Positions 1 through 64,000 of a DNA stretch of 64,000 nt are shown here, piece after piece. A model generated the notes under the pieces. The model had not been told where the DNA came from and made no database searches. It saw only the letters and a program-made list of their open reading frames with translations. Source of the DNA: Synergistaceae bacterium. Lineage in GTDB: Bacteria > Synergistota > Synergistia > Synergistales > Aminobacteriaceae. The DNA is taken from NCBI GenBank assembly GCA_017450125.1, contig JAFSWZ010000017.1, forward strand, positions 62,001-126,000, given 5' to 3'. Each line of letters starts with the position of its first letter. Within the stretch, counting starts at the first letter, position 1. The position numbers and the translations under genes were made by a program.

Positions 1-1346
1 ATACGGGAATAGGGATAAAGCCTGAAGACATGGCCAAGCTGTTCTCAGAGTTCGAGCGCATCGAGGAGAAACGCAACCGCAGCATTGAGGGCACGGGCTT
101 AGGGATGAACATCACCAAACGGCTGCTCGAGATGATGGGTACGTCGCTGAAGGTTGAGAGCGTTTACGGCAAGGGTTCAACGTTCTCGTTCCGGCTTCGG
201 CAGGGGGTCATAAAGTGGGACGCGCTGGGAGATTACGAGGCGGCTCACAGAGCTTCTCTGCTCTCGATGAAGAAGTATAAGGAGAGGTTCACTGCTCCTG
301 ACGCACGCGTCCTTGTTGTTGACGATACGCCGATGAACCTGACGGTGTTCAAGGGGCTGCTCAAGAAGACGCTCATAAGGATTGACACGGCCGACAGCGG
401 GATGCAGGCCCTCTCGCTCGCGGGGGAGAAGAAGTACGATGTTATCTTTGTCGACCACATGATGCCCAACATGGACGGCATAGAGACGCTCCAAAGGTTA
501 CGGGCTGATACTGCAGGGCTGAACTTCACGACACCCGCTATATGCCTGACAGCCAACGCAATTTCCGGTGCGCGTGAAGAGTATCTCGCCGCAGGGTTCG
601 ACGACTACCTGAGCAAGCCCATTGATGCCGTGAAACTCGAGGACATGCTGACGCGATACCTTCCGCCGGAGAAAATTCTTGCCCCTAGCGACGCTGAGCC
701 CGCACATAACACCTCTCTTCCCGAGTGGTTGTACGGCATTGAGGAGCTGGATGTTAGGGCAGGGCTGAAACACTGCGGCGACGAGGAAGCATATCTCGAT
801 ACCCTCAAAATCTATGGTAGCTACTCAGCGGCAGGAGCGGACGAGATTGCGGGGTTCTGGACTTCACGGGACATCGCCAACACTACGGTGAAGGTTCACG
901 CCCTCAAGAGTACTTCACGTGCTATCGGTGCGGAGGATCTGGGGGCTCTGGCGGAGAAGCTCGAGTTTGCCGGCAAGGCTGGTGATGCGGCTGTGCTTGA
1001 CGCGGACTTGGCCGGACTGCTCGAACGTTACAGGGCTTTAGGGGCGGCGTTGTCCCCGCTGTACGCTCCCGCGAAAAATGCTCAGGATGAAGCGGAGCTT
1101 CCGCCGGTCCCTGAAGACGAACTGCGCAAAGCATATAATTCTGTCCGTGAGTGCGCGGAAAATCTTGACGTTGACGGCGCGCTCTCTGCGCTGGACTGCC
1201 TGAAGGGGTTTCGACTGCCTGAGAGCGAGAAGCAACGGGTTGAACAGCTCCGCAGTGCGGTAGACGAGTTCGACTGGGACAGCGTAAACGAAATTTTAGG
1301 AGGTATTCATGACAATGGAGAAGAAACAGATTCTGCTCGTGGATGA
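1..1346 (+). CDS. Hybrid sensor histidine kinase, C-terminal part (cut by window edge)
   Basis: The reading frame is open from base 1, so the 5' end lies outside the window. The first visible residues, TGIGIKPEDMAKLFSEFERI, are the G1 box and following helix of a histidine kinase ATPase domain; GTGLGMNITKRL follows as the G2 box. A receiver domain comes next (LVVDDTP, phospho-acceptor Asp in FVDHMMPNMDG, CLTANA, Lys in LSKPID), then an Hpt-like domain with His in VHALKSTSRAIGA. The order kinase-REC-Hpt is that of a phosphorelay hybrid kinase. The sensor region is not visible. The gene overlaps the next, a receiver-only protein, by 38 bp, so the two are probably phosphorelay partners. Input signal and output are unknown. 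Confidence 0.9.
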   Translation, partial: TGIGIKPEDMAKLFSEFERIEEKRNRSIEGTGLGMNITKRLLEMMGTSLKVESVYGKGSTFSFRLRQGVIKWDALGDYEAAHRASLLSMKKYKERFTAPDARVLVVDDTPMNLTVFKGLLKKTLIRIDTADSGMQALSLAGEKKYDVIFVDHMMPNMDGIETLQRLRADTAGLNFTTPAICLTANAISGAREEYLAAGFDDYLSKPIDAVKLEDMLTRYLPPEKILAPSDAEPAHNTSLPEWLYGIEELDVRAGLKHCGDEEAYLDTLKIYGSYSAAGADEIAGFWTSRDIANTTVKVHALKSTSRAIGAEDLGALAEKLEFAGKAGDAAVLDADLAGLLERYRALGAALSPLYAPAKNAQDEAELPPVPEDELRKAYNSVRECAENLDVDGALSALDCLKGFRLPESEKQRVEQLRSAVDEFDWDSVNEILGGIHDNGEETDSARG

Positions 1347-1686
1347 TGATGTTACGTTCCTGAAGATGATGCAGACTTGGCTGTCGGCAGATTACCGCGT
1401 CGCCGCCGCTCGTACAGGCATGCAGGCTCTAAAGTATCTGGCTGAACATTCGGCTGACCTCATCCTTCTGGATTACGAGATGCCGCTTATGGACGGCCCG
1501 AAAATCCTTGAAGCACTACGCAGCAAGCCGGGAACCGCGAGCATTCCCGTTATCTTCCTGACTGGCAAGAGCGATCCTGAGAGCGTCAGGAACGTCATGA
1601 GCCTGAAACCCGCAAGTTACCTCCTGAAGTCCAAGAACAAAGAAGAGATACTGGAATCGCTGAGCAGTTTCTTCATCAATCACTAG
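1309..1686 (+). CDS. Single-domain response regulator (receiver only)
   Basis: This 125-residue protein is only a CheY-like receiver: acidic pocket LLVDDDV, phospho-acceptor Asp in LLDYEMPLMDG, Thr in FLTGKS and conserved Lys in LLKSKNK. There is no DNA-binding or enzymatic output domain. The start is set by an AGGAGG site just upstream of ATG 1309, inside the end of the hybrid kinase gene. Overlap with that kinase suggests translational coupling and transfer of phosphate from its Hpt domain. It may act by protein-protein contact, as CheY, Spo0F and DivK do; the partner is not visible here. Confidence 0.9.
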   Translation: MTMEKKQILLVDDDVTFLKMMQTWLSADYRVAAARTGMQALKYLAEHSADLILLDYEMPLMDGPKILEALRSKPGTASIPVIFLTGKSDPESVRNVMSLKPASYLLKSKNKEEILESLSSFFINH

Positions 1687-1789
1687 GAGGAACATAACTA
1701 GCGCAGTGCAAAGCTGAACTTCGGAAGATAGACGGGGTTTATGACGTATAATACTCTCATTCATAACAATAAGACGGAGGAACAATAAC

Positions 1790-2836
1790 TTGTCTCTCAG
1801 AAAAGGCCTCGTAATCTTCATACTCCTCGCTTTCGGGATGAGCGCGCTGATAATCTTCCGAAGCGTTGACCATCATACAATACGCTCGCTTCTTCACGCC
1901 AGCAAACCCAAGCTCCTGCTGGCACTCCTTGTAGTGTTCGCGGCCTGGCTCTGCGACGCGGGGAGATTCTGCGCCCTCGCACGTGCCGCACATGAACACG
2001 TCTCCATGCCTCTGGGAATAGCTCTCACTTGGCTGAACTACTTCGGCAGTGCAGTAACCCCCATGCAGTCCGGCGGCGGCCCCTTCCAGGTCTACGCTCT
2101 CTACAAGAAGGGCATCCCCGTCGGCAAAGGCATAGCAATCACGTTAATCCGCACGATGCTCACGATATTAATCCTCACCCTCGCAGTCCCGATAGCATTG
2201 CTGCTTGACCCCGAGATACTCACGGGAAGTCCCTTCCTCAAGGGCTTGGTGTCCTACGTGTTCATCGTGATACTCGCGACGTGGGCGTTCGTTGCGTTCA
2301 CGATACTGAAGCCGGAGTTTATCCGCAAGCTCGCGCGGGTGCTGGTTCTGTGGCTTCGACGCTTCAACATCCTGCACTCCAACAAGAAAGTGATAAGGAT
2401 ATTCCAGTGGATGGACAAGGAGATCGACAACTACATCCTGAACTTCAGGATAGCGTTCCATTCCGGCAAAAGATGGCTGGCTGTAGGAGTTGTGCTCTCG
2501 GTGCTTCACCTGCTCGCGCTGTTCACCGTCCTTCCTGTGCTGATGAGTGCTGTCGGCCTGTCTTTCAGGTACTCGCAGACTATCGCGGTTCAGGCAGTGT
2601 TCATGTTCATCCTGTACTTCGTGCCGACACCTGGAGCGAGCGGGGTTGCTGAGGGCGGAGGTGCTCTGCTATACAGCGTACTGATGCCGGAGAACATGGC
2701 GGGAGTCATGGCGATAATCTGCCGCTTCTTCACCGACTACATATCTATCTTCATGGGAGTTGTGGTAGTCATCCGTATGCTGGGCTGGGGAGTAAGCGAG
2801 AATCTTCACAAAGGAGCGTCGGTCGAGGATGCGTGA
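1790..2836 (+). CDS. YbhN/UPF0104 family membrane protein (LPG synthase TM-like)
   Basis: A 348-residue integral membrane protein with about eight hydrophobic segments. It has the family signature around FGSAVTPMQSGGGPFQVYAL and the late glycine-rich motif PTPGASGVAEGGG. It resembles the flippase-like membrane half of lysylphosphatidylglycerol synthase MprF (PF03706) without the aminoacyltransferase domain, so a lipid-related membrane role is the family inference. The start is TTG at 1790, with GGAGG 9 bases upstream. A possible -10 box (TATAAT, 1747-1752) lies ahead. It overlaps the next gene, a lipid-type methyltransferase, by 8 bp. Substrate unknown. Confidence 0.82.
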   Translation: MSLRKGLVIFILLAFGMSALIIFRSVDHHTIRSLLHASKPKLLLALLVVFAAWLCDAGRFCALARAAHEHVSMPLGIALTWLNYFGSAVTPMQSGGGPFQVYALYKKGIPVGKGIAITLIRTMLTILILTLAVPIALLLDPEILTGSPFLKGLVSYVFIVILATWAFVAFTILKPEFIRKLARVLVLWLRRFNILHSNKKVIRIFQWMDKEIDNYILNFRIAFHSGKRWLAVGVVLSVLHLLALFTVLPVLMSAVGLSFRYSQTIAVQAVFMFILYFVPTPGASGVAEGGGALLYSVLMPENMAGVMAIICRFFTDYISIFMGVVVVIRMLGWGVSENLHKGASVEDA

Positions 2837-3386
2837 GTTCGTCTTCAAGATGCGCGGCGGAATCTGGACGCTGCTGTTCTTGGCCGTGCTGTTCATGGTC
2901 AGAGCCTCAACGTTCGGGCAGGTCTGCGCGTGCCTCGTGCTCGTCGTGCTTGGCCAAGTCTGGCGGTGCTGGGCGGCGGGGTGCATTGGCCTCTACAGGG
3001 GCGAGAACGTCAAGGCGAACAAGCTCGCTGTTGCCGGGCCTTACGCGCTGATGAGAAATCCCCTCTACTTCGGGAACTACGTCATCGGCTTGGGCTGGAG
3101 CATCGTTGCTGGATTATGGGGCGTGATTGTCTTCACTGTGTGCTTCTTCTTGCTCTACGTGTGCGTGATTATCCCTCATGAAGAATCATTCCTTCACGAA
3201 AAATTCGGCTCTGAGTACACGGATTACTGCGTGAGGGTCAAACGCTTCTTCCCTCTGTCGCCGAAACTCTCTGACATCTTCAGCGGCTTTGACCCATCGA
3301 TAATAATGCGCTCCGAGATACACACTATAATTTCTACGCTGGTCGGGACGTGTATAATTCTTGGTGTATCCATGTGCTATACTTGA
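2829..3386 (+). CDS. Isoprenylcysteine/phospholipid methyltransferase family membrane protein
   Basis: A 185-residue membrane protein of the ICMT/PEMT superfamily. The C-terminal half has the hallmark GPYALMRNPLYFGNY (SAM-binding region) and the HEESFLHEKFGSEYTDYC motif common in bacterial members, followed by basic residues. About four hydrophobic segments are visible. Such enzymes methylate lipids or isoprenoid-type substrates at the membrane with S-adenosylmethionine; the substrate cannot be read from sequence. The start overlaps the end of the YbhN-like gene by 8 bp, so the pair probably works on the same membrane lipid process. Confidence 0.82.
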   Translation: MREFVFKMRGGIWTLLFLAVLFMVRASTFGQVCACLVLVVLGQVWRCWAAGCIGLYRGENVKANKLAVAGPYALMRNPLYFGNYVIGLGWSIVAGLWGVIVFTVCFFLLYVCVIIPHEESFLHEKFGSEYTDYCVRVKRFFPLSPKLSDIFSGFDPSIIMRSEIHTIISTLVGTCIILGVSMCYT

Positions 3387-3413
3387 TTGCTTTTACAGAC
3401 AAAGGAGGCGTTG

Positions 3414-4055
3414 ATGATGGAATCCGACACAGGACGAAGGGGCAGAAAGAAGCCCGAAGGTATGACGGTCAATGAACTGCTCTCGGCTATCAGCGAGACG
3501 GAATACCCGCAATATATTCTTGATGCGATAGGGACAGTTCAGGAGTGGATGAAGGACATGACGGAGAAGCCGGAAGAACCTCTTGATGACGAGGGGGACA
3601 TTTTCGCGTCCCTCTTCGGGATGAATTTCGGCAGCGAGGACGAGGGCATAGCGAGCCTGTTCGAGCAGTTGAAGGACATAGAGACCTACGCGGACGTTGT
3701 GCCCAACCCCAGACAGCCCGAAGGGAAGCCTGACACGCTGATAATCAGCCTTGCGCCTCCCGACTGCGACTGCGGGATACGTACGGCGATAGATTACGCG
3801 GCGGTGTTCAACAGGAGCAAGTGCCGGCGTGTGTGGATAATCAGCGACACGTTCATTTTCGGCGAAGTGATAAAGTTTGTGCCGCACGTTGACGCGTTGG
3901 CTGAGCAGGGAATAATGCTGCGGTATATTCTGGTAACGCCGTGGGGCTGGGTGGAGATGCCGCTGAGCGGTGCGACGGTCTCGAAGCACCAGTTCTTGTG
4001 GAGGACGCAGGAGACCGGCAAGCCCAGAGCTCCCAGACGGCGCAGGCAGGAATAA
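3414..4055 (+). CDS. Unrecognised acidic protein
   Basis: A 213-residue protein I cannot assign. ATG 3414 (or 3417) is preferred because AAAGGAGG lies just ahead of it. The N-terminus is basic (RRGRKKPEG), the middle (about residues 50-90) is strongly acidic, and the C-terminal half looks globular with predicted beta strands (LIISLAPP, VWIISDTF, YILVTPWGW) and a Cys-x-Cys (CDCG). It ends in a basic tail (RAPRRRRQE). There is no signal peptide or membrane segment, so it is probably cytoplasmic. It follows the methyltransferase gene by 27 bp and is followed by a terminator hairpin, so it is probably the last gene of that operon. Confidence 0.7.
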   Translation: MMESDTGRRGRKKPEGMTVNELLSAISETEYPQYILDAIGTVQEWMKDMTEKPEEPLDDEGDIFASLFGMNFGSEDEGIASLFEQLKDIETYADVVPNPRQPEGKPDTLIISLAPPDCDCGIRTAIDYAAVFNRSKCRRVWIISDTFIFGEVIKFVPHVDALAEQGIMLRYILVTPWGWVEMPLSGATVSKHQFLWRTQETGKPRAPRRRRQE

Positions 4056-4079
4056 CAGCAGAACACAGCAGCATAACGA

Positions 4080-4118
4080 AATCCCTCCGGCGATGAACCA
4101 GAGGGATTATTGTTGTCT
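4080..4118 (+). terminator. Rho-independent terminator after the 3414-4055 gene
   Basis: AATCCCTC (4080-4087) pairs with GAGGGATT (4101-4108) around a 13-base loop and is followed by a T-rich stretch on the plus strand. It lies 24 bp after the stop codon. Confidence 0.65.
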
Positions 4119-4121
4119 TGA

Positions 4122-4211
4122 TGGTGCGGAGGGGGAGAATCGAACTCCCACAGCACTTAATTGGCCACAAGATCCTTAGTCTTGCGCGTCTACCAATTCC
4201 GCCACCCCCGC
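4122..4211 (-). tRNA. tRNA-Leu, anticodon read as AAG
   Basis: The minus strand folds as a 90-nt class II tRNA. The 5' strand GCGGGGG pairs with CCTCCGC plus A73 and an encoded CCA. The D arm contains AATTGGTAGACGC as in bacterial Leu tRNAs, the T arm is GGGAG-TTCGATT-CTCCC, and the variable arm is long. The anticodon stem CAAGA/TCTTG encloses the loop CTAAGGA, so with U33 fixed the anticodon is AAG. AAG is uncommon for bacterial tRNA-Leu, where GAG is usual; see findings. Confidence 0.9.
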
Positions 4212-4274
4212 AAATACATTACTTCGTGGATTGACGAGAGATAATTATACCCGCAAAAATTTTCCCGTCAAGTT

Positions 4275-5195
4275 TTAGTTGGCTCTCAGGAAGTCCAGAA
4301 CCTTCTGGCGGAAAATCTTGTAGTACGGCTTCTCCATCATCATTGCGTGAGCCGCACCGTCGATTATCTCGATGCGGGAAGCCTTGTTCGTCAGCGTCCC
4401 GAAAGCTTCGCGGCACAGCGCAGGCGAAACGTAGTCATCTTTCGAGCCCGCGATGATCAGCACGGGAACTTCAATGTCCTCAGTGGGAATGAGCCTCTCA
4501 GTTGCGGCAACAAGCAGGTCTCTTCTGCCGCCGTTAGGGCTGGAGTCCTTGTCGTAACGCCAGCAGTTCGACTGGAACGCGTTGACCACGTCGGGCTCAG
4601 TGATTGCGTAGTTGATGCTTCCGTCAGGGTTCGTCTGGAAGTCTCCCGCCGCGTGAACCCACGTGTTGTGGTTAAACTCGTTCTCGACCTCAACGTCGCC
4701 GAGACCCGCAACGATCGGGGCATACAGCACGAGCTTGCGCACCATCTCCGAGTTCTCCGCCGCGAAACGTCCCGCCGTAACTGTCCCCCAGCTCCAGCCC
4801 AGAACGTCGAGGCACTTCCTGCCTTCCTTCTCGAGAATGAGCTTGGCCGCCGCCGCAATGTCCTCTGCCGCGTAGTCAGAATCAGGCGTGAACCCGTCCT
4901 CTACTTCCTGCGACTGCCCGTAGCCCGCAATGTCCAGAAGCCACACGTTGAAGCCCCTGCGCGCAAAGAACCTCGCGAGGCTGTAGTCCTTCACGTCAAC
5001 GTCAAATTCATGCGACGAGTACGTCAGGCCGTGAACGAGCAGCAGCGGGTCTCCGCCCTTGTCGGACTTGAAGCGTTCGAGGTGAAGCTTCACGCCCTCG
5101 CGTTCGAGCGGGAACGTCTCGCGGGTTAAGTCTGCAAACGACACTGATGCCGCCAGCACGACTATCAGCAATGAGAATAAGAATGACTTTCTCAC
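4275..5195 (-). CDS. Secreted alpha/beta hydrolase
   Basis: A 306-residue protein with an N-terminal signal peptide (MRKSFLFSLLIVVLAASVSFA) followed by an alpha/beta hydrolase fold. The nucleophile elbow is GWSWG (Ser about 135), the oxyanion region is LLVHGLTYSS, and the likely acid and base are Asp in GSKDDYVSP (about 253) and His in GAAHAMM (about 283). It should be an active serine esterase or lipase-type enzyme in the periplasm or outside the cell; the substrate is unknown. It is transcribed divergently from the neighbouring metallo-hydrolase, with about 70 bp between them. GGAGG lies just upstream of the ATG. Confidence 0.88.
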   Translation of the reverse strand: MRKSFLFSLLIVVLAASVSFADLTRETFPLEREGVKLHLERFKSDKGGDPLLLVHGLTYSSHEFDVDVKDYSLARFFARRGFNVWLLDIAGYGQSQEVEDGFTPDSDYAAEDIAAAAKLILEKEGRKCLDVLGWSWGTVTAGRFAAENSEMVRKLVLYAPIVAGLGDVEVENEFNHNTWVHAAGDFQTNPDGSINYAITEPDVVNAFQSNCWRYDKDSSPNGGRRDLLVAATERLIPTEDIEVPVLIIAGSKDDYVSPALCREAFGTLTNKASRIEIIDGAAHAMMMEKPYYKIFRQKVLDFLRAN

Positions 5196-5266
5196 AATAA
5201 AAACCTCCTGAAAAGATTTTTTGCGCTATTATACGTCATATCCCAAATACAGGAGGAATCATTAAC

Positions 5267-6031
5267 ATGCTCAAGTTCATCACTGCTCTGCTCCTTGCCG
5301 CAGTCATGGTTCAGGGAGCTTCTGCTTCGGTAATCTCTCTCGTCGACGTTCAGGGTGAGAGTGATACGGCTCTTCTCGTCGGCGCGAATGAAGACCTCAC
5401 GGCCAAGTACTACCCTGACGGAAAGATGCCCAGCCAGATTCTCGCGTTCTGGGTGAACGGCGTGCTCTATGACGCGGGGCTGAAGGACGGGCACATAGTC
5501 TCGGAGCTGGCCAAGAACGGCGTAAAGGCTTCCGACGTTACGACGATCCTAATCACACACCTTCACCCTGACCACTTCGGCGGGCTCGTCGACGCTGAGG
5601 GCAGAGCTGCTTTCCCGAAAGCTGACGTGTTCGTCTCGAAGCCGGAATATGACTACTGGGTCAGCGAGCTGAAGAACGGGAATGTGATTAACACGCTGAA
5701 ACTCTACCCTGTTCACACGTTCATGTTCGGCGACGAAGTTATACCCGGCGTGCGGGCAATGGACACCAGCGGGCACACTCCCGGGCACGTGAGCTACCTT
5801 GTCGACGACAGCCTGATTATCGCCGGAGACATCATGCACTTCCCGGAGATTCAGCTTCCTGCTCCTGATGTATCTGTGAGGTACGACGTTGACCCGGCAA
5901 AGGCCGCGCAGTCGCGAAAATTCCTGCTGGATTATGCGGCGTGGAAGAAAGTACCTGTCGCCGGAATGCACATAACCCCTCCAGGCGTGATTAACGTCAG
6001 GAAGTCAGGGGAAGGCTACGAGACGTTCTAG
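5267..6031 (+). CDS. Secreted metallo-beta-lactamase fold hydrolase
   Basis: A 254-residue protein with a signal peptide (MLKFITALLLAAVMVQGASA) and the MBL-fold zinc motif THLHPDHFGG (His98, His100, Asp102, His103), then GHTPGHVSY and the metal Asp in IIAGDIMHFPE. These are the residues needed for a di-metal hydrolase. AGGAGG lies 10 bases before ATG 5267. Relatives of this type include lactonase-like and general hydrolases; the substrate cannot be read here. It is divergent from the alpha/beta hydrolase and is followed after 2 bp by a small OB-fold membrane protein. Confidence 0.88.
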   Translation: MLKFITALLLAAVMVQGASASVISLVDVQGESDTALLVGANEDLTAKYYPDGKMPSQILAFWVNGVLYDAGLKDGHIVSELAKNGVKASDVTTILITHLHPDHFGGLVDAEGRAAFPKADVFVSKPEYDYWVSELKNGNVINTLKLYPVHTFMFGDEVIPGVRAMDTSGHTPGHVSYLVDDSLIIAGDIMHFPEIQLPAPDVSVRYDVDPAKAAQSRKFLLDYAAWKKVPVAGMHITPPGVINVRKSGEGYETF

Positions 6032-6033
6032 CG

Positions 6034-6438
6034 ATGACTATGTTTTATGGGCTGGTACTGTTCCTGCTGGGACTGGCGGCGGGGCTGTCGCTGTACCTCG
6101 TGAAGCGCGGTGCTGACGATGACGCTGATGACGACGGCGGCGAGTACATCTCCACAGCGTCAACTATGACCGTCAGGGAGATCGTGAAGGCCTACACCAG
6201 AGACCCGCAGGGCGCGGAGAAGAAGCTCACCAACAATCCCATGAACGTAACCGGCCGTGTAACACGCATCGCCAACGGCGGGAACTATTCACACGTTGAG
6301 CTCGACAAAGTATTCATGTGCATCTGTCCTCAAGGCTCGGTGAAGTCTCTCAGCGTCGGTACAAGGGTCTGCATCACCGGAACTCTCAGGGGAAAGTACC
6401 TGCTGGATGACTGCCTGATGGTCAAGTATCCGCTGTAA
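6034..6438 (+). CDS. Membrane-anchored OB-fold (tRNA_anti-like) protein
   Basis: A 134-residue protein with one N-terminal membrane helix (FYGLVLFLLGLAAGLSLYLV), an acidic Asp-rich linker, and a C-terminal beta-rich domain (NPMNVTGRVTRIANGG, GTRVCITGTLRGKYLL). That domain fits the OB-fold, tRNA_anti-like family of small bacterial envelope proteins. The function of the family is poorly known. The start lies 2 bp after the MBL-fold gene, so they are probably co-transcribed. It is followed by the promoter of tRNA-Val. Confidence 0.68.
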   Translation: MTMFYGLVLFLLGLAAGLSLYLVKRGADDDADDDGGEYISTASTMTVREIVKAYTRDPQGAEKKLTNNPMNVTGRVTRIANGGNYSHVELDKVFMCICPQGSVKSLSVGTRVCITGTLRGKYLLDDCLMVKYPL

Positions 6439-6441
6439 GTC

Positions 6442-6469
6442 TTGACTTTGCGGAGGTTTGCTGTAAAAT
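6442..6469 (+). promoter_or_regulatory. Sigma-70-type promoter for tRNA-Val
   Basis: TTGACT (6442-6447) and TAAAAT (6464-6469) are separated by 16 bp and end 13 bp before the tRNA-Val 5' end. Confidence 0.6.
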
Positions 6470-6482
6470 CTTCTCGTTAATC

Positions 6483-6558
6483 GGGCAATTGGCACAGGGG
6501 TTAGCGCGCTTCCTTCACACGGAAGAGGTCACTGGTTCAAATCCAGTATTGCCCACCA
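6483..6558 (+). tRNA. tRNA-Val (CAC)
   Basis: A 76-nt cloverleaf: acceptor GGGCAAT/ATTGCCC with A73 and encoded CCA, D arm with GGGGTTAGC, anticodon stem CTTCC/GGAAG with loop TTCACAC (anticodon CAC), and T arm ACTGG-TTCAAAT-CCAGT. It marks the left edge of the peptide/peptidase island. I saw no repeated tRNA 3' end that would indicate an integrated element. Confidence 0.95.
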
Positions 6559-6575
6559 TAATACAGACAAAAAAT

Positions 6576-6609
6576 GAGAAGCCTCACACTTTCACGCATG
6601 GGGCTTCTC
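6576..6609 (-). terminator. Terminator of the peptide A / C1A peptidase A operon
   Basis: GAGAAGCC (6576-6583) pairs with GGCTTCTC (6602-6609). Read on the minus strand the stem is followed by a run of six T, so it ends transcripts of the minus-strand peptidase gene. Confidence 0.75.
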
Positions 6610-6625
6610 TCGTTATGAAGAAGTA

Positions 6626-8854
6626 TTATTTTCTCCTCAGGATATACGCTGACAGGGCAAGCATGAACAGTCCCGCGCTGATGCCCGCACTGCATCCCCC
6701 CGAACCGCCGCCGCCGTTATTGTTGTTTTCCTGCGCAGAACTTTCCGCAAGAAGCGCAACTCCGACCTCTGTTGTTGACCCCGAAGAAGGCTCGCAGTAG
6801 AACGTGTAGTAGCTCTGCGGAATCTTGGCTCTGCTGCCGTCCGGGTACTCCAGAGCGTCAACGTTGACCGTGATGTCTCCGCTCTCGTTCGTGATGTGGC
6901 TGAACGGCCCGTACACAGGATAGTCTATCCCCGCGTCGTTCCAGAAGAAGTCAGGCTTGTACCCCGTCTTGTACACAGGGACATCAACCCACTCAACCGG
7001 CCCTGTACGTCCCTTAGGGTAGCCCTCTTCGTCCAGCTTCTCGTCGTCCGAAATGTTCACGGGCTCGTAAGTCCTCGACTTGTCCACGAGGTACACGCTG
7101 ACATCAGCATTTGCCCCGCCGTCCAGCGCAATGACCGCCCTCCTCGATGTGGAAGAAGGAATCCTGCTGTTTATCCGTACGGTCTGTGCGGGAGTGAACG
7201 TCTCTACAGGTATCCCGTTGATGGTGTGCGAGGCCTGCGCGCGCTCGGCTGGTGAAAAGTTCGGGGCAACCGTGAAAACCTTTATGCACGCGTTGATGCG
7301 GTAGGGTGTTCCTCCGTTGCCCTCGTCGATCATGTCAGTGCCGTCAATCCACGTTGTGCCGTCGTCGGAGAAGAAGCTCTCCTTGTCGTAAATTGCCGCG
7401 TTGTCCGAGTAACGCTTTATCGCGACTTCGACGGGTATCTCCGCGTGGCCGCCCTCGTTCGTGTCCGTGTACTGCACTATCACGGAGAAGTAGTTACCCT
7501 TCGTGAGGCCTGCCCTGTCCGTCATCATCGTGTGGTAGCCCGCGTAGTCCATCATTTGTTCCGCCGAGAACAGAAGGTCTCCTGAGGTAGGGTCAGTGCC
7601 TCCGAAATCTGCTCCCAAGTCGTAAAGGCTGATTTTAACCTGCGTGTTATGTCCGGCTGTGTAGAAGCTCACTGAATCCAGAACCTCGCCGTCGCTTTCC
7701 ACCTTGAAGACGTTAGCCGCCCAGATGTACGCCTGCTGAACCACGAACGAATTGCACCAGCCCAGCGGGTCATGCTCGTACACGTGAAGGTTCTCCTGCC
7801 TCTCTCCGGCAACGCACACAACGCCGTCGCCTATAAGCTGTTCGTACGAGATCCATTCGTAGCCGCCGTCAGACCCCCAGAAGCTCCCCCAGCTGTTCCG
7901 TGCGAGCCATGCTCCGTCATTCTCCGGCTTGTCGATGAAGTTATCGCGCGAATAGTTATCGTCCCAGCCTATGATGGTTATCTCGTGGTTGCCCTTCCAC
8001 TTGGCCGGGTCGCTGATGTAGTAGCCGTAAGTTGAGCTGTTGAGGTTCGTGCCGGTGTCCTCTTCGGAGTAGTAGCTTATCATCGCCGCTCCGTAACGCA
8101 TGATTAACGCCTTCAGTGCGTCATTGCTGACCTTGTTCAGCTCCGCGTAATCCCTCCTCTGGTTCGCGAAGCCCGCAGGTGCAGCATTGGCCGCCGCAAA
8201 GAACGCGTCCGTCATCCGCAGGTCAGAACGCGGTGTTACAGTCCTTCCCGTGTAGACGAGGCTCGAGGGTGTCGACGACCTCAAGGGGATAAGTCCTACA
8301 TTCTCTGCCTCTGAGTGCGTCGGAGGATTGTTCGTGCTGTAGCCTTGAGCAGTTAAGGTGCTGTTGTAGATGTACGGGAAATCAGCCTCGTCAGAGAAAC
8401 CTTCAAGCCGTGCCAGAGTCGCCAGCGCGATAGTCGGGTACGCTCCTTCCTGCAGAGCCGTGCCGTAATCCCCCATGTGAACCAGCTGTGCCTTGTTCCT
8501 GATGAACATGCTGAAGCTCCGGCTCTTGTCCTGATTTATCCTCGCGAACCACAACAGATTCATCTCCGAGAAGTCTATTGTTTCGGGGTCTGCCTCGAGA
8601 TCCTCCGTGAGGCAGCTGGACTCTAGTGCGGCAATCGCGGCGTGTGCCCAGCACGTGCTCCAGACTCCTTGATCACGGATCGGCGCAACCCTGCCTGACT
8701 CCCTGAGGTCATAGCTTACGGGGATGTCCTCTGCCGCCAGAACTCTCGGAGGTGCAGAGGAGACTGAGGGCCCGTTTGACGCGAAGAACCCTGCCTCAGC
8801 CTCTCCGGCCAAGAGCAGGGCAGCAAATGCTGATACAGTTAATATCTTCTTCAT
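6626..8854 (-). CDS. Surface-anchored C1A (papain-like) cysteine peptidase with Synerg-CTERM tail
   Basis: A 742-residue secreted peptidase. It has a signal peptide (residues 1-21), then a papain-fold catalytic domain from about residue 45 with all active-site residues: Gln62 (IRDQG), Cys68 (STCWAHAA), His290 (NHEITIIGWDD), Asn320 (ARNSWGS). A long beta-rich region follows that resembles the lectin-like domain often found after such bacterial C1 domains. The tail is an Asn/Gly linker, GGSGGCSAG, a hydrophobic helix and terminal RRK, i.e. a Synerg-CTERM sorting signal. There is no classical I29 inhibitory pro-region. The gene starts 2 bp after the stop of peptide A and lacks a strong ribosome site of its own, so its translation is probably coupled to the peptide. 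The substrate is not known; the adjacent peptide is the obvious candidate. Confidence 0.93.
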   Translation of the reverse strand: MKKILTVSAFAALLLAGEAEAGFFASNGPSVSSAPPRVLAAEDIPVSYDLRESGRVAPIRDQGVWSTCWAHAAIAALESSCLTEDLEADPETIDFSEMNLLWFARINQDKSRSFSMFIRNKAQLVHMGDYGTALQEGAYPTIALATLARLEGFSDEADFPYIYNSTLTAQGYSTNNPPTHSEAENVGLIPLRSSTPSSLVYTGRTVTPRSDLRMTDAFFAAANAAPAGFANQRRDYAELNKVSNDALKALIMRYGAAMISYYSEEDTGTNLNSSTYGYYISDPAKWKGNHEITIIGWDDNYSRDNFIDKPENDGAWLARNSWGSFWGSDGGYEWISYEQLIGDGVVCVAGERQENLHVYEHDPLGWCNSFVVQQAYIWAANVFKVESDGEVLDSVSFYTAGHNTQVKISLYDLGADFGGTDPTSGDLLFSAEQMMDYAGYHTMMTDRAGLTKGNYFSVIVQYTDTNEGGHAEIPVEVAIKRYSDNAAIYDKESFFSDDGTTWIDGTDMIDEGNGGTPYRINACIKVFTVAPNFSPAERAQASHTINGIPVETFTPAQTVRINSRIPSSTSRRAVIALDGGANADVSVYLVDKSRTYEPVNISDDEKLDEEGYPKGRTGPVEWVDVPVYKTGYKPDFFWNDAGIDYPVYGPFSHITNESGDITVNVDALEYPDGSRAKIPQSYYTFYCEPSSGSTTEVGVALLAESSAQENNNNGGGGSGGCSAGISAGLFMLALSAYILRRK

Positions 8855-8856
8855 TG

Positions 8857-9045
8857 CTAGATGATCTTCTGCCCGCCATTCGCGTTCCAGCGGGCAACGC
8901 CGCCGCCTTCTTCATCCTGTCCGGCGAACCACCGGGCACTGCCGCCGCCTCCGAAATCGCCGCCTGCTATCTGCGACATGTCGTCGAGCGACAATTCCTC
9001 GAGCTCTTCGCTGTCCGTTAATGCCTTGCTGTCTTTCTTGAGCAT
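8857..9045 (-). CDS. Peptide A: double-glycine leader peptide with two GGGxARW repeats
   Basis: A 62-residue peptide. The N-terminal 29 residues look like a double-glycine leader: acidic/leucine-rich (TDSEELEELSLDDMSQIAGG) ending in Ala-Gly-Gly, with hydrophobic residues spaced as in bacteriocin-type leaders. The predicted core (33 residues) starts DFGGGG and holds two copies of GGG-(S/V)-ARW at 33-39 and 47-53, separated by an acidic spacer. It has no Cys. CAGGAGG lies 8-9 bases before ATG 9045. It is the first gene of the operon; the C1A peptidase starts 2 bp downstream. The promoter carries an 18-bp direct repeat at 9100-9117. I infer a secreted ribosomal peptide or a protease partner; no homologue comes to mind. 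Confidence 0.75.
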   Translation of the reverse strand: MLKKDSKALTDSEELEELSLDDMSQIAGGDFGGGGSARWFAGQDEEGGGVARWNANGGQKII

Positions 9046-9083
9046 GATAAATATTCCTCCTGATTGTAGAGATTGCGGGTGAT

Positions 9084-9117
9084 ATTATGCGACATGGTGC
9101 GCAACACAACCGCAACA
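9084..9117 (-). promoter_or_regulatory. Operon A promoter with direct-repeat operator
   Basis: Read on the minus strand, TGTTGCGGTTGTGTTGCG (9117 to 9100) contains TGTTGCG twice with an 11-bp period. Exactly 10 bp later comes a CATAAT -10 box (9089-9084). There is no normal -35 box; the repeat occupies its place, as in promoters activated by SARP or OmpR-type proteins. The near-identical element occurs before the lipoprotein gene. Confidence 0.65.
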
Positions 9118-9131
9118 GAGACACAAAAAAG

Positions 9132-9162
9132 TTCCTGCAGAGAGGATGCCTCCCCGCAGGAA
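9132..9162 (-). terminator. Terminator after the repeat lipoprotein gene
   Basis: TTCCTGC (9132-9138) pairs with GCAGGAA (9156-9162). On the minus strand it is followed by a run of six T. It separates the lipoprotein gene from the peptide A promoter. Confidence 0.75.
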
Positions 9163-9170
9163 TTGTTCTC

Positions 9171-10935
9171 TCACCATCTGTGCGGGTCGCCGCTGTAGCA
9201 GTCTCCGTCGTAGAACACGGTGTTACCGTTGACCTTTATCTCGATCCCGGCACTCCTCACGCCTCCCCATATACTTACGGTGATTTCTCCCGCCTGACCG
9301 TCCCATGAATGCCAGAACTCACCGCTGTACGGCCAAGTCGTGCCCCCTGAGATGTCGAACTCGAACCCGAAATCTACATAATCCGTCCGATAGGTAGAAC
9401 GTATTACTGTCTCCTTTGGTGTACTTCCTCTCCCAGCCGCCGCCAGCCTTGCGCGCATAGAATTTGCGGTGCTCTGTGGTGAACGCTCCCCTGTCGCTGA
9501 TGCTGACCTTGATGCCGTCCCACGTCTTCCAGTAATGCTGGCTGTGTCCCGAGCAGTCTCCTATCTTGACCTTCTCCTTGTTGTTCACACGGATTTCTAT
9601 CGAGGCGTTCAGGCTGGTTCCGCCCGTGTAGATGTAAATATCCTGCACTTTCTCCCTCGCAGAGTCTGAGGCTGACCAGAACACGTCGGAATACGGCTAG
9701 GTCGTGCCCCAGAAGATATCGAAGTCGAACCCGAACTCCACATATTCCTTCGAGATGTAAATATCGTGGTCTCCGTCGTCGGTGTTAAACAAGCACTCCC
9801 AGCTTCCTCCGGCCTTGCGGGCGTAGAACGCTCTGGATTTGCAGGTGTACAGCCCCGTCTTGTACAGCCTCACACGAATCTCGTCCTTCTTGCTCCAGTC
9901 CCGCTGTTTGCCGGCCGGGAGGTTGGTCTCTTTGAAGACTGTCTTGTTGTTCACCTCGATGGCGATGTTGGCATTGCGGACAGCACCGCTAAGATCGATT
10001 TTTATGCTGTGCGGGGCTTCGCTGGCAGATTGGGACGCAGTCCAGAACACATCGCTGTACGGGTAGTCAGTCCCGCCAATAATATCGCACTCAAATGCGA
10101 ACTCGACGTAACGATTCTCGGGGATGTGGTAGGTGTGGTAGTAGTTGTAGAGTTGATTTCCATTGGTGTCCTTGCCATCTTCCTTCTTCTCCTGAGTAAC
10201 ACCATCAGCCAAATATTTTGCATTCCTGTAGCGTTTAGTGCTGTCGTCATTGAACTCTATGACCTTTACCCAGTTGCTGCTTGTGGAAGTGCGTCCGTAA
10301 AGTATCGCGCCTTTTACCTTGTACAACTGGGAAGGAGAAAGCTCCATCCTGATGCCTTCCCAGCCGTAACGCGTCTTTTCGCTGCAGTTGGTGTCCTTAA
10401 ACACCTGAAAGTCGTTGACCTTTATCTTGATGGTCGTGTTTAAGGTAGTTCCGCCAATGTCGATGTCGATTCTCTTAGGCTGAATCCTTGCTGTATCCTT
10501 AGCCGTCCAGAAGACTCCGCTGTAGGGATATGTAGTGCCCCATACAACACTGAACTCAAATCCGAACTCCACATACTCTTTCGAGACATCAAGCTCAAAA
10601 TTCCTGTCGACTATTTTAAATTGGTCTCCAGTTTTTGAGTGCAGTGCTTCCCATTTGCCGCCGTTCTTTCTGGCGTAGAAGGCCACTGCTTCGAAGTAAT
10701 AGGCAGTCGGGCCGTCAACCTTCACCTTGATTGTGCCGGAGCTGAAACCTCCGCGCCCTTCGTCGTCCTCCGGCACAGTTTCGTCGCCGGACTCCGTGTC
10801 TGTCTCGTCGCCGAAGTACGCAGTATCTTCCGAGTCATCAGAAGCGAAATTGTCATCGTGCCCGCCTCCGCATCCTCCTGCAGTTACTGCGCAGAACAGT
10901 GCGATAACCAGTAACCGCAACATATATTTCTTCAT
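9171..10935 (-). pseudogene. Four-repeat lipoprotein, broken by a nonsense codon and a frameshift
   Basis: The gene starts with a lipoprotein signal (MKKYMLRLLVIALFC..VTAGGC, lipobox Cys about 22), then an acidic linker, then four tandem beta-rich repeats of about 115-150 residues. Each repeat carries (F/I)xYARK-type, YVEFGFEF, GTTYPYSGVFW and IKVN-type motifs. In repeat 3 the conserved Tyr of GTTYPYS is an in-frame TAG (9697-9699), where TAC would restore the pattern. In repeat 4 one extra base near 9385-9395 shifts the frame: upstream sequence reads FYLSDG, while DYVDFGFEFDI continues one frame over to a stop at 9171. Repeats 1-2 and most of 3 could still be made as a 412-residue lipoprotein from 9697 to 10935. 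It shares its promoter/operator layout with the peptide A operon. The repeat family is unrecognised; a surface adhesin or binding role is a guess. Confidence 0.8.
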
Positions 10936-10970
10936 TGCCGTTTACCTCCGAATGATGAATTATGCCGCGA

Positions 10971-11004
10971 ATGATACACAAGCCCCCGCAACATAACCGC
11001 AACA
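10971..11004 (-). promoter_or_regulatory. Lipoprotein promoter with the same direct-repeat operator
   Basis: On the minus strand TGTTGCGGTTATGTTGCG (11004 to 10987) differs at one base from the operon A element. The -10 box TATCAT (10976-10971) again lies exactly 10 bp downstream. The site lies between the divergent lipoprotein and regulator genes. Confidence 0.65.
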
Positions 11005-11054
11005 AGGATTTGTGCTATAATTTTTTGCACTCACAGCAGAAGCCGCAAAGGAGC

Positions 11055-11084
11055 TTGACACACCAGCAATGAATCCTGTATAAT
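11055..11084 (+). promoter_or_regulatory. Sigma-70 promoter of the regulator / peptide B operon
   Basis: TTGACA (11055-11060), an 18-bp spacer and TATAAT (11079-11084) form consensus boxes. The start codon of the regulator is about 50 bp downstream. Unlike the two targets this promoter has a normal -35 box, so the regulator could be made without its own help. Confidence 0.78.
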
Positions 11085-11135
11085 CGCACATCGCACATCC
11101 ACTCCCTTATTGTCTGATTCTTCGTTCCGCAAATC

Positions 11136-11822
11136 ATGAGGATACTCATCACAGATTCAGACCTCCGGGATTTGTCGGAACTAATCGTAATTCTCGCCCG
11201 TCTTCTGCCCGACGCAGAGATATTCGCCTCACTCGACGCTGACGACGCGTTAAGCCTCGCACGTACGCACAACCTCACGACGGCATTTTTCGACGCAAGC
11301 ATCAACATCACCGGAAAATTTCACGAACTCTCCCCGAACACGAACATAATCACGACTCCCAAGCCCTTGACGGTTGAGGGGGTAAACCGTTCGCTTCCGC
11401 AGGACAACAGAAGGCTGTACGTTCAGACCTTCGGAGGGTTCAGCGTGTTCCGCCCGGACGGGAAGGCGGTAGAGTTCAGGAGGACGAAGGCGAAGGAGCT
11501 TCTTGCACTGCTCGTTGACCGGCGGGGATGCACGGTGTCGGCGCGTGAGGCGTGTGCGGTGCTCTTTGAGGACTCGCCGTACTCGGAGTCGCAGGGGAGC
11601 TGCTTCCGGGTTCTGGTGTCCGACCTCATCAGGACGCTTAAGGCTGAGGGGGCAGAAAGCATCATCAGACGGAACAGGAATCTTTTGGCCGTGAACACGT
11701 CGGCTTTCGACTGCGACGCGTACCAGTTCCTGAAGGGTGAGCCTGAGGCAATGAGAAGGTACAGAGGGGATTACCTCATGTGCTACAGCTGGGCGGAATA
11801 CTCTGCGGGAATGTTTCAGTGA
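11136..11822 (+). CDS. AfsR/SARP-like transcription regulator with receiver-like N-terminus
   Basis: A 228-residue protein. Residues 1-90 look like a short or degenerate receiver domain (ILITDSD, FFDASIN, TTPKPL). Residues 92-200 are a winged-helix domain of the SARP/OmpR type: VQTFGGFSVFRPDG, then RRTKAKELLALLVDRRG and the recognition-helix region ESQGSCFRVLVSDLIRTLK. The end, RYRGDYLMCYSWAEYS, looks like the first helix of a bacterial transcriptional activation domain that then stops, so most of that domain is missing. I see no Shine-Dalgarno site before ATG 11136. It is the first gene of the operon and lies next to one of the two direct-repeat operators, so I infer that it activates the lipoprotein and peptide A promoters. 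Confidence 0.8.
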   Translation: MRILITDSDLRDLSELIVILARLLPDAEIFASLDADDALSLARTHNLTTAFFDASINITGKFHELSPNTNIITTPKPLTVEGVNRSLPQDNRRLYVQTFGGFSVFRPDGKAVEFRRTKAKELLALLVDRRGCTVSAREACAVLFEDSPYSESQGSCFRVLVSDLIRTLKAEGAESIIRRNRNLLAVNTSAFDCDAYQFLKGEPEAMRRYRGDYLMCYSWAEYSAGMFQ

Positions 11823-11868
11823 ATGATAAACTATAGCCATTCACATAAATTTTTCGGAGGACGAATGA

Positions 11869-12042
11869 ATGAATGTACAAGAACTGACCGTTGAGGAGAT
11901 GGCTGAAGTTTCCGGCGGCTTCGCGGACATTACGAGCATGAAGGTGAAGTGCCCGGTGAACGGCTGCGGTTTTGAGTGCGACAGGTTCGGTGAGCTCAAC
12001 CGGCACATGAGGGAACAGCACAGCGGAAGGCAGAAGCTATGA
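11869..12042 (+). CDS. Peptide B: double-glycine leader plus C2H2 zinc-finger core
   Basis: A 57-residue peptide. Of three nearby ATGs only 11869 gives a long frame, and GGAGG lies 8 bases ahead. Residues 1-17 (NVQELTVEEMAEVSGG) form a typical double-glycine leader. The predicted core of 40 residues contains Cys28-x4-Cys33-x12-His46-x4-His51, the exact classical C2H2 zinc-finger spacing, with the conserved Leu43 three residues before the first His. The usual aromatic position is a Cys (37), giving a third cysteine. The core is basic at its end (SGRQKL). The stop overlaps the start of the permease gene (ATGA). No known bacteriocin family fits. Export through a GG-dependent transporter and zinc or thiol chemistry are inferences. 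Confidence 0.75.
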   Translation: MNVQELTVEEMAEVSGGFADITSMKVKCPVNGCGFECDRFGELNRHMREQHSGRQKL

Positions 12043-12710
12043 ACTTGTCGCAGATTCTCTACAGGATACTTATTCAGGGCGGCTCGTACCTGACGATCCT
12101 TAAGGGGCTTCGTGCTACCGTCGAAATCTCGCTGTACTCGCTCGTGTTCGGGACACTGCTCGGGGCTGTCGTGTGCGCGCTGAGGATGTCGCACGTGAAG
12201 CTGCTCAGATTCTTGGCCGGAATGTACATCGTGATTCTGCGGGGCTCGCCGGTGCTGATGCTGCTGATGCTGATGTATTACGGAGTGTTTGCGCGGAGCT
12301 CCCTCGAGGCACAGACAATCGCCGTTATCACCTTCTCGATGAACACGGCCGCACATGTCGCGGAACTCCTCAGAGCCTCAATCAGCGCGACGGACTCCGG
12401 CCAAGTCGAAGCGGCAAGAACGCTGGGGTTCAGTGCGTGGCAGGCCTTCAGGCTCGTAACGTTGCCGCAGGTCGTGCGCATCGCAAAACCCGTCTACCAG
12501 TCCGCAATCATCAACCTCATACAGTGGACGAGCGTTGTGGGTTACGTCTCAATCACTGACTTGACGCGCGTAATCAACAACACGGCTTCGCGCACGATGC
12601 AGCCTATGCCGACGATAATCATCGGGATGCTGATTTATCTTGCGATGGCGTATATCGTTCACGGGCTGTTTGCTCTGTCGGAATGGAGGGGACACCATGA
12701 GTCTTATTGA
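12039..12710 (+). CDS. Polar amino-acid-type ABC transporter permease
   Basis: A 223-residue permease of the HisM/GlnP family: several membrane helices, the early motif GLRATVEISLYSLVFGTLLG, and the cytoplasmic EAA loop (EAARTLGFSAWQAFRLVTLPQ) that docks to the ATPase. Normally such permeases import amino acids delivered by a binding protein; no binding-protein gene is present in this operon. The start overlaps the stop of peptide B by 4 bp and the end overlaps the ATPase gene by 14 bp, so all are translated together. The transported substrate is unknown; amino acids released by the peptidase, or the peptide itself, are possibilities. Confidence 0.9.
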   Translation: MNLSQILYRILIQGGSYLTILKGLRATVEISLYSLVFGTLLGAVVCALRMSHVKLLRFLAGMYIVILRGSPVLMLLMLMYYGVFARSSLEAQTIAVITFSMNTAAHVAELLRASISATDSGQVEAARTLGFSAWQAFRLVTLPQVVRIAKPVYQSAIINLIQWTSVVGYVSITDLTRVINNTASRTMQPMPTIIIGMLIYLAMAYIVHGLFALSEWRGHHESY

Positions 12711-13794
12711 GGTTAAGGGGCTGTGCAAGTCCTTCGGGAAGCTGGAGGTTCTGCGTGATGTGAATCTCTCTGTTGAGGAAGGCGAGCGCATCGCGATAAT
12801 CGGCGGCTCAGGGTGCGGAAAGAGCGTGTTTCTCCGTTCGCTTGAGCTTCTCGAAGTGCCGGACAAGGGACAGATATTCATTGACGGTCAGGAAATCACG
12901 GCAAAGGGAGCGGACGTGAACAGGATACGGCGTTCTATGGGAATGGTGTACCAGAAATTCTATCTGTTCTCGCACATGGACGTGATGGACAATCTATGCC
13001 TTGCGCCCGTGAAGCTCGCAGGTGTTCCGCGCAAAGACGCAGAGTTTCAGGCTATGGAGTGGCTCGCGAAAGTCGGCCTGACCTCAAAGGCTCACGCGAT
13101 GCCAGCGAATCTTTCCGGCGGACAACAGCAACGAATCGCAATCTGCCGGAGCCTCATGATGAAGCCGAAAGTTCTTCTGTTCGACGAACCGACGAGCGCA
13201 CTTGACCCTACGATGGTCGGCGAGGTTCTGGCGATGATTCGGATGCTGACGAAGCACAGCATGACGATGCTCATCGTAACCCACGAGATGAATTTTGCCC
13301 GCGAGGTCTCTGACAGAGTGCTATTCTTTGCCGACAAAGGGATTTACGAGCAGGGGACACCGGCAGAGATTTTCGACGCACCGAAACGTGAGAAGACAAT
13401 AGCCTTCATACGGAAGCTGAAGTATTTTGCGTACGAGGTGAGGGAGAGAGATTTTGACCTAATGGCACTTCACGGAGGGATTCACGATTTCGCGGAGAAG
13501 TACGGGCTGAGTTCGAGGCTGACTTACAGGCTGGAGCTGTGCTGTGAGGAGCTGGTTTACGAGATGATTGCGGGGTGCTGTGCCGGTGATGAGGTGAAGA
13601 TTGACGCGGAAATCTTGTACTCTGAGGCGGACGGCTCGACAGCAATCGTGCTGACGGCGGAGGGCAGGGAGTTCAACCCGTTCGAGCATGAGGACGACGA
13701 CGTGCACTTGGGCGTGTTGACGCTGAAGAGGACAGCGAAGAACATCAGCTACAGCTTCGCTGGCGGCACGAACAGAATCGAGGTTACGCTGTGA
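12697..13794 (+). CDS. ABC transporter ATPase fused to an RsbW-like ATPase domain
   Basis: A 365-residue protein with two parts. Residues 1 to about 240 are a GlnQ/HisP-type ABC ATPase: Walker A GGSGCGKS (36-43), LSGGQQQR signature, Walker B VLLFDEPTSALDP and the switch His in IVTHEM. Residues about 250-365 resemble the GHKL anti-sigma kinase fold (RsbW/SpoIIAB type): an N-box-like LELCCEELVYEMI, a degraded middle, GREFNPFEHEDDDVHLGVLTL, then SYSFAGGTNRIEV. This suggests transport is tied to a signalling or regulatory step. ATG 12697 is chosen for GGAGGGG upstream and homology to family N-termini. It overlaps the permease by 14 bp and the peptidase by 4 bp. Confidence 0.87.
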   Translation: MSLIEVKGLCKSFGKLEVLRDVNLSVEEGERIAIIGGSGCGKSVFLRSLELLEVPDKGQIFIDGQEITAKGADVNRIRRSMGMVYQKFYLFSHMDVMDNLCLAPVKLAGVPRKDAEFQAMEWLAKVGLTSKAHAMPANLSGGQQQRIAICRSLMMKPKVLLFDEPTSALDPTMVGEVLAMIRMLTKHSMTMLIVTHEMNFAREVSDRVLFFADKGIYEQGTPAEIFDAPKREKTIAFIRKLKYFAYEVRERDFDLMALHGGIHDFAEKYGLSSRLTYRLELCCEELVYEMIAGCCAGDEVKIDAEILYSEADGSTAIVLTAEGREFNPFEHEDDDVHLGVLTLKRTAKNISYSFAGGTNRIEVTL

Positions 13795-15080
13795 GGCGGG
13801 TAGCTGCGGCGGTGTTGGGATTGATGGTGTTTGCGGCTGAGGGCGAAGCTCTGCCGTCAAGGTACGACCTCCGGGAACTTGGCCGGGTTACGCCGGTACG
13901 TAATCAGGGAGTGCCCGGACCTTGCTGGGCGTTCGCGGCACTGGGAGCGATGGAGAGCAATTACCTCACGCAGAAACTGGGCAAAGCACCTGACCTGTCG
14001 GAACTTCACACGGCCTTCTACACCTACAAGGGCCCGGACAAGAAGCGAACCTTCACTCCTCTGCACAGCTCCGGGACACTGAGCCTCGAGGGCAATGCTT
14101 TCCGTGCGGCGGCACTGCTGATGAGGCTCTCAGGCCCGGCGGACGAGAAGACCTTACGCTACCACACCAACCTTACCGACGCGGAAAAGAAGGCACTTGC
14201 CAAGAAATCACCTGACAGCTTCAAACTTGCGATGAGGCTTCGTGATGTATACTGCTTGGCCGGAAAACGGACGCTTGACGACACCGCCAAGAAGGAACTC
14301 ATCATGAAGCACGGAGCAATAGCCGTGAGCATCTACAGCGATCCGTTCAAGTACCGCACGCGCGGAGGGCACTACACGTACTACAACCCCTCGAACGGCA
14401 AGAACACTGACCACGAAGTCCTGTTAGCCGGATGGGACGATAATTTCCCCCGCACGAGCTTCAAGCCGCAGCCTTCGCGGGACGGAGCGTGGCTCGTGAA
14501 GAACTCGTGGGGTACAATGCGCGGCAGTGAGGACGGGTACTTCTGGATGTCGTACGACCAGCACACATGGGGCGGGACTGCCTTCGTCGTCGAACGCGCT
14601 AACCCCCGCCTGAGGCATTACGGCTATGATGATCTGGGGTACTGCTCGGCAATAAATTACTCGTGGGGGGCAAGCATCTTCCGCGTGAGCACGAACCGCG
14701 AGACCCTCAAGGAAGCTGCATTCTACGCGCCGTCGGACAATCTGTCCTACGAACTCTATGTGTACGACTTGGGCAGCAAGATTCCGGCCTCGCCAGTCGC
14801 AGGGAAACTTGTCTCCAGCACTAAGGGTAGCATCAGGCTCGCGGGGTACTACACGATAACTCTTCCTGAGGCAGTGAGCCTTAGGGGAAGTCAGTACTTC
14901 TCTGTGGTGCTGAAGCTGTCGGGAGGGTATATGCCTGTCGAGAACGTGAGGGCGGGGTACTCCGATAACGCGGAAGTGAATGCACGCGAGAGCTATTTTT
15001 CTCGGGACGGCGTGATGTGGACTGACGGCGTGAACCTGAAGGCTAATGCCTGCGTGAAGGCGTTTACTGTTGTGCGGTGA
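13791..15080 (+). CDS. Secreted C1A (papain-like) cysteine peptidase B
   Basis: A 429-residue peptidase starting at GTG 13791, which overlaps the ATPase stop (GTGA). It has a short signal peptide (about residues 1-20), and the catalytic domain begins almost at once: Gln39 (VRNQG), Cys45 (GPCWAFAA), His208 (TDHEVLLAGWDD), Asn238 (VKNSWGT), all intact. The second half has the same lectin-like beta-rich region as peptidase A (for example YDDLGYCSAINYSWGA, SYFSRDGVMWTDG), but the protein ends there without the Synerg-CTERM anchor, so it is probably released. No inhibitory pro-region is present. As the last gene of the peptide B operon it is the second instance of a C1A peptidase tied to a GG-leader peptide. 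Confidence 0.93.
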   Translation: MRRVAAAVLGLMVFAAEGEALPSRYDLRELGRVTPVRNQGVPGPCWAFAALGAMESNYLTQKLGKAPDLSELHTAFYTYKGPDKKRTFTPLHSSGTLSLEGNAFRAAALLMRLSGPADEKTLRYHTNLTDAEKKALAKKSPDSFKLAMRLRDVYCLAGKRTLDDTAKKELIMKHGAIAVSIYSDPFKYRTRGGHYTYYNPSNGKNTDHEVLLAGWDDNFPRTSFKPQPSRDGAWLVKNSWGTMRGSEDGYFWMSYDQHTWGGTAFVVERANPRLRHYGYDDLGYCSAINYSWGASIFRVSTNRETLKEAAFYAPSDNLSYELYVYDLGSKIPASPVAGKLVSSTKGSIRLAGYYTITLPEAVSLRGSQYFSVVLKLSGGYMPVENVRAGYSDNAEVNARESYFSRDGVMWTDGVNLKANACVKAFTVVR

Positions 15081-15087
15081 AAAAATT

Positions 15088-15109
15088 TCCCCCCGATGTT
15101 CTGGGGGGA
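15088..15109 (-). terminator. Terminator between peptidase B and the Spy-like gene
   Basis: TCCCCCC (15088-15094) pairs with GGGGGGA (15103-15109). The T-run is on the minus strand, so it mainly ends the Spy-like gene; it may serve both convergent genes. Confidence 0.7.
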
Positions 15110-15124
15110 TGATTGCTGCTGCGG

Positions 15125-15655
15125 TTACTCTGCGGGAGCTTCAGGAGCCGGTGCGGGGGGTGCAGGAGGTGCGGGCGGAACGTTGCGGTTGAGTTCCTGC
15201 TGTTTCCTGAAGGCCTCGATGCGGTCTATCTTCTTGCCGAACATCCAGAGCTCGACTTCCTGCTCTGCCTTCTTGAGCTGGCCGAAAATCTCGACAGCCT
15301 TTGCCCTGTCGATGGGCTGTGCTGAGAGTGCTGCTTCAAGGTCAATCCTCAGCTTTGCGGCCTCGACTGCCTTAGCTTTCACGTCTTCGGGCATGTCAGG
15401 AGCGAGCATCATTCCTCTGCGTCCTACGCAATGCCTGCCTCTGCCCTCGAACGGTGCTTCCCTTCCCGCCGCGAACTGCTGACGCTGGCCGGGCTGTCCC
15501 TGCTGGGGCTGTCCTTGCTGGGGCTGCTGCCACTGCTGAGCCTGAGGCGGAAGCCTGCGGGAATTGTCTCGTCCCTGACCTTTCGGCTGGGCAAACGCTG
15601 CTCCGGCAACGCACACTACACACACTACTGCTACGACTGCTAATACCTTCTTCAT
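15125..15655 (-). CDS. Small periplasmic Spy/CpxP/ZraP-like protein
   Basis: A 176-residue secreted protein: signal peptide (MKKVLAVVAVVCVVCVAGAAFA), a Gln/Pro-rich linker (residues about 35-65), then a predicted helical hairpin (MPEDVKAKAVEAAKLRIDLE..RAKAVEIFGQLKKAEQEVELW) resembling the heavy-metal-sensor and chaperone family Spy/CpxP/ZraP/CnrX, and a Pro/Ala-rich tail. These act in the periplasm as chaperones or metal sensors linked to two-component systems; such a system lies 0.8 kb away. AGGAGG is 9 bases before the ATG. The family match is from the helical pattern only. Confidence 0.68.
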   Translation of the reverse strand: MKKVLAVVAVVCVVCVAGAAFAQPKGQGRDNSRRLPPQAQQWQQPQQGQPQQGQPGQRQQFAAGREAPFEGRGRHCVGRRGMMLAPDMPEDVKAKAVEAAKLRIDLEAALSAQPIDRAKAVEIFGQLKKAEQEVELWMFGKKIDRIEAFRKQQELNRNVPPAPPAPPAPAPEAPAE

Positions 15656-15686
15656 TACTGTATACCTCCTGTTGGTTTATCTGCTG

Positions 15687-15992
15687 TTATCTGCTTGGGG
15701 GCATCGGCGGCCTCTGCCCGTTGAAATCCTGCGGTGCTCTCCTGTCTCCCGAGTTCGGAGGCGGAGGCGGCATCCTTCTGTCTCTGCTCGCTGGCGGTCT
15801 CTGTCCGTTCGGCGGAGGGGGCATCCTGCGGTCTCTGCTCATCTCCGGCGGAGGCGGCATACGTCTGTCCTGCGAAACCAGAGGCGGCTTCCTGTCGTCC
15901 GGCCTTGCGGGCGGCTTCGCGGCGGCTAATGCTGTCCCGGAAACTGCCAGCACTCCAGCTGCTGCAAGCACCGCTATAACTTTACCCTTCAT
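15687..15992 (-). CDS. Secreted Pro/Arg-rich low-complexity protein
   Basis: A 101-residue protein: a signal peptide (MKGKVIAVLAAAGVLAVSGTALA), then only low-complexity sequence built on the unit DRRMPPPP (four imperfect copies) with Arg, Asp and Pro dominating. The start at 15992 is preferred over GTG 15998 because the GGAG site is 9 bases from it. No fold is expected; it should be disordered in the periplasm. It lies between the Spy-like gene and a second Pro-rich gene on the same strand, with its own ribosome site. Function unknown; envelope stress or metal binding is suggested only by position. Confidence 0.65.
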   Translation of the reverse strand: MKGKVIAVLAAAGVLAVSGTALAAAKPPARPDDRKPPLVSQDRRMPPPPEMSRDRRMPPPPNGQRPPASRDRRMPPPPPNSGDRRAPQDFNGQRPPMPPSR

Positions 15993-16013
15993 GTTCACGT
16001 TCTCCTTTCTGTC

Positions 16014-16361
16014 TTACCTGTGTGGCGGAGGGGGCGGCATGTGTCCTCTTCCGTGCGGTTCTCCGTGATGCGGAGGCGGGGGCATGTGGCCTCTTGGTCC
16101 GTAACCGTACTGCGGAGGCGGAGGCCTGTGGTCTCCCGGTCCGTAGCCGTACTGCGGGGGAGGCGGTCTGTGGTCTCCCGGCCCGTAACCTTGCGGAGGA
16201 GGCGGGGGCATGTCTCTGCCTCTGTCTTCGGGGGGTCTCCTGAATGCTACCTCCACGCTCTCTAACTCTATTCCTCCTGCATGAGCCGGAAGAGTTCCGT
16301 ACATTACGCTTCCTACTGCGATTGCCGCTATTGCTATTACGTACTTCTTGGTTTTCGTCAT
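16014..16361 (-). CDS. Secreted Pro/His/Gly-rich repeat protein
   Basis: A 115-residue protein starting at 16361 (AAGGAGG is 8 bases upstream). A signal peptide (TKTKKYVIAIAAIAVGSVMYGTLPAHA) is followed by repeats of GPGDHRPPPPQYGY and a tail rich in His, Pro and Gly (HHGEPHGRGH). The regular His spacing would suit metal binding (nickel, copper or zinc), which is an inference. It is divergent from an OmpR/EnvZ-type system whose start is 98 bp away, and such systems often control the gene next door. Confidence 0.65.
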   Translation of the reverse strand: MTKTKKYVIAIAAIAVGSVMYGTLPAHAGGIELESVEVAFRRPPEDRGRDMPPPPPQGYGPGDHRPPPPQYGYGPGDHRPPPPQYGYGPRGHMPPPPHHGEPHGRGHMPPPPPHR

Positions 16362-16458
16362 TTCGTTCGACCTCCTTGCTTCAACGCTGATAGAATAATC
16401 CCGTTTTGTGAATGCAATGTGAAGTGAAAATGTGATTCTTGTGAAGGAGGATATATTC

Positions 16459-17142
16459 ATGAAGCTGCTTATCGTTGAGGATGAAGCCTCAATCGCCGAA
16501 GTCCTCATCGCTTACGCAAAGCACGACGGCTTTGAGACTGCTTATGCTTCCGACGGGCTTGCTGCTCTGGAGATTTTCGCCCATGATGATATTGACCTCG
16601 TGATTCTTGACCTCATGCTACCCAAACTCTCGGGCGAGGAAGTCTGCAGGAGAATCCGCGAGAAGTCCTCAGTGCCGATCATCATGCTCACGGCCAAGAC
16701 CAGCGAGTCCGACGTTGTTGAGGGGCTCGACTTGGGGGCTAATGACTACGTCGCAAAACCATTCAGCACACGAGTACTGATGGCACGTGTCAGGGCACAG
16801 CTCCGGCCAAGAGAAACGCGCGACAACATCGCCTCAGGAGTCTGCGCTGGCGGAAGGATAGAGATTGACCCGGAACGCGTCGAACTACGCAAAGACGGCG
16901 TACCTGTCCCAGTAACTAAGAGCGAGTTCCTTATCTTCTCGACGCTGGCTTCACGGCCTATCCGCACGTGGTCGCGCGAAGAGATAATAAGATCCGCGCT
17001 CGGTGATGACTATGACGGCTTCGACAGAACCATAGACACCTACATCAAGAACCTCCGCAAGAAGCTGGCAGAGCCCGGCCACGAAAACGGCTGGATAAAG
17101 ACGATTTACGGCTTCGGCTACAGGTTCGACGATGATAAATAG
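16459..17142 (+). CDS. OmpR-family response regulator
   Basis: A 227-residue regulator. The receiver domain has LLIVEDEAS, phospho-acceptor Asp in LVILDLMLPKLSGEE, MLTAK and Lys in VAKPFS. The C-terminal winged helix has RPIRTWSREEIIRSALG, DRTIDTYIKNLRKKL and IKTIYGFGYRF, all typical of OmpR/PhoB. ATG 16459 is chosen because AAGGAGGA lies 9 bases ahead. The gene overlaps the histidine kinase by 11 bp, so they are a pair. Likely targets are the three secreted proteins on the other side of the shared intergenic region. Confidence 0.93.
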   Translation: MKLLIVEDEASIAEVLIAYAKHDGFETAYASDGLAALEIFAHDDIDLVILDLMLPKLSGEEVCRRIREKSSVPIIMLTAKTSESDVVEGLDLGANDYVAKPFSTRVLMARVRAQLRPRETRDNIASGVCAGGRIEIDPERVELRKDGVPVPVTKSEFLIFSTLASRPIRTWSREEIIRSALGDDYDGFDRTIDTYIKNLRKKLAEPGHENGWIKTIYGFGYRFDDDK

Positions 17143-18505
17143 ATCCTTGCGCGCACACTTCTTAGGGCTGTACGTCATGCTTGCTGTGCTCTCGGGGATA
17201 GTTGTTCCGGCGTTAAGCGTGATGCTCAGCGTCCACACGTTCAGGCTGTACCAGATAAACCGGCGGCAGGCTGACCTCGAGAACTTAGGCGACTCGCTCT
17301 CTGCTCTGTATGCTGAAGAAGGCGGAGTCTGGAAGCGCAGGAGGGTGATGGACATTCTGCGTCCTGCTCCGCAGTGGGCGGGGATGACGATAACGCTGAT
17401 TGACGGCAGGAACAGCGAGGTGTTCACGCTTCGCCCGATGATGCAGAACAATCACGGCGGGAGACGCTCGACACCTCCTGCTCCTGAACCTACAGCGTCA
17501 GAGACCGAACGCATCACCATCACGCTCCCGAAAAACATCGGCAGGCTGGAGATTGAGCGTCAGCTTCCGACGGGACGCTATGAGCAGTCGTTCATCTCCT
17601 ACCTCACGCGCTACAACCTGTGCGGTGCGTTAATCATGATTGCCGCCGCGTGTACTCTGGGCTGGTTCGTTGCGGGAAGGCTGAGCCGTCCTGTGATACG
17701 TGCAATCGAGCGCACGAAGAGCATTGCGCGCGGGGAATACGGCGCGGACGAGCCGGAACACAGCATCGGCATCAGGGAGCTTGACGCACTCACTCGTGGT
17801 GTCGAGGACTTAGGGAGGTCTCTTGCGGGTCAGGAGAAGCTGAGACGACGGCTGATGGTTGACGTTGCCCACGAGCTGAGGACTCCGCTGACGGTTACGA
17901 GGACGCAGATTGAGGCCATCACGGACGGAATACTCGAGCCCACGCCCGAGAGATTAACCCTGTGCGTGAACGAGATGCAGAGGCTGGCTGACCTCATCGG
18001 GAATATCGACGTGCTGACGAGGCTTGAGGGGGAAACTCTCACGATTCACACGGAGAGCACGGACATGAAGAAGTTTCTTGAGCCGGTGATGGAGTCTTTC
18101 AGGCCGCTGTTCGGCAAGGCAGGGATAGAGCTTTCGGCAGAGCTTGAGGGCGAGTGCACTTGCGAGGTTGACCGTGAGAAGTTCCGGCACGTAATCGACA
18201 ACCTCCTGAGCAACGCACTGCGCTACACTGACGAAGGCGGAAAGGTCAGCGTGAAGCTCCGGCGCGGGGGTGAGAACGTAATCATCTCAGTGAAGGATAC
18301 GGGCATCGGCATAGCGGAGAAAGACCTGCCCAACATCTTCGAGCGTTTCTACAGGGCGGACGAGTCGAGGACGCGCGTTACGGGAGGCAGCGGCGTGGGG
18401 CTGGCAATCGTGAAGGCGGCGGTTGAGGCGCACGGCGGGAAGATAAGCGTTGAGAGCACTAAGGGAGAAGGGAGCTGCTTCACTATCACGCTCAAACAAG
18501 CCTAA
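17132..18505 (+). CDS. Sensor histidine kinase (EnvZ/CpxA type)
   Basis: A 457-residue membrane kinase: a first membrane helix at residues 9-33, a periplasmic sensor region to about 165, a second helix about 166-188, HAMP, dimerisation domain with phospho-His in VDVAHELRTPLTVTR, then N box NLLSNALRYT, G1 DTGIGIAEKD, F box FERFYRADES and G2 GGSGVGLAIVK. All catalytic motifs are intact. The sensor region contains Arg/Pro-rich stretches but no recognised domain. Its start lies inside the regulator's last codons. Together with the Spy-like and Pro-rich neighbours it looks like an envelope-stress or metal-sensing system. Confidence 0.93.
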   Translation: MINRSLRAHFLGLYVMLAVLSGIVVPALSVMLSVHTFRLYQINRRQADLENLGDSLSALYAEEGGVWKRRRVMDILRPAPQWAGMTITLIDGRNSEVFTLRPMMQNNHGGRRSTPPAPEPTASETERITITLPKNIGRLEIERQLPTGRYEQSFISYLTRYNLCGALIMIAAACTLGWFVAGRLSRPVIRAIERTKSIARGEYGADEPEHSIGIRELDALTRGVEDLGRSLAGQEKLRRRLMVDVAHELRTPLTVTRTQIEAITDGILEPTPERLTLCVNEMQRLADLIGNIDVLTRLEGETLTIHTESTDMKKFLEPVMESFRPLFGKAGIELSAELEGECTCEVDREKFRHVIDNLLSNALRYTDEGGKVSVKLRRGGENVIISVKDTGIGIAEKDLPNIFERFYRADESRTRVTGGSGVGLAIVKAAVEAHGGKISVESTKGEGSCFTITLKQA

Positions 18506-18586
18506 AAGCTCATAAGGATTAAGGCGGTGCGTGATATACTTCAACAACTTATCATCACAATCAAGGAGTGTACGTGTCAGGTGAAA

Positions 18587-19660
18587 ATGTCTGTACCTGT
18601 TTTGAGAATAGGGAAATACCAGCCTCGTTATCCTCTTATTCAGGGCGGGATGGGAGTCGATATATCCGGCCCTAACTTGGCGGGGCATGTTGCGAAGTGC
18701 GGAGCGATAGGCACAATAGCCAGCGTAGGTATTGCGCACAATTCTCCTCTGTTCTCTGTCGAGGCGCACAATTATTTTGACGTAAACGAGATAGTTATCA
18801 GGGAAGCTGTCGCGAAGGCGAAGAGCATTGCAGGCCCTGAAGGGATAATCGCGGTGAACTGCATGGTGGCTCTGACGGACTATGACAGGCAGGTGCGTTC
18901 GTCGGCTGAAGGAGGGGCGAACATAATCATCTCTGGTGCGGGACTGCCCTTGAGACTGCCGGACTACACGAAGGATTTTCCTGATGTCGCGCTTGTGCCG
19001 ATAGTGAGTTCTGCGAAGGCCGCGAGCCTCATCACCCGGCACTGGGAGAAAAAGTATCACCGTGTGCCTGATGCGTTCGTCGTGGAAGAGCCTGCGACTG
19101 CGGGCGGGCATCTGGGAGCAATGACAATCGAGCAGGTTTACGACCCTGCGCTGCGTCTGGAGAACGCTGTTCCCGACGTGGTGAGGTATGTTGCCGAAGA
19201 GATGAAGAGCGACATTCCCGTGATAGCCGCCGGAGGAATCTGGGACAGGTCGGATCTCGAGAGAGTCTTTGCGCTCGGAGCTAAGGGCGTGCAGATGGGG
19301 ACGCGTTTTGCGTGTACGGTCGAGGGCGATGCGTCGGACAGGTTCAAACAGGCGTACATCGACGCGAAGGAAGAGGACGTAGTTCTGATTCACAGCCCAG
19401 CAGGACTGCCGGGAAGGGCGATAAAGAATCCGTTTGTGGCCAAGTACCTTGAAGGCGAGGTTGAGAGCAAGCCATGTTTCGCGAACTGCCTGACGCACTG
19501 CCGGTACAGGAAGACAAGGGAGACGTTCTGCATTGCGGCGGCACTTGTTGACGCGCAGGTCGGGAACTGGGAGACGGGGCTGTTCTTCTGCGGGAGCAAC
19601 GTCGTGAAGGTGAACAAGGTCGAACGTGTTGCGGACATTATTGCCGAGCTGTTCGAGTAA
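18587..19660 (+). CDS. Nitronate monooxygenase / 2-nitropropane dioxygenase-like flavoprotein
   Basis: A 357-residue TIM-barrel flavoenzyme: RYPLIQGGMGVDISGPNLAGHVAKCGAIG split over the N-terminal FMN site, a central EEPATAGGHLG with the His typical of the family, and IPVIAAGGIWD then GAKGVQMGTRFACT at the phosphate-binding end. Close relatives include NMOs and FabK-type enoyl-ACP reductases. The C-terminal Cys cluster (CFANCLTHCRYRK..FC) is seen in a subgroup of anaerobe proteins and could bind a cluster; this is inference. The start could be 18581 (GTG) or 18587; AAGGAG lies upstream. Substrate not determined. Confidence 0.85.
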   Translation: MSVPVLRIGKYQPRYPLIQGGMGVDISGPNLAGHVAKCGAIGTIASVGIAHNSPLFSVEAHNYFDVNEIVIREAVAKAKSIAGPEGIIAVNCMVALTDYDRQVRSSAEGGANIIISGAGLPLRLPDYTKDFPDVALVPIVSSAKAASLITRHWEKKYHRVPDAFVVEEPATAGGHLGAMTIEQVYDPALRLENAVPDVVRYVAEEMKSDIPVIAAGGIWDRSDLERVFALGAKGVQMGTRFACTVEGDASDRFKQAYIDAKEEDVVLIHSPAGLPGRAIKNPFVAKYLEGEVESKPCFANCLTHCRYRKTRETFCIAAALVDAQVGNWETGLFFCGSNVVKVNKVERVADIIAELFE

Positions 19661-19673
19661 GCGGGAAAAAATT

Positions 19674-19704
19674 ATCCCCCTGCCTCTGAGTGAGACGGGG
19701 GGAT
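19674..19704. terminator. Convergent terminator
   Basis: ATCCCCC (19674-19680) pairs with GGGGGAT (19698-19704), with T-rich flanks on both strands. It lies between the convergent NMO-like and GLUG-protein genes. Confidence 0.7.
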
Positions 19705-19718
19705 TTGTTGTTAAGACG

Positions 19719-21278
19719 TTATGATTGTTTCCGTGCGGCCAGCAAGAGCACCAGCACAGCAAAGCCCGCGAGGTTTAACGTTGAAGTACAGCCGCCGCTG
19801 CCGCCGCTTGACCCGGTTTCGAGTGGGCTGGGCTTGGCGAGGTAGAGGCTGAAAGGTTGTCCTTCCTTGAGGAAGCCGTCCATGAGTAACTCGCGCGATT
19901 CGAAGGAAGTAATCTTGTCGCCTGTCATGTTGAGTATTTCCCATGCGTTTAACAGCTCGCTTACGATTGGCGCGCTGGCATCGTCATCAGATTCGTTGAG
20001 GCCGTAGAACTTGTAGTCGCTGATGTTTTTGTCCTTAAGCAGTCCGTACAGTTCATCATCGAACTTAATCTTGAACACGTACCATCCTTCTTGGTCGACA
20101 GAAAGAGTGTTGAGCTTGCCGACTAGTTCGCTGCCGTCGTTCTTGACGTATTCGAGCATGGTCTGTGTGGGCTCCTGCTGGGGCGTGATGTTTGCGGAGG
20201 TGAGAATGTTGAGCCGGGACACGTCGACATTAACGGCTTGGGCTGCCTTCTCGAGTATGTCCGGCGCGAGTTCAACGGGCTGGATTGTGCCGGGCGGGAG
20301 CTGTGATGTTGTGGGCTGGTCGTAACTAACAGGGTCGGGCGTTGTGGAGCCGCTACCTGCTTCAGGATACTGGGGCGGCCAAGTGTTGCCAGACAAATTT
20401 ACTTTTGAATCTGAGACTCCTATTATTCCGCCTTTCCAGCTTGCCTGCCCCTCGAGTACAGCATGAGACGTACAATTTGTGATTGAACTTGTACTAAAAA
20501 CTGCAGTACCCATACCGGCAATACCACCGATATACCCGGGATACATGTTCTGAGTACTCTGCTGAACATTACAGTTTATGATTACTCCTTCAGAAGTTGT
20601 GCAGTTCTCTATATGCCCATCAGCCAACAGAGCCACGATTCCTCCTGCATTTGCGCTTGTCTCTCCTGAAACATTAATTTTTCCGCTGAATGTGCAATTC
20701 TTCACAACAGCTTTGTTTTCAGAAGAAGCGAAAGCTGACGGCGTAATGTGACCTACTATGCCGCCTACCGCATCCCTTCCCTCAACAGTCCCAGTGAAGC
20801 TGCAGTTTTCTATAGTGCCGCTCTGCAAGGCTAAGACAATTCCTGCTGCTTGCGACGAATCTTCATCGCGAACACTGCCTGTAACCTTGAGATTCCTTAT
20901 AGCAACGTTATCAGTGCTTACAACTGCAAATATAGCGGCTGTGCTGCCTATACTTTGAGTATGCGTAATATTTACTTTCACCGTGTGATTCTGTCCGTCA
21001 AGGTGGCCGTAAAAGGAAGTGGCATCGTTCATGTCAGATTCTGCCGAAAGGTCTAAATCCACAGTGAGCTTGTAGTACTTGCTACCATCTGAATACCTGT
21101 CAGAGCGCACACTAGATCTCTCCCTCATCAGCATAAAGTCTTCAACGGAGTCAATCACATACGCCGTCTCCCAACTGTCCCCATCATTGCCTTCGTCGTA
21201 GTACGCCGCAAAAGCAGGAACGCACCACAACACCCCGAGCGCAATCACGCCCAGCAACACCGCAAAACCTTTCCTCAT
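19719..21278 (-). CDS. Surface GLUG-repeat protein with Synerg-CTERM tail
   Basis: A 519-residue secreted protein. After the signal peptide (residues 1-24) comes a region of repeated short beta strands with GLUG-like and pectate-lyase-like motifs (FYGHLDGQNHTVKV, AIRNLKVTGSV, IENCSFTGTVEGRDAVGGIVGHI, GYIGGIAGMG), expected to form a right-handed beta-helix. A Pro-rich linker (about 325-350) leads to an alpha/beta-looking domain, and the tail is SSGGSGGC, a hydrophobic helix and Lys/Gln. That tail matches the Synerg-CTERM signal also seen at the end of peptidase A. Related repeat proteins are adhesins or bind surface sugars. AGGAGG precedes the ATG. It is a single-gene unit. Confidence 0.83.
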   Translation of the reverse strand: MRKGFAVLLGVIALGVLWCVPAFAAYYDEGNDGDSWETAYVIDSVEDFMLMRERSSVRSDRYSDGSKYYKLTVDLDLSAESDMNDATSFYGHLDGQNHTVKVNITHTQSIGSTAAIFAVVSTDNVAIRNLKVTGSVRDEDSSQAAGIVLALQSGTIENCSFTGTVEGRDAVGGIVGHITPSAFASSENKAVVKNCTFSGKINVSGETSANAGGIVALLADGHIENCTTSEGVIINCNVQQSTQNMYPGYIGGIAGMGTAVFSTSSITNCTSHAVLEGQASWKGGIIGVSDSKVNLSGNTWPPQYPEAGSGSTTPDPVSYDQPTTSQLPPGTIQPVELAPDILEKAAQAVNVDVSRLNILTSANITPQQEPTQTMLEYVKNDGSELVGKLNTLSVDQEGWYVFKIKFDDELYGLLKDKNISDYKFYGLNESDDDASAPIVSELLNAWEILNMTGDKITSFESRELLMDGFLKEGQPFSLYLAKPSPLETGSSGGSGGCTSTLNLAGFAVLVLLLAARKQS

Positions 21279-21383
21279 AACTACCTACCTCCTGTGTGAA
21301 TACAATAAATGCACCAAGCCCACAGCATTCCACAAACGCCCTCGAACTCAGCGCATAACCCTAAATAAGCACACAACTACTGA

Positions 21384-21517
21384 TTACCTTTGCCCTGCAC
21401 TGTGTTATAATTTACGCAGGATAAGGTAAGTGGCACACAACCACAAAAGTCATGTGCTTAATGGTATTTTCGCAAATGTAATTATAGCACAAAAAAGCCT
21501 TGTCCTAGTTTTTTGTG
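21384..21517 (+). ncRNA. Possible small transcript (promoter to terminator, no ORF)
   Basis: On the plus strand TTACCT (21384-21389), 16 bp, TATAAT (21406-21411) looks like a promoter. The next structure is the inverted repeat at 21488-21517, giving a potential transcript of about 100 nt with no convincing ORF. Neither flanking gene is on this strand. The promoter may be a chance match. Confidence 0.25.
21488..21517 (-). terminator. Terminator of the tyrS-recX operon
   Basis: CACAAAAAA (21488-21496) pairs perfectly with TTTTTTGTG (21509-21517) around a 12-base loop. It lies 21 bp after the recX stop and can work on either strand. Confidence 0.55.
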
Positions 21518-21538
21518 TATACGAATCTTCCGTCCCAG

Positions 21539-21964
21539 TTACTCGGAATTTCTCTGCTCCACCGCAGAACGTACCGCCCGACTCGTGAAGCCCCTGCTCA
21601 TTAACCGTGAAGTTATCTTCCTCTCCTCAACTCCTGAAGCCCGCCACGACTCCGCAAGCTCCCGCGCCCTCTCTCCTTCGTCCTCTACCTCGTCAAGTGC
21701 ATCGTCAATGTCCGCCCGTGAGACTCCCCGTGCAGAAAGTTCGTGCGCAATCTTCAGGTTTCCCCACTGCAGATGCCCGTCCGCAAACAGCCTCGCAAAC
21801 GCTTCATCGTCCACCAGCCCCATGCTCTCCGCCTCAGCCATCAGCGCGTCAACCGCCTCAGCAGGTGCGTGTGCCCTCTCCAGAAACCCCAGAGCCTGCC
21901 GCCGCGTACTTGGCCGCCGTAGAAGCGTGCTGAACAGCCCTTCCCTCAGTTCCTCGAACGTCAT
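21539..21964 (-). CDS. recX: RecX-like regulator of RecA
   Basis: A 141-residue protein with the RecX three-helix repeat pattern: RRPSTRRQALGFLERA, then LGLVDDEAFARLF-type (here MGLVDDEAFARLFAD), KIAHELSARGVS and KITSRLMSRGFTSRAVRSAVE. RecX proteins bind RecA filaments and limit recombination. Its start overlaps the recG stop (ATGA), and it is the last gene of a long operon, followed by an A/T-stem terminator. No recA gene is in the window. The N-terminal domain is slightly short for the family, so the call is good but not certain. Confidence 0.8.
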   Translation of the reverse strand: MTFEELREGLFSTLLRRPSTRRQALGFLERAHAPAEAVDALMAEAESMGLVDDEAFARLFADGHLQWGNLKIAHELSARGVSRADIDDALDEVEDEGERARELAESWRASGVEERKITSRLMSRGFTSRAVRSAVEQRNSE

Positions 21965-24021
21965 GATGTCGCCGCCAGTTCCAGAACCCCGCCGAGCCGT
22001 CGCAGTATCTCCCGCTTAAGCAGTGGTTCAGAGTTTAACTCGGGGTCTTCATCGAGGAGAGACTGTGCTTCCTTGCGCGCGAGCGTCAGAATCTTCTCGT
22101 CCCTCACAAGGTCAGCCACACGGAAATCTGTAACCCCGTGCTGTCTCGTCCCGCAGATCTCTCCCGCACCTCTCTGCCGCAAGTCCATTTCCGCAAGCTC
22201 GAAGCCGTCCGTCGTCGAAACCATCGCTTCAACCCTCGCACGTCCCTCGTCCGTAATGTCCGTGTTCTCGAGCAGTACGCACGTGCTCGCCGCCTCCCCT
22301 CTTCCTACGCGCCCCCTCAGCTGGTGAAGCTGCGCAAGCCCGAACTGTCCCGCGTCCTCAATCACTATCATTGTTGCGTTCGGGACATCTACGCCGACTT
22401 CAATCACCACCGTAGCGACGAGCACATCTATATTCCCGGCGGAAAAGTCATTCATGATTTCTGCCTTCTCGTTTACGGGCAGACGGCCGTGAATTGCCGC
22501 TATCCTCATTTCCGGCAAGAGGCTTCGCAGACGTTCGCAAGTATCGTTCACAGAGGCAAGGTCTCTTTCTCCCTCGTCGATAAGAGGGCAGACCCAGTAC
22601 ACCTGCTCTCCGCGCGAAACATGCTCACGAATCATCTTCGGGACTTTGCGGAACTCCGCAGGACTGAGAGAGATTGTGCGTATCTTCTGCCGTCCCGGAG
22701 GAAGCTCGTTAAGCACAGAGACTCCTAAGTCGCCGTAAACTGACAGGATTAACGTTCGCGGGATTGGTGTTGCGGTCATTGCCAGAACGTGGGGAGCTTT
22801 GCCCTTCGAGATTAACGCCCCGCGCTGAAGGACTCCGAACCTGTGCTGTTCGTCGACGATAACCAGCGCGAGGTTCAGGAAGTCGACATCCTCAGAGAAG
22901 ACCGCGTGAGTGCCCACAACTATATTCACGTTCCCGCAGTAAATCTCGTCGAGTAGTCTTTTGCGCTCGGAGGCTCTCAGGCTTCCGGTCAAGAGCGCGA
23001 CTTTCAGGCCTAAGGGTTCGAGGAGCTTCGAGAGCTTGAGGTAGTGCTGTGTTGCGAGAATCTCAGTAGGTGCCATGAATGCCGCCTGTGCACCCGAATC
23101 ACACGCCGCAAGCATCGCAATCACCGCAACAATCGTTTTCCCCGAGCCCACGTCGCCTTGAAGCAGCCTGTTCATCGGGCGTGGCTTCTCCATGTCGTCG
23201 AGAATCTCTGTGCCCGCTATCCTCTGTGCATCCGTCAGCGCAAACGGCAGGTTGTCCATGAACGCCTTGAACTTTTCACCGGCAGTGAGGGGCTGTGCCT
23301 GCGACTGTCCTTCCTCAGAGTTCCGGCGCATTATCACTCCAGCCTGCAGAAGGTAGAACTCGTCGAATGATAACCTGTTGCGCGCCTTCACGAATGACAT
23401 TTCATCGTCGGGGCGGTGTATCTTCATCACGGCATCACGGAGGCTCATCATTCCGTAACGCTTCAAGACTCTCTGAGGCAGAAACTCTTTCAGGCAGTCT
23501 TCAGAGTACAGATCCAGTGCAAGGTCAACGAATTTCTTGATTGCCCTCTGCGTGAGGTCTGCAGTGCCGGGATAGATGGGAAAGATTTTGCCGATGAGCG
23601 AGGGTACTGCTCCTCTCTTGAGAATCTCGAACTCAGGGTGAGTGAAGTGAGGCACTATGTATTTGTCGCTCAATGTCCCGTAAACAGCAAGCCGCATACC
23701 CTTGCGCACAAAGCTGCCTATCTTGTCGGTGAACCACACAACTTCCGCTGTGCCCGTGCTGTCCTCGAGGAGGGCTTCTGTTCTTCCGCCGCCGGTCTGT
23801 ATGTCGCTGACCGCCGCAACAGCACAGTCCACGCTTCCCGGCACAAGCGAGGCTAAGGGCTTGGGGTTGCGCCTGTCCTCGTAGCGTCGGGGCATGAAGA
23901 AGAACATATCCTCGAGCGTGCAGACCCCCAGCCGCGAGAATGCTTCGGCTTTCTTCGGGCCCAGACCCTCAAGGATTGTTACGGGTGAAGTGAGCTGTAC
24001 GTTACTGCTGTTCTTCGTCAA
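21961..24021 (-). CDS. recG: ATP-dependent DNA helicase RecG
   Basis: A 686-residue SF2 helicase. The wedge/OB domain is N-terminal (TILEGLGPKKAEAFSRLGV, then RRYEDRR, VPHFTHPEF), followed by helicase motifs: Q region LPFALTDAQ, motif I GDVGSGKT, motif Ia FMAPTEILA, motif II VDEQHRFG, motif III AMTATPIPRT and motif VI QLHQLRGRVGRG. RecG remodels stalled replication forks and branched DNA. The length is normal. The start overlaps the end of the DivIVA-like gene by 20 bp and the stop overlaps recX, so it is embedded in the operon. Confidence 0.97.
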   Translation of the reverse strand: MTKNSSNVQLTSPVTILEGLGPKKAEAFSRLGVCTLEDMFFFMPRRYEDRRNPKPLASLVPGSVDCAVAAVSDIQTGGGRTEALLEDSTGTAEVVWFTDKIGSFVRKGMRLAVYGTLSDKYIVPHFTHPEFEILKRGAVPSLIGKIFPIYPGTADLTQRAIKKFVDLALDLYSEDCLKEFLPQRVLKRYGMMSLRDAVMKIHRPDDEMSFVKARNRLSFDEFYLLQAGVIMRRNSEEGQSQAQPLTAGEKFKAFMDNLPFALTDAQRIAGTEILDDMEKPRPMNRLLQGDVGSGKTIVAVIAMLAACDSGAQAAFMAPTEILATQHYLKLSKLLEPLGLKVALLTGSLRASERKRLLDEIYCGNVNIVVGTHAVFSEDVDFLNLALVIVDEQHRFGVLQRGALISKGKAPHVLAMTATPIPRTLILSVYGDLGVSVLNELPPGRQKIRTISLSPAEFRKVPKMIREHVSRGEQVYWVCPLIDEGERDLASVNDTCERLRSLLPEMRIAAIHGRLPVNEKAEIMNDFSAGNIDVLVATVVIEVGVDVPNATMIVIEDAGQFGLAQLHQLRGRVGRGEAASTCVLLENTDITDEGRARVEAMVSTTDGFELAEMDLRQRGAGEICGTRQHGVTDFRVADLVRDEKILTLARKEAQSLLDEDPELNSEPLLKREILRRLGGVLELAATS

Positions 24022-24790
24022 CTGCGGGCGTGCTGTCCTCAGGCATTACGGCGATTTCTTCGGCGGGAAGAGAAGGTTCGGGAACGTCGTCAAAGTCTTC
24101 CTGCGCAGTCTCGATTATCTTCCCGAAGTCCAGCAGAAGTGCCACAGTGTCCTTCAGGAACTGCTGCTTCCTCAGGCTCAGGAACTGTATCTCCTTCTGG
24201 TACTCGGCGGCTTCCTGCTGAGTGTCGGCGAGAAGTCTGCGGGCTTCCGCACGTGCTGAGGCCAAGATCGCCTGAGCTTCCTCCTCTGCCTGCTGCCTCA
24301 ACGCGGCTATCTCCTGCTCGAGTGCGGCACGGGTCTGCTCGGCCTTGTCGCGCTTCTCCTTCGAGGCCTGCATGATTTCGGCGGCGGAGATTCTGGCCTC
24401 TGAGAGTATGTCCGTCGAGCGTCTCTCTGCCTCGTCGACACGCGCCTGAACCGTCGCATCTGCTTCGGCGATGATTCGGGCGGCTTCAGCCTGAGCTTCG
24501 GCGATTATCGCGTCGTGCTCGGACTGCGCTTTGTCCTCCATCTCCTTCGCGGCCTGACGTGCCTGAATCAATGCGTCCTTGATTGCGTCGGTCATCTCTT
24601 CCTGCTTCTTGGCGTAGGCTTCGAGCTCTGCGATGCGGGCATCCTTCTCGTCTAGCTGTATCGCGTAGGCCTCGAGGTCATCCGCAATCTGATTCAGAAA
24701 GTCCTCCACCTCAGGCACAGAATATCCGCCGAAACGTGCCTTCTTAAAGACTTTTACCTCAACGTCTTTCGCAGTCAGGAGATCGCTCAT
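24002..24790 (-). CDS. divIVA: DivIVA-like coiled-coil protein
   Basis: A 262-residue cytoplasmic protein: an N-terminal DivIVA domain (LTAKDVEVKVFKKARFGGYS, then VEDFLNQIADDLEAY, the membrane-curvature-binding region and first coil), then a long coiled coil rich in Ala/Glu/Gln (residues about 30-215) and an acidic Pro-rich tail. DivIVA-type proteins mark the cell pole or septum and recruit partners. It overlaps sepF by 4 bp, and this SepF-DivIVA order is common in bacteria that place septal genes together. The coil is longer than in Bacillus DivIVA. Confidence 0.88.
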   Translation of the reverse strand: MSDLLTAKDVEVKVFKKARFGGYSVPEVEDFLNQIADDLEAYAIQLDEKDARIAELEAYAKKQEEMTDAIKDALIQARQAAKEMEDKAQSEHDAIIAEAQAEAARIIAEADATVQARVDEAERRSTDILSEARISAAEIMQASKEKRDKAEQTRAALEQEIAALRQQAEEEAQAILASARAEARRLLADTQQEAAEYQKEIQFLSLRKQQFLKDTVALLLDFGKIIETAQEDFDDVPEPSLPAEEIAVMPEDSTPAVDEEQQ

Positions 24791-25203
24791 TCGATGTCGC
24801 TCCCTTCCGGCCAGGTCTCGTACATGTCGGCTCTGGGAGTAAGGAGGTACTGAGCGGGCTCGATGAAGTTCACCTTTCCGCCCCGAGAGAACGCTATCCC
24901 TCCCATGAAGGTGATGAAGTCCTTGCCGCTCTCCTCAAACTCGCGCTGGTCAAATTCGTTGAGGTCTATCAGAATCATTGCGCCCTCGTTGAAGGCATCG
25001 CGAAGACGGAGCTTGTCCGCGTCGGACGCTACTCCCTTGTAGCGAACGAGCCTGCCGGATGCGCTGGGGTTGCCCTGCGAAGGTGAACGCGTGCTCTTGG
25101 CCGGAGATTTTCTGCTGGATGTACGTCTGTCTTCCTGGTAGCTTTCGTCGTCGTCGTAATCGTCGTCATCACTCTCGAACCCGAAAAACTTCATTATGTT
25201 CAA
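24787..25203 (-). CDS. sepF: Cell-division protein SepF
   Basis: A 138-residue protein. N-terminal residues (KFFGFESDDDDYDDD) resemble the membrane-binding amphipathic start plus acidic linker; a basic Ser/Lys linker follows; the C-terminal domain carries the SepF pattern ADKLRLRDAFNEGAMILIDLNE and DFITFMGGIAFSRGGKVNFIEPAQYLLTP. SepF polymerises and anchors FtsZ to the membrane. TTG 25203 is preferred because GGGAGG lies 9 bases upstream; ATG 25194 would also work. Part of the operon with divIVA; 74 bp separate it from yggS. Confidence 0.92.
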   Translation of the reverse strand: MNIMKFFGFESDDDDYDDDESYQEDRRTSSRKSPAKSTRSPSQGNPSASGRLVRYKGVASDADKLRLRDAFNEGAMILIDLNEFDQREFEESGKDFITFMGGIAFSRGGKVNFIEPAQYLLTPRADMYETWPEGSDIE

Positions 25204-25277
25204 GAATAACCGCCTCCCTAGTGAAAATTATTGTCTCTATGGATGGGATAAATATATCATGAAATCACTAATATTGC

Positions 25278-25961
25278 TTAGTGCTTGGTGTAATCTCTCT
25301 CGCCGAACAGCAGAGTACCGATCCGCACCATCGTGCTGCCCTCAGCTATTGCCGCCTCAAAGTCCCCGCTCATTCCCATTGAGAGCACCGGCAAGGCGAG
25401 TCCCGTTGATGCTCTGGCCTTCTCCGCGAGCTCGCGAAGTTCTGCGAACGCACAGCGAATCTCCCTCTCGGTGTCGGTTATCGGCCCTACGGTCATAAGT
25501 CCGTCAAGCCTGAGGTTCGGTAGGGTTATCACTTTGTCCGCAAGCCGCAAAAAACCTTCTGGCTCAACTCCCGACTTGCTGGCCTCACCCGACGTGTTCA
25601 CCTCAATAAGCACGGGCATGACCTTGTGAAGTTCTCCGGCTATCCTGTCGACACGTTCAGCGAGCTCGATGCTGTCGATGCTGTCGATGCTGTCGAAGAG
25701 CTCGACTGCTTTGCGCGCTTTGTTCGCCTGAAGATGCCCGATAAGCCGCCACTGAAGACGCGAAGCCCCGTAAACCTTCCTCTTGGCCTCCGCCTCCTGA
25801 ACTCTGTTCTCGCCGAAAAAGTCCACGCACGAGAAATTTTCTGCCTCATGCATCTCCTCGACAGTGCGGGTCTTGCTCACCGCAACAAAGCTGACCTTGT
25901 CCGTCCGTCCCGCTTTCGATGCTGCTTCAAGTATCCTGCCGTAAATTTCGTCTGCATTCAT
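25278..25961 (-). CDS. yggS: PLP-binding YggS/PROSC-family protein
   Basis: A 227-residue alanine-racemase-fold protein: FVAVSKTRTVEEM carries the PLP-binding Lys, FGENRVQEAEAK and WRLIGHLQANKAR are family signatures, then VLIEVNTSGEASKSG, LDGLMTVGP and LSMGMSGDFEAAI. YggS controls PLP availability and B6/amino-acid balance and has no known catalytic turnover. ATG 25961 is the family-length start. In many bacteria yggS lies just ahead of sepF, as here. A short repeat of three DSI units (SIDSIDSI) is a local oddity in the middle. Confidence 0.94.
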   Translation of the reverse strand: MNADEIYGRILEAASKAGRTDKVSFVAVSKTRTVEEMHEAENFSCVDFFGENRVQEAEAKRKVYGASRLQWRLIGHLQANKARKAVELFDSIDSIDSIELAERVDRIAGELHKVMPVLIEVNTSGEASKSGVEPEGFLRLADKVITLPNLRLDGLMTVGPITDTEREIRCAFAELRELAEKARASTGLALPVLSMGMSGDFEAAIAEGSTMVRIGTLLFGERDYTKH

Positions 25962-25968
25962 CAATCTA

Positions 25969-26907
25969 TCACCATATCCTGAATTTATCGTCCCCAAGAT
26001 TCTGGCTCAGGCTGTCGGCATTCAGTATGAGCTTGCTTCCCGGCTCTATGCCCTTCTCGATGAAGAAATTGTCATCGTCGGAAGGAAATCCCTCCACGAC
26101 TCTGAGTTCGGGAGTGTTGCCCTGCACGACAAAGACCATGTTCTTGCCGTTCTTGGTTATCACCGCAGTGTCCGGCACCATGACACCCTTCTGCACGTCG
26201 GTAATCACGCTCGCAGTGAACGCCCTCGACCTCACAACTTCCGGCGGGAAAAACGGAAGCCGCAGGTACAGCTTGAGCTTCTGCCCTGAAGACTTTTTCG
26301 CCACAACTTCAGCCTTCCTGTCCTTGCCGTCAAACTCTGTGCGGACGCGAATCGTGGCATTGGTGGTGCTGCTCAGCGCGCGTTCAAGCGATGGGGTTTT
26401 GTCGAGGTAGGCGATGCACCGCAGGATCTGAGGCTGCGGAATGAGCTTGCCGATCGGGTCTCCGCGTGAAAGCCGCGTGCCGTTCTCGATGAGCGACGCA
26501 TCACTGAACTCCGGGAACGGCGCGAAGTCCGGCCAAAGTTTCGGGTAAACCCAGCTGCCTTCCTGCCCGTCAAGAGCAGGGTAGAAGTATGCCGGGTACG
26601 GAGCTTTCACCCCAACGCCGTCGAGTGCCGCGATTATCTCGCCTTTTGCGGCAATGTGCGGGCGCGGTGAAGGGTAGTTGAGTATTCCGTCCTGCGGAGC
26701 ATAGATGAGCTGTTCGTCCCACAAAAGGATGCCCTCAAGGGGCTGCTCCTCGTTGTAGTTGATGGTTACTGCCTCGATTATCTGCGGGTGCGCCATGCTG
26801 TAGTTCTCGAACCACGCGCGGTAGACCTTGTAGCCCATTATACCGATGAGCATTATCACTCCGTACATGGTGAGACGGAGCGGAAGATTGTTGCGCCTCC
26901 TGCTCAA
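25969..26907 (-). CDS. HlyD-family-like membrane fusion protein
   Basis: A 312-residue protein with one N-terminal membrane helix (TMYGVIMLIGIMGYKVYRAWF) and a periplasmic beta-rich region (DGILNYPSPRPHIAAKGEIIAALDG, late VMVPDTAVITKNGKNMVFVVQGN) resembling HlyD-type adaptor subunits and the HlyD_D4-like family found near sepF in Gram-positives. I choose TTG 26907, which overlaps the folE2 stop (TTGA) and leaves a basic N-terminus (SRRRNNLPLR). It is followed 7 bp later by yggS. No transporter partner is adjacent; the role is unknown, possibly envelope assembly at the septum. Confidence 0.7.
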   Translation of the reverse strand: MSRRRNNLPLRLTMYGVIMLIGIMGYKVYRAWFENYSMAHPQIIEAVTINYNEEQPLEGILLWDEQLIYAPQDGILNYPSPRPHIAAKGEIIAALDGVGVKAPYPAYFYPALDGQEGSWVYPKLWPDFAPFPEFSDASLIENGTRLSRGDPIGKLIPQPQILRCIAYLDKTPSLERALSSTTNATIRVRTEFDGKDRKAEVVAKKSSGQKLKLYLRLPFFPPEVVRSRAFTASVITDVQKGVMVPDTAVITKNGKNMVFVVQGNTPELRVVEGFPSDDDNFFIEKGIEPGSKLILNADSLSQNLGDDKFRIW

Positions 26908-27674
26908 CGCTTGTCCCTCTCGATCTCCGCAAACGCGTCGTGCCCGTGAATGCTCTCGTAGCTCGTAACGTTTACCCTGTACCACAGGATTCGGTTCTCT
27001 GCGTCGAGCCTCACTGCGAGTTCCCGGAGCACGTCCTCAACGAATCGCGGCCTGCTGTAAGCCAGCTCGGTGATGTACTTCTCGTCCTCACGCTTCAGTA
27101 GGGTGTAGAGGGGTGCAGAAGCCGAAGCCTCAATCATCTCTATCATCTCCTCAAACCACAACAGCCCCTCGCACCTAACGGAGAGTTCTACGAGTGCGCG
27201 CTGGTTGTGTGCTCCGTTGTCGGAAATCTCCTTTGAGCACGGGCACAGGGTCTGGACGTTGAGGCCGAGTGTTATGACCATGTCGAAAGTCTCTGCGTAG
27301 CTCGCCTGAAGGGTGATGTCGCACTTGCTGAAGCTCTCTATGCCGGAGATCGGCGCGTGCTTTCGGAAGTAGTAGGGGAAGGCGAAGGACACGGAGCTTT
27401 CTGAGGCGTTGAGCTTCTCGCAGAGTCGGCGGGTGAAGGCTTCGAGGTTCGAGGGGGAAACTCTGCCCCTGTACTCCTCGAGGGTCTCGATGAAGCGGCT
27501 CATGTGCGTGCCTCTGTACTCGCGCGGGAGCATTACGCTCATTGAGACGGAAGCAATCGTGCTCTGGGTTCTGTTGTCGTGGTCGAGGGCGGTTATGGGG
27601 TAGGAGACGTTCTTCACGCCCACGCGGTCGATCTGGATGCTGCGGGAGTCGCGTTCGTTCTGTACGTCCTTCAT
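26904..27674 (-). CDS. folE2: GTP cyclohydrolase FolE2 (type IB)
   Basis: A 256-residue enzyme with the FolE2 signatures: RGTHMSRFIE, catalytic Cys region TLCPCSKEISDNGAHNQR, and the C-terminal YESIHGHDA. It converts GTP to 7,8-dihydroneopterin triphosphate, the first step towards folate and 7-deazaguanines. FolE2 is the zinc-independent alternative to FolE. Its start overlaps the queD stop by 4 bp, so here it probably feeds the queuosine precursor route. Overlap with the HlyD-like gene is also 4 bp. Confidence 0.96.
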   Translation of the reverse strand: MKDVQNERDSRSIQIDRVGVKNVSYPITALDHDNRTQSTIASVSMSVMLPREYRGTHMSRFIETLEEYRGRVSPSNLEAFTRRLCEKLNASESSVSFAFPYYFRKHAPISGIESFSKCDITLQASYAETFDMVITLGLNVQTLCPCSKEISDNGAHNQRALVELSVRCEGLLWFEEMIEMIEASASAPLYTLLKREDEKYITELAYSRPRFVEDVLRELAVRLDAENRILWYRVNVTSYESIHGHDAFAEIERDKR

Positions 27675-28036
27675 GACACGTCAGAAGCCCTCACAGTTAC
27701 GCAGCTCGAAGCAGTCTCCCACACGCTGACTTCATACAGCCCGCAGTTCTCCCGCTTCACGCTCTCCGCAAGTTCCCGCCACACCCACACGGCTATATTC
27801 TCCGCGCTCGGCTGGGGAAGAATGTCGTTGATATACGCGTGGTCAAGACGCGAGAGCACCTTCTCCTTCACGATCTGCTTCAGCTCTATGAAGTCCATAA
27901 TCATCCCTTCAGCGTCGGGCTGTCCCTCAAGAGTTACCCTCAGCCTGTATGTGTGCCCGTGAAGACGCTCGCACTTCCCGTGATAGTGCACGAGGTTGTG
28001 TGCCGCGTCAAACGTGAAATCCTTGCTGAGTAACAT
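27671..28036 (-). CDS. queD: 6-carboxytetrahydropterin synthase QueD
   Basis: A 121-residue T-fold enzyme. The zinc His residues are in FDAAHNL and ERLHGHTYRL; the catalytic Cys is in HGKCERLHGH, and MIMDFIELK, LDHAYIND and PSAENIAVWV are family motifs. It makes 6-carboxytetrahydropterin from dihydroneopterin triphosphate, the product of FolE2, on the way to preQ0/queuosine. The pairing with folE2 makes pathway sense; queC and queE are not in the window. Its start abuts the stop of the LpxL-like gene. Confidence 0.96.
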   Translation of the reverse strand: MLLSKDFTFDAAHNLVHYHGKCERLHGHTYRLRVTLEGQPDAEGMIMDFIELKQIVKEKVLSRLDHAYINDILPQPSAENIAVWVWRELAESVKRENCGLYEVSVWETASSCVTVRASDVS

Positions 28037-28903
28037 TTACGGCCTCCATCTCTTGTGAAGCCAGAACCACAGCTCCGGCCTCTTCCGTATGAATCTCTCT
28101 ATCGCCAAGTTGCACTCAAGAACTATCGCTCTCATCCGCTCGTCGTGATTTAGTTTCGCGTCCGGCATCTTCACCGGCTCGAAGAACTCTACCTCGTGCG
28201 AGAACGGAGCATCACGGTAAATGCACACCGGCACTATCGGTACTCCCGACAGCATTGCCATCACCGCAGGGCCAGGCATGTTTGTCGCGTCCTTGCCCAT
28301 GAACGGAACCGTCACCTGTCCTATTCCGGCAATGTCGTTCAGCAGGGCAATGTGCGCGCCGCCTTTCAGGAGATGCGCAAACTTCATCACTGATGATTCT
28401 TTGGGGATGAAGTCAACCATGAACCGCCGCCTCATCTCCTCGATGTAGCGCGAAATGTCCGGGTCATGCTGTTCCTGCGAGATTATCGAGAGCTTGTGCC
28501 CGTGCTGGAGTGCGTATTGTGCGTACCACGCAGAAAGAAGCTCCCAGTTCCCGAAATGCCCGGACAAAAAGATTGCTCCCTTCTTGCGGGCTATGAGGTC
28601 ATCGGCAATCTCCTGATTGTGCACTTTCTTCACCCACTCGAACGCCTGCGACGGGTCGCGCTGGAGAACCAGAAGCTCCGTAACCGTCCACGCTATGTTC
28701 TCGTAGACTTGGCCGCGAATGTCCTTCCGCCACTGCGCCGGACTGTCGGGGTAACCTATCTTGAGGTTGTCGTCAATAACTTTCGCGCGCGGGTGAATCA
28801 GCTTCAGCAGGCCGGAGAAGAAGGAAGCAGTAATTTTCCCGCGCAGTCCCGTAGACGCGAAGGCCTCAAACAGCTTCAGTGCTCTGACTGCGGCCTTGCT
28901 CAT
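28037..28903 (-). CDS. LpxL-like lipid A / lysophospholipid acyltransferase
   Basis: A 288-residue membrane-associated acyltransferase: the HX4E active site in LSGHFGNWELLSAW, the conserved RRR region in EEMRRRFMVDFIPKESS, substrate pocket GIGQVTVPFMGKDATNMPGPAVMA and the C-terminal PELWFWLHKRWRP. Such enzymes add secondary acyl chains to lipid A or a related glycolipid, which implies an outer membrane. The ATG at 28903 overlaps the upstream glycosyltransferase stop (ATGA) and gives the normal length. Neighbouring glycosyltransferase supports an envelope role. Exact acyl donor and position unknown. Confidence 0.88.
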   Translation of the reverse strand: MSKAAVRALKLFEAFASTGLRGKITASFFSGLLKLIHPRAKVIDDNLKIGYPDSPAQWRKDIRGQVYENIAWTVTELLVLQRDPSQAFEWVKKVHNQEIADDLIARKKGAIFLSGHFGNWELLSAWYAQYALQHGHKLSIISQEQHDPDISRYIEEMRRRFMVDFIPKESSVMKFAHLLKGGAHIALLNDIAGIGQVTVPFMGKDATNMPGPAVMAMLSGVPIVPVCIYRDAPFSHEVEFFEPVKMPDAKLNHDERMRAIVLECNLAIERFIRKRPELWFWLHKRWRP

Positions 28904-29670
28904 TGCGCAATAACCTTCCTGTATAACGTTATCAGCGAGTCCGTGCACCTCTCGTGCGAACGCCGGGACTTCAGGAAGTGCCGTGCAGACATCGCTACGT
29001 GCCGTCCTCTTTCGCCGAGCCCCTGACGTATGATTTTAGGGAGGTCGTCTTCTCCGTTCATCACAAAATATCCGTCCGGGCCAAGTATCTCTTCGAGGTA
29101 GCCGCTCTTTTCCGACGCAATCGCAAGCCCCCTCATCGTGAGGATTCCTGCTCTCATTGCTTCGCGCGGGCCGGTGTGGTTGGTGATGTATACCCCGCTC
29201 AACGCCTCAGGCCTGAGAATCTGCTGTCCTATGTCGAGAACCTCATAGTCTCCCTCAGGGACTTTCCGCCCGTCCCGCACAAACACCGCACGTTTGCCCT
29301 CACCGCCGGAAGTGCTAAGCGGGTCGAACACCGGGAAGATTACCGACTCGCCGGTCTTCGCGCCCTCGCTGAAGAACCGCGAAGGCCACCCGCCCCATTT
29401 GTCGCCGTCAAGCAGTGTGTGAACAGTCCGCGAGTGAAGCCGCACTATCCTCCACCAGAAAGGTGCTCTCCCGAACAAGTGCCAGATTTCTTTGCGCGCA
29501 AAAATATTCTTCACGCGTTCGGTAAGGGGCTTGAAGGAGGAGTCTTTTGCGCTGATTACGTTAAGGTCTATATCCTTCGAATGACTGCGCAGAGCCGCCG
29601 CCATGTCCTTGATGACCTGCGCGAGAATGTCGCTAACCGACGACGATATGTACCAGTTGAGGCTATGCAT
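28900..29670 (-). CDS. Glycosyltransferase-like protein (GT4-type C-terminal domain)
   Basis: A 256-residue protein whose second half has the pattern of a GT-B glycosyltransferase C-terminal domain: YEVLDIGQQI, SGVYITNHTGPREAMRAGILTMRGLAIASEKSGYLEEIL (split Glu-rich nucleotide-binding motif) and a final helix. The N-terminal half is short compared with a complete GT4 enzyme (about 350 or more), so it may be a divergent or shortened form. ATG 29670 overlaps the end of tyrS by 8 bp. Its position next to an LpxL-like gene suggests a part in LPS or lipid-linked glycan synthesis; donor and acceptor are unknown. Confidence 0.62.
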   Translation of the reverse strand: MHSLNWYISSSVSDILAQVIKDMAAALRSHSKDIDLNVISAKDSSFKPLTERVKNIFARKEIWHLFGRAPFWWRIVRLHSRTVHTLLDGDKWGGWPSRFFSEGAKTGESVIFPVFDPLSTSGGEGKRAVFVRDGRKVPEGDYEVLDIGQQILRPEALSGVYITNHTGPREAMRAGILTMRGLAIASEKSGYLEEILGPDGYFVMNGEDDLPKIIRQGLGERGRHVAMSARHFLKSRRSHERCTDSLITLYRKVIAQ

Positions 29671-30946
29671 CGCTGAACTCTGCCATCTGGAACTTCTTGC
29701 GGCCGATTCTGATGAAGGCGTACTTTCCGCCCACCAGTGCACCGCGCTCGAGGACTGCCTTCTCGTCCGTAATCCTTGCGCCGTTCACGGACACTCCGCC
29801 CTGACGTATCGCCCTCTTGGCCTCGCCGTTGGACTCGCACGCGCCGGACGCGGACAGCACCCCGACGACTCCCGCAGGGAACTCCGCACCCTTAATCTCC
29901 GTGAATGGAACTTCCTGCATGAGCATCCTGCATGTCTCTTCGCTGACCTGTGAGAAGTCTATCTTAGGGTTGAACAGAATCTCGCTGGCGGTTACGACAC
30001 TCTTTGCCGTCTCCTCGCCGTGAACTGTCGACGTAACTTCGAGGGCTAACCTCTTCTGTGCAGTGCGCCTTTCGGGAGCTGAGTTGTGCTCTGCCATGAT
30101 TGATGCGATTTCCTCAACTGGAATGAACGTGTAGAGTTTCAGGAGTTTTTCCACATCCCTATCGTCCGTGTTGAACCAGAACTGGTAGAACTTGTACGGG
30201 CTGGTCTTCTCCGGGTCAAGCCAGACTGCTCCGGCCTCTGTCTTCCCGAACTTTGTGCCGCTTGACGTGAGCAGGAGGGGCTGTGTGAGGCCGAAAACCT
30301 CATTTCCCGATGTACGGCGTATGTAGTCAGAACCGGCTAACAGGTTGCCCTGCTGGTCGTTGCCTCCCATCTGGAGACGGCATCCGTAATGCTCATTGAG
30401 GTACTTGAAGTCCATTGCCTGAAGCAGAACGTACGAAAACTCGGTGTAGCTGATTCCCTTCTCGGGGTCTTCGAGTCGCGAACGTATATATTCACGGGCT
30501 ATGAGGTTGTTGATGGAGAAATATTTTCCGACATCGTGAAGAACCTCAAGGAATGTCATTTTGCTCAGCCAGTCGTAATTATTGAGGAGAAGTGCGGAGT
30601 TTTTCCCGCAGTCGAAATCCAAGAACTTAGCGAGCTGTTTCTTCACGCCCTCTATGTTGTGCATCACGGCTTCAACGGTGATTAGGTTGCGCTCCTTGCT
30701 CTTGCCCGACGGGTCGCCGATTAACCCCGTTCCTCCTCCGGCCAGAGCGATGGGACGATGCCCGAGCCTCTGAAGCCATCCCAGTGCCATCAACGGGATC
30801 AAGTGCCCGACGTGAAGGCTGTCTGCTGTCGGGTCAAAGCCCACGTAGGCAGTAACCATCTCTTCATTCATGACCTGAGAGAGCCTCTCTTCATTTGTGC
30901 ACCACTCGAAATATCCGCGTTCCCTCAGAACGTCAAACGCATTCAT
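29663..30946 (-). CDS. tyrS: Tyrosyl-tRNA synthetase
   Basis: A 427-residue class I synthetase. The HIGH motif is HVGHL (in DSLHVGHLIPLM), the tyrosine site includes YVGFDPTADSL and GGNDQQGNLLAG, and the KMSKS loop is KFGKT (SSGTKFGKTEAG). A C-terminal S4-type domain (QGGVSVNGARITDEKAVL) binds tRNA. It charges tRNA-Tyr and is a housekeeping enzyme. It is the first gene of the long minus-strand operon ending with recX; T-rich/A-rich sequence with possible promoter boxes lies above 30950. Confidence 0.98.
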   Translation of the reverse strand: MNAFDVLRERGYFEWCTNEERLSQVMNEEMVTAYVGFDPTADSLHVGHLIPLMALGWLQRLGHRPIALAGGGTGLIGDPSGKSKERNLITVEAVMHNIEGVKKQLAKFLDFDCGKNSALLLNNYDWLSKMTFLEVLHDVGKYFSINNLIAREYIRSRLEDPEKGISYTEFSYVLLQAMDFKYLNEHYGCRLQMGGNDQQGNLLAGSDYIRRTSGNEVFGLTQPLLLTSSGTKFGKTEAGAVWLDPEKTSPYKFYQFWFNTDDRDVEKLLKLYTFIPVEEIASIMAEHNSAPERRTAQKRLALEVTSTVHGEETAKSVVTASEILFNPKIDFSQVSEETCRMLMQEVPFTEIKGAEFPAGVVGVLSASGACESNGEAKRAIRQGGVSVNGARITDEKAVLERGALVGGKYAFIRIGRKKFQMAEFSDA

Positions 30947-31049
30947 AGTTTCAGCAAAACTCTCCTATACATAAAATAATCGTGAATGACGGTTATTATA
31001 TAATACCCGTTAAAAATCAACCCCAATTCATAACGAGGAGCAAGACTGA

Positions 31050-32999
31050 ATGACGAGACGAATAATTTTGTGCACAGTGATATTTATGCTGGTGCTCACA
31101 TCATCTTCACATGCCGCACAGAACCTCAGAGACCTTTTCTGGGCTCGCAACTGGCCGCTGATGGAGCAGCAGTACAAGTCGCAGAAGGTCAAGACCGCCC
31201 GCGACCATGCACTGATGGCAAACGCGTACAGGTTTCAAGAGAGGTGGCAGGAGGCAGTGAGCATCGTTGAGGCACAGAGCAAGAATTTTCCTGCGGGAGT
31301 GAAGCCCTATGCTGACATGATGAGGGTTCTTGGTTATGAGAGGCTTGGGCAGACGCAGAAAGCACTCACCATATCAGAGAGCCTCTACAAGAACGCGCCC
31401 GCAGACCTGAAGTATTACGTTGCACTTGCGCAGTACCGGCTGTACAACCTCAAGGGAGACACGAGGAACACCATCAACGCCCTGATCCGTATGCTCTCGA
31501 ACGCCAACACTGACGAGCGCAAAATCTACACACTGAAGCTGTTAGTTCCATTGTCGCGCAAAGCAGAGCACGCGCTGCAGCTCCTTGACCTTCAGGCGGG
31601 AAGCAAGGAGGCCGCAGAAGTCCTCTCCGGCATCGGCAAGCCCGGCAACAACATACGGGTTGCTATGGGAGTGTACCAGCACACTGCAGGCAACAATCAG
31701 GCAGCTCTTGAGTGGCTGAACGGTGCGACGGGCAGGAAGGCTCAATATTACCGTGCGTGGGCAAATTCGCGGCTCAAGAACAACGACGCGGCACTGAACC
31801 TTTGGGGAAGCCTAGCAATCAGCGGGAACAGTTACGCGGGAAGTTCCGTAACGAGAATCGCGAACCTCGCGAAGGACAAAGGCATGAGGGAGAAGAGCAT
31901 TAACGTCCTCGAACGCATCGCCAGAGAACGGCGGGGCAGTGTTCAGGCACGTGCTCTGCAGGCTCTCGTGAATCTCTACGGCAAGGCCAACACGAAGCGC
32001 AGGGACGAGCTCGAGGCGCAGATACTGCGTTCATTCCCGAATACAAATTACGCGCAGAATGTCTTGTGGTCGCGGGCATGGAGGAACATTGACGCAGGGA
32101 ACTTTGCGGAGGCTGTGAAACTGTTCCGGCAGAGCGATGCTCCGGGTGTCCCCGCGTACAAGAGGGCGCGTATTCTCTACTGGTTAGAGTTCGCGCAGAG
32201 GAAGGCAGGACAGACAGGCGAGGCTGATGCGACGCTGGCACTTCTCCGCAGAAAATATCCCCTCACGATTTACGGGCTTATTTCCGGCGCAGAAATACGA
32301 ATCGTTGACGGGCTTAACCCTGACCTTAACCTAAAGCCGTCGGAACTTGAGGAGTTCGGGTTCATCAACAACGCGTATATTCGCCTCTCACGTCCGAAGG
32401 CGAGCACGAGGGAGCTTTACCGCGCAATATACCTTTCACGCTGGCTGGGACTCGAGGACAGTTACCAGGCGGCACGGCAGATAGAGAACCTCATGACTTC
32501 ACGGCCTGTGCTCTACCGTCAGGACCTCGAGGCACTTTACCCGAGACCCTACAGGGCGACAGTTGAGGCGGCGGCGAAACAGTACGGAACGGAGAGTAAT
32601 TTTGTGTGGGCGATAATGCGTCAGGAGAGCGCGTTCAAACCCGATGCACGGAGTTACGTCGGAGCGGCGGGGCTGATGCAGTTCATGCCCGCAACGGCCA
32701 GAGAGGAAGCCAAACGTGCCGGGCTCTCTACCTACGACCTGTACAACCCTTCCGACAGCATCAGGCTGGGAGCGTCTCACCTTGCGACGCTGGGGAAGAG
32801 CTTCGCGCGTCCTGAATACGTCATGGCGGCATACAACGCAGGCTCAGGCAATGCCCGCAAGTGGCTGAAGGACGGAGGAGACAGGCTGGACCTTGCGCAC
32901 TTCATCGAACGTGTAACTTTCACGGAGACGAACGGCTACGTCCAGAGGGTCAGCGCGAACCTCGAGATATACCGTCGGCTGTACAATGTCAGAAAGTAG
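31050..32999 (+). CDS. Secreted lytic transglycosylase (Slt70-like)
   Basis: A 649-residue periplasmic protein: signal peptide (residues 1-22), a long helical TPR-like superhelix (residues about 30-480) as in Slt70's doughnut domain, then a GH23 catalytic domain with catalytic Glu in AIMRQESAFKPDA, GAAGLMQFMPATA and YVMAAYNAGSGNARKWL. It cleaves peptidoglycan with formation of 1,6-anhydro-muramic ends. A likely promoter with TATAAT near 31000 precedes it. It overlaps tilS by 14 bp. Confidence 0.94.
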   Translation: MTRRIILCTVIFMLVLTSSSHAAQNLRDLFWARNWPLMEQQYKSQKVKTARDHALMANAYRFQERWQEAVSIVEAQSKNFPAGVKPYADMMRVLGYERLGQTQKALTISESLYKNAPADLKYYVALAQYRLYNLKGDTRNTINALIRMLSNANTDERKIYTLKLLVPLSRKAEHALQLLDLQAGSKEAAEVLSGIGKPGNNIRVAMGVYQHTAGNNQAALEWLNGATGRKAQYYRAWANSRLKNNDAALNLWGSLAISGNSYAGSSVTRIANLAKDKGMREKSINVLERIARERRGSVQARALQALVNLYGKANTKRRDELEAQILRSFPNTNYAQNVLWSRAWRNIDAGNFAEAVKLFRQSDAPGVPAYKRARILYWLEFAQRKAGQTGEADATLALLRRKYPLTIYGLISGAEIRIVDGLNPDLNLKPSELEEFGFINNAYIRLSRPKASTRELYRAIYLSRWLGLEDSYQAARQIENLMTSRPVLYRQDLEALYPRPYRATVEAAAKQYGTESNFVWAIMRQESAFKPDARSYVGAAGLMQFMPATAREEAKRAGLSTYDLYNPSDSIRLGASHLATLGKSFARPEYVMAAYNAGSGNARKWLKDGGDRLDLAHFIERVTFTETNGYVQRVSANLEIYRRLYNVRK

Positions 33000-34008
33000 A
33001 GCAGTGCCCTTCAGGCTCTCGGATTACGTTCTGAGGGAAGCATTCACTACTGCCGGAACGCGTCAGGGCTGGCTTGATGCACCGAAGATTATTGCTGCGT
33101 TTTCAGGCGGAGGCGATTCGTCGGCTCTGCTGTGGATGTGCGCAAAGTTTTTCGGTGGGAAGGTTGTTGCCCTGCACGTTAATCACGGCATCAGGGGCGC
33201 GGAATCAGACGCGGACGAGGAATTTTCCCGTGAGTTCGCGGAGAGACTCGGTGCTGAGTTCGTGAGCGTGAGGGTTGACGTTCCGGCATCGAGGCTGAAG
33301 GGCGAGTCCTTAGAGGCGGCGGCACGTCGGCTTAGGCGTGAAGCTCTGTGCAACGCGGCCAAGAGAACGAACATCAGCACAGTTCTTCTCGGACACAACA
33401 GGGATGACCTCGCAGAAACAGTACTCTTCAACCTTCTTCGCGGGACGGGAATACGCGGGGCGGTCGGCATCACTGAGATGACGGAGACAGACGGCGTGAA
33501 GTTCTGTCGTCCTCTGCTGGGGATGCGGAGAGAGTTTCTGCGTGAGGTTCTCAGAGCCAGAGGGCTGGAATGGCGTGAAGACAGCACCAACAGCGACGAC
33601 AATTACACCCGTAACTACATACGCAACACACTTATTCCGACGATTGCGGAACACATAAACTCTTCAGCGGTAGAACACCTCGCACAGTTCGGGGAGGACA
33701 TGAGGCAGGTACGCGAAGCTGAGGACGAACGAAGCCGTGAGCTCTTTGCGGCAACAAGCGCAGATGCTTCGTCTCTGGACTGGCGGAAGCTTAGGGAGAT
33801 GGACGCGGATAGTGTAGCTCTGGTTATTCGCGAGGCAGGGAGACGGCGAGGGCTAAGGACGTTATCACGCGCTGTGTGCACGGAACTTGCTGGGCTCATC
33901 CTCAAAGGAGAAGGTTTCGTGTTCCAGTGGTGCGGAGAAGTAACGATACAGGGCAGGAAAGGCAGAATAACGATACATGACGATAGAGGAACTAACAGCG
34001 CAGTTTGA
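32986..34008 (+). CDS. tilS: tRNA(Ile)-lysidine synthase TilS
   Basis: A 340-residue N-type PP-loop ATPase: SGGGDSSAL P-loop, ALHVNHGIRGAESDADEEF, LLGHNRDDLAETVLFNLLRGTG, FCRPLLGMRREFLREVL and EDSTNSDDNYTRNYIRN. TilS adds lysine to C34 of tRNA-Ile(CAU) so that it reads AUA, an essential step. It is shorter than E. coli TilS and lacks the last substrate-binding domain, as in many bacteria. Overlaps at both ends (14 and 32 bp) tie it to its neighbours. Confidence 0.95.
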   Translation: MSESRAVPFRLSDYVLREAFTTAGTRQGWLDAPKIIAAFSGGGDSSALLWMCAKFFGGKVVALHVNHGIRGAESDADEEFSREFAERLGAEFVSVRVDVPASRLKGESLEAAARRLRREALCNAAKRTNISTVLLGHNRDDLAETVLFNLLRGTGIRGAVGITEMTETDGVKFCRPLLGMRREFLREVLRARGLEWREDSTNSDDNYTRNYIRNTLIPTIAEHINSSAVEHLAQFGEDMRQVREAEDERSRELFAATSADASSLDWRKLREMDADSVALVIREAGRRRGLRTLSRAVCTELAGLILKGEGFVFQWCGEVTIQGRKGRITIHDDRGTNSAV

Positions 34009-36460
34009 GGAGGTACGCCGGCTTCTTGAGCACAAGGCCGAAGAATTGCGCTTGCAGGAACACTTGAAGGACATTGACGCGAAACGCACGGACTGGGAGC
34101 GGAAAACCTCGCTGTTCGTGCCCTCGCGCCAGAGGCTGGAACGCGGAGGCAGAGCCCTTGAGCTCGGAGAAGCCTACGAGGCCATCAAGGACATGCGCGT
34201 TCAGCGGGACAGGGCAAAAGTACGTCAGGCCGCCTTACGCGACGACATGGCAGAAGCCCGCACAGCACTGCACAACGCAGAAGAAGCCCTCGCACTCATC
34301 GAGGCAGAGTTCCGCGAGAAACTCTCCGAGCAGACGAAGTTAGCCGGAACAGCACAGAGGGTCAAGGCACTCGACGAACAGACTGCTGACCGTCAGGAAG
34401 CAGCTATTCAGGCGCGCAAAGACTTTGAGGAAGCAGAACAGAGGCTCAAGGAGTGTTCAGCACGCGCGGACGCGGAACAGAAAGCTCTCGAGAAGATAGA
34501 AGTTGCTCTGCGTGAGGCACGGAAATTCCTGCAGGTTCATGCGGTTGACGAGAAGCTCGGCACTGGCCTTGCGGGAATACAGAAATGTTTTGCCATGTAC
34601 GAGCAGGCAGAGGAGAAACGTGCTGCACTGAAAGACGCGTGGGCAAAAGCACTGCAGAAGAAGCAGGCCGCTCAAGGAGTCCTCAACGACAGGACGGCGA
34701 TGCTGGCGGAAGTGAATCACCGCTACACCGTCATCGAGAAGGGCTACACGAGGGCGCGGGCATTCTACGAGAGCACGTTGAAGGGCAAGAGCATAACCGA
34801 GTGGCGGGAAATCTGCGAGCGCAGCATCAAACGTCTTGCGGAACTCGACGAACTCTACCGAAAGTATCAGGAGCTCCGGGACCTAGAGGCGAAGCTCAAG
34901 AACCTGCAGGACACGAAGCTGCGTATTCAGCAGGAGACACGAAGCCTGAACATCCGTGATGTCGAACAGTCGGGAAAGATTCAGGAGATGCAGGAGGAAG
35001 TGGCCAAGCTGGAGAAACGCGTCGCACTCCTTCACAGGATAGAGGACTTAGACGCTGTAAGAGAGCTTCTGCAGGACGGAGCACCCTGCCCGTTGTGCGG
35101 CTCAATGACTCACCCCTACACTTCGGGAGCACTTGTTCCTGACCCTGAGGAAGTCCGCAGCAACCTTCAGGAGGCACAGAGGGAGCTCGACGAACTTCGC
35201 GACGAGATAACTACGCGCCAGAGCAGGACAGGCCGCCTCAACGACGAAGTAGCGTCAATCATGAAGGACGAGGCAGACCTCCGCACGAAGATCAACGAGC
35301 TCAACGCAGACATCTCATCGCGTGTATCACTTCTTGGTCTGAGCATGTCGACGGGAATATCACCCTTCGAGGAGATTGACCGCGCGAGGCAGAAGACCAG
35401 AGACTCATTGCAGCTTGCCCGCAACGCCGCAGACACTGCCGAAGCCGCAGAACGCGACATGAGAGCCGCCGCCGACGAACTCGACAAGATTCGCGAAACA
35501 CGCTCGGAGGTTGCGAAGTTTCACCAGGACGCGCTGTTTGCCCTGCAGTCGGAGAAGTCCGGCGAGGAACAGCTCAGCGGAGAGTGCAAGACGCAGGAAG
35601 AGATAGTGCACAGCCTGAAACGCGAGCTGCTGGCACAGATACTTCCTTACGGCTACAAGGCACTTCCCGACAAGAACCCCGCATCAATCGTTGAGGCACT
35701 GACCCAAAGGCTGGAGGCGTGGCAGGACGGCGCAAAGAGGTGCGACGAGCTTGAACGCGAGCTCTCCGTAGCCCGAACGAAGATGAACGCCCTCAAGAAG
35801 GAGCGCGAGAACCTCCGGCAGAGGCGCGAGGAACTTGCCTCACGCTTGAAGGCAGTCGAGGCAGAACGGGACAGCGTGAAACAGCAGAGAATCATCCTGT
35901 TTGAGGCACGGAGTCCTGATGCAGAGCAGGAGAGGATGTCGAAGGCCGTCGAGGCACTCAGGGCACAGCTCGCGGAACGCCGGGAGACCCGCAACGAGAA
36001 GGCGGCGGTTCTGGACAGGATACAGACTGACGTTCACACGCTCGAAACGGAGATGGCGCGCGGGCGAGAGGAACTGCAGAAACACGAGATAGACTTCAGC
36101 AAGAAGCTGCTGGCACTGGGCTTCAGGAACGAGGACGATTACGCGGCGGCACTGCTTACCCCCGACGAACGCAGAGACCTTCAGGCCAAGTCGAGGGAGC
36201 TTGCACAGGCGGACTTTGACCTTACGGCGGAACGTGAGAACACGCGCGCTGAAATTCTGCGTCTTCAGGCTGAGGCTCTCAGCACCGACACGCTCGAACT
36301 CACTGCACGGCTCAAGATGTTGAAGGCGGCCTACGACGAAGCCAGAACTCACGCCGTCAACGACACTGCGGATGCTTCATTGAGGGAGAAGCTCTCTGAT
36401 GAGATTATTCCCGAACTAAAAGAATTAATGCTAACATGTGGACTTGAGGAGGTATTCTGA
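33977..36460 (+). CDS. Headless SbcC-like zinc-hook coiled-coil protein
   Basis: An 827-residue, almost entirely coiled-coil protein. A zinc hook CPLCGS (Cys371, Cys374) in a context typical of SbcC/Rad50 (GAPCPLCGSMTHPY) lies near the middle, flanked by two long Glu/Arg/Leu-rich coils. The SbcC ATPase heads are missing: there is no P-loop in the first residues (the protein begins inside the coil) and no LSGGE signature or Walker B at the end (KELMLTCGLEEVF, then stop). The start overlaps the end of tilS by 32 bp, so both ends look natural. No SbcD nuclease gene is nearby. It may be a remnant of sbcC that kept its frame, or a tether with a distinct role. Confidence 0.75.
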   Translation: MTIEELTAQFEEVRRLLEHKAEELRLQEHLKDIDAKRTDWERKTSLFVPSRQRLERGGRALELGEAYEAIKDMRVQRDRAKVRQAALRDDMAEARTALHNAEEALALIEAEFREKLSEQTKLAGTAQRVKALDEQTADRQEAAIQARKDFEEAEQRLKECSARADAEQKALEKIEVALREARKFLQVHAVDEKLGTGLAGIQKCFAMYEQAEEKRAALKDAWAKALQKKQAAQGVLNDRTAMLAEVNHRYTVIEKGYTRARAFYESTLKGKSITEWREICERSIKRLAELDELYRKYQELRDLEAKLKNLQDTKLRIQQETRSLNIRDVEQSGKIQEMQEEVAKLEKRVALLHRIEDLDAVRELLQDGAPCPLCGSMTHPYTSGALVPDPEEVRSNLQEAQRELDELRDEITTRQSRTGRLNDEVASIMKDEADLRTKINELNADISSRVSLLGLSMSTGISPFEEIDRARQKTRDSLQLARNAADTAEAAERDMRAAADELDKIRETRSEVAKFHQDALFALQSEKSGEEQLSGECKTQEEIVHSLKRELLAQILPYGYKALPDKNPASIVEALTQRLEAWQDGAKRCDELERELSVARTKMNALKKERENLRQRREELASRLKAVEAERDSVKQQRIILFEARSPDAEQERMSKAVEALRAQLAERRETRNEKAAVLDRIQTDVHTLETEMARGREELQKHEIDFSKKLLALGFRNEDDYAAALLTPDERRDLQAKSRELAQADFDLTAERENTRAEILRLQAEALSTDTLELTARLKMLKAAYDEARTHAVNDTADASLREKLSDEIIPELKELMLTCGLEEVF

Positions 36461-36461
36461 C

Positions 36462-37226
36462 ATGAAGGATGCAAACATTAAGGATGTAATATGGAGTGAA
36501 TTGCGATTCTTTCAGGAAAAGCTGTCTGAACTCAGCGTGAGCAAGACTATCGCTCTTGGATCCGGCTTATGCGTGTCGGTTGGGTCGTACTCCGAGAACT
36601 GGGTATATTTACCAGAGCCGGTCGATTCAGAAGACTACGTGTCTGATGCTGTGATGTTCTTCGACACGCTCGGTGAAACGTTCGTGTGGCCTCTGTACGA
36701 AGGGAGCGGTGAAGTTCTGGAGAGGGGAGGCGTGAATTACGTCGGGGATCTTATGGCGATGAGCATTGACCCGAAGGATATGGATACTTCGCACGCAAAC
36801 GAAAGGGCAACGTGCGAACGTGTTGCTTCACTTGAGGAAGCGAGAATCTGGGCAGATGTTGCGTGGCGTTCGTTCGGAGGAGACGACAATGTTCCTGAGG
36901 ATTACTGCCGGTTCATTGAGGCAGTGTTTCGTGAAAGCAAGGATTTATCCCTGCACTTGGCCAGACTTGACGGCGAGCCGGCAGGTACTATTATGCTGAC
37001 GCACCAGCCCGATGTCGTGGGAGCGTACTACGGCGGGACACTGCCGAATATGAGGCGGAAGGGAATAGCCGCTGCGACAATGAAGGAGGCCAGCCGGATT
37101 GCCGGCACGAGGAGGATAGTCCATCAGTCAACACCTATGGGGCTGAAATTCTACCAGAGCGTAGGCTTTAAAGAACTATTCGCTATCCCGGTGTACTCGA
37201 CGGACAAGGAGATACTGCTGTCATAG
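36462..37226 (+). CDS. GNAT-family N-acetyltransferase
   Basis: A 254-residue protein. The C-terminal half holds the GNAT acetyl-CoA site: ARLDGEPAGTIMLTHQPDVVGAYYGGTLPNMRRKG (split motifs; the Q/RxxGxG/A pyrophosphate loop reads MRRKGIA), then a final GLKFYQSVGF. The N-terminal half is a GNAT-like or accessory region with no clear motif. GAGGAGG lies 9 bases ahead of ATG 36462, one base after the upstream stop. The acetyl acceptor is unknown. Confidence 0.85.
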   Translation: MKDANIKDVIWSELRFFQEKLSELSVSKTIALGSGLCVSVGSYSENWVYLPEPVDSEDYVSDAVMFFDTLGETFVWPLYEGSGEVLERGGVNYVGDLMAMSIDPKDMDTSHANERATCERVASLEEARIWADVAWRSFGGDDNVPEDYCRFIEAVFRESKDLSLHLARLDGEPAGTIMLTHQPDVVGAYYGGTLPNMRRKGIAAATMKEASRIAGTRRIVHQSTPMGLKFYQSVGFKELFAIPVYSTDKEILLS

Positions 37227-37236
37227 GCCACAAAAA

Positions 37237-37263
37237 TACCCCCCGTGTGATTTTGGGGGGTAT
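37237..37263. terminator. Convergent terminator after GNAT gene and nhaC-type gene
   Basis: ATACCCCCC (37237-37245 region) pairs with GGGGGGTAT (37255-37263), with T-rich flank on the minus strand. It lies between two convergent genes. Confidence 0.75.
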
Positions 37264-37279
37264 GTGTTAATTCATCAAG

Positions 37280-38869
37280 CTATTCTGCTATTGCGGCAGT
37301 GTCGGGGATGAATACCTGTCCCGTCTCTTCCGCCGTCTCGTTCTTCCAGACAATTCCGAGCCCGAAGGCAGTCATCGCGAGCGCAACGAGAGGATTAAGC
37401 CAGTTCATGAAGCAGTAGGGCAGATAATCCAGCGTCGCAACTCCCAGCACCGAGCTCACGTACACTCCGCACGTGTTCCAGGGGACTAATACGCTCGTCA
37501 TCGTGCCGGAGTCCTCGAGTGAACGCGACAGCATCACGGGAGCTAACTTCTTGCCGTTCTGCCACCTGCGCTCATCAAACGCTCTCTTGAACATTCTGCC
37601 GGGCACGATTATCGAGAGGTACTGCTCCGACAGAAACACGTTGGCCATGAACGCCGACGCAAGCACAGAGCCTATCATTCCCGTAACGGTCTTGACGTGC
37701 TTCATCAGTGCATCAAGAATAACGTCAAGGAAGCCGCAGACCTCCATAATTCCGCCCAGCGACAGGGCAACAACGATGAGGCATATTGTCTCGAGCATTG
37801 AGGTCATTCCTCCGCGAGTGAACAGCTGGGTAAGAAGCCCGCCCACGCCAGAGAACACTTCCGACGTTACGGAGAGTGCCGGGCTGCCTGCGGTGAAGGC
37901 CTCTGTGAACGCCCCTGTTATGCTCGCCATAGCTTCAGGTGTTGCGGCTTTCGCGAAAGCTCCCAAGTGCTCGGGAACATAGCCAGAGAAGAGTACTTCA
38001 AGTGCATCATGAGCCGTCGAGCCCCTGACAAGCGTCAGTACGAGCGACGCGCAGATGCCCGCGACTATTCCGGGAATCGCCGGTATCTTCATGAACGCCA
38101 TAACGATTATGACCATCGGCGGGATGAATGCCCACAGCGAGATGTTGAACTCCGCGCGCATCATGCTCTGAATCAGCGCGATCCTTCCGCCGTCAGAACC
38201 CTGCGCACTGTCTCCCATCATGAAGGCGATTATTGCCGTGATTAAGAGCGTGGGGATTGTTGACCACATCATTGCGCGGACGTGCTCGAAGAGTTCAGAG
38301 CCAGCGACTGCCGGAGCAAGGTTAGTGGTGTCTGAGAGGGGAGAAACCTTGTCGCCGAAGTACGCGCCGCTGATGACGAAGCCTGCCGTTATCGGGAGCG
38401 GAAGGCCGAGACCTGCGCTGATACCGATTAACGCAACTCCGACGGTTGAGCTCGTCGTCCAGCAGCAGCCCGTCGCAATCGCAACAACAACGCTGATGAT
38501 TAACGCCGCAAGGTAGAAATAACGCGGTGTCATGACCTCGAGGCCGTAATATATCATCGTAGCGACAACTCCGCTCTGTATCCACGAACCAACTAGGCAT
38601 CCGACGAGCACGAGAATCACTATCGCCTGAATAGACACCTGAATTGCTCCGGCCATGCCTTTTTCGAGGTCAGACCATGAACGTTTGAGGTAGAGAGCAC
38701 CGACAATTGCCGCAAAGATTGTTGCGAAGAGAAGGGGGACTTGCGCGGGGAGGCCGAGACCGAAATGCGAGCCTGATTCGAGCTCGACATCCACGACACC
38801 GAACGTAACGATAAGCGCGCTAACAAGGAGCACAGAAATCGACAGCAAAAGACTGGGACGCTTGCACAA
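37280..38869 (-). CDS. NhaC-family Na+/H+ antiporter
   Basis: A 529-residue membrane protein with about twelve hydrophobic segments and the NhaC-family motif GAYFGDKVSPLSDTTNLAPAV plus SLEDSGTMTSVLVPWNTCG. It exchanges sodium (or an amine/acid) for protons; some family members are malate-lactate antiporters, so the substrate is not certain. I choose TTG 38869 with GGAGG 8 bases ahead; the frame is open further upstream but has no good start. That start and ribosome site lie inside one arm of a large inverted repeat at 38867-38955, suggesting translational control. Confidence 0.9.
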   Translation of the reverse strand: MCKRPSLLLSISVLLVSALIVTFGVVDVELESGSHFGLGLPAQVPLLFATIFAAIVGALYLKRSWSDLEKGMAGAIQVSIQAIVILVLVGCLVGSWIQSGVVATMIYYGLEVMTPRYFYLAALIISVVVAIATGCCWTTSSTVGVALIGISAGLGLPLPITAGFVISGAYFGDKVSPLSDTTNLAPAVAGSELFEHVRAMMWSTIPTLLITAIIAFMMGDSAQGSDGGRIALIQSMMRAEFNISLWAFIPPMVIIVMAFMKIPAIPGIVAGICASLVLTLVRGSTAHDALEVLFSGYVPEHLGAFAKAATPEAMASITGAFTEAFTAGSPALSVTSEVFSGVGGLLTQLFTRGGMTSMLETICLIVVALSLGGIMEVCGFLDVILDALMKHVKTVTGMIGSVLASAFMANVFLSEQYLSIIVPGRMFKRAFDERRWQNGKKLAPVMLSRSLEDSGTMTSVLVPWNTCGVYVSSVLGVATLDYLPYCFMNWLNPLVALAMTAFGLGIVWKNETAEETGQVFIPDTAAIAE

Positions 38870-38955
38870 ATAACATTCCTCCAATGAGTGAGAATAACTA
38901 CAGTTACTCCTCCGACTATTCACGACAGTGTCCGCCAGGAGGAATGTGTTATTTG
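38867..38955 (-). promoter_or_regulatory. Structured mRNA leader hiding the nhaC-type ribosome site
   Basis: The arm with the ribosome site and TTG start (38867-38882) is complementary over 16 bases, with one 2-base bulge, to 38938-38955. Between them lie two smaller hairpins: GAATAAC/GTTACTC (38892-38898 with 38903-38909) and GACA/TGTC (38924-38932). The outer helix would block translation when formed. The layout fits a translational riboswitch or ion-responsive leader. I cannot match it to a named class by eye. Confidence 0.5.
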
Positions 38956-39037
38956 CCTATTGGTCTTGCCGCCTTAATTCGGATTGCGCAAATTTTAGAA
39001 CATTTCCCCCGAATTGCAACAAAGAAATTTATCCCGT

Positions 39038-40111
39038 TCAGCAGTATGCGTACAGGATTGTCTCTGCATTGCTTGAGCTGTAATGCCTCAGCAGAAATTT
39101 GTACTCCGGCACGAGAGAAAGTATATAGCCCGGTATCTCGTACAGGTCTTCCGGCTTGTGGTAAACGCAGATTGCAAGGCGCGGACGGTTCTTGATGATG
39201 GTCTCGCGTGCTCCCATTAAGGATTTCAGCTCTGCACCCTCAACATCCATCTTGATGAAGGTTACAGGCTCGTCTTTCACGACGCTGTCTATGCTGGTGA
39301 GATGAACTTCTGTGCTGCCCGCATTGCGCACAGTACTTCCTGCAGTGCCGATTGTGTCCACGTGCATAGTTTCGTCCCTGTCCCAAGTGCCTTTCTTTAT
39401 GAGGGTAACTTTGTCCGTGTAGGCTCTCAGTTTTTCCTCGCATCTCTCCGCGTTCTCAGGGTCAAACTCGAAGGAGTATATGTGCCTGACTTTCCCCTGC
39501 CCCCATTCGAGGAACTGTATAGCTGTCCCGCCGTCGTATGCTCCTGCGTCAACTATTATTTCATCGTCGATGGGACTGAACACGTCAAAATATTGTACGT
39601 CCTCACGGACCGAGAACGGAACGTACTTGTCTTCTATGACGGGGACAATCAGCAAGGATTTCACGATTCGTGAGAAGCTGAAGAAGTCGTCCATCTTGAC
39701 GCACCTGAAGCTGTCAGCTCCGTACATTATGGCCATGAGCCTCTTTGTGTAATCCAGAGCGCGGCCTTCTTTGTCGTAGAGGACTACAACGTCAGAATAT
39801 TCACCCCTGCTGTCTGCTCCGTAAGCGTAATCAAGGCTTCCGTCCACCCTGTATAATCCCAAAAACGTCCAGCCTTCTTTTTCTGCGCGGCTGATGAAGG
39901 CTTCAATGTCGCCCTTCAAGAACCGTATGCGGTCATACAGAATTTCTCTCGACAGCTCGTCCTGATAGTACGGAAGATATTTCAAGGCTTTGCGGCAAAT
40001 CATGTGCGTCTTGATTTTACGCACAGGCCAAGTAACAGCGCGGTAAGGCATTCTGATGAGCGGCAGGATAGACTCGGGGCAATGTTCCACGACGAACTTC
40101 TTGATACTCAT
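39038..40111 (-). CDS. FkbM-family methyltransferase
   Basis: A 357-residue protein. Residues about 175-330 are an FkbM-type SAM methyltransferase: VDAGAYDGGTAIQFLEWG (SAM motif I), YSFEFDPENAERCEEKL, LTSIDSVV, and FIKMDVEGAELKSLMGARETI. The first 170 residues are a less recognisable alpha-helical part beginning with a basic stretch. FkbM enzymes O-methylate sugars or polyketide-like groups, often in surface-glycan clusters. It stands alone here; the heptamer repeat lies ahead of its start. Confidence 0.87.
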   Translation of the reverse strand: MSIKKFVVEHCPESILPLIRMPYRAVTWPVRKIKTHMICRKALKYLPYYQDELSREILYDRIRFLKGDIEAFISRAEKEGWTFLGLYRVDGSLDYAYGADSRGEYSDVVVLYDKEGRALDYTKRLMAIMYGADSFRCVKMDDFFSFSRIVKSLLIVPVIEDKYVPFSVREDVQYFDVFSPIDDEIIVDAGAYDGGTAIQFLEWGQGKVRHIYSFEFDPENAERCEEKLRAYTDKVTLIKKGTWDRDETMHVDTIGTAGSTVRNAGSTEVHLTSIDSVVKDEPVTFIKMDVEGAELKSLMGARETIIKNRPRLAICVYHKPEDLYEIPGYILSLVPEYKFLLRHYSSSNAETILYAYC

Positions 40112-40180
40112 TCGCCGATACCCCTGATGTTATGATGGTGATTGTGATGCGTGCGGAAAGGTGTTAGGGTGCAATTATGC

Positions 40181-40237
<57 letters not shown>

Positions 40238-40318
40238 AATTATACTGATTTGCGCTCTTCACTGTCAATCCTCCTAAATACGAAAATTTTTCTGTGGTAC
40301 ATTCAGGATTCTAACACA

Positions 40319-40346
40319 TTACCCGAAATGTCAAAACTAGTATAAT
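40319..40346 (+). promoter_or_regulatory. Promoter of the solute-binding-protein gene
   Basis: TTACCC (40319-40324) and TATAAT (40341-40346) are 16 bp apart. AGGAGGA follows before ATG 40390. Confidence 0.55.
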
Positions 40347-40389
40347 TTCCGCTATCCATTAATCTTATTCACAGGAGGAACTATTCACT

Positions 40390-41559
40390 ATGAAGAAGTT
40401 TTTGTGTGCACTGCTGCTCCTGAGCATGGCATCATCTGCCTTCGCTTCGGACTACGTCATCAGGATCTACTCCAACTCCAACTCCAGCGAGCGCGTTACG
40501 TGGCTCAAGAACGCCGCCAAAGAAGCGGGCTTCACGGTCAACCTCGACGACTCTACCGTCTACAAGGGAGACACCAGCGCAATCCAGCTCGCCAACGAGA
40601 ACAAGGACGGCGACGTAATTTTCGGCCTCAACGAAGTCCGCTGGTCTCAGCTCGTCAACGGCGACTATGAGAACATCCGCGTTCTCGACTGGACTCCGTC
40701 GTGGGCTGACAAGGTCGGAGAGTACAAGTATCCCGGCAAGGCATACGGCATCGTCATCCAGAACATCCTGATGCTCTACCGCAAGGACGAAGCGGGCACG
40801 AACGGCAAGGAGCTTCACTTCAAGCACTGGGCTGACCTCGTGAACTGCGGCTATAAGTGGTATCGTCAGGGGCGCGTCGGCGGAACAACCAACATGAACA
40901 TCAACAACGCAATGTTATACTCGTTCGCAGACCCGAAGTCTCCTGCGGGCGGAATTTCCGTAGAGGGCTGGAAAACTCTCTGGGCTTACTGCGCAAACGG
41001 AAACTTCACGGGAGATTCATACGGCTTTGACCCGCTCAACAGGGGAGATGTTCAGGTCAGCACGTTCTATTCATCGTCGCTCTATGGCAACATTGACGCG
41101 GCGGCTCAGTCCTCGAAGATTCCGCTGAAGGGCACTGTTGAGCCCGAGAACTGGGCACTTGTCGACATTGAGGACGGCACGTACTACATCGCAGAGTACA
41201 TCGGAGTCCTCGACAACCCCAAGCGCACAGCCGAGCAGACCGAGACCGTCAAGAAGTTCGCCGAGTGGTTCGGGAGCGCAGAAGTCCAGCGTGAGTGGTC
41301 GGAGGAGTTCGACTCGTACCCCTGCAACGTTGATGCAGTGGACTCCGTTCCGCCGATTTACGCGCTCAAGAACTGCGCACTCACGAAGGTTGAGGGCACA
41401 GACATGACTTACGCGGAATACGTCGGCGCGCATTCGTCGCAGTGGACAAACATAATGACCAATCTCGGCTTCTACTGGTCAGACAACGCCAACCCTCCCG
41501 CAGAACCTGACTGGAACAATCTTGACTGGGCAACCCTCACCCAGAAGCCCGCGAAGTAA
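40390..41559 (+). CDS. Secreted ABC-type solute-binding protein, orphan
   Basis: A 389-residue periplasmic binding protein: signal peptide (MKKFLCALLLLSMASSAFA) and a two-domain type II binding-protein fold (VIRIYSNSNSSERVTWL, DVIFGLNEVRW, YGIVIQNILMLYRKD, LVDIEDGTYYIAEYIGVL), most like iron/thiamine/phosphonate-type (AfuA) receptors. Four Cys residues are scattered through the mature part. No permease or ATPase gene is adjacent, so its transporter must lie elsewhere. Its stop overlaps the start of rlmB by one base (TAATG), which couples two unrelated functions. Confidence 0.85.
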   Translation: MKKFLCALLLLSMASSAFASDYVIRIYSNSNSSERVTWLKNAAKEAGFTVNLDDSTVYKGDTSAIQLANENKDGDVIFGLNEVRWSQLVNGDYENIRVLDWTPSWADKVGEYKYPGKAYGIVIQNILMLYRKDEAGTNGKELHFKHWADLVNCGYKWYRQGRVGGTTNMNINNAMLYSFADPKSPAGGISVEGWKTLWAYCANGNFTGDSYGFDPLNRGDVQVSTFYSSSLYGNIDAAAQSSKIPLKGTVEPENWALVDIEDGTYYIAEYIGVLDNPKRTAEQTETVKKFAEWFGSAEVQREWSEEFDSYPCNVDAVDSVPPIYALKNCALTKVEGTDMTYAEYVGAHSSQWTNIMTNLGFYWSDNANPPAEPDWNNLDWATLTQKPAK

Positions 41560-42299
41560 TGCCCGACGACATTTGCAGGGGACGCAAGCCGGTTATTGAC
41601 CTGTTAAGAAAATCCCCTTCACGCTGTGCCAAGCTCCTTATCGCAAACAACGTACGGCCTCCGTTCCTTGATGAGGTCATCGATGCGGCCAAGAGTGCGG
41701 GGGTAACGTTTCAGGTTGTTGCTCCGTCAGCACTCGACAAATTGGCGGGCGGGGAAAAACATCAGGGCGTAATCTGCCGACTGACTCAGGCCAAGACAGT
41801 GGAGCTTGAAGAGTTCCTGCGGGGGCTTGAGGGGAAGAAGTCCGCTCTTGTTGTCGTTCTCGACCACATAGAAGACCCGCACAATCTCGGTGCTGTGATT
41901 CGTTCGGCGGAAGCTGGCGGAGCGTCGGGGGTAATCAGCGCGAAAAGACGTTCTGCACTGCCCGGCGATACCGTCATCAAGACCAGCGCAGGTGCTTCGC
42001 TGAGGCTTCCCCTAATCACCGTCGCGAACATCACGCGCACGATTGAGCAGCTCAAGGCCGCGAACTTCTGGACTGTCGGGCTCGACGGAGGAGCAGAAGA
42101 CTCGTTGTGGAGTGAGAGTTTGCCTGAGAGGATGGCACTCGTTATCGGTGCGGAAGGCGAGGGGCTGTCGCGCCTTGTCGGAGAGACGTGCGACATCTTG
42201 AGGAGGATTCCCATAAAGCAGGAGGGAGTCAGTTCGCTGAATGCGAGTGTTGCTGCCGCGCTGGGCATCTTCGAGTGGTCAAGGGCTCATAATGTATAA
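41559..42299 (+). CDS. rlmB: TrmH-family 2'-O-ribose RNA methyltransferase (RlmB-like)
   Basis: A 246-residue SPOUT enzyme. The N-terminal L30e-like domain (RKPVIDLLRKS) is followed by motif 1 VVLDHIEDPHNLGAVIRSAEA, motif 2 LVIGAEGEGLSRLV and motif 3 IPIKQEGVSSLNASVAAAL, the trefoil-knot SAM site. RlmB methylates G2251 of 23S rRNA; a related tRNA or rRNA methylase cannot be excluded by eye. It is followed by gltX after 36 bp. Confidence 0.92.
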   Translation: MPDDICRGRKPVIDLLRKSPSRCAKLLIANNVRPPFLDEVIDAAKSAGVTFQVVAPSALDKLAGGEKHQGVICRLTQAKTVELEEFLRGLEGKKSALVVVLDHIEDPHNLGAVIRSAEAGGASGVISAKRRSALPGDTVIKTSAGASLRLPLITVANITRTIEQLKAANFWTVGLDGGAEDSLWSESLPERMALVIGAEGEGLSRLVGETCDILRRIPIKQEGVSSLNASVAAALGIFEWSRAHNV

Positions 42300-42335
42300 T
42301 TCCGTAGACACCACGAAACAGGAGGAAATATATAC

Positions 42336-43673
42336 ATGTCTGAAGTAAGAGTACGTTTCGCACCCAGCCCCACAGGCGCGCTCCACATCGGCGGGGGGCA
42401 TACGGCACTGTTCAACTGGCTGTGGGCAAGGCACTGCGGCGGAAAGTTCGTCCTGCGCATCGAGGATACTGACCTTGTGCGCTCGACGAAGGAATACGAG
42501 CAGACCATAATGTCCGGCATGGTGTGGCTCGGCCTCGACTGGGACGAAGGCCCGGACATCGGCGGAAACTACGGCCCCTACAGGCAGTCCGAACGCCTCG
42601 ACATTTACCGCGATTACGCGAACCAGCTCGTTGATGCGGGGAAGGCATACCGCGACGGCGAAGCAATAATCTTCCGTGTTGAGCCGGGACAGGATGCGTC
42701 ATTCAGGGATATAGTGTACGGACAGATAGACGTGAAGAGCGACGGCCTCAGGGAAAAAGACAGCGACAAGCTCAAGGACATAGTGATTATCAAGAGCGAC
42801 GGAATGCCCACATACAACTATGCTGTTGTAGTTGATGACCACCTCATGAGGATTTCGCACGTCATACGCGGCGAGGATCACATCTCCAACACTCCGAAGC
42901 AGATTCTGCTTTACCGTGCGTTAGGCTGGGAAGTCCCGGAGTTCGCGCACCTGCCGATGATTCTCGGGAACGACAAGAAGAAGCTCAGCAAACGGCACGG
43001 CGCAACGAGCATCTACGAGTACCGGGACATGGGCTACATGCCGGACTCGATGTTCAACTTCCTTGCGCTTCTGGGATGGTCAGCAGGGGACGACAAGGAG
43101 ATTTTCACGCGCGAGGAGGCCGCAAAGCTGTTCGAGCTTTCCCGCGTAACAAAGAAGTCATCCGTGTTCGACTTCGACAAGCTCAACCATATTAACCAGG
43201 AACACCTTAAGGCTCTTGCGCCGGATGTGAGGCTGTCGATGGTACGGCCTTTCTGGGAAGAAGCCGGGCTTCCTGTCGCTGAGGTTGAGGCAAAACGCGG
43301 GGTGAAGTACCTCGAGGACTCGTTGACCCTCATGGAAGGCAGAGGCAGGACGGCGAAGGAGATGGCGGAGTTCTCGGATTACTTCGTATCGTTCGAGCCC
43401 GTGAAGGCACGCTGGAACGCTGAGGGCATCGACGCGGAGAAGCTGAGGCCGTTCATGCAGGCGGTGTTTGCGGGAGAGTGCAAAGCAGGAGCGATGGAGG
43501 AGGCAGCCCGTGCGTGGGTTGGTGCTCACGAGGGCGCGAAGATGAAGGATTACGCAATGCCGTTGAGGTTCGCGCTTACGGGAATGAAGGTCAGCCCGGG
43601 CATCTTTGAGGTTGCCGAGCACTTGGGACGCGAAGAGTGCGAAGCTAGGCTGAAACACTACGGGTTGCTGTAA
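42336..43673 (+). CDS. gltX: Glutamyl-tRNA synthetase
   Basis: A 445-residue class I synthetase: FAPSPTGALHIGGGHTALFNW contains the HIGH motif (HIGG), RIEDTD is conserved, DDHLMRISHVIRGEDHISNTPKQ is split over the catalytic domain, and the KMSKS motif is KKLSKRHG. The anticodon-binding domain is helical and slightly short compared with the usual 465-490. AGGAGG precedes the ATG. It may charge tRNA-Glu, and tRNA-Gln if a transamidase exists. Confidence 0.97.
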   Translation: MSEVRVRFAPSPTGALHIGGGHTALFNWLWARHCGGKFVLRIEDTDLVRSTKEYEQTIMSGMVWLGLDWDEGPDIGGNYGPYRQSERLDIYRDYANQLVDAGKAYRDGEAIIFRVEPGQDASFRDIVYGQIDVKSDGLREKDSDKLKDIVIIKSDGMPTYNYAVVVDDHLMRISHVIRGEDHISNTPKQILLYRALGWEVPEFAHLPMILGNDKKKLSKRHGATSIYEYRDMGYMPDSMFNFLALLGWSAGDDKEIFTREEAAKLFELSRVTKKSSVFDFDKLNHINQEHLKALAPDVRLSMVRPFWEEAGLPVAEVEAKRGVKYLEDSLTLMEGRGRTAKEMAEFSDYFVSFEPVKARWNAEGIDAEKLRPFMQAVFAGECKAGAMEEAARAWVGAHEGAKMKDYAMPLRFALTGMKVSPGIFEVAEHLGREECEARLKHYGLL

Positions 43674-43679
43674 AAGTTG

Positions 43680-43715
43680 CGCAGGCTTGGGAGAAGTTCA
43701 CCGGCCTGCGTTTTT
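43680..43715 (+). terminator. Rho-independent terminator of gltX
   Basis: CGCAGGC (43680-43686) pairs with GCCTGCG (43704-43710), followed by TTTTT on the plus strand, 7 bp after the gltX stop. The minus-strand RM remnant ends within it. Confidence 0.85.
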
Positions 43716-44633
43716 CTTCTCAAGCTCTTTGCCGTACAGCGTGAAGAGTTCCGCCGCAATGTCCTCCTCGCTGATTCCCTTCGGCCAGCCGTAAGCCTCA
43801 ATCACTGCCGCATCATTCTCCTGATGTGCCCGCCTCAAGTCCTGCGGCATACTCACTTCATCATAGAGATCCGCAAACGTGCACTCGGGGTGTTTTGCGC
43901 GCGCGTCAAGGATTGCCTGCCCGGTCAGCTCAATTTTGCGCGTCTGGAGCGGTGAAGACATCGGCCATATGAACGTGTTGTACACAATCGTGCTGCTGTA
44001 GCGGTAATCCACGCGTAGCCGTCCGCAGACCCTGCGCATCCAGCTCATGTGTGCGCTCGAGGTCAGAACCCCGAAGTGGTAGGGCGTTGCGTTGGGCAGG
44101 GAGAAAGCGGCGTTGGTTACTATTACATCAGGAGAGACATAGCCCATCGGGACATACATTCTTTCCTTCGAAGAATGACAAGGAATCAGCAGATAGTTCG
44201 TTGTCGGCTGCCTATGGCCTTGAAAGAGGTGGGGTGTCTCCGCGCTCTTCCGCGTTCCTTCGTCCGTGCTGGCAAGGCGAAATTCTTTGACCCTCTTCAC
44301 CCGTTCATGCAGAATCTTTGACCTCTTTATGTCAGCAGGGGAAGCATCTACCAGCCAGAAGCAGTAACGCTCTATCCCTTGAATGAACTCTTTAGAGCCG
44401 TATACTCTCCTGATGAATTTCTCGAGGCCGGGTTCTTTCTTGAGCACAGCGTCTCGTTCTTCAGGAGTCATGAAGAGGTTTCCGCCGTCAGCAGGCTTGC
44501 TTCCGTATACCATTCTGTGAACTGTCCGGCATCTGCAGAACCACTCAGCGGCTCCCTCGTCGCCGAAAGCGTATTCTTCTCCCGTGTTGTCGAAGCTGAC
44601 CGTCCACACCGGGCCTGTGTACCATTCCGCCAC
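43698..44633 (-). pseudogene. C-terminal remnant of an MmeI-type DNA methyltransferase
   Basis: A 311-residue ORF resembling only the last third of type IIL/MmeI-like restriction-modification proteins, i.e. target-recognition and C-terminal regions: SKPADGGNLFMTPEERDAV, IRRVYGSKEFIQGIERYCFWL, and LTSSAHMSWMRRVCGRL followed by STIVYNTFIWP. The ATPase/methylase part with the SAM and catalytic motifs (NPPY) is absent; full-length members are about 900 residues. It sits against the gltX terminator. Most likely a decayed remnant of a defence gene; a stand-alone specificity role is less likely. Confidence 0.65.
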
Positions 44634-44697
44634 AATGAATCAAGCTCCCTCGTGTTAATCTCTAACCTTGCAGGGTTATCATAACACGTGCGCTCTG

Positions 44698-45641
44698 CTA
44701 AATCTGTATGGCCGCATCAACCATGTTTGAGGTGTCCGTGCCGTTGCAGTACCGGCAGGCTTCCATGTATCGCGGAAAACAGCAGTACCTCATGAGTGCC
44801 TTCCTGCGCTCAGAAGCATTCTTGTAGTCCCCGAGCACGAGATAATCTCCCTCACCTGCAGTGAAGCCCTGAATTTCCGGCGCGTTGTTCCCGCGTGAAC
44901 ATCTTGCGAGCTGTCCCCTCTCGAGCGTCAGGCATCCCTTGAACGCACAAGACTCGTAGCGTCTCCTGAGAGCCCGGCCGTCAACTGCATCATAATCACC
45001 GGTATTCACGCCGCCGCAGTTGAACCAGCGTCCGTTTTCGCCGGCAAACAGGTACATTCTGTAGTGTATTTCGTGCTCTTGAAGGAATGAGACAAGCTGA
45101 CGGGTTTTGTGGGGTGTAATGTTGTAGTCGCTTATCCTGACGTTTACGCCGTTTGACTTGATGATGGAGGCAGGCTCATCATTGGGAAGGATCGTACCGT
45201 TAGTTGCAATGTCTATATCAGTAATAGTACCCCCCCCCCCATGCGTAATTCACGCAAAAACTGTATGAGTTTCCCGAGCTCAGAATACAGGAAGGGTTCG
45301 CCGCCCTGAATCTGTACTATACGGATGCTGTCTACGCTCTCCGCAAGCATGGTCATCCATCCGCTGAGTTCCTCAAAGCTGTAACGCATGAACTTTGAGG
45401 GTGAATATGGCGCGAAATTCCCGCAGTCCCGGCACTTGTAGCTGCAGGCTTGGCCGGTGCTGATTACCAGATTGCTGATTCGGAATGGGATAACGCGGCT
45501 GACCGTGAGAAGATACTTCAGGCTTCTTGCTGCCTTGCTCCATCTCACGCAACGGTAAATCTTTCTGGCCGAATCATGAAGCCCGTGAATGTGCGTTACA
45601 CGTTCAACATTCTTCAGCATTGAAGATAAATGTTTGGGCAC
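44698..45641 (-). pseudogene. Radical SAM protein split at a homopolymeric G11 tract
   Basis: The minus strand encodes a radical SAM protein in two frames. The first part (from 45641) has the cluster motif ACSYKCRDCGNFAPYSP (C-x3-C-x2-C) and QGGEPFLYSELGKLI. After LRELRM a run of 11 G (45240-45230) shifts the frame, and the protein ends after GGGVLLLI (142 residues). In the next frame, open through the tract, the expected continuation follows: GTITDIDIATNGTILPNDE and a Cys-rich C-terminus (CAFKGCLTLERGQLARC, RYCCFPRYMEACRYC) to 44698. Tract lengths of 9 or 12 G would restore about 314 residues. The family resembles radical SAM/SPASM enzymes of surface-glycan clusters. It may be an on/off switch or a sequencing error in the tract. 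Confidence 0.8.
45230..45240. repeat. Homopolymer of 11 C (11 G on the coding strand)
   Basis: The tract lies within the radical SAM coding region, immediately after codons for LRELRM. Slippage of one base changes whether the full protein is made. Confidence 0.95.
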
Positions 45642-45689
45642 TTAACACCAATCCTTTCCGTGTGGTTCAGCCGCTATTATACCAGCCTG

Positions 45690-46523
45690 CTAATGCCCGT
45701 GAGGCGTAACGTCGAGCATCGCCTTCTCGTAAACGAGGTCAGACCTCAGCATTACGGTGAAACACGCGCTCAAAGGTATAATCGCCAGCCATATGGTTTT
45801 CTCCAGAAGGTACGGGCTCAGTGCCGTAACTATTGCCCCTCCGGCGAAGAACGCAAGGATAATCTTTGCGTGGCGGGCAATTTTCGCGCGGGCTTCTGAT
45901 TCGGGCTCGTGGTGGCGGTTCATGTGCGGAAGCCTCATGCCTATATGCCGCTCCAGTTCTGCCTGAGCTTCCGCATTCTTCTCGTAACGCCGGATTATTC
46001 CCGCGAGGCTTATTCCTATCTGCCGGACGTGGTTGGTTACGAACGTTGTAGCCATTGGCACGCCCTCAGCCTGCCGGAAAGTGTTGAACTGCATTGCGCA
46101 CAGGAAGTTGATGATGACCTGCGCAATCTGATCCGGCCACGTGAAGGGCATGAAGCCTATCAGGAACAGCACGACGATTTCAATCCCGACAAGGAGAGTA
46201 TCCCAGCGTATGAAGTGCGTCTGCTTGACCTTCTCCGGCAGAATCTCCGACAGTATCGTCCCGAGAATGTATGCTGTCATCGGAATGAAGTAGTAGAACG
46301 CCCGCCCGAACTCTCCGCGTCCGAAAGCCGCCGCCATCTTCACGATGTTTCCCGTCTGCGCGTTGGAGAAAACCTCGCCTCTGAGGTTGTAGGTGTAGAG
46401 CCCCATCATTCCGCCCGCGATTGTGAGCAGCTCAAAGATGTAGTACTTCTCGCACGTAAGGTAGAACTCTCTGTGAAGCTCGTTGTGTTTCTCGCGCTGT
46501 TTGTCGCTCTTAAGCTCCTGCAT
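45690..46523 (-). CDS. YoaK / DUF1275 family membrane protein
   Basis: A 277-residue membrane protein with the DUF1275 pattern: GGMMGLYTYNLRGEVFSNAQTGNIVKMAAAF, FLCAMQFNTFRQ and VPMATTFVTNHVRQ, with about six hydrophobic segments. The C-terminus has an extra cytoplasmic helical stretch (YEKNAEAQAELERHIG). The family's role is unknown, though some members affect stress tolerance. It overlaps the helicase gene's stop by 14 bp. Confidence 0.88.
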   Translation of the reverse strand: MQELKSDKQREKHNELHREFYLTCEKYYIFELLTIAGGMMGLYTYNLRGEVFSNAQTGNIVKMAAAFGRGEFGRAFYYFIPMTAYILGTILSEILPEKVKQTHFIRWDTLLVGIEIVVLFLIGFMPFTWPDQIAQVIINFLCAMQFNTFRQAEGVPMATTFVTNHVRQIGISLAGIIRRYEKNAEAQAELERHIGMRLPHMNRHHEPESEARAKIARHAKIILAFFAGGAIVTALSPYLLEKTIWLAIIPLSACFTVMLRSDLVYEKAMLDVTPHGH

Positions 46524-49500
46524 TGCATTTCACGCATCCTTTCTTGAACGGGCACATTCCGCAGTGTCCGTGATTTGGTGTGTACGGTCCTGAACCGCAG
46601 ATTTCTGCCGCCCCCTCGATTCTGGCGCGGATACCCTCAAAGCCGGTTATGGCTCTCTCCTTGACCTCGCCTTCTCTGAGGAAAGCTATTGATGTGTTCA
46701 CGCACTCTGCTCCGGTCTGAAGGTGTCTGACGAACGCATAGAAGTCCAGCTGTGATTCGTACAGTCCTGGAGGGGTGTTGTCTATGCTCGTAATCTTGTA
46801 GTCCGCTATGCTGTCGCCCCATACCGCGTCGATTGCTCCGGCAAGAGCTGTCGAATCGTTGAGCCTCAGGCGGAATGACCGTTCACGCTCTACGTTCTGA
46901 GTCCTTACGGTGATTCCCAGCGGGCTTTCCGCAAACTTCATGAGCCATTCACCGAGAGCCTTCTTGTCGCCGTTCCGCCATACACCGCGCAGTGATGCCG
47001 GTATCTGCGTGAGGGCTTCTTGGTCGTAGAGCAGGTGCTGTAACTGTGCCGCGAAGTCGTCGCCTTTCGGCCATCGTGCTAATACCCAGTGCGCGAGGCT
47101 TCCGAGTTCCGCTCCTCCGACGTAACCATCATCATAATCCTCTGCCTTCTCTGACGGAGACTCCCACGACAGGCTGAGCCCCTGCCTGTAGCTCCTCCTC
47201 CACGCGAACGGACACCACTCGAACAGCGAGAACGAGCTCGCCGAAATCTGCCGTAACGGTGTAACTGCCTTGACGGTGTTCACGGGACGCGGAGCTTCTC
47301 CGTTCCCTTCCTGATTCTTGGCCGGAATCTCCCAGTCCTCCAGACCGTCAGCAGGGATTGCCTGAATGCCATCATCTGTGTGATCCTTAAGGAGCTTTGT
47401 CCACGTGTGCCTGTGCGGAGTTTCTGTCTTTGCATCAATCAGCCCGCAGAACACCAAGCTGTCCTGTGCCCTCGTCGCGGCAACGTAGAACAGCCTCGTC
47501 TGCTCCTCGTCTTCCCCCTGCTCTGAGAGAACGGACTCCCAAGCGACAAGTTTCGGCTTGATGTCCTTGCCGTCCTTGACTTCGTCGGGGTAATCAGTGA
47601 AGACTAGGCCAAGCTCACGCGACGGCCTCAGCGAGTCATTGTCCGGCCTCTTCCTCACCCTCTGGTCGAACACCACAGCAACAGGGTACTCGAGACCCTT
47701 CGCCGAATGCACCGAACCCAGACGTACAGCGTCCTCGTTGTCGTCGTGCCACGCCGGCTCCTCGTAGTCTGCCTCGCTGCTCACCGAACGCGTCAGCCAC
47801 GAAGCGCACGCATTGAGGCTCGCAGTTCCTGTCCGCTGGAAGTCGCGCGCAATGTTCACCGCAAGCCTAACGTTCCGCAGTACCCTCATCCTCTCGTCCT
47901 CAGGGTAACACGACAGCCACGACCTGTCGCGGTCAAAGAGTGCGAGCAGTCCCGCAGCTCCCTCGACTTCACCGACAAGAGCATAGTACTCGAGCCGCGA
48001 ATAAGCCTCAGGAAGCCTCGTGCGTATAAGCTCTATGGGGCGCGTGTCTTCGTCCGCAAGCGTGAGACAGGCTACAGCGTCCTCCTCGCTGACTCCCGAG
48101 AACGGAGACATAAGCCAGCCAGCGACCGCAAAATCATCGTTCATGCCGGAGGCCGCACGCATAAGGCACACAACGTCGCTTATCTCGCCTCTGGTGAAAA
48201 AGCCGGTGCTCTTGTCGCGGATGGACTTTATCCCGAAGCGGCTCAGAGCTTCCTCGAGGATTGGGAACACCGAGCGCGACGGTGTCAGTATCGCGAAGTC
48301 AGAGTACTTCACCTCGCGTACTATCCTCGCTTTCTTGTCCCAGACAGTGAACTTGTTGTGTACCCACCCGTAAATCTCCTTCGCTAGTTCGTCGGCAAGG
48401 TTCTTCCTGCTCTCCTCGAGTGTGTCTCTGGTGTCTTCGGCGAGAATCAGCGTGAATGTCGGCATGTCCCCGTAAGCCCTGCTCACGTGATTAAGCATGC
48501 TGTAGCTGAGGCTGCTCATCAGCGGAGACTTGCCCAGACCGTTAATCCATATTGCCGAAAAGAGAGCGTTAATCTCCGCCAGCAGTCCACTTCTTGTCCT
48601 GAAGCTCGTATCTAGTTTGACGGCGCGGTTCGATTCCTTTATCGTCTCGGCAAAAAGCGACGGGTCTGCGTGCCTGAACCTGTATATTGACTGCTTGGGG
48701 TCTCCTACGGCGAAGAGGCTCGTATCTTCAAGCTGAAGCGAGGTTATCATCTTGTACTGCAGAGGGTCAGTGTCTTGGAACTCATCCACCAGAATATGTC
48801 GGAACTTTCGCTTTATGCCGCCGGTACTGATGGCCTCGCGTGCGTGATTAATCATGTCGGAGAAAGATAGGAGGCCGCGTTTGCGCTTCATGATGTCCCA
48901 CATTCCCCACGAGAGAGCACAGAACGTCAGCAGAGTTTTGCGCATCCTGAGCTCTTCGTCTGTCATGGCATCGCCGAAGCTCTTGGTTGCCGCGAGAATC
49001 CTTGATGAACGCGTACCCCTCCACGTGCTCAGGCTCATGTTGATGACAGGGCTTACGTTCCTTGCGCTGGAAACGCTTTTGCCGTCCCTTATCTCCATGT
49101 AGAAGTCATGCTCACTCACTGTACCAGCATTGAGGGCAGCAATCAGATTGTTGAGGTTGTCGCCGGGCGTGCCCGGTGTGGCAGTCCCGAGAACTAGGCC
49201 TGCCCAGTAGGTTGCGACATCATGCCATTCTTCGGAGAGTATGTCGAACACCTTAGGCTGTGTGGTGTTGATCATGCCGTTGTCCTCTGCCCAGCCCAGC
49301 ATCTCCTGCCACGTCCTGCCGGAAGACGCATGAAGGTCTGCTGTCTTCTTCGCGAACTCCGCGAGCTTGTCCGACTTCCACTTGGCCACAGCCGCAGCAA
49401 AATCCTTGTCGCCGTCGAGAAACGCCGCCGCTTTCTGGAGCTCCGCATTGCCGTAATGTGTCGCCATCTCCCTGAACCTGCCGAACTCTGCGGCATTCTT

Positions 49501-49926
49501 GATGTCGTCCCAGAAGTCGTCTTCCTGCTGCTGTGTGATGACCGACGCTGCCGGGTCAATGTCGAGGTTGAGGCCGGACTCCCGGATGTACCTTGCGGCG
49601 AAAGAATGTATCGTTGAGATCCACAAGTCAGCGAGCCCGTCGAGGATAGCTTTGCGCCTCTCGGGTGTCTCGAAGTCGTCTAGTGCTTCCTCTATGCGGG
49701 ATGTTATGCGGGACTTCATCTCTGCGGCGGCGGCCTCTGTGTAGGTCAGCGTGAGAATGTCCCGGGGCAGAAGAGTGTCATCCTCCTGCAGAAGCCGGAG
49801 GTAGCGTTCCGTGAGAACCCATGTCTTGCCTGTCCCTGCTCCTGCTTCGACGGTTATTGTCGGGTAATTTGCTGTTATTGCCTCAGCCTGACCCTTCGGG
49901 GTGCCGGGCGGCAGCGTGAATGTCAT
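46510..49926 (-). CDS. AddA/RecB-like UvrD helicase-nuclease with C-terminal Cys cluster
   Basis: A 1138-residue SF1A helicase fused to a nuclease. Walker A is EAGAGTGKTWVLTERY, motif Ia TLTYTEAAAAEM, motif II HILVDEFQDTDP, motif III VGDPKQSIYRFRHADPS, motif V GSVHSAKGLEYPVAVV, motif VI RLFYVAATRAQDSLV. The C-terminus has a RecB-type PD-(D/E)xK nuclease (LAGAIDAVWGDSIADYKITS) followed by CGMCPFKKGCVKC, which with an earlier Cys could hold an iron-sulfur cluster as in AddB. No AddB or RecC partner gene is adjacent. It probably processes double-strand breaks. Confidence 0.9.
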   Translation of the reverse strand: MTFTLPPGTPKGQAEAITANYPTITVEAGAGTGKTWVLTERYLRLLQEDDTLLPRDILTLTYTEAAAAEMKSRITSRIEEALDDFETPERRKAILDGLADLWISTIHSFAARYIRESGLNLDIDPAASVITQQQEDDFWDDIKNAAEFGRFREMATHYGNAELQKAAAFLDGDKDFAAAVAKWKSDKLAEFAKKTADLHASSGRTWQEMLGWAEDNGMINTTQPKVFDILSEEWHDVATYWAGLVLGTATPGTPGDNLNNLIAALNAGTVSEHDFYMEIRDGKSVSSARNVSPVINMSLSTWRGTRSSRILAATKSFGDAMTDEELRMRKTLLTFCALSWGMWDIMKRKRGLLSFSDMINHAREAISTGGIKRKFRHILVDEFQDTDPLQYKMITSLQLEDTSLFAVGDPKQSIYRFRHADPSLFAETIKESNRAVKLDTSFRTRSGLLAEINALFSAIWINGLGKSPLMSSLSYSMLNHVSRAYGDMPTFTLILAEDTRDTLEESRKNLADELAKEIYGWVHNKFTVWDKKARIVREVKYSDFAILTPSRSVFPILEEALSRFGIKSIRDKSTGFFTRGEISDVVCLMRAASGMNDDFAVAGWLMSPFSGVSEEDAVACLTLADEDTRPIELIRTRLPEAYSRLEYYALVGEVEGAAGLLALFDRDRSWLSCYPEDERMRVLRNVRLAVNIARDFQRTGTASLNACASWLTRSVSSEADYEEPAWHDDNEDAVRLGSVHSAKGLEYPVAVVFDQRVRKRPDNDSLRPSRELGLVFTDYPDEVKDGKDIKPKLVAWESVLSEQGEDEEQTRLFYVAATRAQDSLVFCGLIDAKTETPHRHTWTKLLKDHTDDGIQAIPADGLEDWEIPAKNQEGNGEAPRPVNTVKAVTPLRQISASSFSLFEWCPFAWRRSYRQGLSLSWESPSEKAEDYDDGYVGGAELGSLAHWVLARWPKGDDFAAQLQHLLYDQEALTQIPASLRGVWRNGDKKALGEWLMKFAESPLGITVRTQNVERERSFRLRLNDSTALAGAIDAVWGDSIADYKITSIDNTPPGLYESQLDFYAFVRHLQTGAECVNTSIAFLREGEVKERAITGFEGIRARIEGAAEICGSGPYTPNHGHCGMCPFKKGCVKCNAGA

Positions 49927-49971
49927 GAAGTATTCTCCTTTCGGTGCGTGTAATGGGGTATATTATGGCAC

Positions 49972-50003
49972 AAAAAAACCGGCTCGGGTTTCCCCTGCCG
50001 GCT
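49972..50003 (-). terminator. Terminator of the ferredoxin gene
   Basis: CCGGC (49979-49983) pairs with GCCGG (49997-50001), with an inner GGG/CCC pair. A run of seven T follows on the minus strand (49978-49972). Confidence 0.8.
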
Positions 50004-50027
50004 GTGAACTGCCTTGTTGGTTGTGAG

Positions 50028-50201
50028 TTATTGGGAGATTGCGCTCACGGGACAAGTCCCTACACAAGTTCCGCACTCCACGCACGCGCCTGCGTCTACT
50101 GCTGCCTTGCCGTCATTAATGGCGATTGCTCCTACCGGGCAAGCTCCTACGCACGACTCGCATCCTACACATACATCCTGATCTACTACTGCCTTTGCCA
50201 T
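50028..50201 (-). CDS. Two-[4Fe-4S] ferredoxin
   Basis: A 57-residue clostridial-type ferredoxin with two clusters: CVGCESCVGACP and CVECGTCVGTCP. ATG 50201 is chosen because GAGGAGG lies 9 bases upstream. It carries single electrons in anaerobic metabolism. It stands alone, with a possible TATAAT -10 box around 50274-50279 on the minus strand inside the end of the ABC-F gene, and has its own terminator. Confidence 0.95.
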   Translation of the reverse strand: MAKAVVDQDVCVGCESCVGACPVGAIAINDGKAAVDAGACVECGTCVGTCPVSAISQ

Positions 50202-50271
50202 TATAATAACCTCCTCGTGATTCTTGGTTCTATCGTTTGTCTCAGAGCCCCTCAGCTCCTTGATGAATGCA

Positions 50272-52209
50272 TTATAACACAGGCATGGGGAAATTTCCGC
50301 TGTTTGGGCAGACAACCTTATTCAAGGTTTCTAGCTTCATGCTCTCTTCCTCCCACGCAGAATATAAATCCTTTATCGTTCTGTCAAGGTTATCGCGCTC
50401 AATCATCAACGCCTGAACTTTCCCCGAATCCTTCAGCGTCTCCGGCTCGCACAGCGCACCGTCAATCTCGGTTAATCGTGCCTCGCTCTCCGCTATCTGT
50501 CGTTCGAGCTGAGCAACTCTCTTCTTGGCCTCACGAATCTCCCGCAAACTCTCAGCATCAGGCTTGGCTTTGCGTCGCGGCTGAGGCTTGGCGGTATCGG
50601 GTTGTTCCTGAATGAGCGTCTCCTCTCTCTTCTCGAGAAACCACGAGTAATTTCCCGGATAGTCGTAGAGGTGTCCGTCCCGAATCTCCAGCACTCTTTC
50701 TGCCAGAGCATCGAGGAAGTGCCGGTCGTGCGACACAATCAATAACGTACCCTGATACTTCAGGAGTGCACGTTCAACGATTTCGCGCGTAGTCTGGTCG
50801 AGGTGGTTAGTAGGCTCGTCGAGAATCAGGAAGTTAGTCTCCTCAAGCATGAGCTTGTAGAGTGCAAGACGTGCCTTCTCGCCGCCGGACAAAACACTTG
50901 CGCTCTTGTGGATGTCGTCGCCGCTGAACAGAAACGCACCGAGCAGGTTACGTCTCTCCACGTCATTGAGCTTCGAGGGGACTGCGCGGGCTTCCTCCCA
51001 GACCGTGCGGGTGTAGTCGATGTTCTGCGCGCTTTCCTGCGAGTAGTAGGCGGCTCTGACGTTGTGGCCAAGTTCTACGCTCCCGTGCGTGGGGTCTTCG
51101 GTCATGCTTAGAAGACGCAGAAGCGTGGACTTCCCTGCTCCGTTCACACCGACGAGGGCAACGCGTTCACCCCTCGTGAGCGTGAAGGTTACTCCGTCGA
51201 ACACCTGAAGTTCCCCGTACGTCTTGGCCAAGTCCCGCGCTTTGAGGACTTCCCGCCCGCTGGCTGGTGCTTCGGGAATTGTCAGGTGCACTGACTTGCT
51301 GCCCTGCGCCAGCTCGATGCGCTCGATCTTCTCGAGCTGCTTTATCCGGCTCTGAACCTGCGCGGCCTTCGTCGCCTTGTACCTGAAACGGTTTACGAAT
51401 GACTCTATCCGCGCAATCTTGGCCTGCTGCTGGGTGTAGGCTTTCTGCAGAAGTTCACGGCTCTGTTCCTTCGCCGCAAGATATTCATCATAACTGTACG
51501 GGTACAGTGTAATCACCCCGCGTTCAAGGTCAGCGATGGCTTCTGCTGTGTTCTCGAGGAATCTAACGTCATGCGACACAGACACAACAGCTCCTTTGTG
51601 AGTCCTCAGCCAGCCTTCAAGCCACTCCATAGATTCGGTGTCGAGGTGGTTTGTGGGCTCGTCAAGCAGTAACACATCAGGCGCAGAGAGCAGCAGTGCC
51701 GCCATCGCAATGCGCATCTTCCATCCGCCGGAAAAGTCAGCACAGTTCTTCCCTGCGTCGTTCTTCCTGAAGCCCAGACCGTGAAGAACCTTCATCGCCA
51801 TCGCCTCGAACGCAAATCCCCCTAGCTGCTCGAACCTGCGTTCAAGGCGCGAATGTTCGTCGAGAAGCGAGGAGTGATTCTCTGTCGAGAGGGAGAGTTT
51901 CTCCTCAACGGCACGGAGTTTGGCTTCAACACCTGCGACACCTGCTCTGTTCTTGAGGTAGTCCATGAGCGGGACAGCCTCGAGTTCCACGAGGTCTTGA
52001 GGAAGCCAGCCGACAGTGAGGCCGCGCGAACGTTCGACAGTTCCGCCGTCGTAGTCCTGAGTGCCCATGATTACGCGCAGAAGCGTGGTTTTGCCCGCAC
52101 CGTTTGCCCCGACGATGCCGAAGCGTGCCGTGTCGGGAATCTGCAGGTTCAGGCCGCGAAAGATTACCTGTTCGCCGAAAGATAGGGATAAATTCTTGAT
52201 GTCTATCAT
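50272..52209 (-). CDS. ABC-F family ATPase
   Basis: A 645-residue duplicated ABC ATPase without membrane segments. Domain 1: GANGAGKTTLL, FSGGWKMR, LLLDEPTNHLD. Domain 2: GVNGAGKSTLL, LSGGEKARLALYKLML, LILDEPTNHLD. A charged interdomain linker (about 240-310) carries the ABC-F signature, and the C-terminal extension (EIREAKKRVAQLERQIAES) is a coiled coil as in Uup/EttA relatives. These proteins act on ribosomes in translation or antibiotic protection; which one applies is not clear. Confidence 0.93.
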   Translation of the reverse strand: MIDIKNLSLSFGEQVIFRGLNLQIPDTARFGIVGANGAGKTTLLRVIMGTQDYDGGTVERSRGLTVGWLPQDLVELEAVPLMDYLKNRAGVAGVEAKLRAVEEKLSLSTENHSSLLDEHSRLERRFEQLGGFAFEAMAMKVLHGLGFRKNDAGKNCADFSGGWKMRIAMAALLLSAPDVLLLDEPTNHLDTESMEWLEGWLRTHKGAVVSVSHDVRFLENTAEAIADLERGVITLYPYSYDEYLAAKEQSRELLQKAYTQQQAKIARIESFVNRFRYKATKAAQVQSRIKQLEKIERIELAQGSKSVHLTIPEAPASGREVLKARDLAKTYGELQVFDGVTFTLTRGERVALVGVNGAGKSTLLRLLSMTEDPTHGSVELGHNVRAAYYSQESAQNIDYTRTVWEEARAVPSKLNDVERRNLLGAFLFSGDDIHKSASVLSGGEKARLALYKLMLEETNFLILDEPTNHLDQTTREIVERALLKYQGTLLIVSHDRHFLDALAERVLEIRDGHLYDYPGNYSWFLEKREETLIQEQPDTAKPQPRRKAKPDAESLREIREAKKRVAQLERQIAESEARLTEIDGALCEPETLKDSGKVQALMIERDNLDRTIKDLYSAWEEESMKLETLNKVVCPNSGNFPMPVL

Positions 52210-52285
52210 GGTGCATTATCCTATCATAGTTAAAGCCGTCATGATAAGATAATCGACACATTAACTTTTCAGGAGGCAGCGAGCC

Positions 52286-53092
52286 GTGTTCAAATTTTTT
52301 GCGTCAGTGGTTGTGATTCTGGTGTGCGTGTCGCCAGCGTTTTCTGATGATCACGAGAGTAGGTTTGAGGCTTTCTACGATAGCATAGCGGAAGCCGCAA
52401 ACAAGATAAGCTGGAGCAGTGAATACAAGCTGCAGGATGTTGAGTTCGTGAGAGGTGAGCTGTTTGATGACGAAACAGTTTATGCGCGGGCGTGGTACGA
52501 TGATTATTACGTACTGGTTCGCAAGTATACCGGCAAAGACTGGTCAAGCAGCAAAGTCTCGGATTTCTGGACAAACAGCGAGGAGCTGATTTTCCTTAAC
52601 GGCATCAAAGTCGGGTCGCCTATCAGCAAGGTAGAAGCGTATTTCGGCAGGGAGCACGTGTACTCTTACTCGCCGGGAACATACACTATCACACAATTCG
52701 AAGAGTCAGAAGGCGGCGGAGAGTTTATTTTTTCGGTGGAGAACAACAAGATAACATCTATTGCCTTTACCATTCTTGAGCACCAGACCGCGAAAATGAA
52801 CTTCCTGTTCAAGGTGTATGCTTCCCTGCGTGTTGCTGAAATTACAGGGGAAAAGGTCAATGTGCGTGAATATCCACCAGCAGGCAAAGTCAGATTTCAG
52901 GTCAGCCGGTCAAAGGGAGACCGTCTGCTTGTTGAGGACAGTGATAATAGGGACTGGTATCATGTTGCGGGAAGAATCGTGAACAACACCCTGAAGACTG
53001 TACCATACTACTACATCTCGAAGCAGTTTGTGCGAGTCAGAAGACTAACGCCTTCGGAACGTGAGCGTTTCATCTCCCAGTACAGAAAATAA
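52286..53092 (+). CDS. Secreted protein with C-terminal SH3-like domain
   Basis: A 268-residue exported protein with a signal peptide (MFKFFASVVVILVCVSPAFS). The middle (residues about 25-185) is mixed alpha/beta with no family I recognise; the motif FLNGIKVGSPISKVEAYFG recalls small bacterial outer-membrane lipoprotein domains. Residues about 190-240 look like a bacterial SH3 domain (EKVNVREYPPAG, GDRLLVEDSDNRDWYHV), often used to bind cell wall. AGGAGG-type sequence precedes the start. It is divergent from the ABC-F gene; function unknown. Confidence 0.72.
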   Translation: MFKFFASVVVILVCVSPAFSDDHESRFEAFYDSIAEAANKISWSSEYKLQDVEFVRGELFDDETVYARAWYDDYYVLVRKYTGKDWSSSKVSDFWTNSEELIFLNGIKVGSPISKVEAYFGREHVYSYSPGTYTITQFEESEGGGEFIFSVENNKITSIAFTILEHQTAKMNFLFKVYASLRVAEITGEKVNVREYPPAGKVRFQVSRSKGDRLLVEDSDNRDWYHVAGRIVNNTLKTVPYYYISKQFVRVRRLTPSERERFISQYRK

Positions 53093-53096
53093 AGTG

Positions 53097-53127
53097 AATC
53101 CCCCCTGCCTCAGCGACAAGGGGGATT
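53097..53127. terminator. Convergent terminator before hsp20
   Basis: AATCCCCC (53097-53104) pairs with GGGGGATT (53120-53127), between the convergent SH3-protein and Hsp20 genes. Confidence 0.7.
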
Positions 53128-53144
53128 GTGATTCTTGCACTGCG

Positions 53145-53597
53145 TTATGCTTCGGTGGTGATGCTGACCTTCTTGTGAGCCTTGTCCTGGCTCTTCTCCG
53201 CTACCTTCACCGTCAGTACTCCGTTCTTGAACGATGCCTCCGCGCTCTCAGGGTCTGCCTCGACAGGGAACGACACCACGCGCTCAACCTTCCCGTAACG
53301 CCTCTCGCTCCTGAAGTAGCTCTTGTCCTTGCCGCTCTCCTGAGCCTCTGACTTCTTCTCCGCAGAAAGCGTCAGCCTGTCAGAGTACACGTGAAGGTCA
53401 ACGTCATCGGGAGCTATTCCGGGCAACTCTGCCTCAACGAAGATGCTGCCGTCCTTGCGGTAAACGTCCAGACTTGCGCCGAATCCCTTGATGCCTTCCT
53501 CGAAGAACGGAGCTGCTATTCCGCGCGCCAGCGTGTCGAACATCTCGTCAGCGTCGAACATCCTCATCATCGGGTAAAATCTCTCTCTTGCCATCAT
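53145..53597 (-). CDS. Small heat-shock protein Hsp20
   Basis: A 150-residue alpha-crystallin-domain protein: VYRKDGSIFVEAELPGIAPDDVDLHVYSDRL at the start of the domain, RSERRYGKVERVVSFPV and the closing SFKNGVLTVKVAEK. The N-terminal arm (MMARERFYPMMRMFDADE) is Met/Phe-rich as usual. It holds unfolded proteins for later refolding by DnaK/ClpB. A GGAG site lies before the ATG. Tail ITTEA lacks the I-x-I end motif in its strict form (VSITTEA). Confidence 0.95.
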   Translation of the reverse strand: MMARERFYPMMRMFDADEMFDTLARGIAAPFFEEGIKGFGASLDVYRKDGSIFVEAELPGIAPDDVDLHVYSDRLTLSAEKKSEAQESGKDKSYFRSERRYGKVERVVSFPVEADPESAEASFKNGVLTVKVAEKSQDKAHKKVSITTEA

Positions 53598-53811
53598 AAA
53601 TCATTCTCCTTTGTGTTATGTCTGTGATTTCCTTCACAGCGCGGAGAATTATAACTCTGACATTCTTAAATCATATCGTACTAATTACTGACTTTCTGAC
53701 TTTCTGACTTTAAGTCAATACCTTCTTCATTGCCGAATATCCTTTCAAGTTTTGCTGATAGGATATAATACAGTCTATCTCAAAATTTTTGACATGAAAG
53801 GGATTTTAGCC

Positions 53812-55383
53812 GTGAAGCTGATGCGCAATAAACCTGCCCTGCTGTTCGGGGCATTATTGTTCTGGCTGTACTTCAGAGGCATAGGAGATCACGGCCTCAT
53901 TGACCCCCTAGAAGGCATAAACGCTTCCGCATCAATCCACATGTCCGCTTCAGGCAACTTCTTCGTCCCGCGCATCGGCAGTCTCTACCTTGCAGGAAAA
54001 ACTATGCTCACATGGTGGTTATCGGCACTCTCTCTGCGTCTGTTCGGCTGGGGAGAATTTGCCGTGCGTTTCTGGTCCGCTCTGTCGGGGCTCGGAATGA
54101 TCTGGGCTTCCGCCGCCGCCGCAAAGACTTCATCGCGACGAAGTTCGTGGCTCGCCGCAAGTATCTGCGCGTCGTTCACGGGGTGCTTCGTGGTGTCGCA
54201 GATAGCGTCGTCTCACGCAATATATTCCTGCCTCACAGCCATAACTATGGCGGGCGCAGTGCGTTCACGGGACAACAAGCTCTGGCTCATCCCCGCGCAC
54301 GTCGCATCAACTCTGGCGTTCATCGCTCACGGTGCATCAGGGCTTCTGCTCGCATGGATGGCGGTTATCTTCTACTCCGTCCTGTGTTCGGACTGGGACA
54401 TGCTCCGCGACTTCTTCACCTGGCCGCCCGGAATAATCATCACCATTGTGTCCGCCGGGTTCTACCTTGTCAGCCTCATCATCATTAATCCTGAGCTCGT
54501 ACACTTCCTGAGGTGCCGTAACCACGCCTACACCTTCGACGGCATCGCGGGAGCTGCGGTGTTCATGTTCATCTGCCTCGTCCCGTGGATTGGTTTTGTT
54601 GTCCGCGCGGTCTTCGAGGTCGTTCCGCGAAAATTCCCCGCCGAAAAATCCCCTGAACTCTTCATGCTCGTGTGGGCGGCAGTCTTTGCGTTCGGAGCAG
54701 CTGCGTCGGGTGATGTGCTGTCGTTCGCGTCGTGCGTCCCGGCACTGTCGGCGATGCTAGGAAGGAAGCTGGATGTCTGGCTCGGCAAGAAGAAGCTACG
54801 TTCTGTGAGAATATCCGTGATGATTAACGTTCTGGTTCTCGTGCCGGTGCTGTACATGATTCTTCCGTTCACTGCCGGAATCTTCCCCGTCGTCAAAGCC
54901 TCTATGCTCTCTCTCATCCCTTGGGGGATTCTCACCGGGCTCGAGCTCTTCGCGGAATGGTACTATACCCGCACGCGACAAATCACCAAGTGGGTGCGCA
55001 ACGTACCTGCGGCGGCCTTGCTGTGCCTCATGCCCCTAGCTGGTGTCTTCAACCTCACGGCGGACGCTTACTCAATCAGGGAAATAGGCCGGAGGCTCAG
55101 GGAGACAGTGGAGGGAAGCGAGACCGTCATACAGTACGGGGTGAATTACCCGTCGGTGTACTTCTACACGTTCAGGAACTCGAGGATAATCGAAGCAGAA
55201 CTCACGCCGGGCCTCAAGGAGAAGGGGCAGGTAGCGGAGTTCCCGTTAATCGGCCAGCTCTGGGGCGGCAAAGAGAGAGTGTTCCTGATTATGCCGGAAG
55301 ACAAGCACCCGGAAAGTCCCCTTCCTCAGAACATATCGCACATTCTTGGGGCGGAAGGAATATTATTGCTGAGCAACAAATAG
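53812..55383 (+). CDS. GT39-type membrane glycosyltransferase (ArnT/PMT-like)
   Basis: A 523-residue membrane protein with about twelve hydrophobic segments and the ArnT/PMT family start: LIDPLEGINASASIHMSAS (Asp/Glu of the donor site), then FFVPRIGSLYLAGKTMLTWWLSA. GTG 53812 is preferred, with AAAGGGA 8 bases ahead and a TATAAT -10 box at 53764-53769. Such enzymes move a sugar from a polyprenyl-phosphate carrier to lipid A or proteins on the outer side of the inner membrane. It is followed by an exported unknown protein and galE. Confidence 0.85.
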   Translation: MKLMRNKPALLFGALLFWLYFRGIGDHGLIDPLEGINASASIHMSASGNFFVPRIGSLYLAGKTMLTWWLSALSLRLFGWGEFAVRFWSALSGLGMIWASAAAAKTSSRRSSWLAASICASFTGCFVVSQIASSHAIYSCLTAITMAGAVRSRDNKLWLIPAHVASTLAFIAHGASGLLLAWMAVIFYSVLCSDWDMLRDFFTWPPGIIITIVSAGFYLVSLIIINPELVHFLRCRNHAYTFDGIAGAAVFMFICLVPWIGFVVRAVFEVVPRKFPAEKSPELFMLVWAAVFAFGAAASGDVLSFASCVPALSAMLGRKLDVWLGKKKLRSVRISVMINVLVLVPVLYMILPFTAGIFPVVKASMLSLIPWGILTGLELFAEWYYTRTRQITKWVRNVPAAALLCLMPLAGVFNLTADAYSIREIGRRLRETVEGSETVIQYGVNYPSVYFYTFRNSRIIEAELTPGLKEKGQVAEFPLIGQLWGGKERVFLIMPEDKHPESPLPQNISHILGAEGILLLSNK

Positions 55384-55400
55384 TGAAGGAGAGTTCATAG

Positions 55401-56099
55401 ATGAGAAAAGTTTTTGTGTCGGCGGCTGTCTGCCTGCTTCTTGCGGCGGCAAGTGCATGTGCGAACGTTGAGCAGGATACCGAGCTTCACAGGGTCATCG
55501 GAGGCCTCTACTCGCTGTCGTGCGCAGTTTCCCTCAGCGGCGAGTCCCAGCCCGGCATCAGCCAGCTCCGCCGTTACTTCAGCGACGTGCCCAACGACTG
55601 GTACACCACAGCTAAGGTAGAACGCGCGAAGGGTTCACTGTGGGTCGGCGTGGCAGTGGGGAAGTACTCCACAGCACGTAAGTTCCTGCGCGAACATTCC
55701 GCTGAACTCGGCATCTACGATTCACCGAACGGCTACGAGTGGCTTGGCGGGGACTTTGCGTGGCTCAAGGTCTCAACGCTCAAAGCAGCTCGCGGGGCAG
55801 GAACGGATGCCGGGACAGTGTTCCTGAGTGCTGGCGGAGATTCGTGGTGGGTGGCCTCGCCGTCCTTCACCATTCAGGCAGCAAAGACAGTCATCAGCAA
55901 GTGGGGCGTGAAGAGAGCACCTGAACTTCACAGGCCTTCGGGCGTGAGCGACAGTCTCTATGAGGCGGTGAAACCTTCTGACGTGCAGAAGCCCGAAGAC
56001 ATGCACGTAGGCAGGAAGAGGAGTGCTTTTGAGAGCTTTGACATCGAGGTTGGGACGGACGTAATCTTCAACCCTGTTCCCAACAGACAGAGACACTAA
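55401..56099 (+). CDS. Unrecognised exported protein
   Basis: A 232-residue protein with a signal peptide or weak lipobox (VFVSAAVCLLLAAASACA). The mature part is mixed alpha/beta with regular Trp residues (WYTTAKVERAKGSLWVGVAVGKYS, YEWLGGDFAWLKV, GGDSWWVASPSF) and no family I recognise. The C-terminal 30 residues are charged and probably flexible. It begins 17 bp after the GT39 gene and ends 24 bp before galE, so it belongs to the same envelope-glycan operon. Function unknown. Confidence 0.7.
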   Translation: MRKVFVSAAVCLLLAAASACANVEQDTELHRVIGGLYSLSCAVSLSGESQPGISQLRRYFSDVPNDWYTTAKVERAKGSLWVGVAVGKYSTARKFLREHSAELGIYDSPNGYEWLGGDFAWLKVSTLKAARGAGTDAGTVFLSAGGDSWWVASPSFTIQAAKTVISKWGVKRAPELHRPSGVSDSLYEAVKPSDVQKPEDMHVGRKRSAFESFDIEVGTDVIFNPVPNRQRH

Positions 56100-56123
56100 C
56101 TTTATTGAGGAGGAATAGTCAGC

Positions 56124-57113
56124 ATGGCAGTATTGATTTGCGGAGGGGCGGGCTATGTAGGTTCGCACAACGTGAGGGCATTCATCGAGCGGGGCGAAGA
56201 AGTCATCGTAGTCGACAGCCTTGAGACGGGACACAGGGCATCAGTCCCTGAGGGCATCAAGTTCTACAAGGGCGACATCAGGAACGGAGAAGTCCTCGAC
56301 CAGATTTTCACGGAGAACAAGATAGAAGCGGTCGTGCACTTCTGCGCGTATTCGCTGGTCGGCGAGAGCATGGAGAAGCCGCTCAAGTACTTCGACAACA
56401 ACGTCGGCGGCATGATTTCGCTGCTCGAGGCAATGCACAGGCACGACATCAAGCGGATAATCTTCTCGTCGACGGCGGCAACCTACGGCGAGCCCAAGAG
56501 AGTACCCATCCTCGAGACAGACCCGACACAGCCCACCAACCCTTACGGCGAGAGCAAGCGCATCATGGAAAAGATGATGAAGTGGGTCAGCTCACAGCAC
56601 GGGATACATTACGTGTCGCTGCGCTACTTCAACGTTGCCGGAGCGTGGCACGACGGGACGATAGGCGAAGACCACAAGGTAGAGACGCACCTTATCCCCC
56701 TCATCCTTCAGGTGCCGCTGGGCAAGCGCGAACACATCACGGTTTACGGCGACGACTACGACACTCAGGACGGGACGTGCATACGCGACTACATCCACGT
56801 TGAGGATTTGGCGAGGGCGCACATCATGGCACTCGACTACCTCAGGAACGGCGGCGAAAGCTCAATCTTCAACTTGGGGAGCGGCGACGGGTATTCGGTG
56901 ATGGAGATGATTACGGCGGCACGGAAGGTTACAGGCCACCCGATACCTGCGGTCATTGGAACAAGAAGGCCCGGAGACCCTGCGCGCCTCGTTGCGGACT
57001 CCACGAAGGCACACGAGATACTTCACTGGCAGCCCGAAATCGTCAAGATGGAGGACATCATTGCGACGGCCTGGAAGTGGCACAAAGGCCACCCCAACGG
57101 CTACGGAGACTAA
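56124..57113 (+). CDS. galE: UDP-glucose 4-epimerase
   Basis: A 329-residue extended short-chain dehydrogenase: NAD motif GGAGYVGSHNVRAF, catalytic Ser region IIFSSTAATYGEP, catalytic NPYGESKRIME (Tyr-x3-Lys), LRYFNVAGAWHDG, and the sugar-binding region LAPLILQV-like (here LIPLILQVPLGKREHI) with GTCIRDYIHVEDLA. It interconverts UDP-glucose and UDP-galactose (or their GlcNAc forms). The next gene begins at the base right after its stop (TAA then ATG). It supplies sugars for surface glycan. Confidence 0.95.
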   Translation: MAVLICGGAGYVGSHNVRAFIERGEEVIVVDSLETGHRASVPEGIKFYKGDIRNGEVLDQIFTENKIEAVVHFCAYSLVGESMEKPLKYFDNNVGGMISLLEAMHRHDIKRIIFSSTAATYGEPKRVPILETDPTQPTNPYGESKRIMEKMMKWVSSQHGIHYVSLRYFNVAGAWHDGTIGEDHKVETHLIPLILQVPLGKREHITVYGDDYDTQDGTCIRDYIHVEDLARAHIMALDYLRNGGESSIFNLGSGDGYSVMEMITAARKVTGHPIPAVIGTRRPGDPARLVADSTKAHEILHWQPEIVKMEDIIATAWKWHKGHPNGYGD

Positions 57114-58376
57114 ATGAGCGTATGGAGCGGAGTCCTGGACAGCTGCCCGGGGCTTCTGTGCTGCGTGGTCAACATCAAGGGACGCTTGATCTACGCGACT
57201 CACGGCTACAAAGCCATAGCCTTGAGGCTGTTCGGGCATTCGTGCGAGGAAGGCAGGAACTATCCTCCCCTCATCACCACAAATGACCGCGAGATTCACG
57301 ATGCACTTACTGCGGCGTGTCTGGGCGAGACGAACGCAATCGAGTTCTCTGAACGCAGCAACGTCTGGGAACTCACTGCTTCGCCCTTGAGGCTCATCGA
57401 GGACGGAGAGAGCAAGATAGCCGGTGTGGTGATACGTGTGGCTTCCGCGTCGGGGACTGTCCAGCCTCAGCCGCAGATAATCCGCAGCAACCCCAACGTA
57501 CTCGAGGCAGTGCCTTTCCGGGCGTGCGTTGTTGACAACGACGGGTTAATCTTGGCCGCGAACCGTTTTCTGTCTGCGGGGCTGGGGCTTGATCCGTCGG
57601 GCAGCAGCATAACCGACATTCTAGAGCCGGACGACAGCGCGGAGCTTCAGCAGGCGATCGCGAAACATTCAGGCTCTGCAGAGTGCAGGATGTCGGACAT
57701 GACGGAGCACGAGACGTTCTACCAGTTCACGCCGGAAGAAGTGTATCTCGATGCGGCACTGAACGACATTCCGCCAAGAGAGCAGACGGACGCGAGGCTG
57801 TTCCGCGTTCACGCGAGCCCCATCGAGTGGAACGGCGGGCAGTCATCACTGCTGTCGTTCGAGGACGTAACGGACACTAAGCACGTTCAGGGACAGCTGC
57901 GGCGGCTTCTGACGTTCGACACGAGAACCGGCATCCTCAACAGGCGCGGGCTTGAACACATGCTTGTGCGCGAGATAGGGCATTCCGTGAGGAGCGGAGA
58001 GCCTCTGAGCCTCATTGCGCTTTCTCCCGACAGCTTGAAGCGCGTAACTGAAGCAGAAGGTTACGTTGCAGGAGAGAGGATGATACGTAACTTCGTGTGG
58101 ACGATAAAAGACTTCATCAACGACAGAGCCGAGAGCGTCGCGGCACGTTTCAGCCGTGAAGAGTTCATGATTCTCGCGCACTGTCCGGGAGCTGTCGCGG
58201 TAATCATGGCGAACGAGATTCGCGCACGTGCAGAGAGCATCCCGGTGAGCGCGGGAGTGGCAGATTTCTCCGTCGGAGTGTACTCGGGAGTGAGCGAGTT
58301 TGTTGCGGCGGCGTACGACACGATGAACAAAGCGCGTGCTGAGGGCGGAAACGTTACCGTTCTTGCTGGAAGATGA
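57114..58376 (+). CDS. PAS protein with degenerate GGDEF domain
   Basis: A 420-residue cytoplasmic signalling protein. Two PAS-like domains (about 10-100 and 128-245; for example ACVVDNDGLILAANRFLSAGLG) precede a diguanylate-cyclase fold starting FDTRTGILNRRGLEHML. The catalytic GGDEF signature is replaced by SREEF (residues 347-351, in RFSREEFMIL), so cyclase activity is unlikely. It may still bind GTP or c-di-GMP or act as a scaffold. It lies directly between galE and rsmA with no gap. Confidence 0.83.
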   Translation: MSVWSGVLDSCPGLLCCVVNIKGRLIYATHGYKAIALRLFGHSCEEGRNYPPLITTNDREIHDALTAACLGETNAIEFSERSNVWELTASPLRLIEDGESKIAGVVIRVASASGTVQPQPQIIRSNPNVLEAVPFRACVVDNDGLILAANRFLSAGLGLDPSGSSITDILEPDDSAELQQAIAKHSGSAECRMSDMTEHETFYQFTPEEVYLDAALNDIPPREQTDARLFRVHASPIEWNGGQSSLLSFEDVTDTKHVQGQLRRLLTFDTRTGILNRRGLEHMLVREIGHSVRSGEPLSLIALSPDSLKRVTEAEGYVAGERMIRNFVWTIKDFINDRAESVAARFSREEFMILAHCPGAVAVIMANEIRARAESIPVSAGVADFSVGVYSGVSEFVAAAYDTMNKARAEGGNVTVLAGR

Positions 58377-59119
58377 AGGCACTTAAGCGGTGGGGTCAGA
58401 ATTTTCTTGTGGACAGGAACATTCTTGCCCTGATGGTGAAGCGTGCTGACGTTAGGGAGGATGACTGCGTCCTCGAGGTCGGGCCTGGACACGGAGTGCT
58501 GACGCGCGCACTGCTTGAGGCTGGGGCGGGGTGTGTTCATGCCGTCGAGGTTGACGAGAGATTACGGCCTGAGCTTGAGGAGCTTTCGCGTGCGGACAGC
58601 CGCCTTCACCTTCACTGGGGGGACGCGGTGAAATTCCCCTATGCCTCGCTCACTCCTTTCCCGAACAAAGTCATCGCCAACATCCCCTACAACATAACGA
58701 CTCCTCTTGTCTGGGAGCTCCTGAAGTTTGCTGGCGAAGGCCTCACTTATCACCTGTACATGCTGCAGAAGGAAGCGGCCTTGAGGCTCACAGCCCCTGC
58801 GGACACGAAAGCGCGCTATCCTCTCGGCGTGTGCATCGAGGCAATGGGCAGAGCCTGCATCGTGCGGAACGTTCCGCCGGAATGTTTCCGCCCTGTGCCT
58901 GAGGTTGACTCGGCAGTAACGGAGATAGTCATCACGCGTAATTTTTCGCTGGCAGGTGATTCGGTGTGGAGTGAGCTTCTGCATCGTGGGTTTGCACACA
59001 GGCGCAAGACGCTCGCCAACAACCTCAAGGGCTTTGCGGAGGCCGGTGAACTTGGCCGGAAACGTGCTGAGGACTTGTCGTGTGATGAATGGCTGAAAAT
59101 ATATTCCTCCGTACGCTGA
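58373..59119 (+). CDS. rsmA: 16S rRNA dimethyladenosine methyltransferase RsmA (KsgA)
   Basis: A 248-residue methyltransferase: WGQNFLVDRNIL at the start, SAM motif EVGPGHGVLTRALLEAGAG, acidic loop VEVDERL, motif IV NIPYNITTPLV, and the C-terminal helical domain (LHRGFAHRRKTLANNLKG). It methylates A1518 and A1519 of 16S rRNA, a late ribosome assembly step. The start overlaps the preceding stop (ATGA), and its end forms half of a terminator hairpin. Confidence 0.97.
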   Translation: MKALKRWGQNFLVDRNILALMVKRADVREDDCVLEVGPGHGVLTRALLEAGAGCVHAVEVDERLRPELEELSRADSRLHLHWGDAVKFPYASLTPFPNKVIANIPYNITTPLVWELLKFAGEGLTYHLYMLQKEAALRLTAPADTKARYPLGVCIEAMGRACIVRNVPPECFRPVPEVDSAVTEIVITRNFSLAGDSVWSELLHRGFAHRRKTLANNLKGFAEAGELGRKRAEDLSCDEWLKIYSSVR

Positions 59120-59138
59120 TGTGTACATACGGAGGAAT
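59103..59138. terminator. Convergent terminator at the end of rsmA
   Basis: ATTCCTCCGTA (59103-59113) is perfectly complementary to TACGGAGGAAT (59128-59138). The left arm lies in the rsmA coding end; the right arm precedes the convergent Pro-Glu-rich gene. Confidence 0.7.
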
Positions 59139-59152
59139 TGTTCTGCTGGCAG

Positions 59153-60214
59153 CTAGATAATCTCTATGCCGCTCTTGTCTTCTTCTGCAACTTCGTCGTC
59201 CTCGAGCATAGGAAGCTCCGTGAACGGCATCTTCTCTCCCTCTTCGGCTTCGTCGGGTTCTGGTGTCTCTTCCTCGTCGGGGAAGCCCTCAAAGTCTGCG
59301 GGAAGCTCATCAGCCTCCTCAATGAACGTCAGCGGTTCGGGGTTGTCCTCTGGTTCAGCGAGTTCTTCGGCGAAATCTTCTGCGTCCTGTACTGCCTCCT
59401 GAAGCTCAGTTATTCCCTCCTCGATTGTCTGGAAGGCTTCCGCTAGTTCGTCGTCGGGTTCTTTCGGGCCTTCGGGGATGAGGTCGCCTATCGTGTCTTC
59501 GGGCGTTGGTTCGTCGAGGACAGGTGCGGGTTCGGGCTTAGGTGTTGGTTCGGGCTCAGGCTGTGGCTCTGGCTCAGGCTCGGGCTCAGGTATGGGCTCG
59601 GGCTCGGGTTCAGGTTCAGGTTCAGGTTCAGGCTCAGGTTCTGGGATGGGCTCTGGTTCTGGTTCTGGCTCGGGCTCGGGTTCGGAGACCTGTTTGCTGA
59701 TGTCCGTCAAGTCCTCGACGTGAACATCCTCCTCACTCACCGGCGAAAGCTCCACAACCTCACTCACCGGCAAATCCTCGAACTCATGCCCGCTCTGTAC
59801 AACAGGAATTATCACCGCGATAACCTTCGTGTTCTTCCCATCGCCCGCCGCGTCGCGTATAGCCTTCACGACTTCGTTGTACAGCCACGAATGCCGTGTG
59901 TCCTTCTGCGGAATCACCTCGATGATCTCAGGCTCTTGCGCCTCTGCCTCTGGTTCTGGTTCTGGAGCAGGAGCTGGTGCTGGCTCGGGCTCGGGTTCAG
60001 GAGCGGGTGCTGGTGCTGGTTCTGGCTCTGAAGCAGGTGCTGATGTCCCCAAGAACCTGTCGGCAGAAAAATTCCCCTCCGCAGGCTTGCGCTTCGGAAG
60101 TCTGGGCTCAGGACGGTATGGTGTCGGGTCAAACCCGTTGTCCCTAAGCCACTCCGTCTCCTGCTGCTCAATAACTGAACGTATATTCTCCAGTGCTATT
60201 CGTCTTACACTCAT
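59153..60214 (-). CDS. Acidic Pro-Glu-repeat protein, partner of ParA
   Basis: A 353-residue, very acidic cytoplasmic protein. The N-terminal 35 residues look helical ([20 protein letters not shown]). A first Pro/Glu/Ala tract (about 60-95) is followed by a short globular-looking stretch ([30 protein letters not shown]), a second long Pro-Glu tract (about 185-240), and a C-terminal acidic helical region ([31 protein letters not shown]). No known family. The start overlaps the ParA stop by one base, so the two are made together. I infer that it is a cargo or adaptor whose position the ParA controls. Confidence 0.75.
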
Positions 60215-60891
60215 TAGTCCTCACCTGCCGCGCCCTTCCACACTTCGTGAATATCCGTCTCGCCGTCGTTCATCCGATCCACTGCCTGAATTATCTTCTG
60301 GTACAGGCTCTCGTAAGGCTGGCGGCTTCGTGCCGTCAACCCCATCGACCAGATACGCCCGCTCGTGATGTTGTAGGGTATGCTCTTGTGCAGCGGAATG
60401 TCCTCCGCGACCGGGTAACCGCCGTCCTGTACGATCTGGTTGGCAACCTTCGCCATCGCTGAACCGTCAAAACCGAGCTTCACCAGAGGCAGCTGGGAAC
60501 GCGACTTGCCGAATCTCTTCTCGGCTATTGCGGACAGCATCCCAAGAGGAGTCAGCGAGAAATAATCCGGCCTCACAGGAATCACGGTAACATCAGCGAA
60601 ATCTATCGCGTGCAACGAAGTATCATCAAGGCTGGGCGGGCAGTCTATCACTATCCATTCTTCGGGAGCGTCCGCATCACTGTCCTCGAGGGTGTTCTTT
60701 GTGCGGAAGTGATCCCGGAAGCTGCTGTTCTTCAGGAAGTCAAACGCCGTAGTAAAATTCCCAGAAGGGTCAAGGTCTATCGCAAGCACTCTGTTGTGCC
60801 GCACTAAGGCCACCTGCGCCAATATTACCGCTATGGTCGTCTTCCCTACACCGCCTTTGCGGTTGAACACTGCCACTGCAATTTTGGACAT
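60214..60891 (-). CDS. ParA/MinD-superfamily ATPase
   Basis: A 225-residue ATPase with the deviant Walker [12 protein letters not shown], Walker A' [13 protein letters not shown], Walker [11 protein letters not shown] and the switch [12 protein letters not shown]. The length and lack of an N-terminal helix-turn-helix point to an orphan ParA of the type that positions cargo, not a plasmid replicon. ATG 60891 is chosen with AGGTGAT 9 bases ahead. There is no ParB gene or parS array in view. The overlapping partner is the Pro-Glu-rich protein. Confidence 0.9.
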
Positions 60892-60915
60892 CGTTATTAT
60901 CACCTGTATGTATAG

Positions 60916-61764
60916 TTATTCTGATTTTGCCATTATGATAATTGATATTAGCACAACTGCAACCCCGATAAAGTTTGCAGTCCCGATTCTCTCGCCGTAC
61001 ACCATCGTTCCGAGCAGAACCGCCGTAACTGGTTCTATCGAGGCAATGACCGGCACTCTGCTTGTGTCGTCAACTTTCTTCAAGCCGATATAATACACCA
61101 GATACGCAATTGCTGTAGGTATCAGCGCGTACAGGAACGCCAGCCCGACAATTCCCCCACTTGCCGACAGTTCCGGCCGAAGGAACGCGAACAGGAACAA
61201 CGCACCGGCAAGATTGCTGTACATGCTCACAATGTCAGGCTCTGTACGTTCGCCAGCCATGCGCCCGAAGATTGCCGCCATTCCGTAGCCGAATCCTGAG
61301 CCCAAACCCATAATCACGCCCCAAACGTTCACGCCCGAACCCGAGAAGTCCCCGCCCGTTACGGTGAGGATACAGCCGATTATGTTCACGAGGAGGGCAC
61401 AGACCTTCACGCGCGAAAATCTCTCGCGGAAGAATATCCGTGAGGCAATCGCTGTGAAGACCGGCGCAGTGTACATCAGGACGCAGGCTATGCCCATGCC
61501 GTTGATGCGGATTGATTCCGTGTAAAAGATGTTGAACGCTCCCTGTGAGACGAGGCCTAGAAGCACGCACGAGATAAGAGCTTTTCTGTCGGTCAGGATT
61601 ATTCCTCTGCCGTGCCTGAAGAGCGAAACCGCCAGCATTATCACGAACGCAAAAGAGATTCTCAGCACGCAGATAAGTGCGGGTGAAGCACCGAGAGACG
61701 ACAAGCCCTTAACGAACAGGCCGATAGTCCCCCAAAGTACTCCGGCAATGAAGATGAGAAGCAT
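60916..61764 (-). CDS. EamA/DMT-family transporter
   Basis: A 282-residue membrane protein with ten predicted helices in two EamA repeats: FIAGVLWGTIGLFVKGLSSLG and VWGVIMGLGSGFGYGMAAIFG at the repeat starts, SIEPVTAVLLGTMVYGERI at the end of the second. Such carriers export or exchange metabolites (amino acids, sugars, nucleotides). ATG 61764 is 2 bp after the trpF stop, so the two are co-transcribed. Substrate unknown. Confidence 0.9.
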   Translation of the reverse strand: MLLIFIAGVLWGTIGLFVKGLSSLGASPALICVLRISFAFVIMLAVSLFRHGRGIILTDRKALISCVLLGLVSQGAFNIFYTESIRINGMGIACVLMYTAPVFTAIASRIFFRERFSRVKVCALLVNIIGCILTVTGGDFSGSGVNVWGVIMGLGSGFGYGMAAIFGRMAGERTEPDIVSMYSNLAGALFLFAFLRPELSASGGIVGLAFLYALIPTAIAYLVYYIGLKKVDDTSRVPVIASIEPVTAVLLGTMVYGERIGTANFIGVAVVLISIIIMAKSE

Positions 61765-61766
61765 CG

Positions 61767-62387
61767 TTAAGCGTTCCTGCCCTTGTAGTTCCTTACGGCA
61801 AGGATGAACTTCATGCACTTGCGGTAGTCCTTGAGCCTGCTGGACTCGACTCCTGTGCTCACGTCGAGCGCGAAAGGCTGGGGAGAAAGGTCAAGTGCCT
61901 GCTGTATGTTGTCGGGGGTAAGTCCGCCCTTGAGGAAGTAGGCGCGTCTCTTCGACGAACCGATGAATGACCAGTCGAACGTGTGTCCGCCGCCCTCTCC
62001 GCCGTCAAGCATGACGTAATCCGCCGTAGTGTACATCGCACGTTCAGCGTCCATCGCAGTATTGACCTTGAAGGAACGTATTATCGGGCATCTGGTGTAT
62101 TCACGGAGCGCGGCTATGTATTCGCCGGTCTCAGCACCCCTGAGCTGTATCATGTCCAGCCCGGCAGTCTCTACAGCAAGTGCTACCTGTTCCAGCTTGG
62201 CGTTCTCGAAGACACCGACAGCCTTGATGCTCCTCTTCAGCTTCGCGCGAAGATACCCGGCATGTTCGGGGGCAATGAACCTCTTGCTCTTGGATGCAAA
62301 GACAAACCCGACGTAATCGGGATTAAGTTCGTTCATGATTCCTATTTCGACATCGTGGGATATTCCGCAGATTTTCACTTTCGCCAT
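61767..62387 (-). CDS. trpF: Phosphoribosylanthranilate isomerase TrpF
   Basis: A 206-residue TIM-barrel enzyme: KVKICGISHDVEI (catalytic Cys), YVGFVFASKSKR, MIQLRGAE, and catalytic Asp in MLDGGEGGGHTFDWS; the C-terminal FLKGGLTPDNIQQAL and ALDVSTGVESSRLKD bind phosphate. It performs the third step of tryptophan synthesis. No other trp genes are adjacent, so it is detached from the usual operon. ATG 62387 is preferred over the upstream in-frame ATG because GGAGAGG lies before it. Confidence 0.95.
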   Translation of the reverse strand: MAKVKICGISHDVEIGIMNELNPDYVGFVFASKSKRFIAPEHAGYLRAKLKRSIKAVGVFENAKLEQVALAVETAGLDMIQLRGAETGEYIAALREYTRCPIIRSFKVNTAMDAERAMYTTADYVMLDGGEGGGHTFDWSFIGSSKRRAYFLKGGLTPDNIQQALDLSPQPFALDVSTGVESSRLKDYRKCMKFILAVRNYKGRNA

Positions 62388-62412
62388 TAATGCCTCTCCT
62401 GTGCATAATAAA

Positions 62413-62442
62413 AGCAGAGCCCGTTGATTCACAAGCCCTGCT
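62413..62442 (-). terminator. Terminator after the NhaC-type gene at 62465
   Basis: AGCAG...CTGCT arms with further GC/GU pairs form a stem on the minus strand, followed by TTTTATT. It lies between the antiporter and trpF. Confidence 0.55.
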
Positions 62443-62464
62443 GAAATTATATCAGGTATTTGCC

Positions 62465-63928
62465 TTATTCTTTCACCAGCTGAACCTCAGGCTCGCGCGG
62501 AAGTCCGAACAGCGGAATAAACCTGTCAAGCCCGGTGAGTGTCAGCAGAAGCATCGATAGCACCGCTATCCACGCAAGGTAGTTGTGCATGATGATGTCC
62601 CCTATGCTGATTGCTCCCTCAGCCATCGGGTAGACCGCGTAGATTATTCCAGCGAAGAACGCAAGGTACACGTGCCACGGGATTAACTGCGAGCCGAAGA
62701 CTCCCATTGCGTCGGCAAAAGTTGCGTTGCGGAGTGCGAGCTTGTACATTGCCTTAGGGTCTCCCTTGACGTTGCGTTCAGTGAGGTCCTTGATGATGGG
62801 GCTGATGGTAACTATCTGCGCCATCTCGTCAGCAAGAGCCGCGTTGCCCACGAGGCAAAGCAGTCCGTTCGCGAACATTAACTGTTTCACGCTGTGCGCG
62901 CAGCTCATTACGACTTTGGCGATAGCTCCGAACGCGTCCATCCTGCGCATAACTCCGCCGAAGGCCGCAATCCACAGCATCATCACCACAACCCAGCTTC
63001 CTGCGTCCGCAAAGCTCGACTGCACCATCTCGAGGAATTTGCTCAGGCTCGTTACTGTCCCGGCGAAGTACCCGCAGACCAGCGAGCCCAGAATACCAGT
63101 GCTGAGGCACACGAGCGTGTTCACTCCGGCTCCGGCCAAGACCAAGACGGCAATCAGCGGAATGACCATGTAGTACGGTACTCCTGCCTTGACCTGGTTA
63201 AGCAGTGTAACCGCCGCAGGACGCTTCTCCTGCAGTGCATCCCACACCGACTGCGGAATCTGTGCAATGGCTTCGTTGGGATTGCCGACCGTGTCGGGAA
63301 GTCCCATGTTCACCGCCGCGTACCAGAACGCCGCCGCTCCCGCAAGAAGGCACAGGAACGACCACACTCCCTGATGCCTGACCCTGTCCGTAATCTGCAC
63401 TCCCTGCAGAGACGAGCTCACGACCGTTGTATCAGAGATAAGTCCGATGTTGTCGCCGAAGCATGAACCGCCCGCGATTGCCGCAATCGTGAGAACGTTT
63501 GAGCCGCCTACGATGTGGTTCAGCCACAGGAAGATGGGTGCACATGCCGCGAAAGTTCCCCACGACGTGCCGGTCGCTATCGACAGGATGGAGGTTACTA
63601 TCATCGCGGTCATGGCTACGTGCTTGGCGGTGAGGCCGAGAGACAACGCCATGTTGATGATTGACGCGGCTACTCCCGTTTCCATGAAACACGTCGCTAC
63701 TGCGTAGGCAAGCTGCAGGATGAGGAAGACTAACACGATGTGCTTCATGCTCTCGACGGCGGAGTCCATGAGGTCATTGAAGCGTACGCGTGCGACGAGG
63801 ATTCCGATTATCAGCGCGTAAATCAGCGTTATCGGAGCGGCAAGGAGAATGTCAAGCCCGAAGCCTACGCTGCCGTTCATCAGCAGACCGAGAACGATAA
63901 CGGGGCTCAACTTCAGCAAAGCTATCAT
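62465..63928 (-). CDS. NhaC-family transporter (second copy type)
   Basis: A 487-residue membrane protein with about twelve hydrophobic segments. GSCFGDNIGLISDTTVVSSSLQGV is the family hallmark (compare GAYFGDKVSPLSDTTNLAPAV in the protein ending at 37280), and SIATGTSWGTFAACAPIFLWL and GNAALADEMAQIV are also characteristic. It is probably a sodium-proton or organic acid/amine antiporter. About 70 bp to the window edge hold the start region; the ribosome site is AGGGAGTG-like just upstream of 63928. Confidence 0.87.
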   Translation of the reverse strand: MIALLKLSPVIVLGLLMNGSVGFGLDILLAAPITLIYALIIGILVARVRFNDLMDSAVESMKHIVLVFLILQLAYAVATCFMETGVAASIINMALSLGLTAKHVAMTAMIVTSILSIATGTSWGTFAACAPIFLWLNHIVGGSNVLTIAAIAGGSCFGDNIGLISDTTVVSSSLQGVQITDRVRHQGVWSFLCLLAGAAAFWYAAVNMGLPDTVGNPNEAIAQIPQSVWDALQEKRPAAVTLLNQVKAGVPYYMVIPLIAVLVLAGAGVNTLVCLSTGILGSLVCGYFAGTVTSLSKFLEMVQSSFADAGSWVVVMMLWIAAFGGVMRRMDAFGAIAKVVMSCAHSVKQLMFANGLLCLVGNAALADEMAQIVTISPIIKDLTERNVKGDPKAMYKLALRNATFADAMGVFGSQLIPWHVYLAFFAGIIYAVYPMAEGAISIGDIIMHNYLAWIAVLSMLLLTLTGLDRFIPLFGLPREPEVQLVKE

Positions 63929-64000
63929 GATGAAAATTCACTCCCTGAAAAGATAGAAATTTCCGGCTATTGTACCAGAAAAACCGCCCTATGATGATGA

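Follow-up and report, generated by a model that had tools for sequence, protein, structure and literature searches.

Radical SAM locus and its poly-G tract

A run of 11 G on the minus (coding) strand, read as C11 on the plus strand, splits a radical SAM gene into two open frames (Table 1). We refer to the whole analysed stretch of DNA, 64 kb in length, as the window. The N-terminal ORF opens with a GTG codon at 45641, encodes 142 aa and ends in ...LRELRMGGGVLLLI-stop shortly past the tract, while 176 codons of the C-terminal half stay open in a different frame, ending at 44698. An initial sequence-only reading of this DNA had described an 11-G interruption of a radical SAM gene with intact halves and Cys motifs on both sides. 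We located the tract and the second half in its other frame as described, with CSYKCRDC (CxxxCxxC) and GGEPF (GGE) ahead of the tract and CAFKGC, ARCSR and ACRYC behind it. The frame arithmetic is also correct in that nine or twelve G would restore a single reading frame.

The tract is the sole G/C run longer than 6 bases in the window. Three matches to G9 were seen, which are overlapping positions within this one run, against a mean of 0.35 in shuffles of the window, and that count was reached in 1 of 100 shuffles. Both the shuffles and the run-length counts show a repeat tract inside a coding frame that is longer than chance predicts. Beside the gene, on the minus strand at 43698–44633, lies an ORF that matches only the MmeI target-recognition and C-terminal domains and resembles a truncated type IIG restriction gene.

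Table 1 Features of the radical SAM locus (window coordinates).
Feature	Position	Strand	Evidence
N-terminal half, radical SAM gene	45241..45641	-	GTG start, CxxxCxxC and GGE; 50% identity to G032 homolog
17-nt flanking motif TTGCGTGAATTACGCAT	45241..45257	- (G strand)	Overlaps N-half codons; scores 6.7 in leave-one-out (95% shuffle threshold 5.27)
G11 frame-shifting tract	45230..45240	-	Same-site tract in G061 (G10) and G032 (G9); absent from G064
C-terminal half, Cys-rich region, out of frame at G11	44698..45229	-	56% identity to G032 homolog; dN/dS ~0.12 vs G061

Orthologs retain the tract site and both halves

Close homologs turned up in only a handful of genomes, all from the window's genus. 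Those with named records are goat gut metagenome assemblies, each labelled Synergistaceae bacterium. When the tract was sought in these relatives, it was found at the same site with other lengths in G061 (locus L144) and G032 (locus L145), and both orthologs are out of frame. The G061 ortholog is syntenic with the window gene, adjoined as in the window by a DUF1275 gene and a large helicase-like gene. A third homolog, in G064 (locus L146), has no tract and runs in a single continuous frame. The sequence-only reading had set against phase variation the case of tractless relatives with further disabling mutations; the tractless G064 frame is intact.

The tract site is therefore shared by orthologs at 50–56% protein identity that differ in tract length (G11, G10 and G9). 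The identities to the G032 homolog are taken from protein alignments, in which the first G032 residue of the N half was written as M. Between the window's genome (G000) and G061, NG86 dN/dS is ~0.29 for the N half and ~0.12 for the C half, so the part that lies out of frame is still selected as protein. The tract-bearing orthologs of the window gene are nevertheless OFF in 3/3 assemblies and most genomes of the genus lack the gene, as would be expected if the tract were a disabling frameshift in a decaying pseudogene. We regard such decay as improbable, since the out-of-frame half is under this constraint and carries no other disabling change, and the tract site has been retained across orthologs so far diverged. 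Selection on the C half of a gene that is out of frame in three species would also be accounted for by constitutive expression, in which slippage of the RNA polymerase or the ribosome on the tract yields the full protein with no heritable switch. This too is improbable, because tract lengths vary among the orthologs and because promoter-like tracts also occur between genes, where frame slippage is meaningless.

The named relatives are metagenome assemblies, in which tract lengths are possibly inexact, and an assembly or sequencing error in the homopolymer of an intact gene has to be weighed. We consider it extremely unlikely: independent genomes from other species share the long G tract at this position, and the window's genome holds 36 tracts of 10–14 bases, with none of 7–9 in the DNA examined and a flanking motif in common. 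An error could alter a length by one or two, yet could not produce this pattern. The same-site out-of-frame runs in two species, the intact tractless gene in a third and the purifying selection on the C half together favor phase variation over decay or assembly error. The phase-variation reading first made from the window is thus strengthened, as the tract is kept with differing lengths and both halves are conserved. Viral contigs searched with the C half yielded no relatives.

A second radical SAM ortholog group (L151, L152 and L153), from three species, behaves alike. Its shared tract site lies just ahead of the cluster motif and reads G10 in G026, G9 in G061 and G8 in G005; the frame across the tract is open in G026 and G061 and closed in G005.

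A putative surface-sugar-modifying enzyme

The N half gives a match to Pfam PF04055 (E 3.8e-5) that falls below the curated cut-off, and its matches to other radical SAM models are weak. Membership of the superfamily is indicated by CxxxCxxC and GGE in the N-terminal barrel, and the fold of the G064 homolog agrees. A sequence search of the PDB gave one weak match for the N half and nothing for the C half. The C half has conserved Cys residues, as would suit a twitch domain with one auxiliary cluster; the NCBIfam twitch score is far below cut-off, and pLDDT is low in the C half.

The best solved-structure matches of the G064 homolog are SpeY (E 3e-10) and BtrN (E 2e-4), twitch radical SAM dehydrogenases that act on sugar or aminocyclitol alcohols. 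The likeness extends to a Cys-rich C-terminal region, although identity is ~20% or less, the TM-score to SpeY is ~0.55 and the C-terminal model is of low confidence. This resemblance makes surface-sugar modification a suitable role for the enzyme. The intact G064 homolog also neighbors a LicD/cholinephosphotransferase-like gene, a cytidylyltransferase-like gene (the latter named from sequence only) and an asparagine-synthase-like gene; another gene of this last type bears a tract at C39:79997 of the window's genome. These neighbors and the other tract genes fit the earlier guess of surface modification. Judged from neighborhood and fold, and with moderate confidence in the structure model, the window enzyme probably modifies a surface sugar.

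Poly-G tracts across the genome and genus

A whole-genome search of the window's genome (2.16 Mb, 43 contigs) returned 36 G-runs of at least 9, all of them 10–14 long. G/C runs number 52 at length 6, 0 at 7–9 and 36 at 10–14 within 395 kb, which is DNA chosen around the tracts plus the window, so that the zero at 7–8 applies to that DNA and is not a whole-genome count. Genomes of the genus hold 2–59 runs of at least 9 G each and those of other genera of the order 0–24; in G057, a complete GC-rich genome from one of these other genera, the runs are mostly exactly 9 long. In G025, of the window's genus, more than 40 tracts are mostly exactly 9 G, with GGG then TAA or TAN and A/T-rich DNA, and with no TACGTA motif upstream.

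Most of the tracts fall in genes for surface polysaccharides, pilin-like or giant surface proteins, and restriction. The tract genes include GT2, GT92, GT4, Caps_synth, EpsG, a weak Wzy match, two pyruvyl transferases and a second radical SAM protein. Others encode an epimerase, a UDP-sugar dehydrogenase, an FkbM methyltransferase, two asparagine-synthase-like proteins, two SDR proteins, KAS III, an NRPS condensation domain, HsdS, a pilin-like protein and two giant FG-GAP proteins. An automatic ON/OFF tally of the 36 tract genes was discarded, as it misjudged at least one, an FAD-oxidoreductase gene that is off once its true N-terminal frame is followed. Genes for MutS and MutL are present with long open frames, so a loss of these mismatch-repair genes does not explain the abundance of tracts.

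Tracts also lie between genes, where the C strand reads TTGACA, then the C tract, then TATAAT, with 19–21 nt between the boxes as counted by hand in about ten examples. Intergenic examples with TTGACA-like and TATAAT-like boxes include L078:5738 (G000:C10:9737), L135 and L066. By their sequence, the intergenic tracts are probably phase-variable promoters and form a second tract type.

A near-palindromic motif adjoins most tracts

A degenerate near-palindrome of 17 nt (about TACGTAAWTTACGTAC), with the consensus TACGTAAATTTACGGAC in the window's genome, sits immediately upstream of most tracts on the G strand. Its conserved letters include the TACG/CGTA arms and the central A/T, its strand follows the G whichever strand codes, and it is scarce elsewhere in the genome. 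In leave-one-out scoring, 67% of the tracts of the window's genome exceed the 95% threshold of shuffled flanks, against 5% in shuffles, which preserve base composition and not dinucleotides; none of the control stretches further upstream of these tracts does so. Short G-runs almost never have the motif ahead of them: the mean score is ~-3.4 before G-runs of 3–5 versus 8.6 before runs of at least 10, on which the motif model was trained, so the leave-one-out figure is the fair measure. Searching the whole genome for a 17-mer form with up to 3 mismatches gave nine matches, seven of which touch a G tract or come within one base of it. The 331 kb of tract regions contain TACGTA 50 times, in 18 cases within 30 nt of a tract.

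The motif recurs within the genus, where 86 of 218 tracts pooled from eleven other genomes score above threshold and ~11 are expected. G025 passes at 1 of 32 tracts, and in the GC-rich genus of G057 the motif is absent, with 0 of 24 above threshold. The motif is also present at four tracts with C on the coding strand (entries 2, 19, 23 and 29), two of them with firm gene calls (entry 19, HsdS; entry 23, a glycosyltransferase). A cause at the level of codons or protein was rejected, since the motif is read in two codon frames (R-N/K type and Y-V type), beside intergenic tracts and in C-reading genes.

The FAD-oxidoreductase family bears on how motif and tract came to lie together. Its four orthologs with the tract have 2 mismatches to the motif consensus in 16 nt, whereas among the seven without it one has 3 mismatches and six have 4–10 (Fisher p 0.015, with relatedness uncorrected and the cut chosen post hoc). 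Native codons have been replaced by the motif through substitution with hardly any change in length, so here motif and tract arose in place. The same motif beside tracts of unrelated genes could instead mean that the two spread jointly as a small mobile cassette, and the tract-bearing radical SAM orthologs are a few residues longer at that point than the tractless homolog. We rejected this origin for the FAD-oxidoreductase case on account of the substitutions. The copies are also degenerate, with only ~17 nt and the tract in common, and as a general account a cassette, already weakened, is very improbable.

The motif may be a protein-binding site that acts on tract stability, an easily melted aid to slippage or an antisense -10 element, and tract mutation may have nothing to do with its role. 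The antisense reading, in which the C tract is the spacer of a promoter and the motif does not act on tract mutation, draws on the box layout of the intergenic tracts and on a TAAATT-like word at nearly equal distance from the coding tracts. We think it rather unlikely, as the coding tracts have no TTGACA-like box past them and the arms of the motif are conserved as well as its central A/T. More tentatively, and as less likely than not, we propose that the near-palindrome is the recognition site of a dedicated factor that creates, maintains or destabilizes G tracts at chosen genes, in which case phase variation in this genus would be directed and not plain polymerase slippage.

Model and relation to known systems

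We assign a probability of roughly 80% to a joint reading of the locus as a translational phase-variation switch in a genus-wide poly-G surface-gene set, with a motif that arose in place. Slippage at the G tract would bring the second half of a putative twitch-type radical SAM enzyme into or out of frame as tract length switches in cells. The G11 state would be OFF, giving a 142-aa stub that lacks the Cys-rich C terminus, and an in-frame length would yield the complete, selected protein; this toggling is deduced from the frames. The cis motif on the G strand would have arisen in place probably through an effect on tract instability or maintenance. That the 36 runs mostly lie beside one motif suggests that switching is organized as a system, one that would be new for this bacterial group.

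Most work on simple-repeat phase variation concerns a small number of host-adapted pathogens, and the usual explanation invokes nothing beyond the repeat. Its range would be extended by a gut commensal genus in which dozens of surface genes carry putative poly-G switches. A cis motif evolving beside tracts while MutS and MutL are kept would make it testable whether flanking DNA programs the site and rate of tract mutation.

The nearest precedent is the Campylobacter phasomes, radical SAM genes included. Each genome there likewise carries dozens of tracts, most of which fall within ORFs and have G on the coding strand, and the length peak is narrow (PMC6321876); the phase-variable list of C. 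fetus in the same PhasomeIt study includes radical SAM, methyltransferase and SDR genes. Campylobacter differs in phylum and in its length peak, which is 9–10 there and 10–14 here, and the word 'motif' occurs 0 times in that paper (PMC6321876). Neisseria meningitidis combines frame-switching tracts with a promoter-spacer tract, the poly-G of the porA promoter, whose layout the intergenic tracts described here share (PMC5084427, PMC3639595). In the consulted parts of those two sources, by contrast, tract context is analyzed for start codons and domains, and no common flanking motif was found (PMC5084427, PMC3639595). A limited search of the open-access literature returned neither poly-G phase variation in Synergistota nor a common flanking motif at such tracts.

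Further tract-bearing genes in the window's genome

Four adjoining surface-glycan genes at L084:6058-9056 (G000:C23:62058-65056) each contain a tract of G11–G13; at least two are GT2 and one is Wzy-like. Elsewhere, a 13-base tract at L087:5844 (G000:C25:127343) lies inside an HsdS (type I restriction specificity) gene and breaks it, so the DNA methylation pattern may switch as well.
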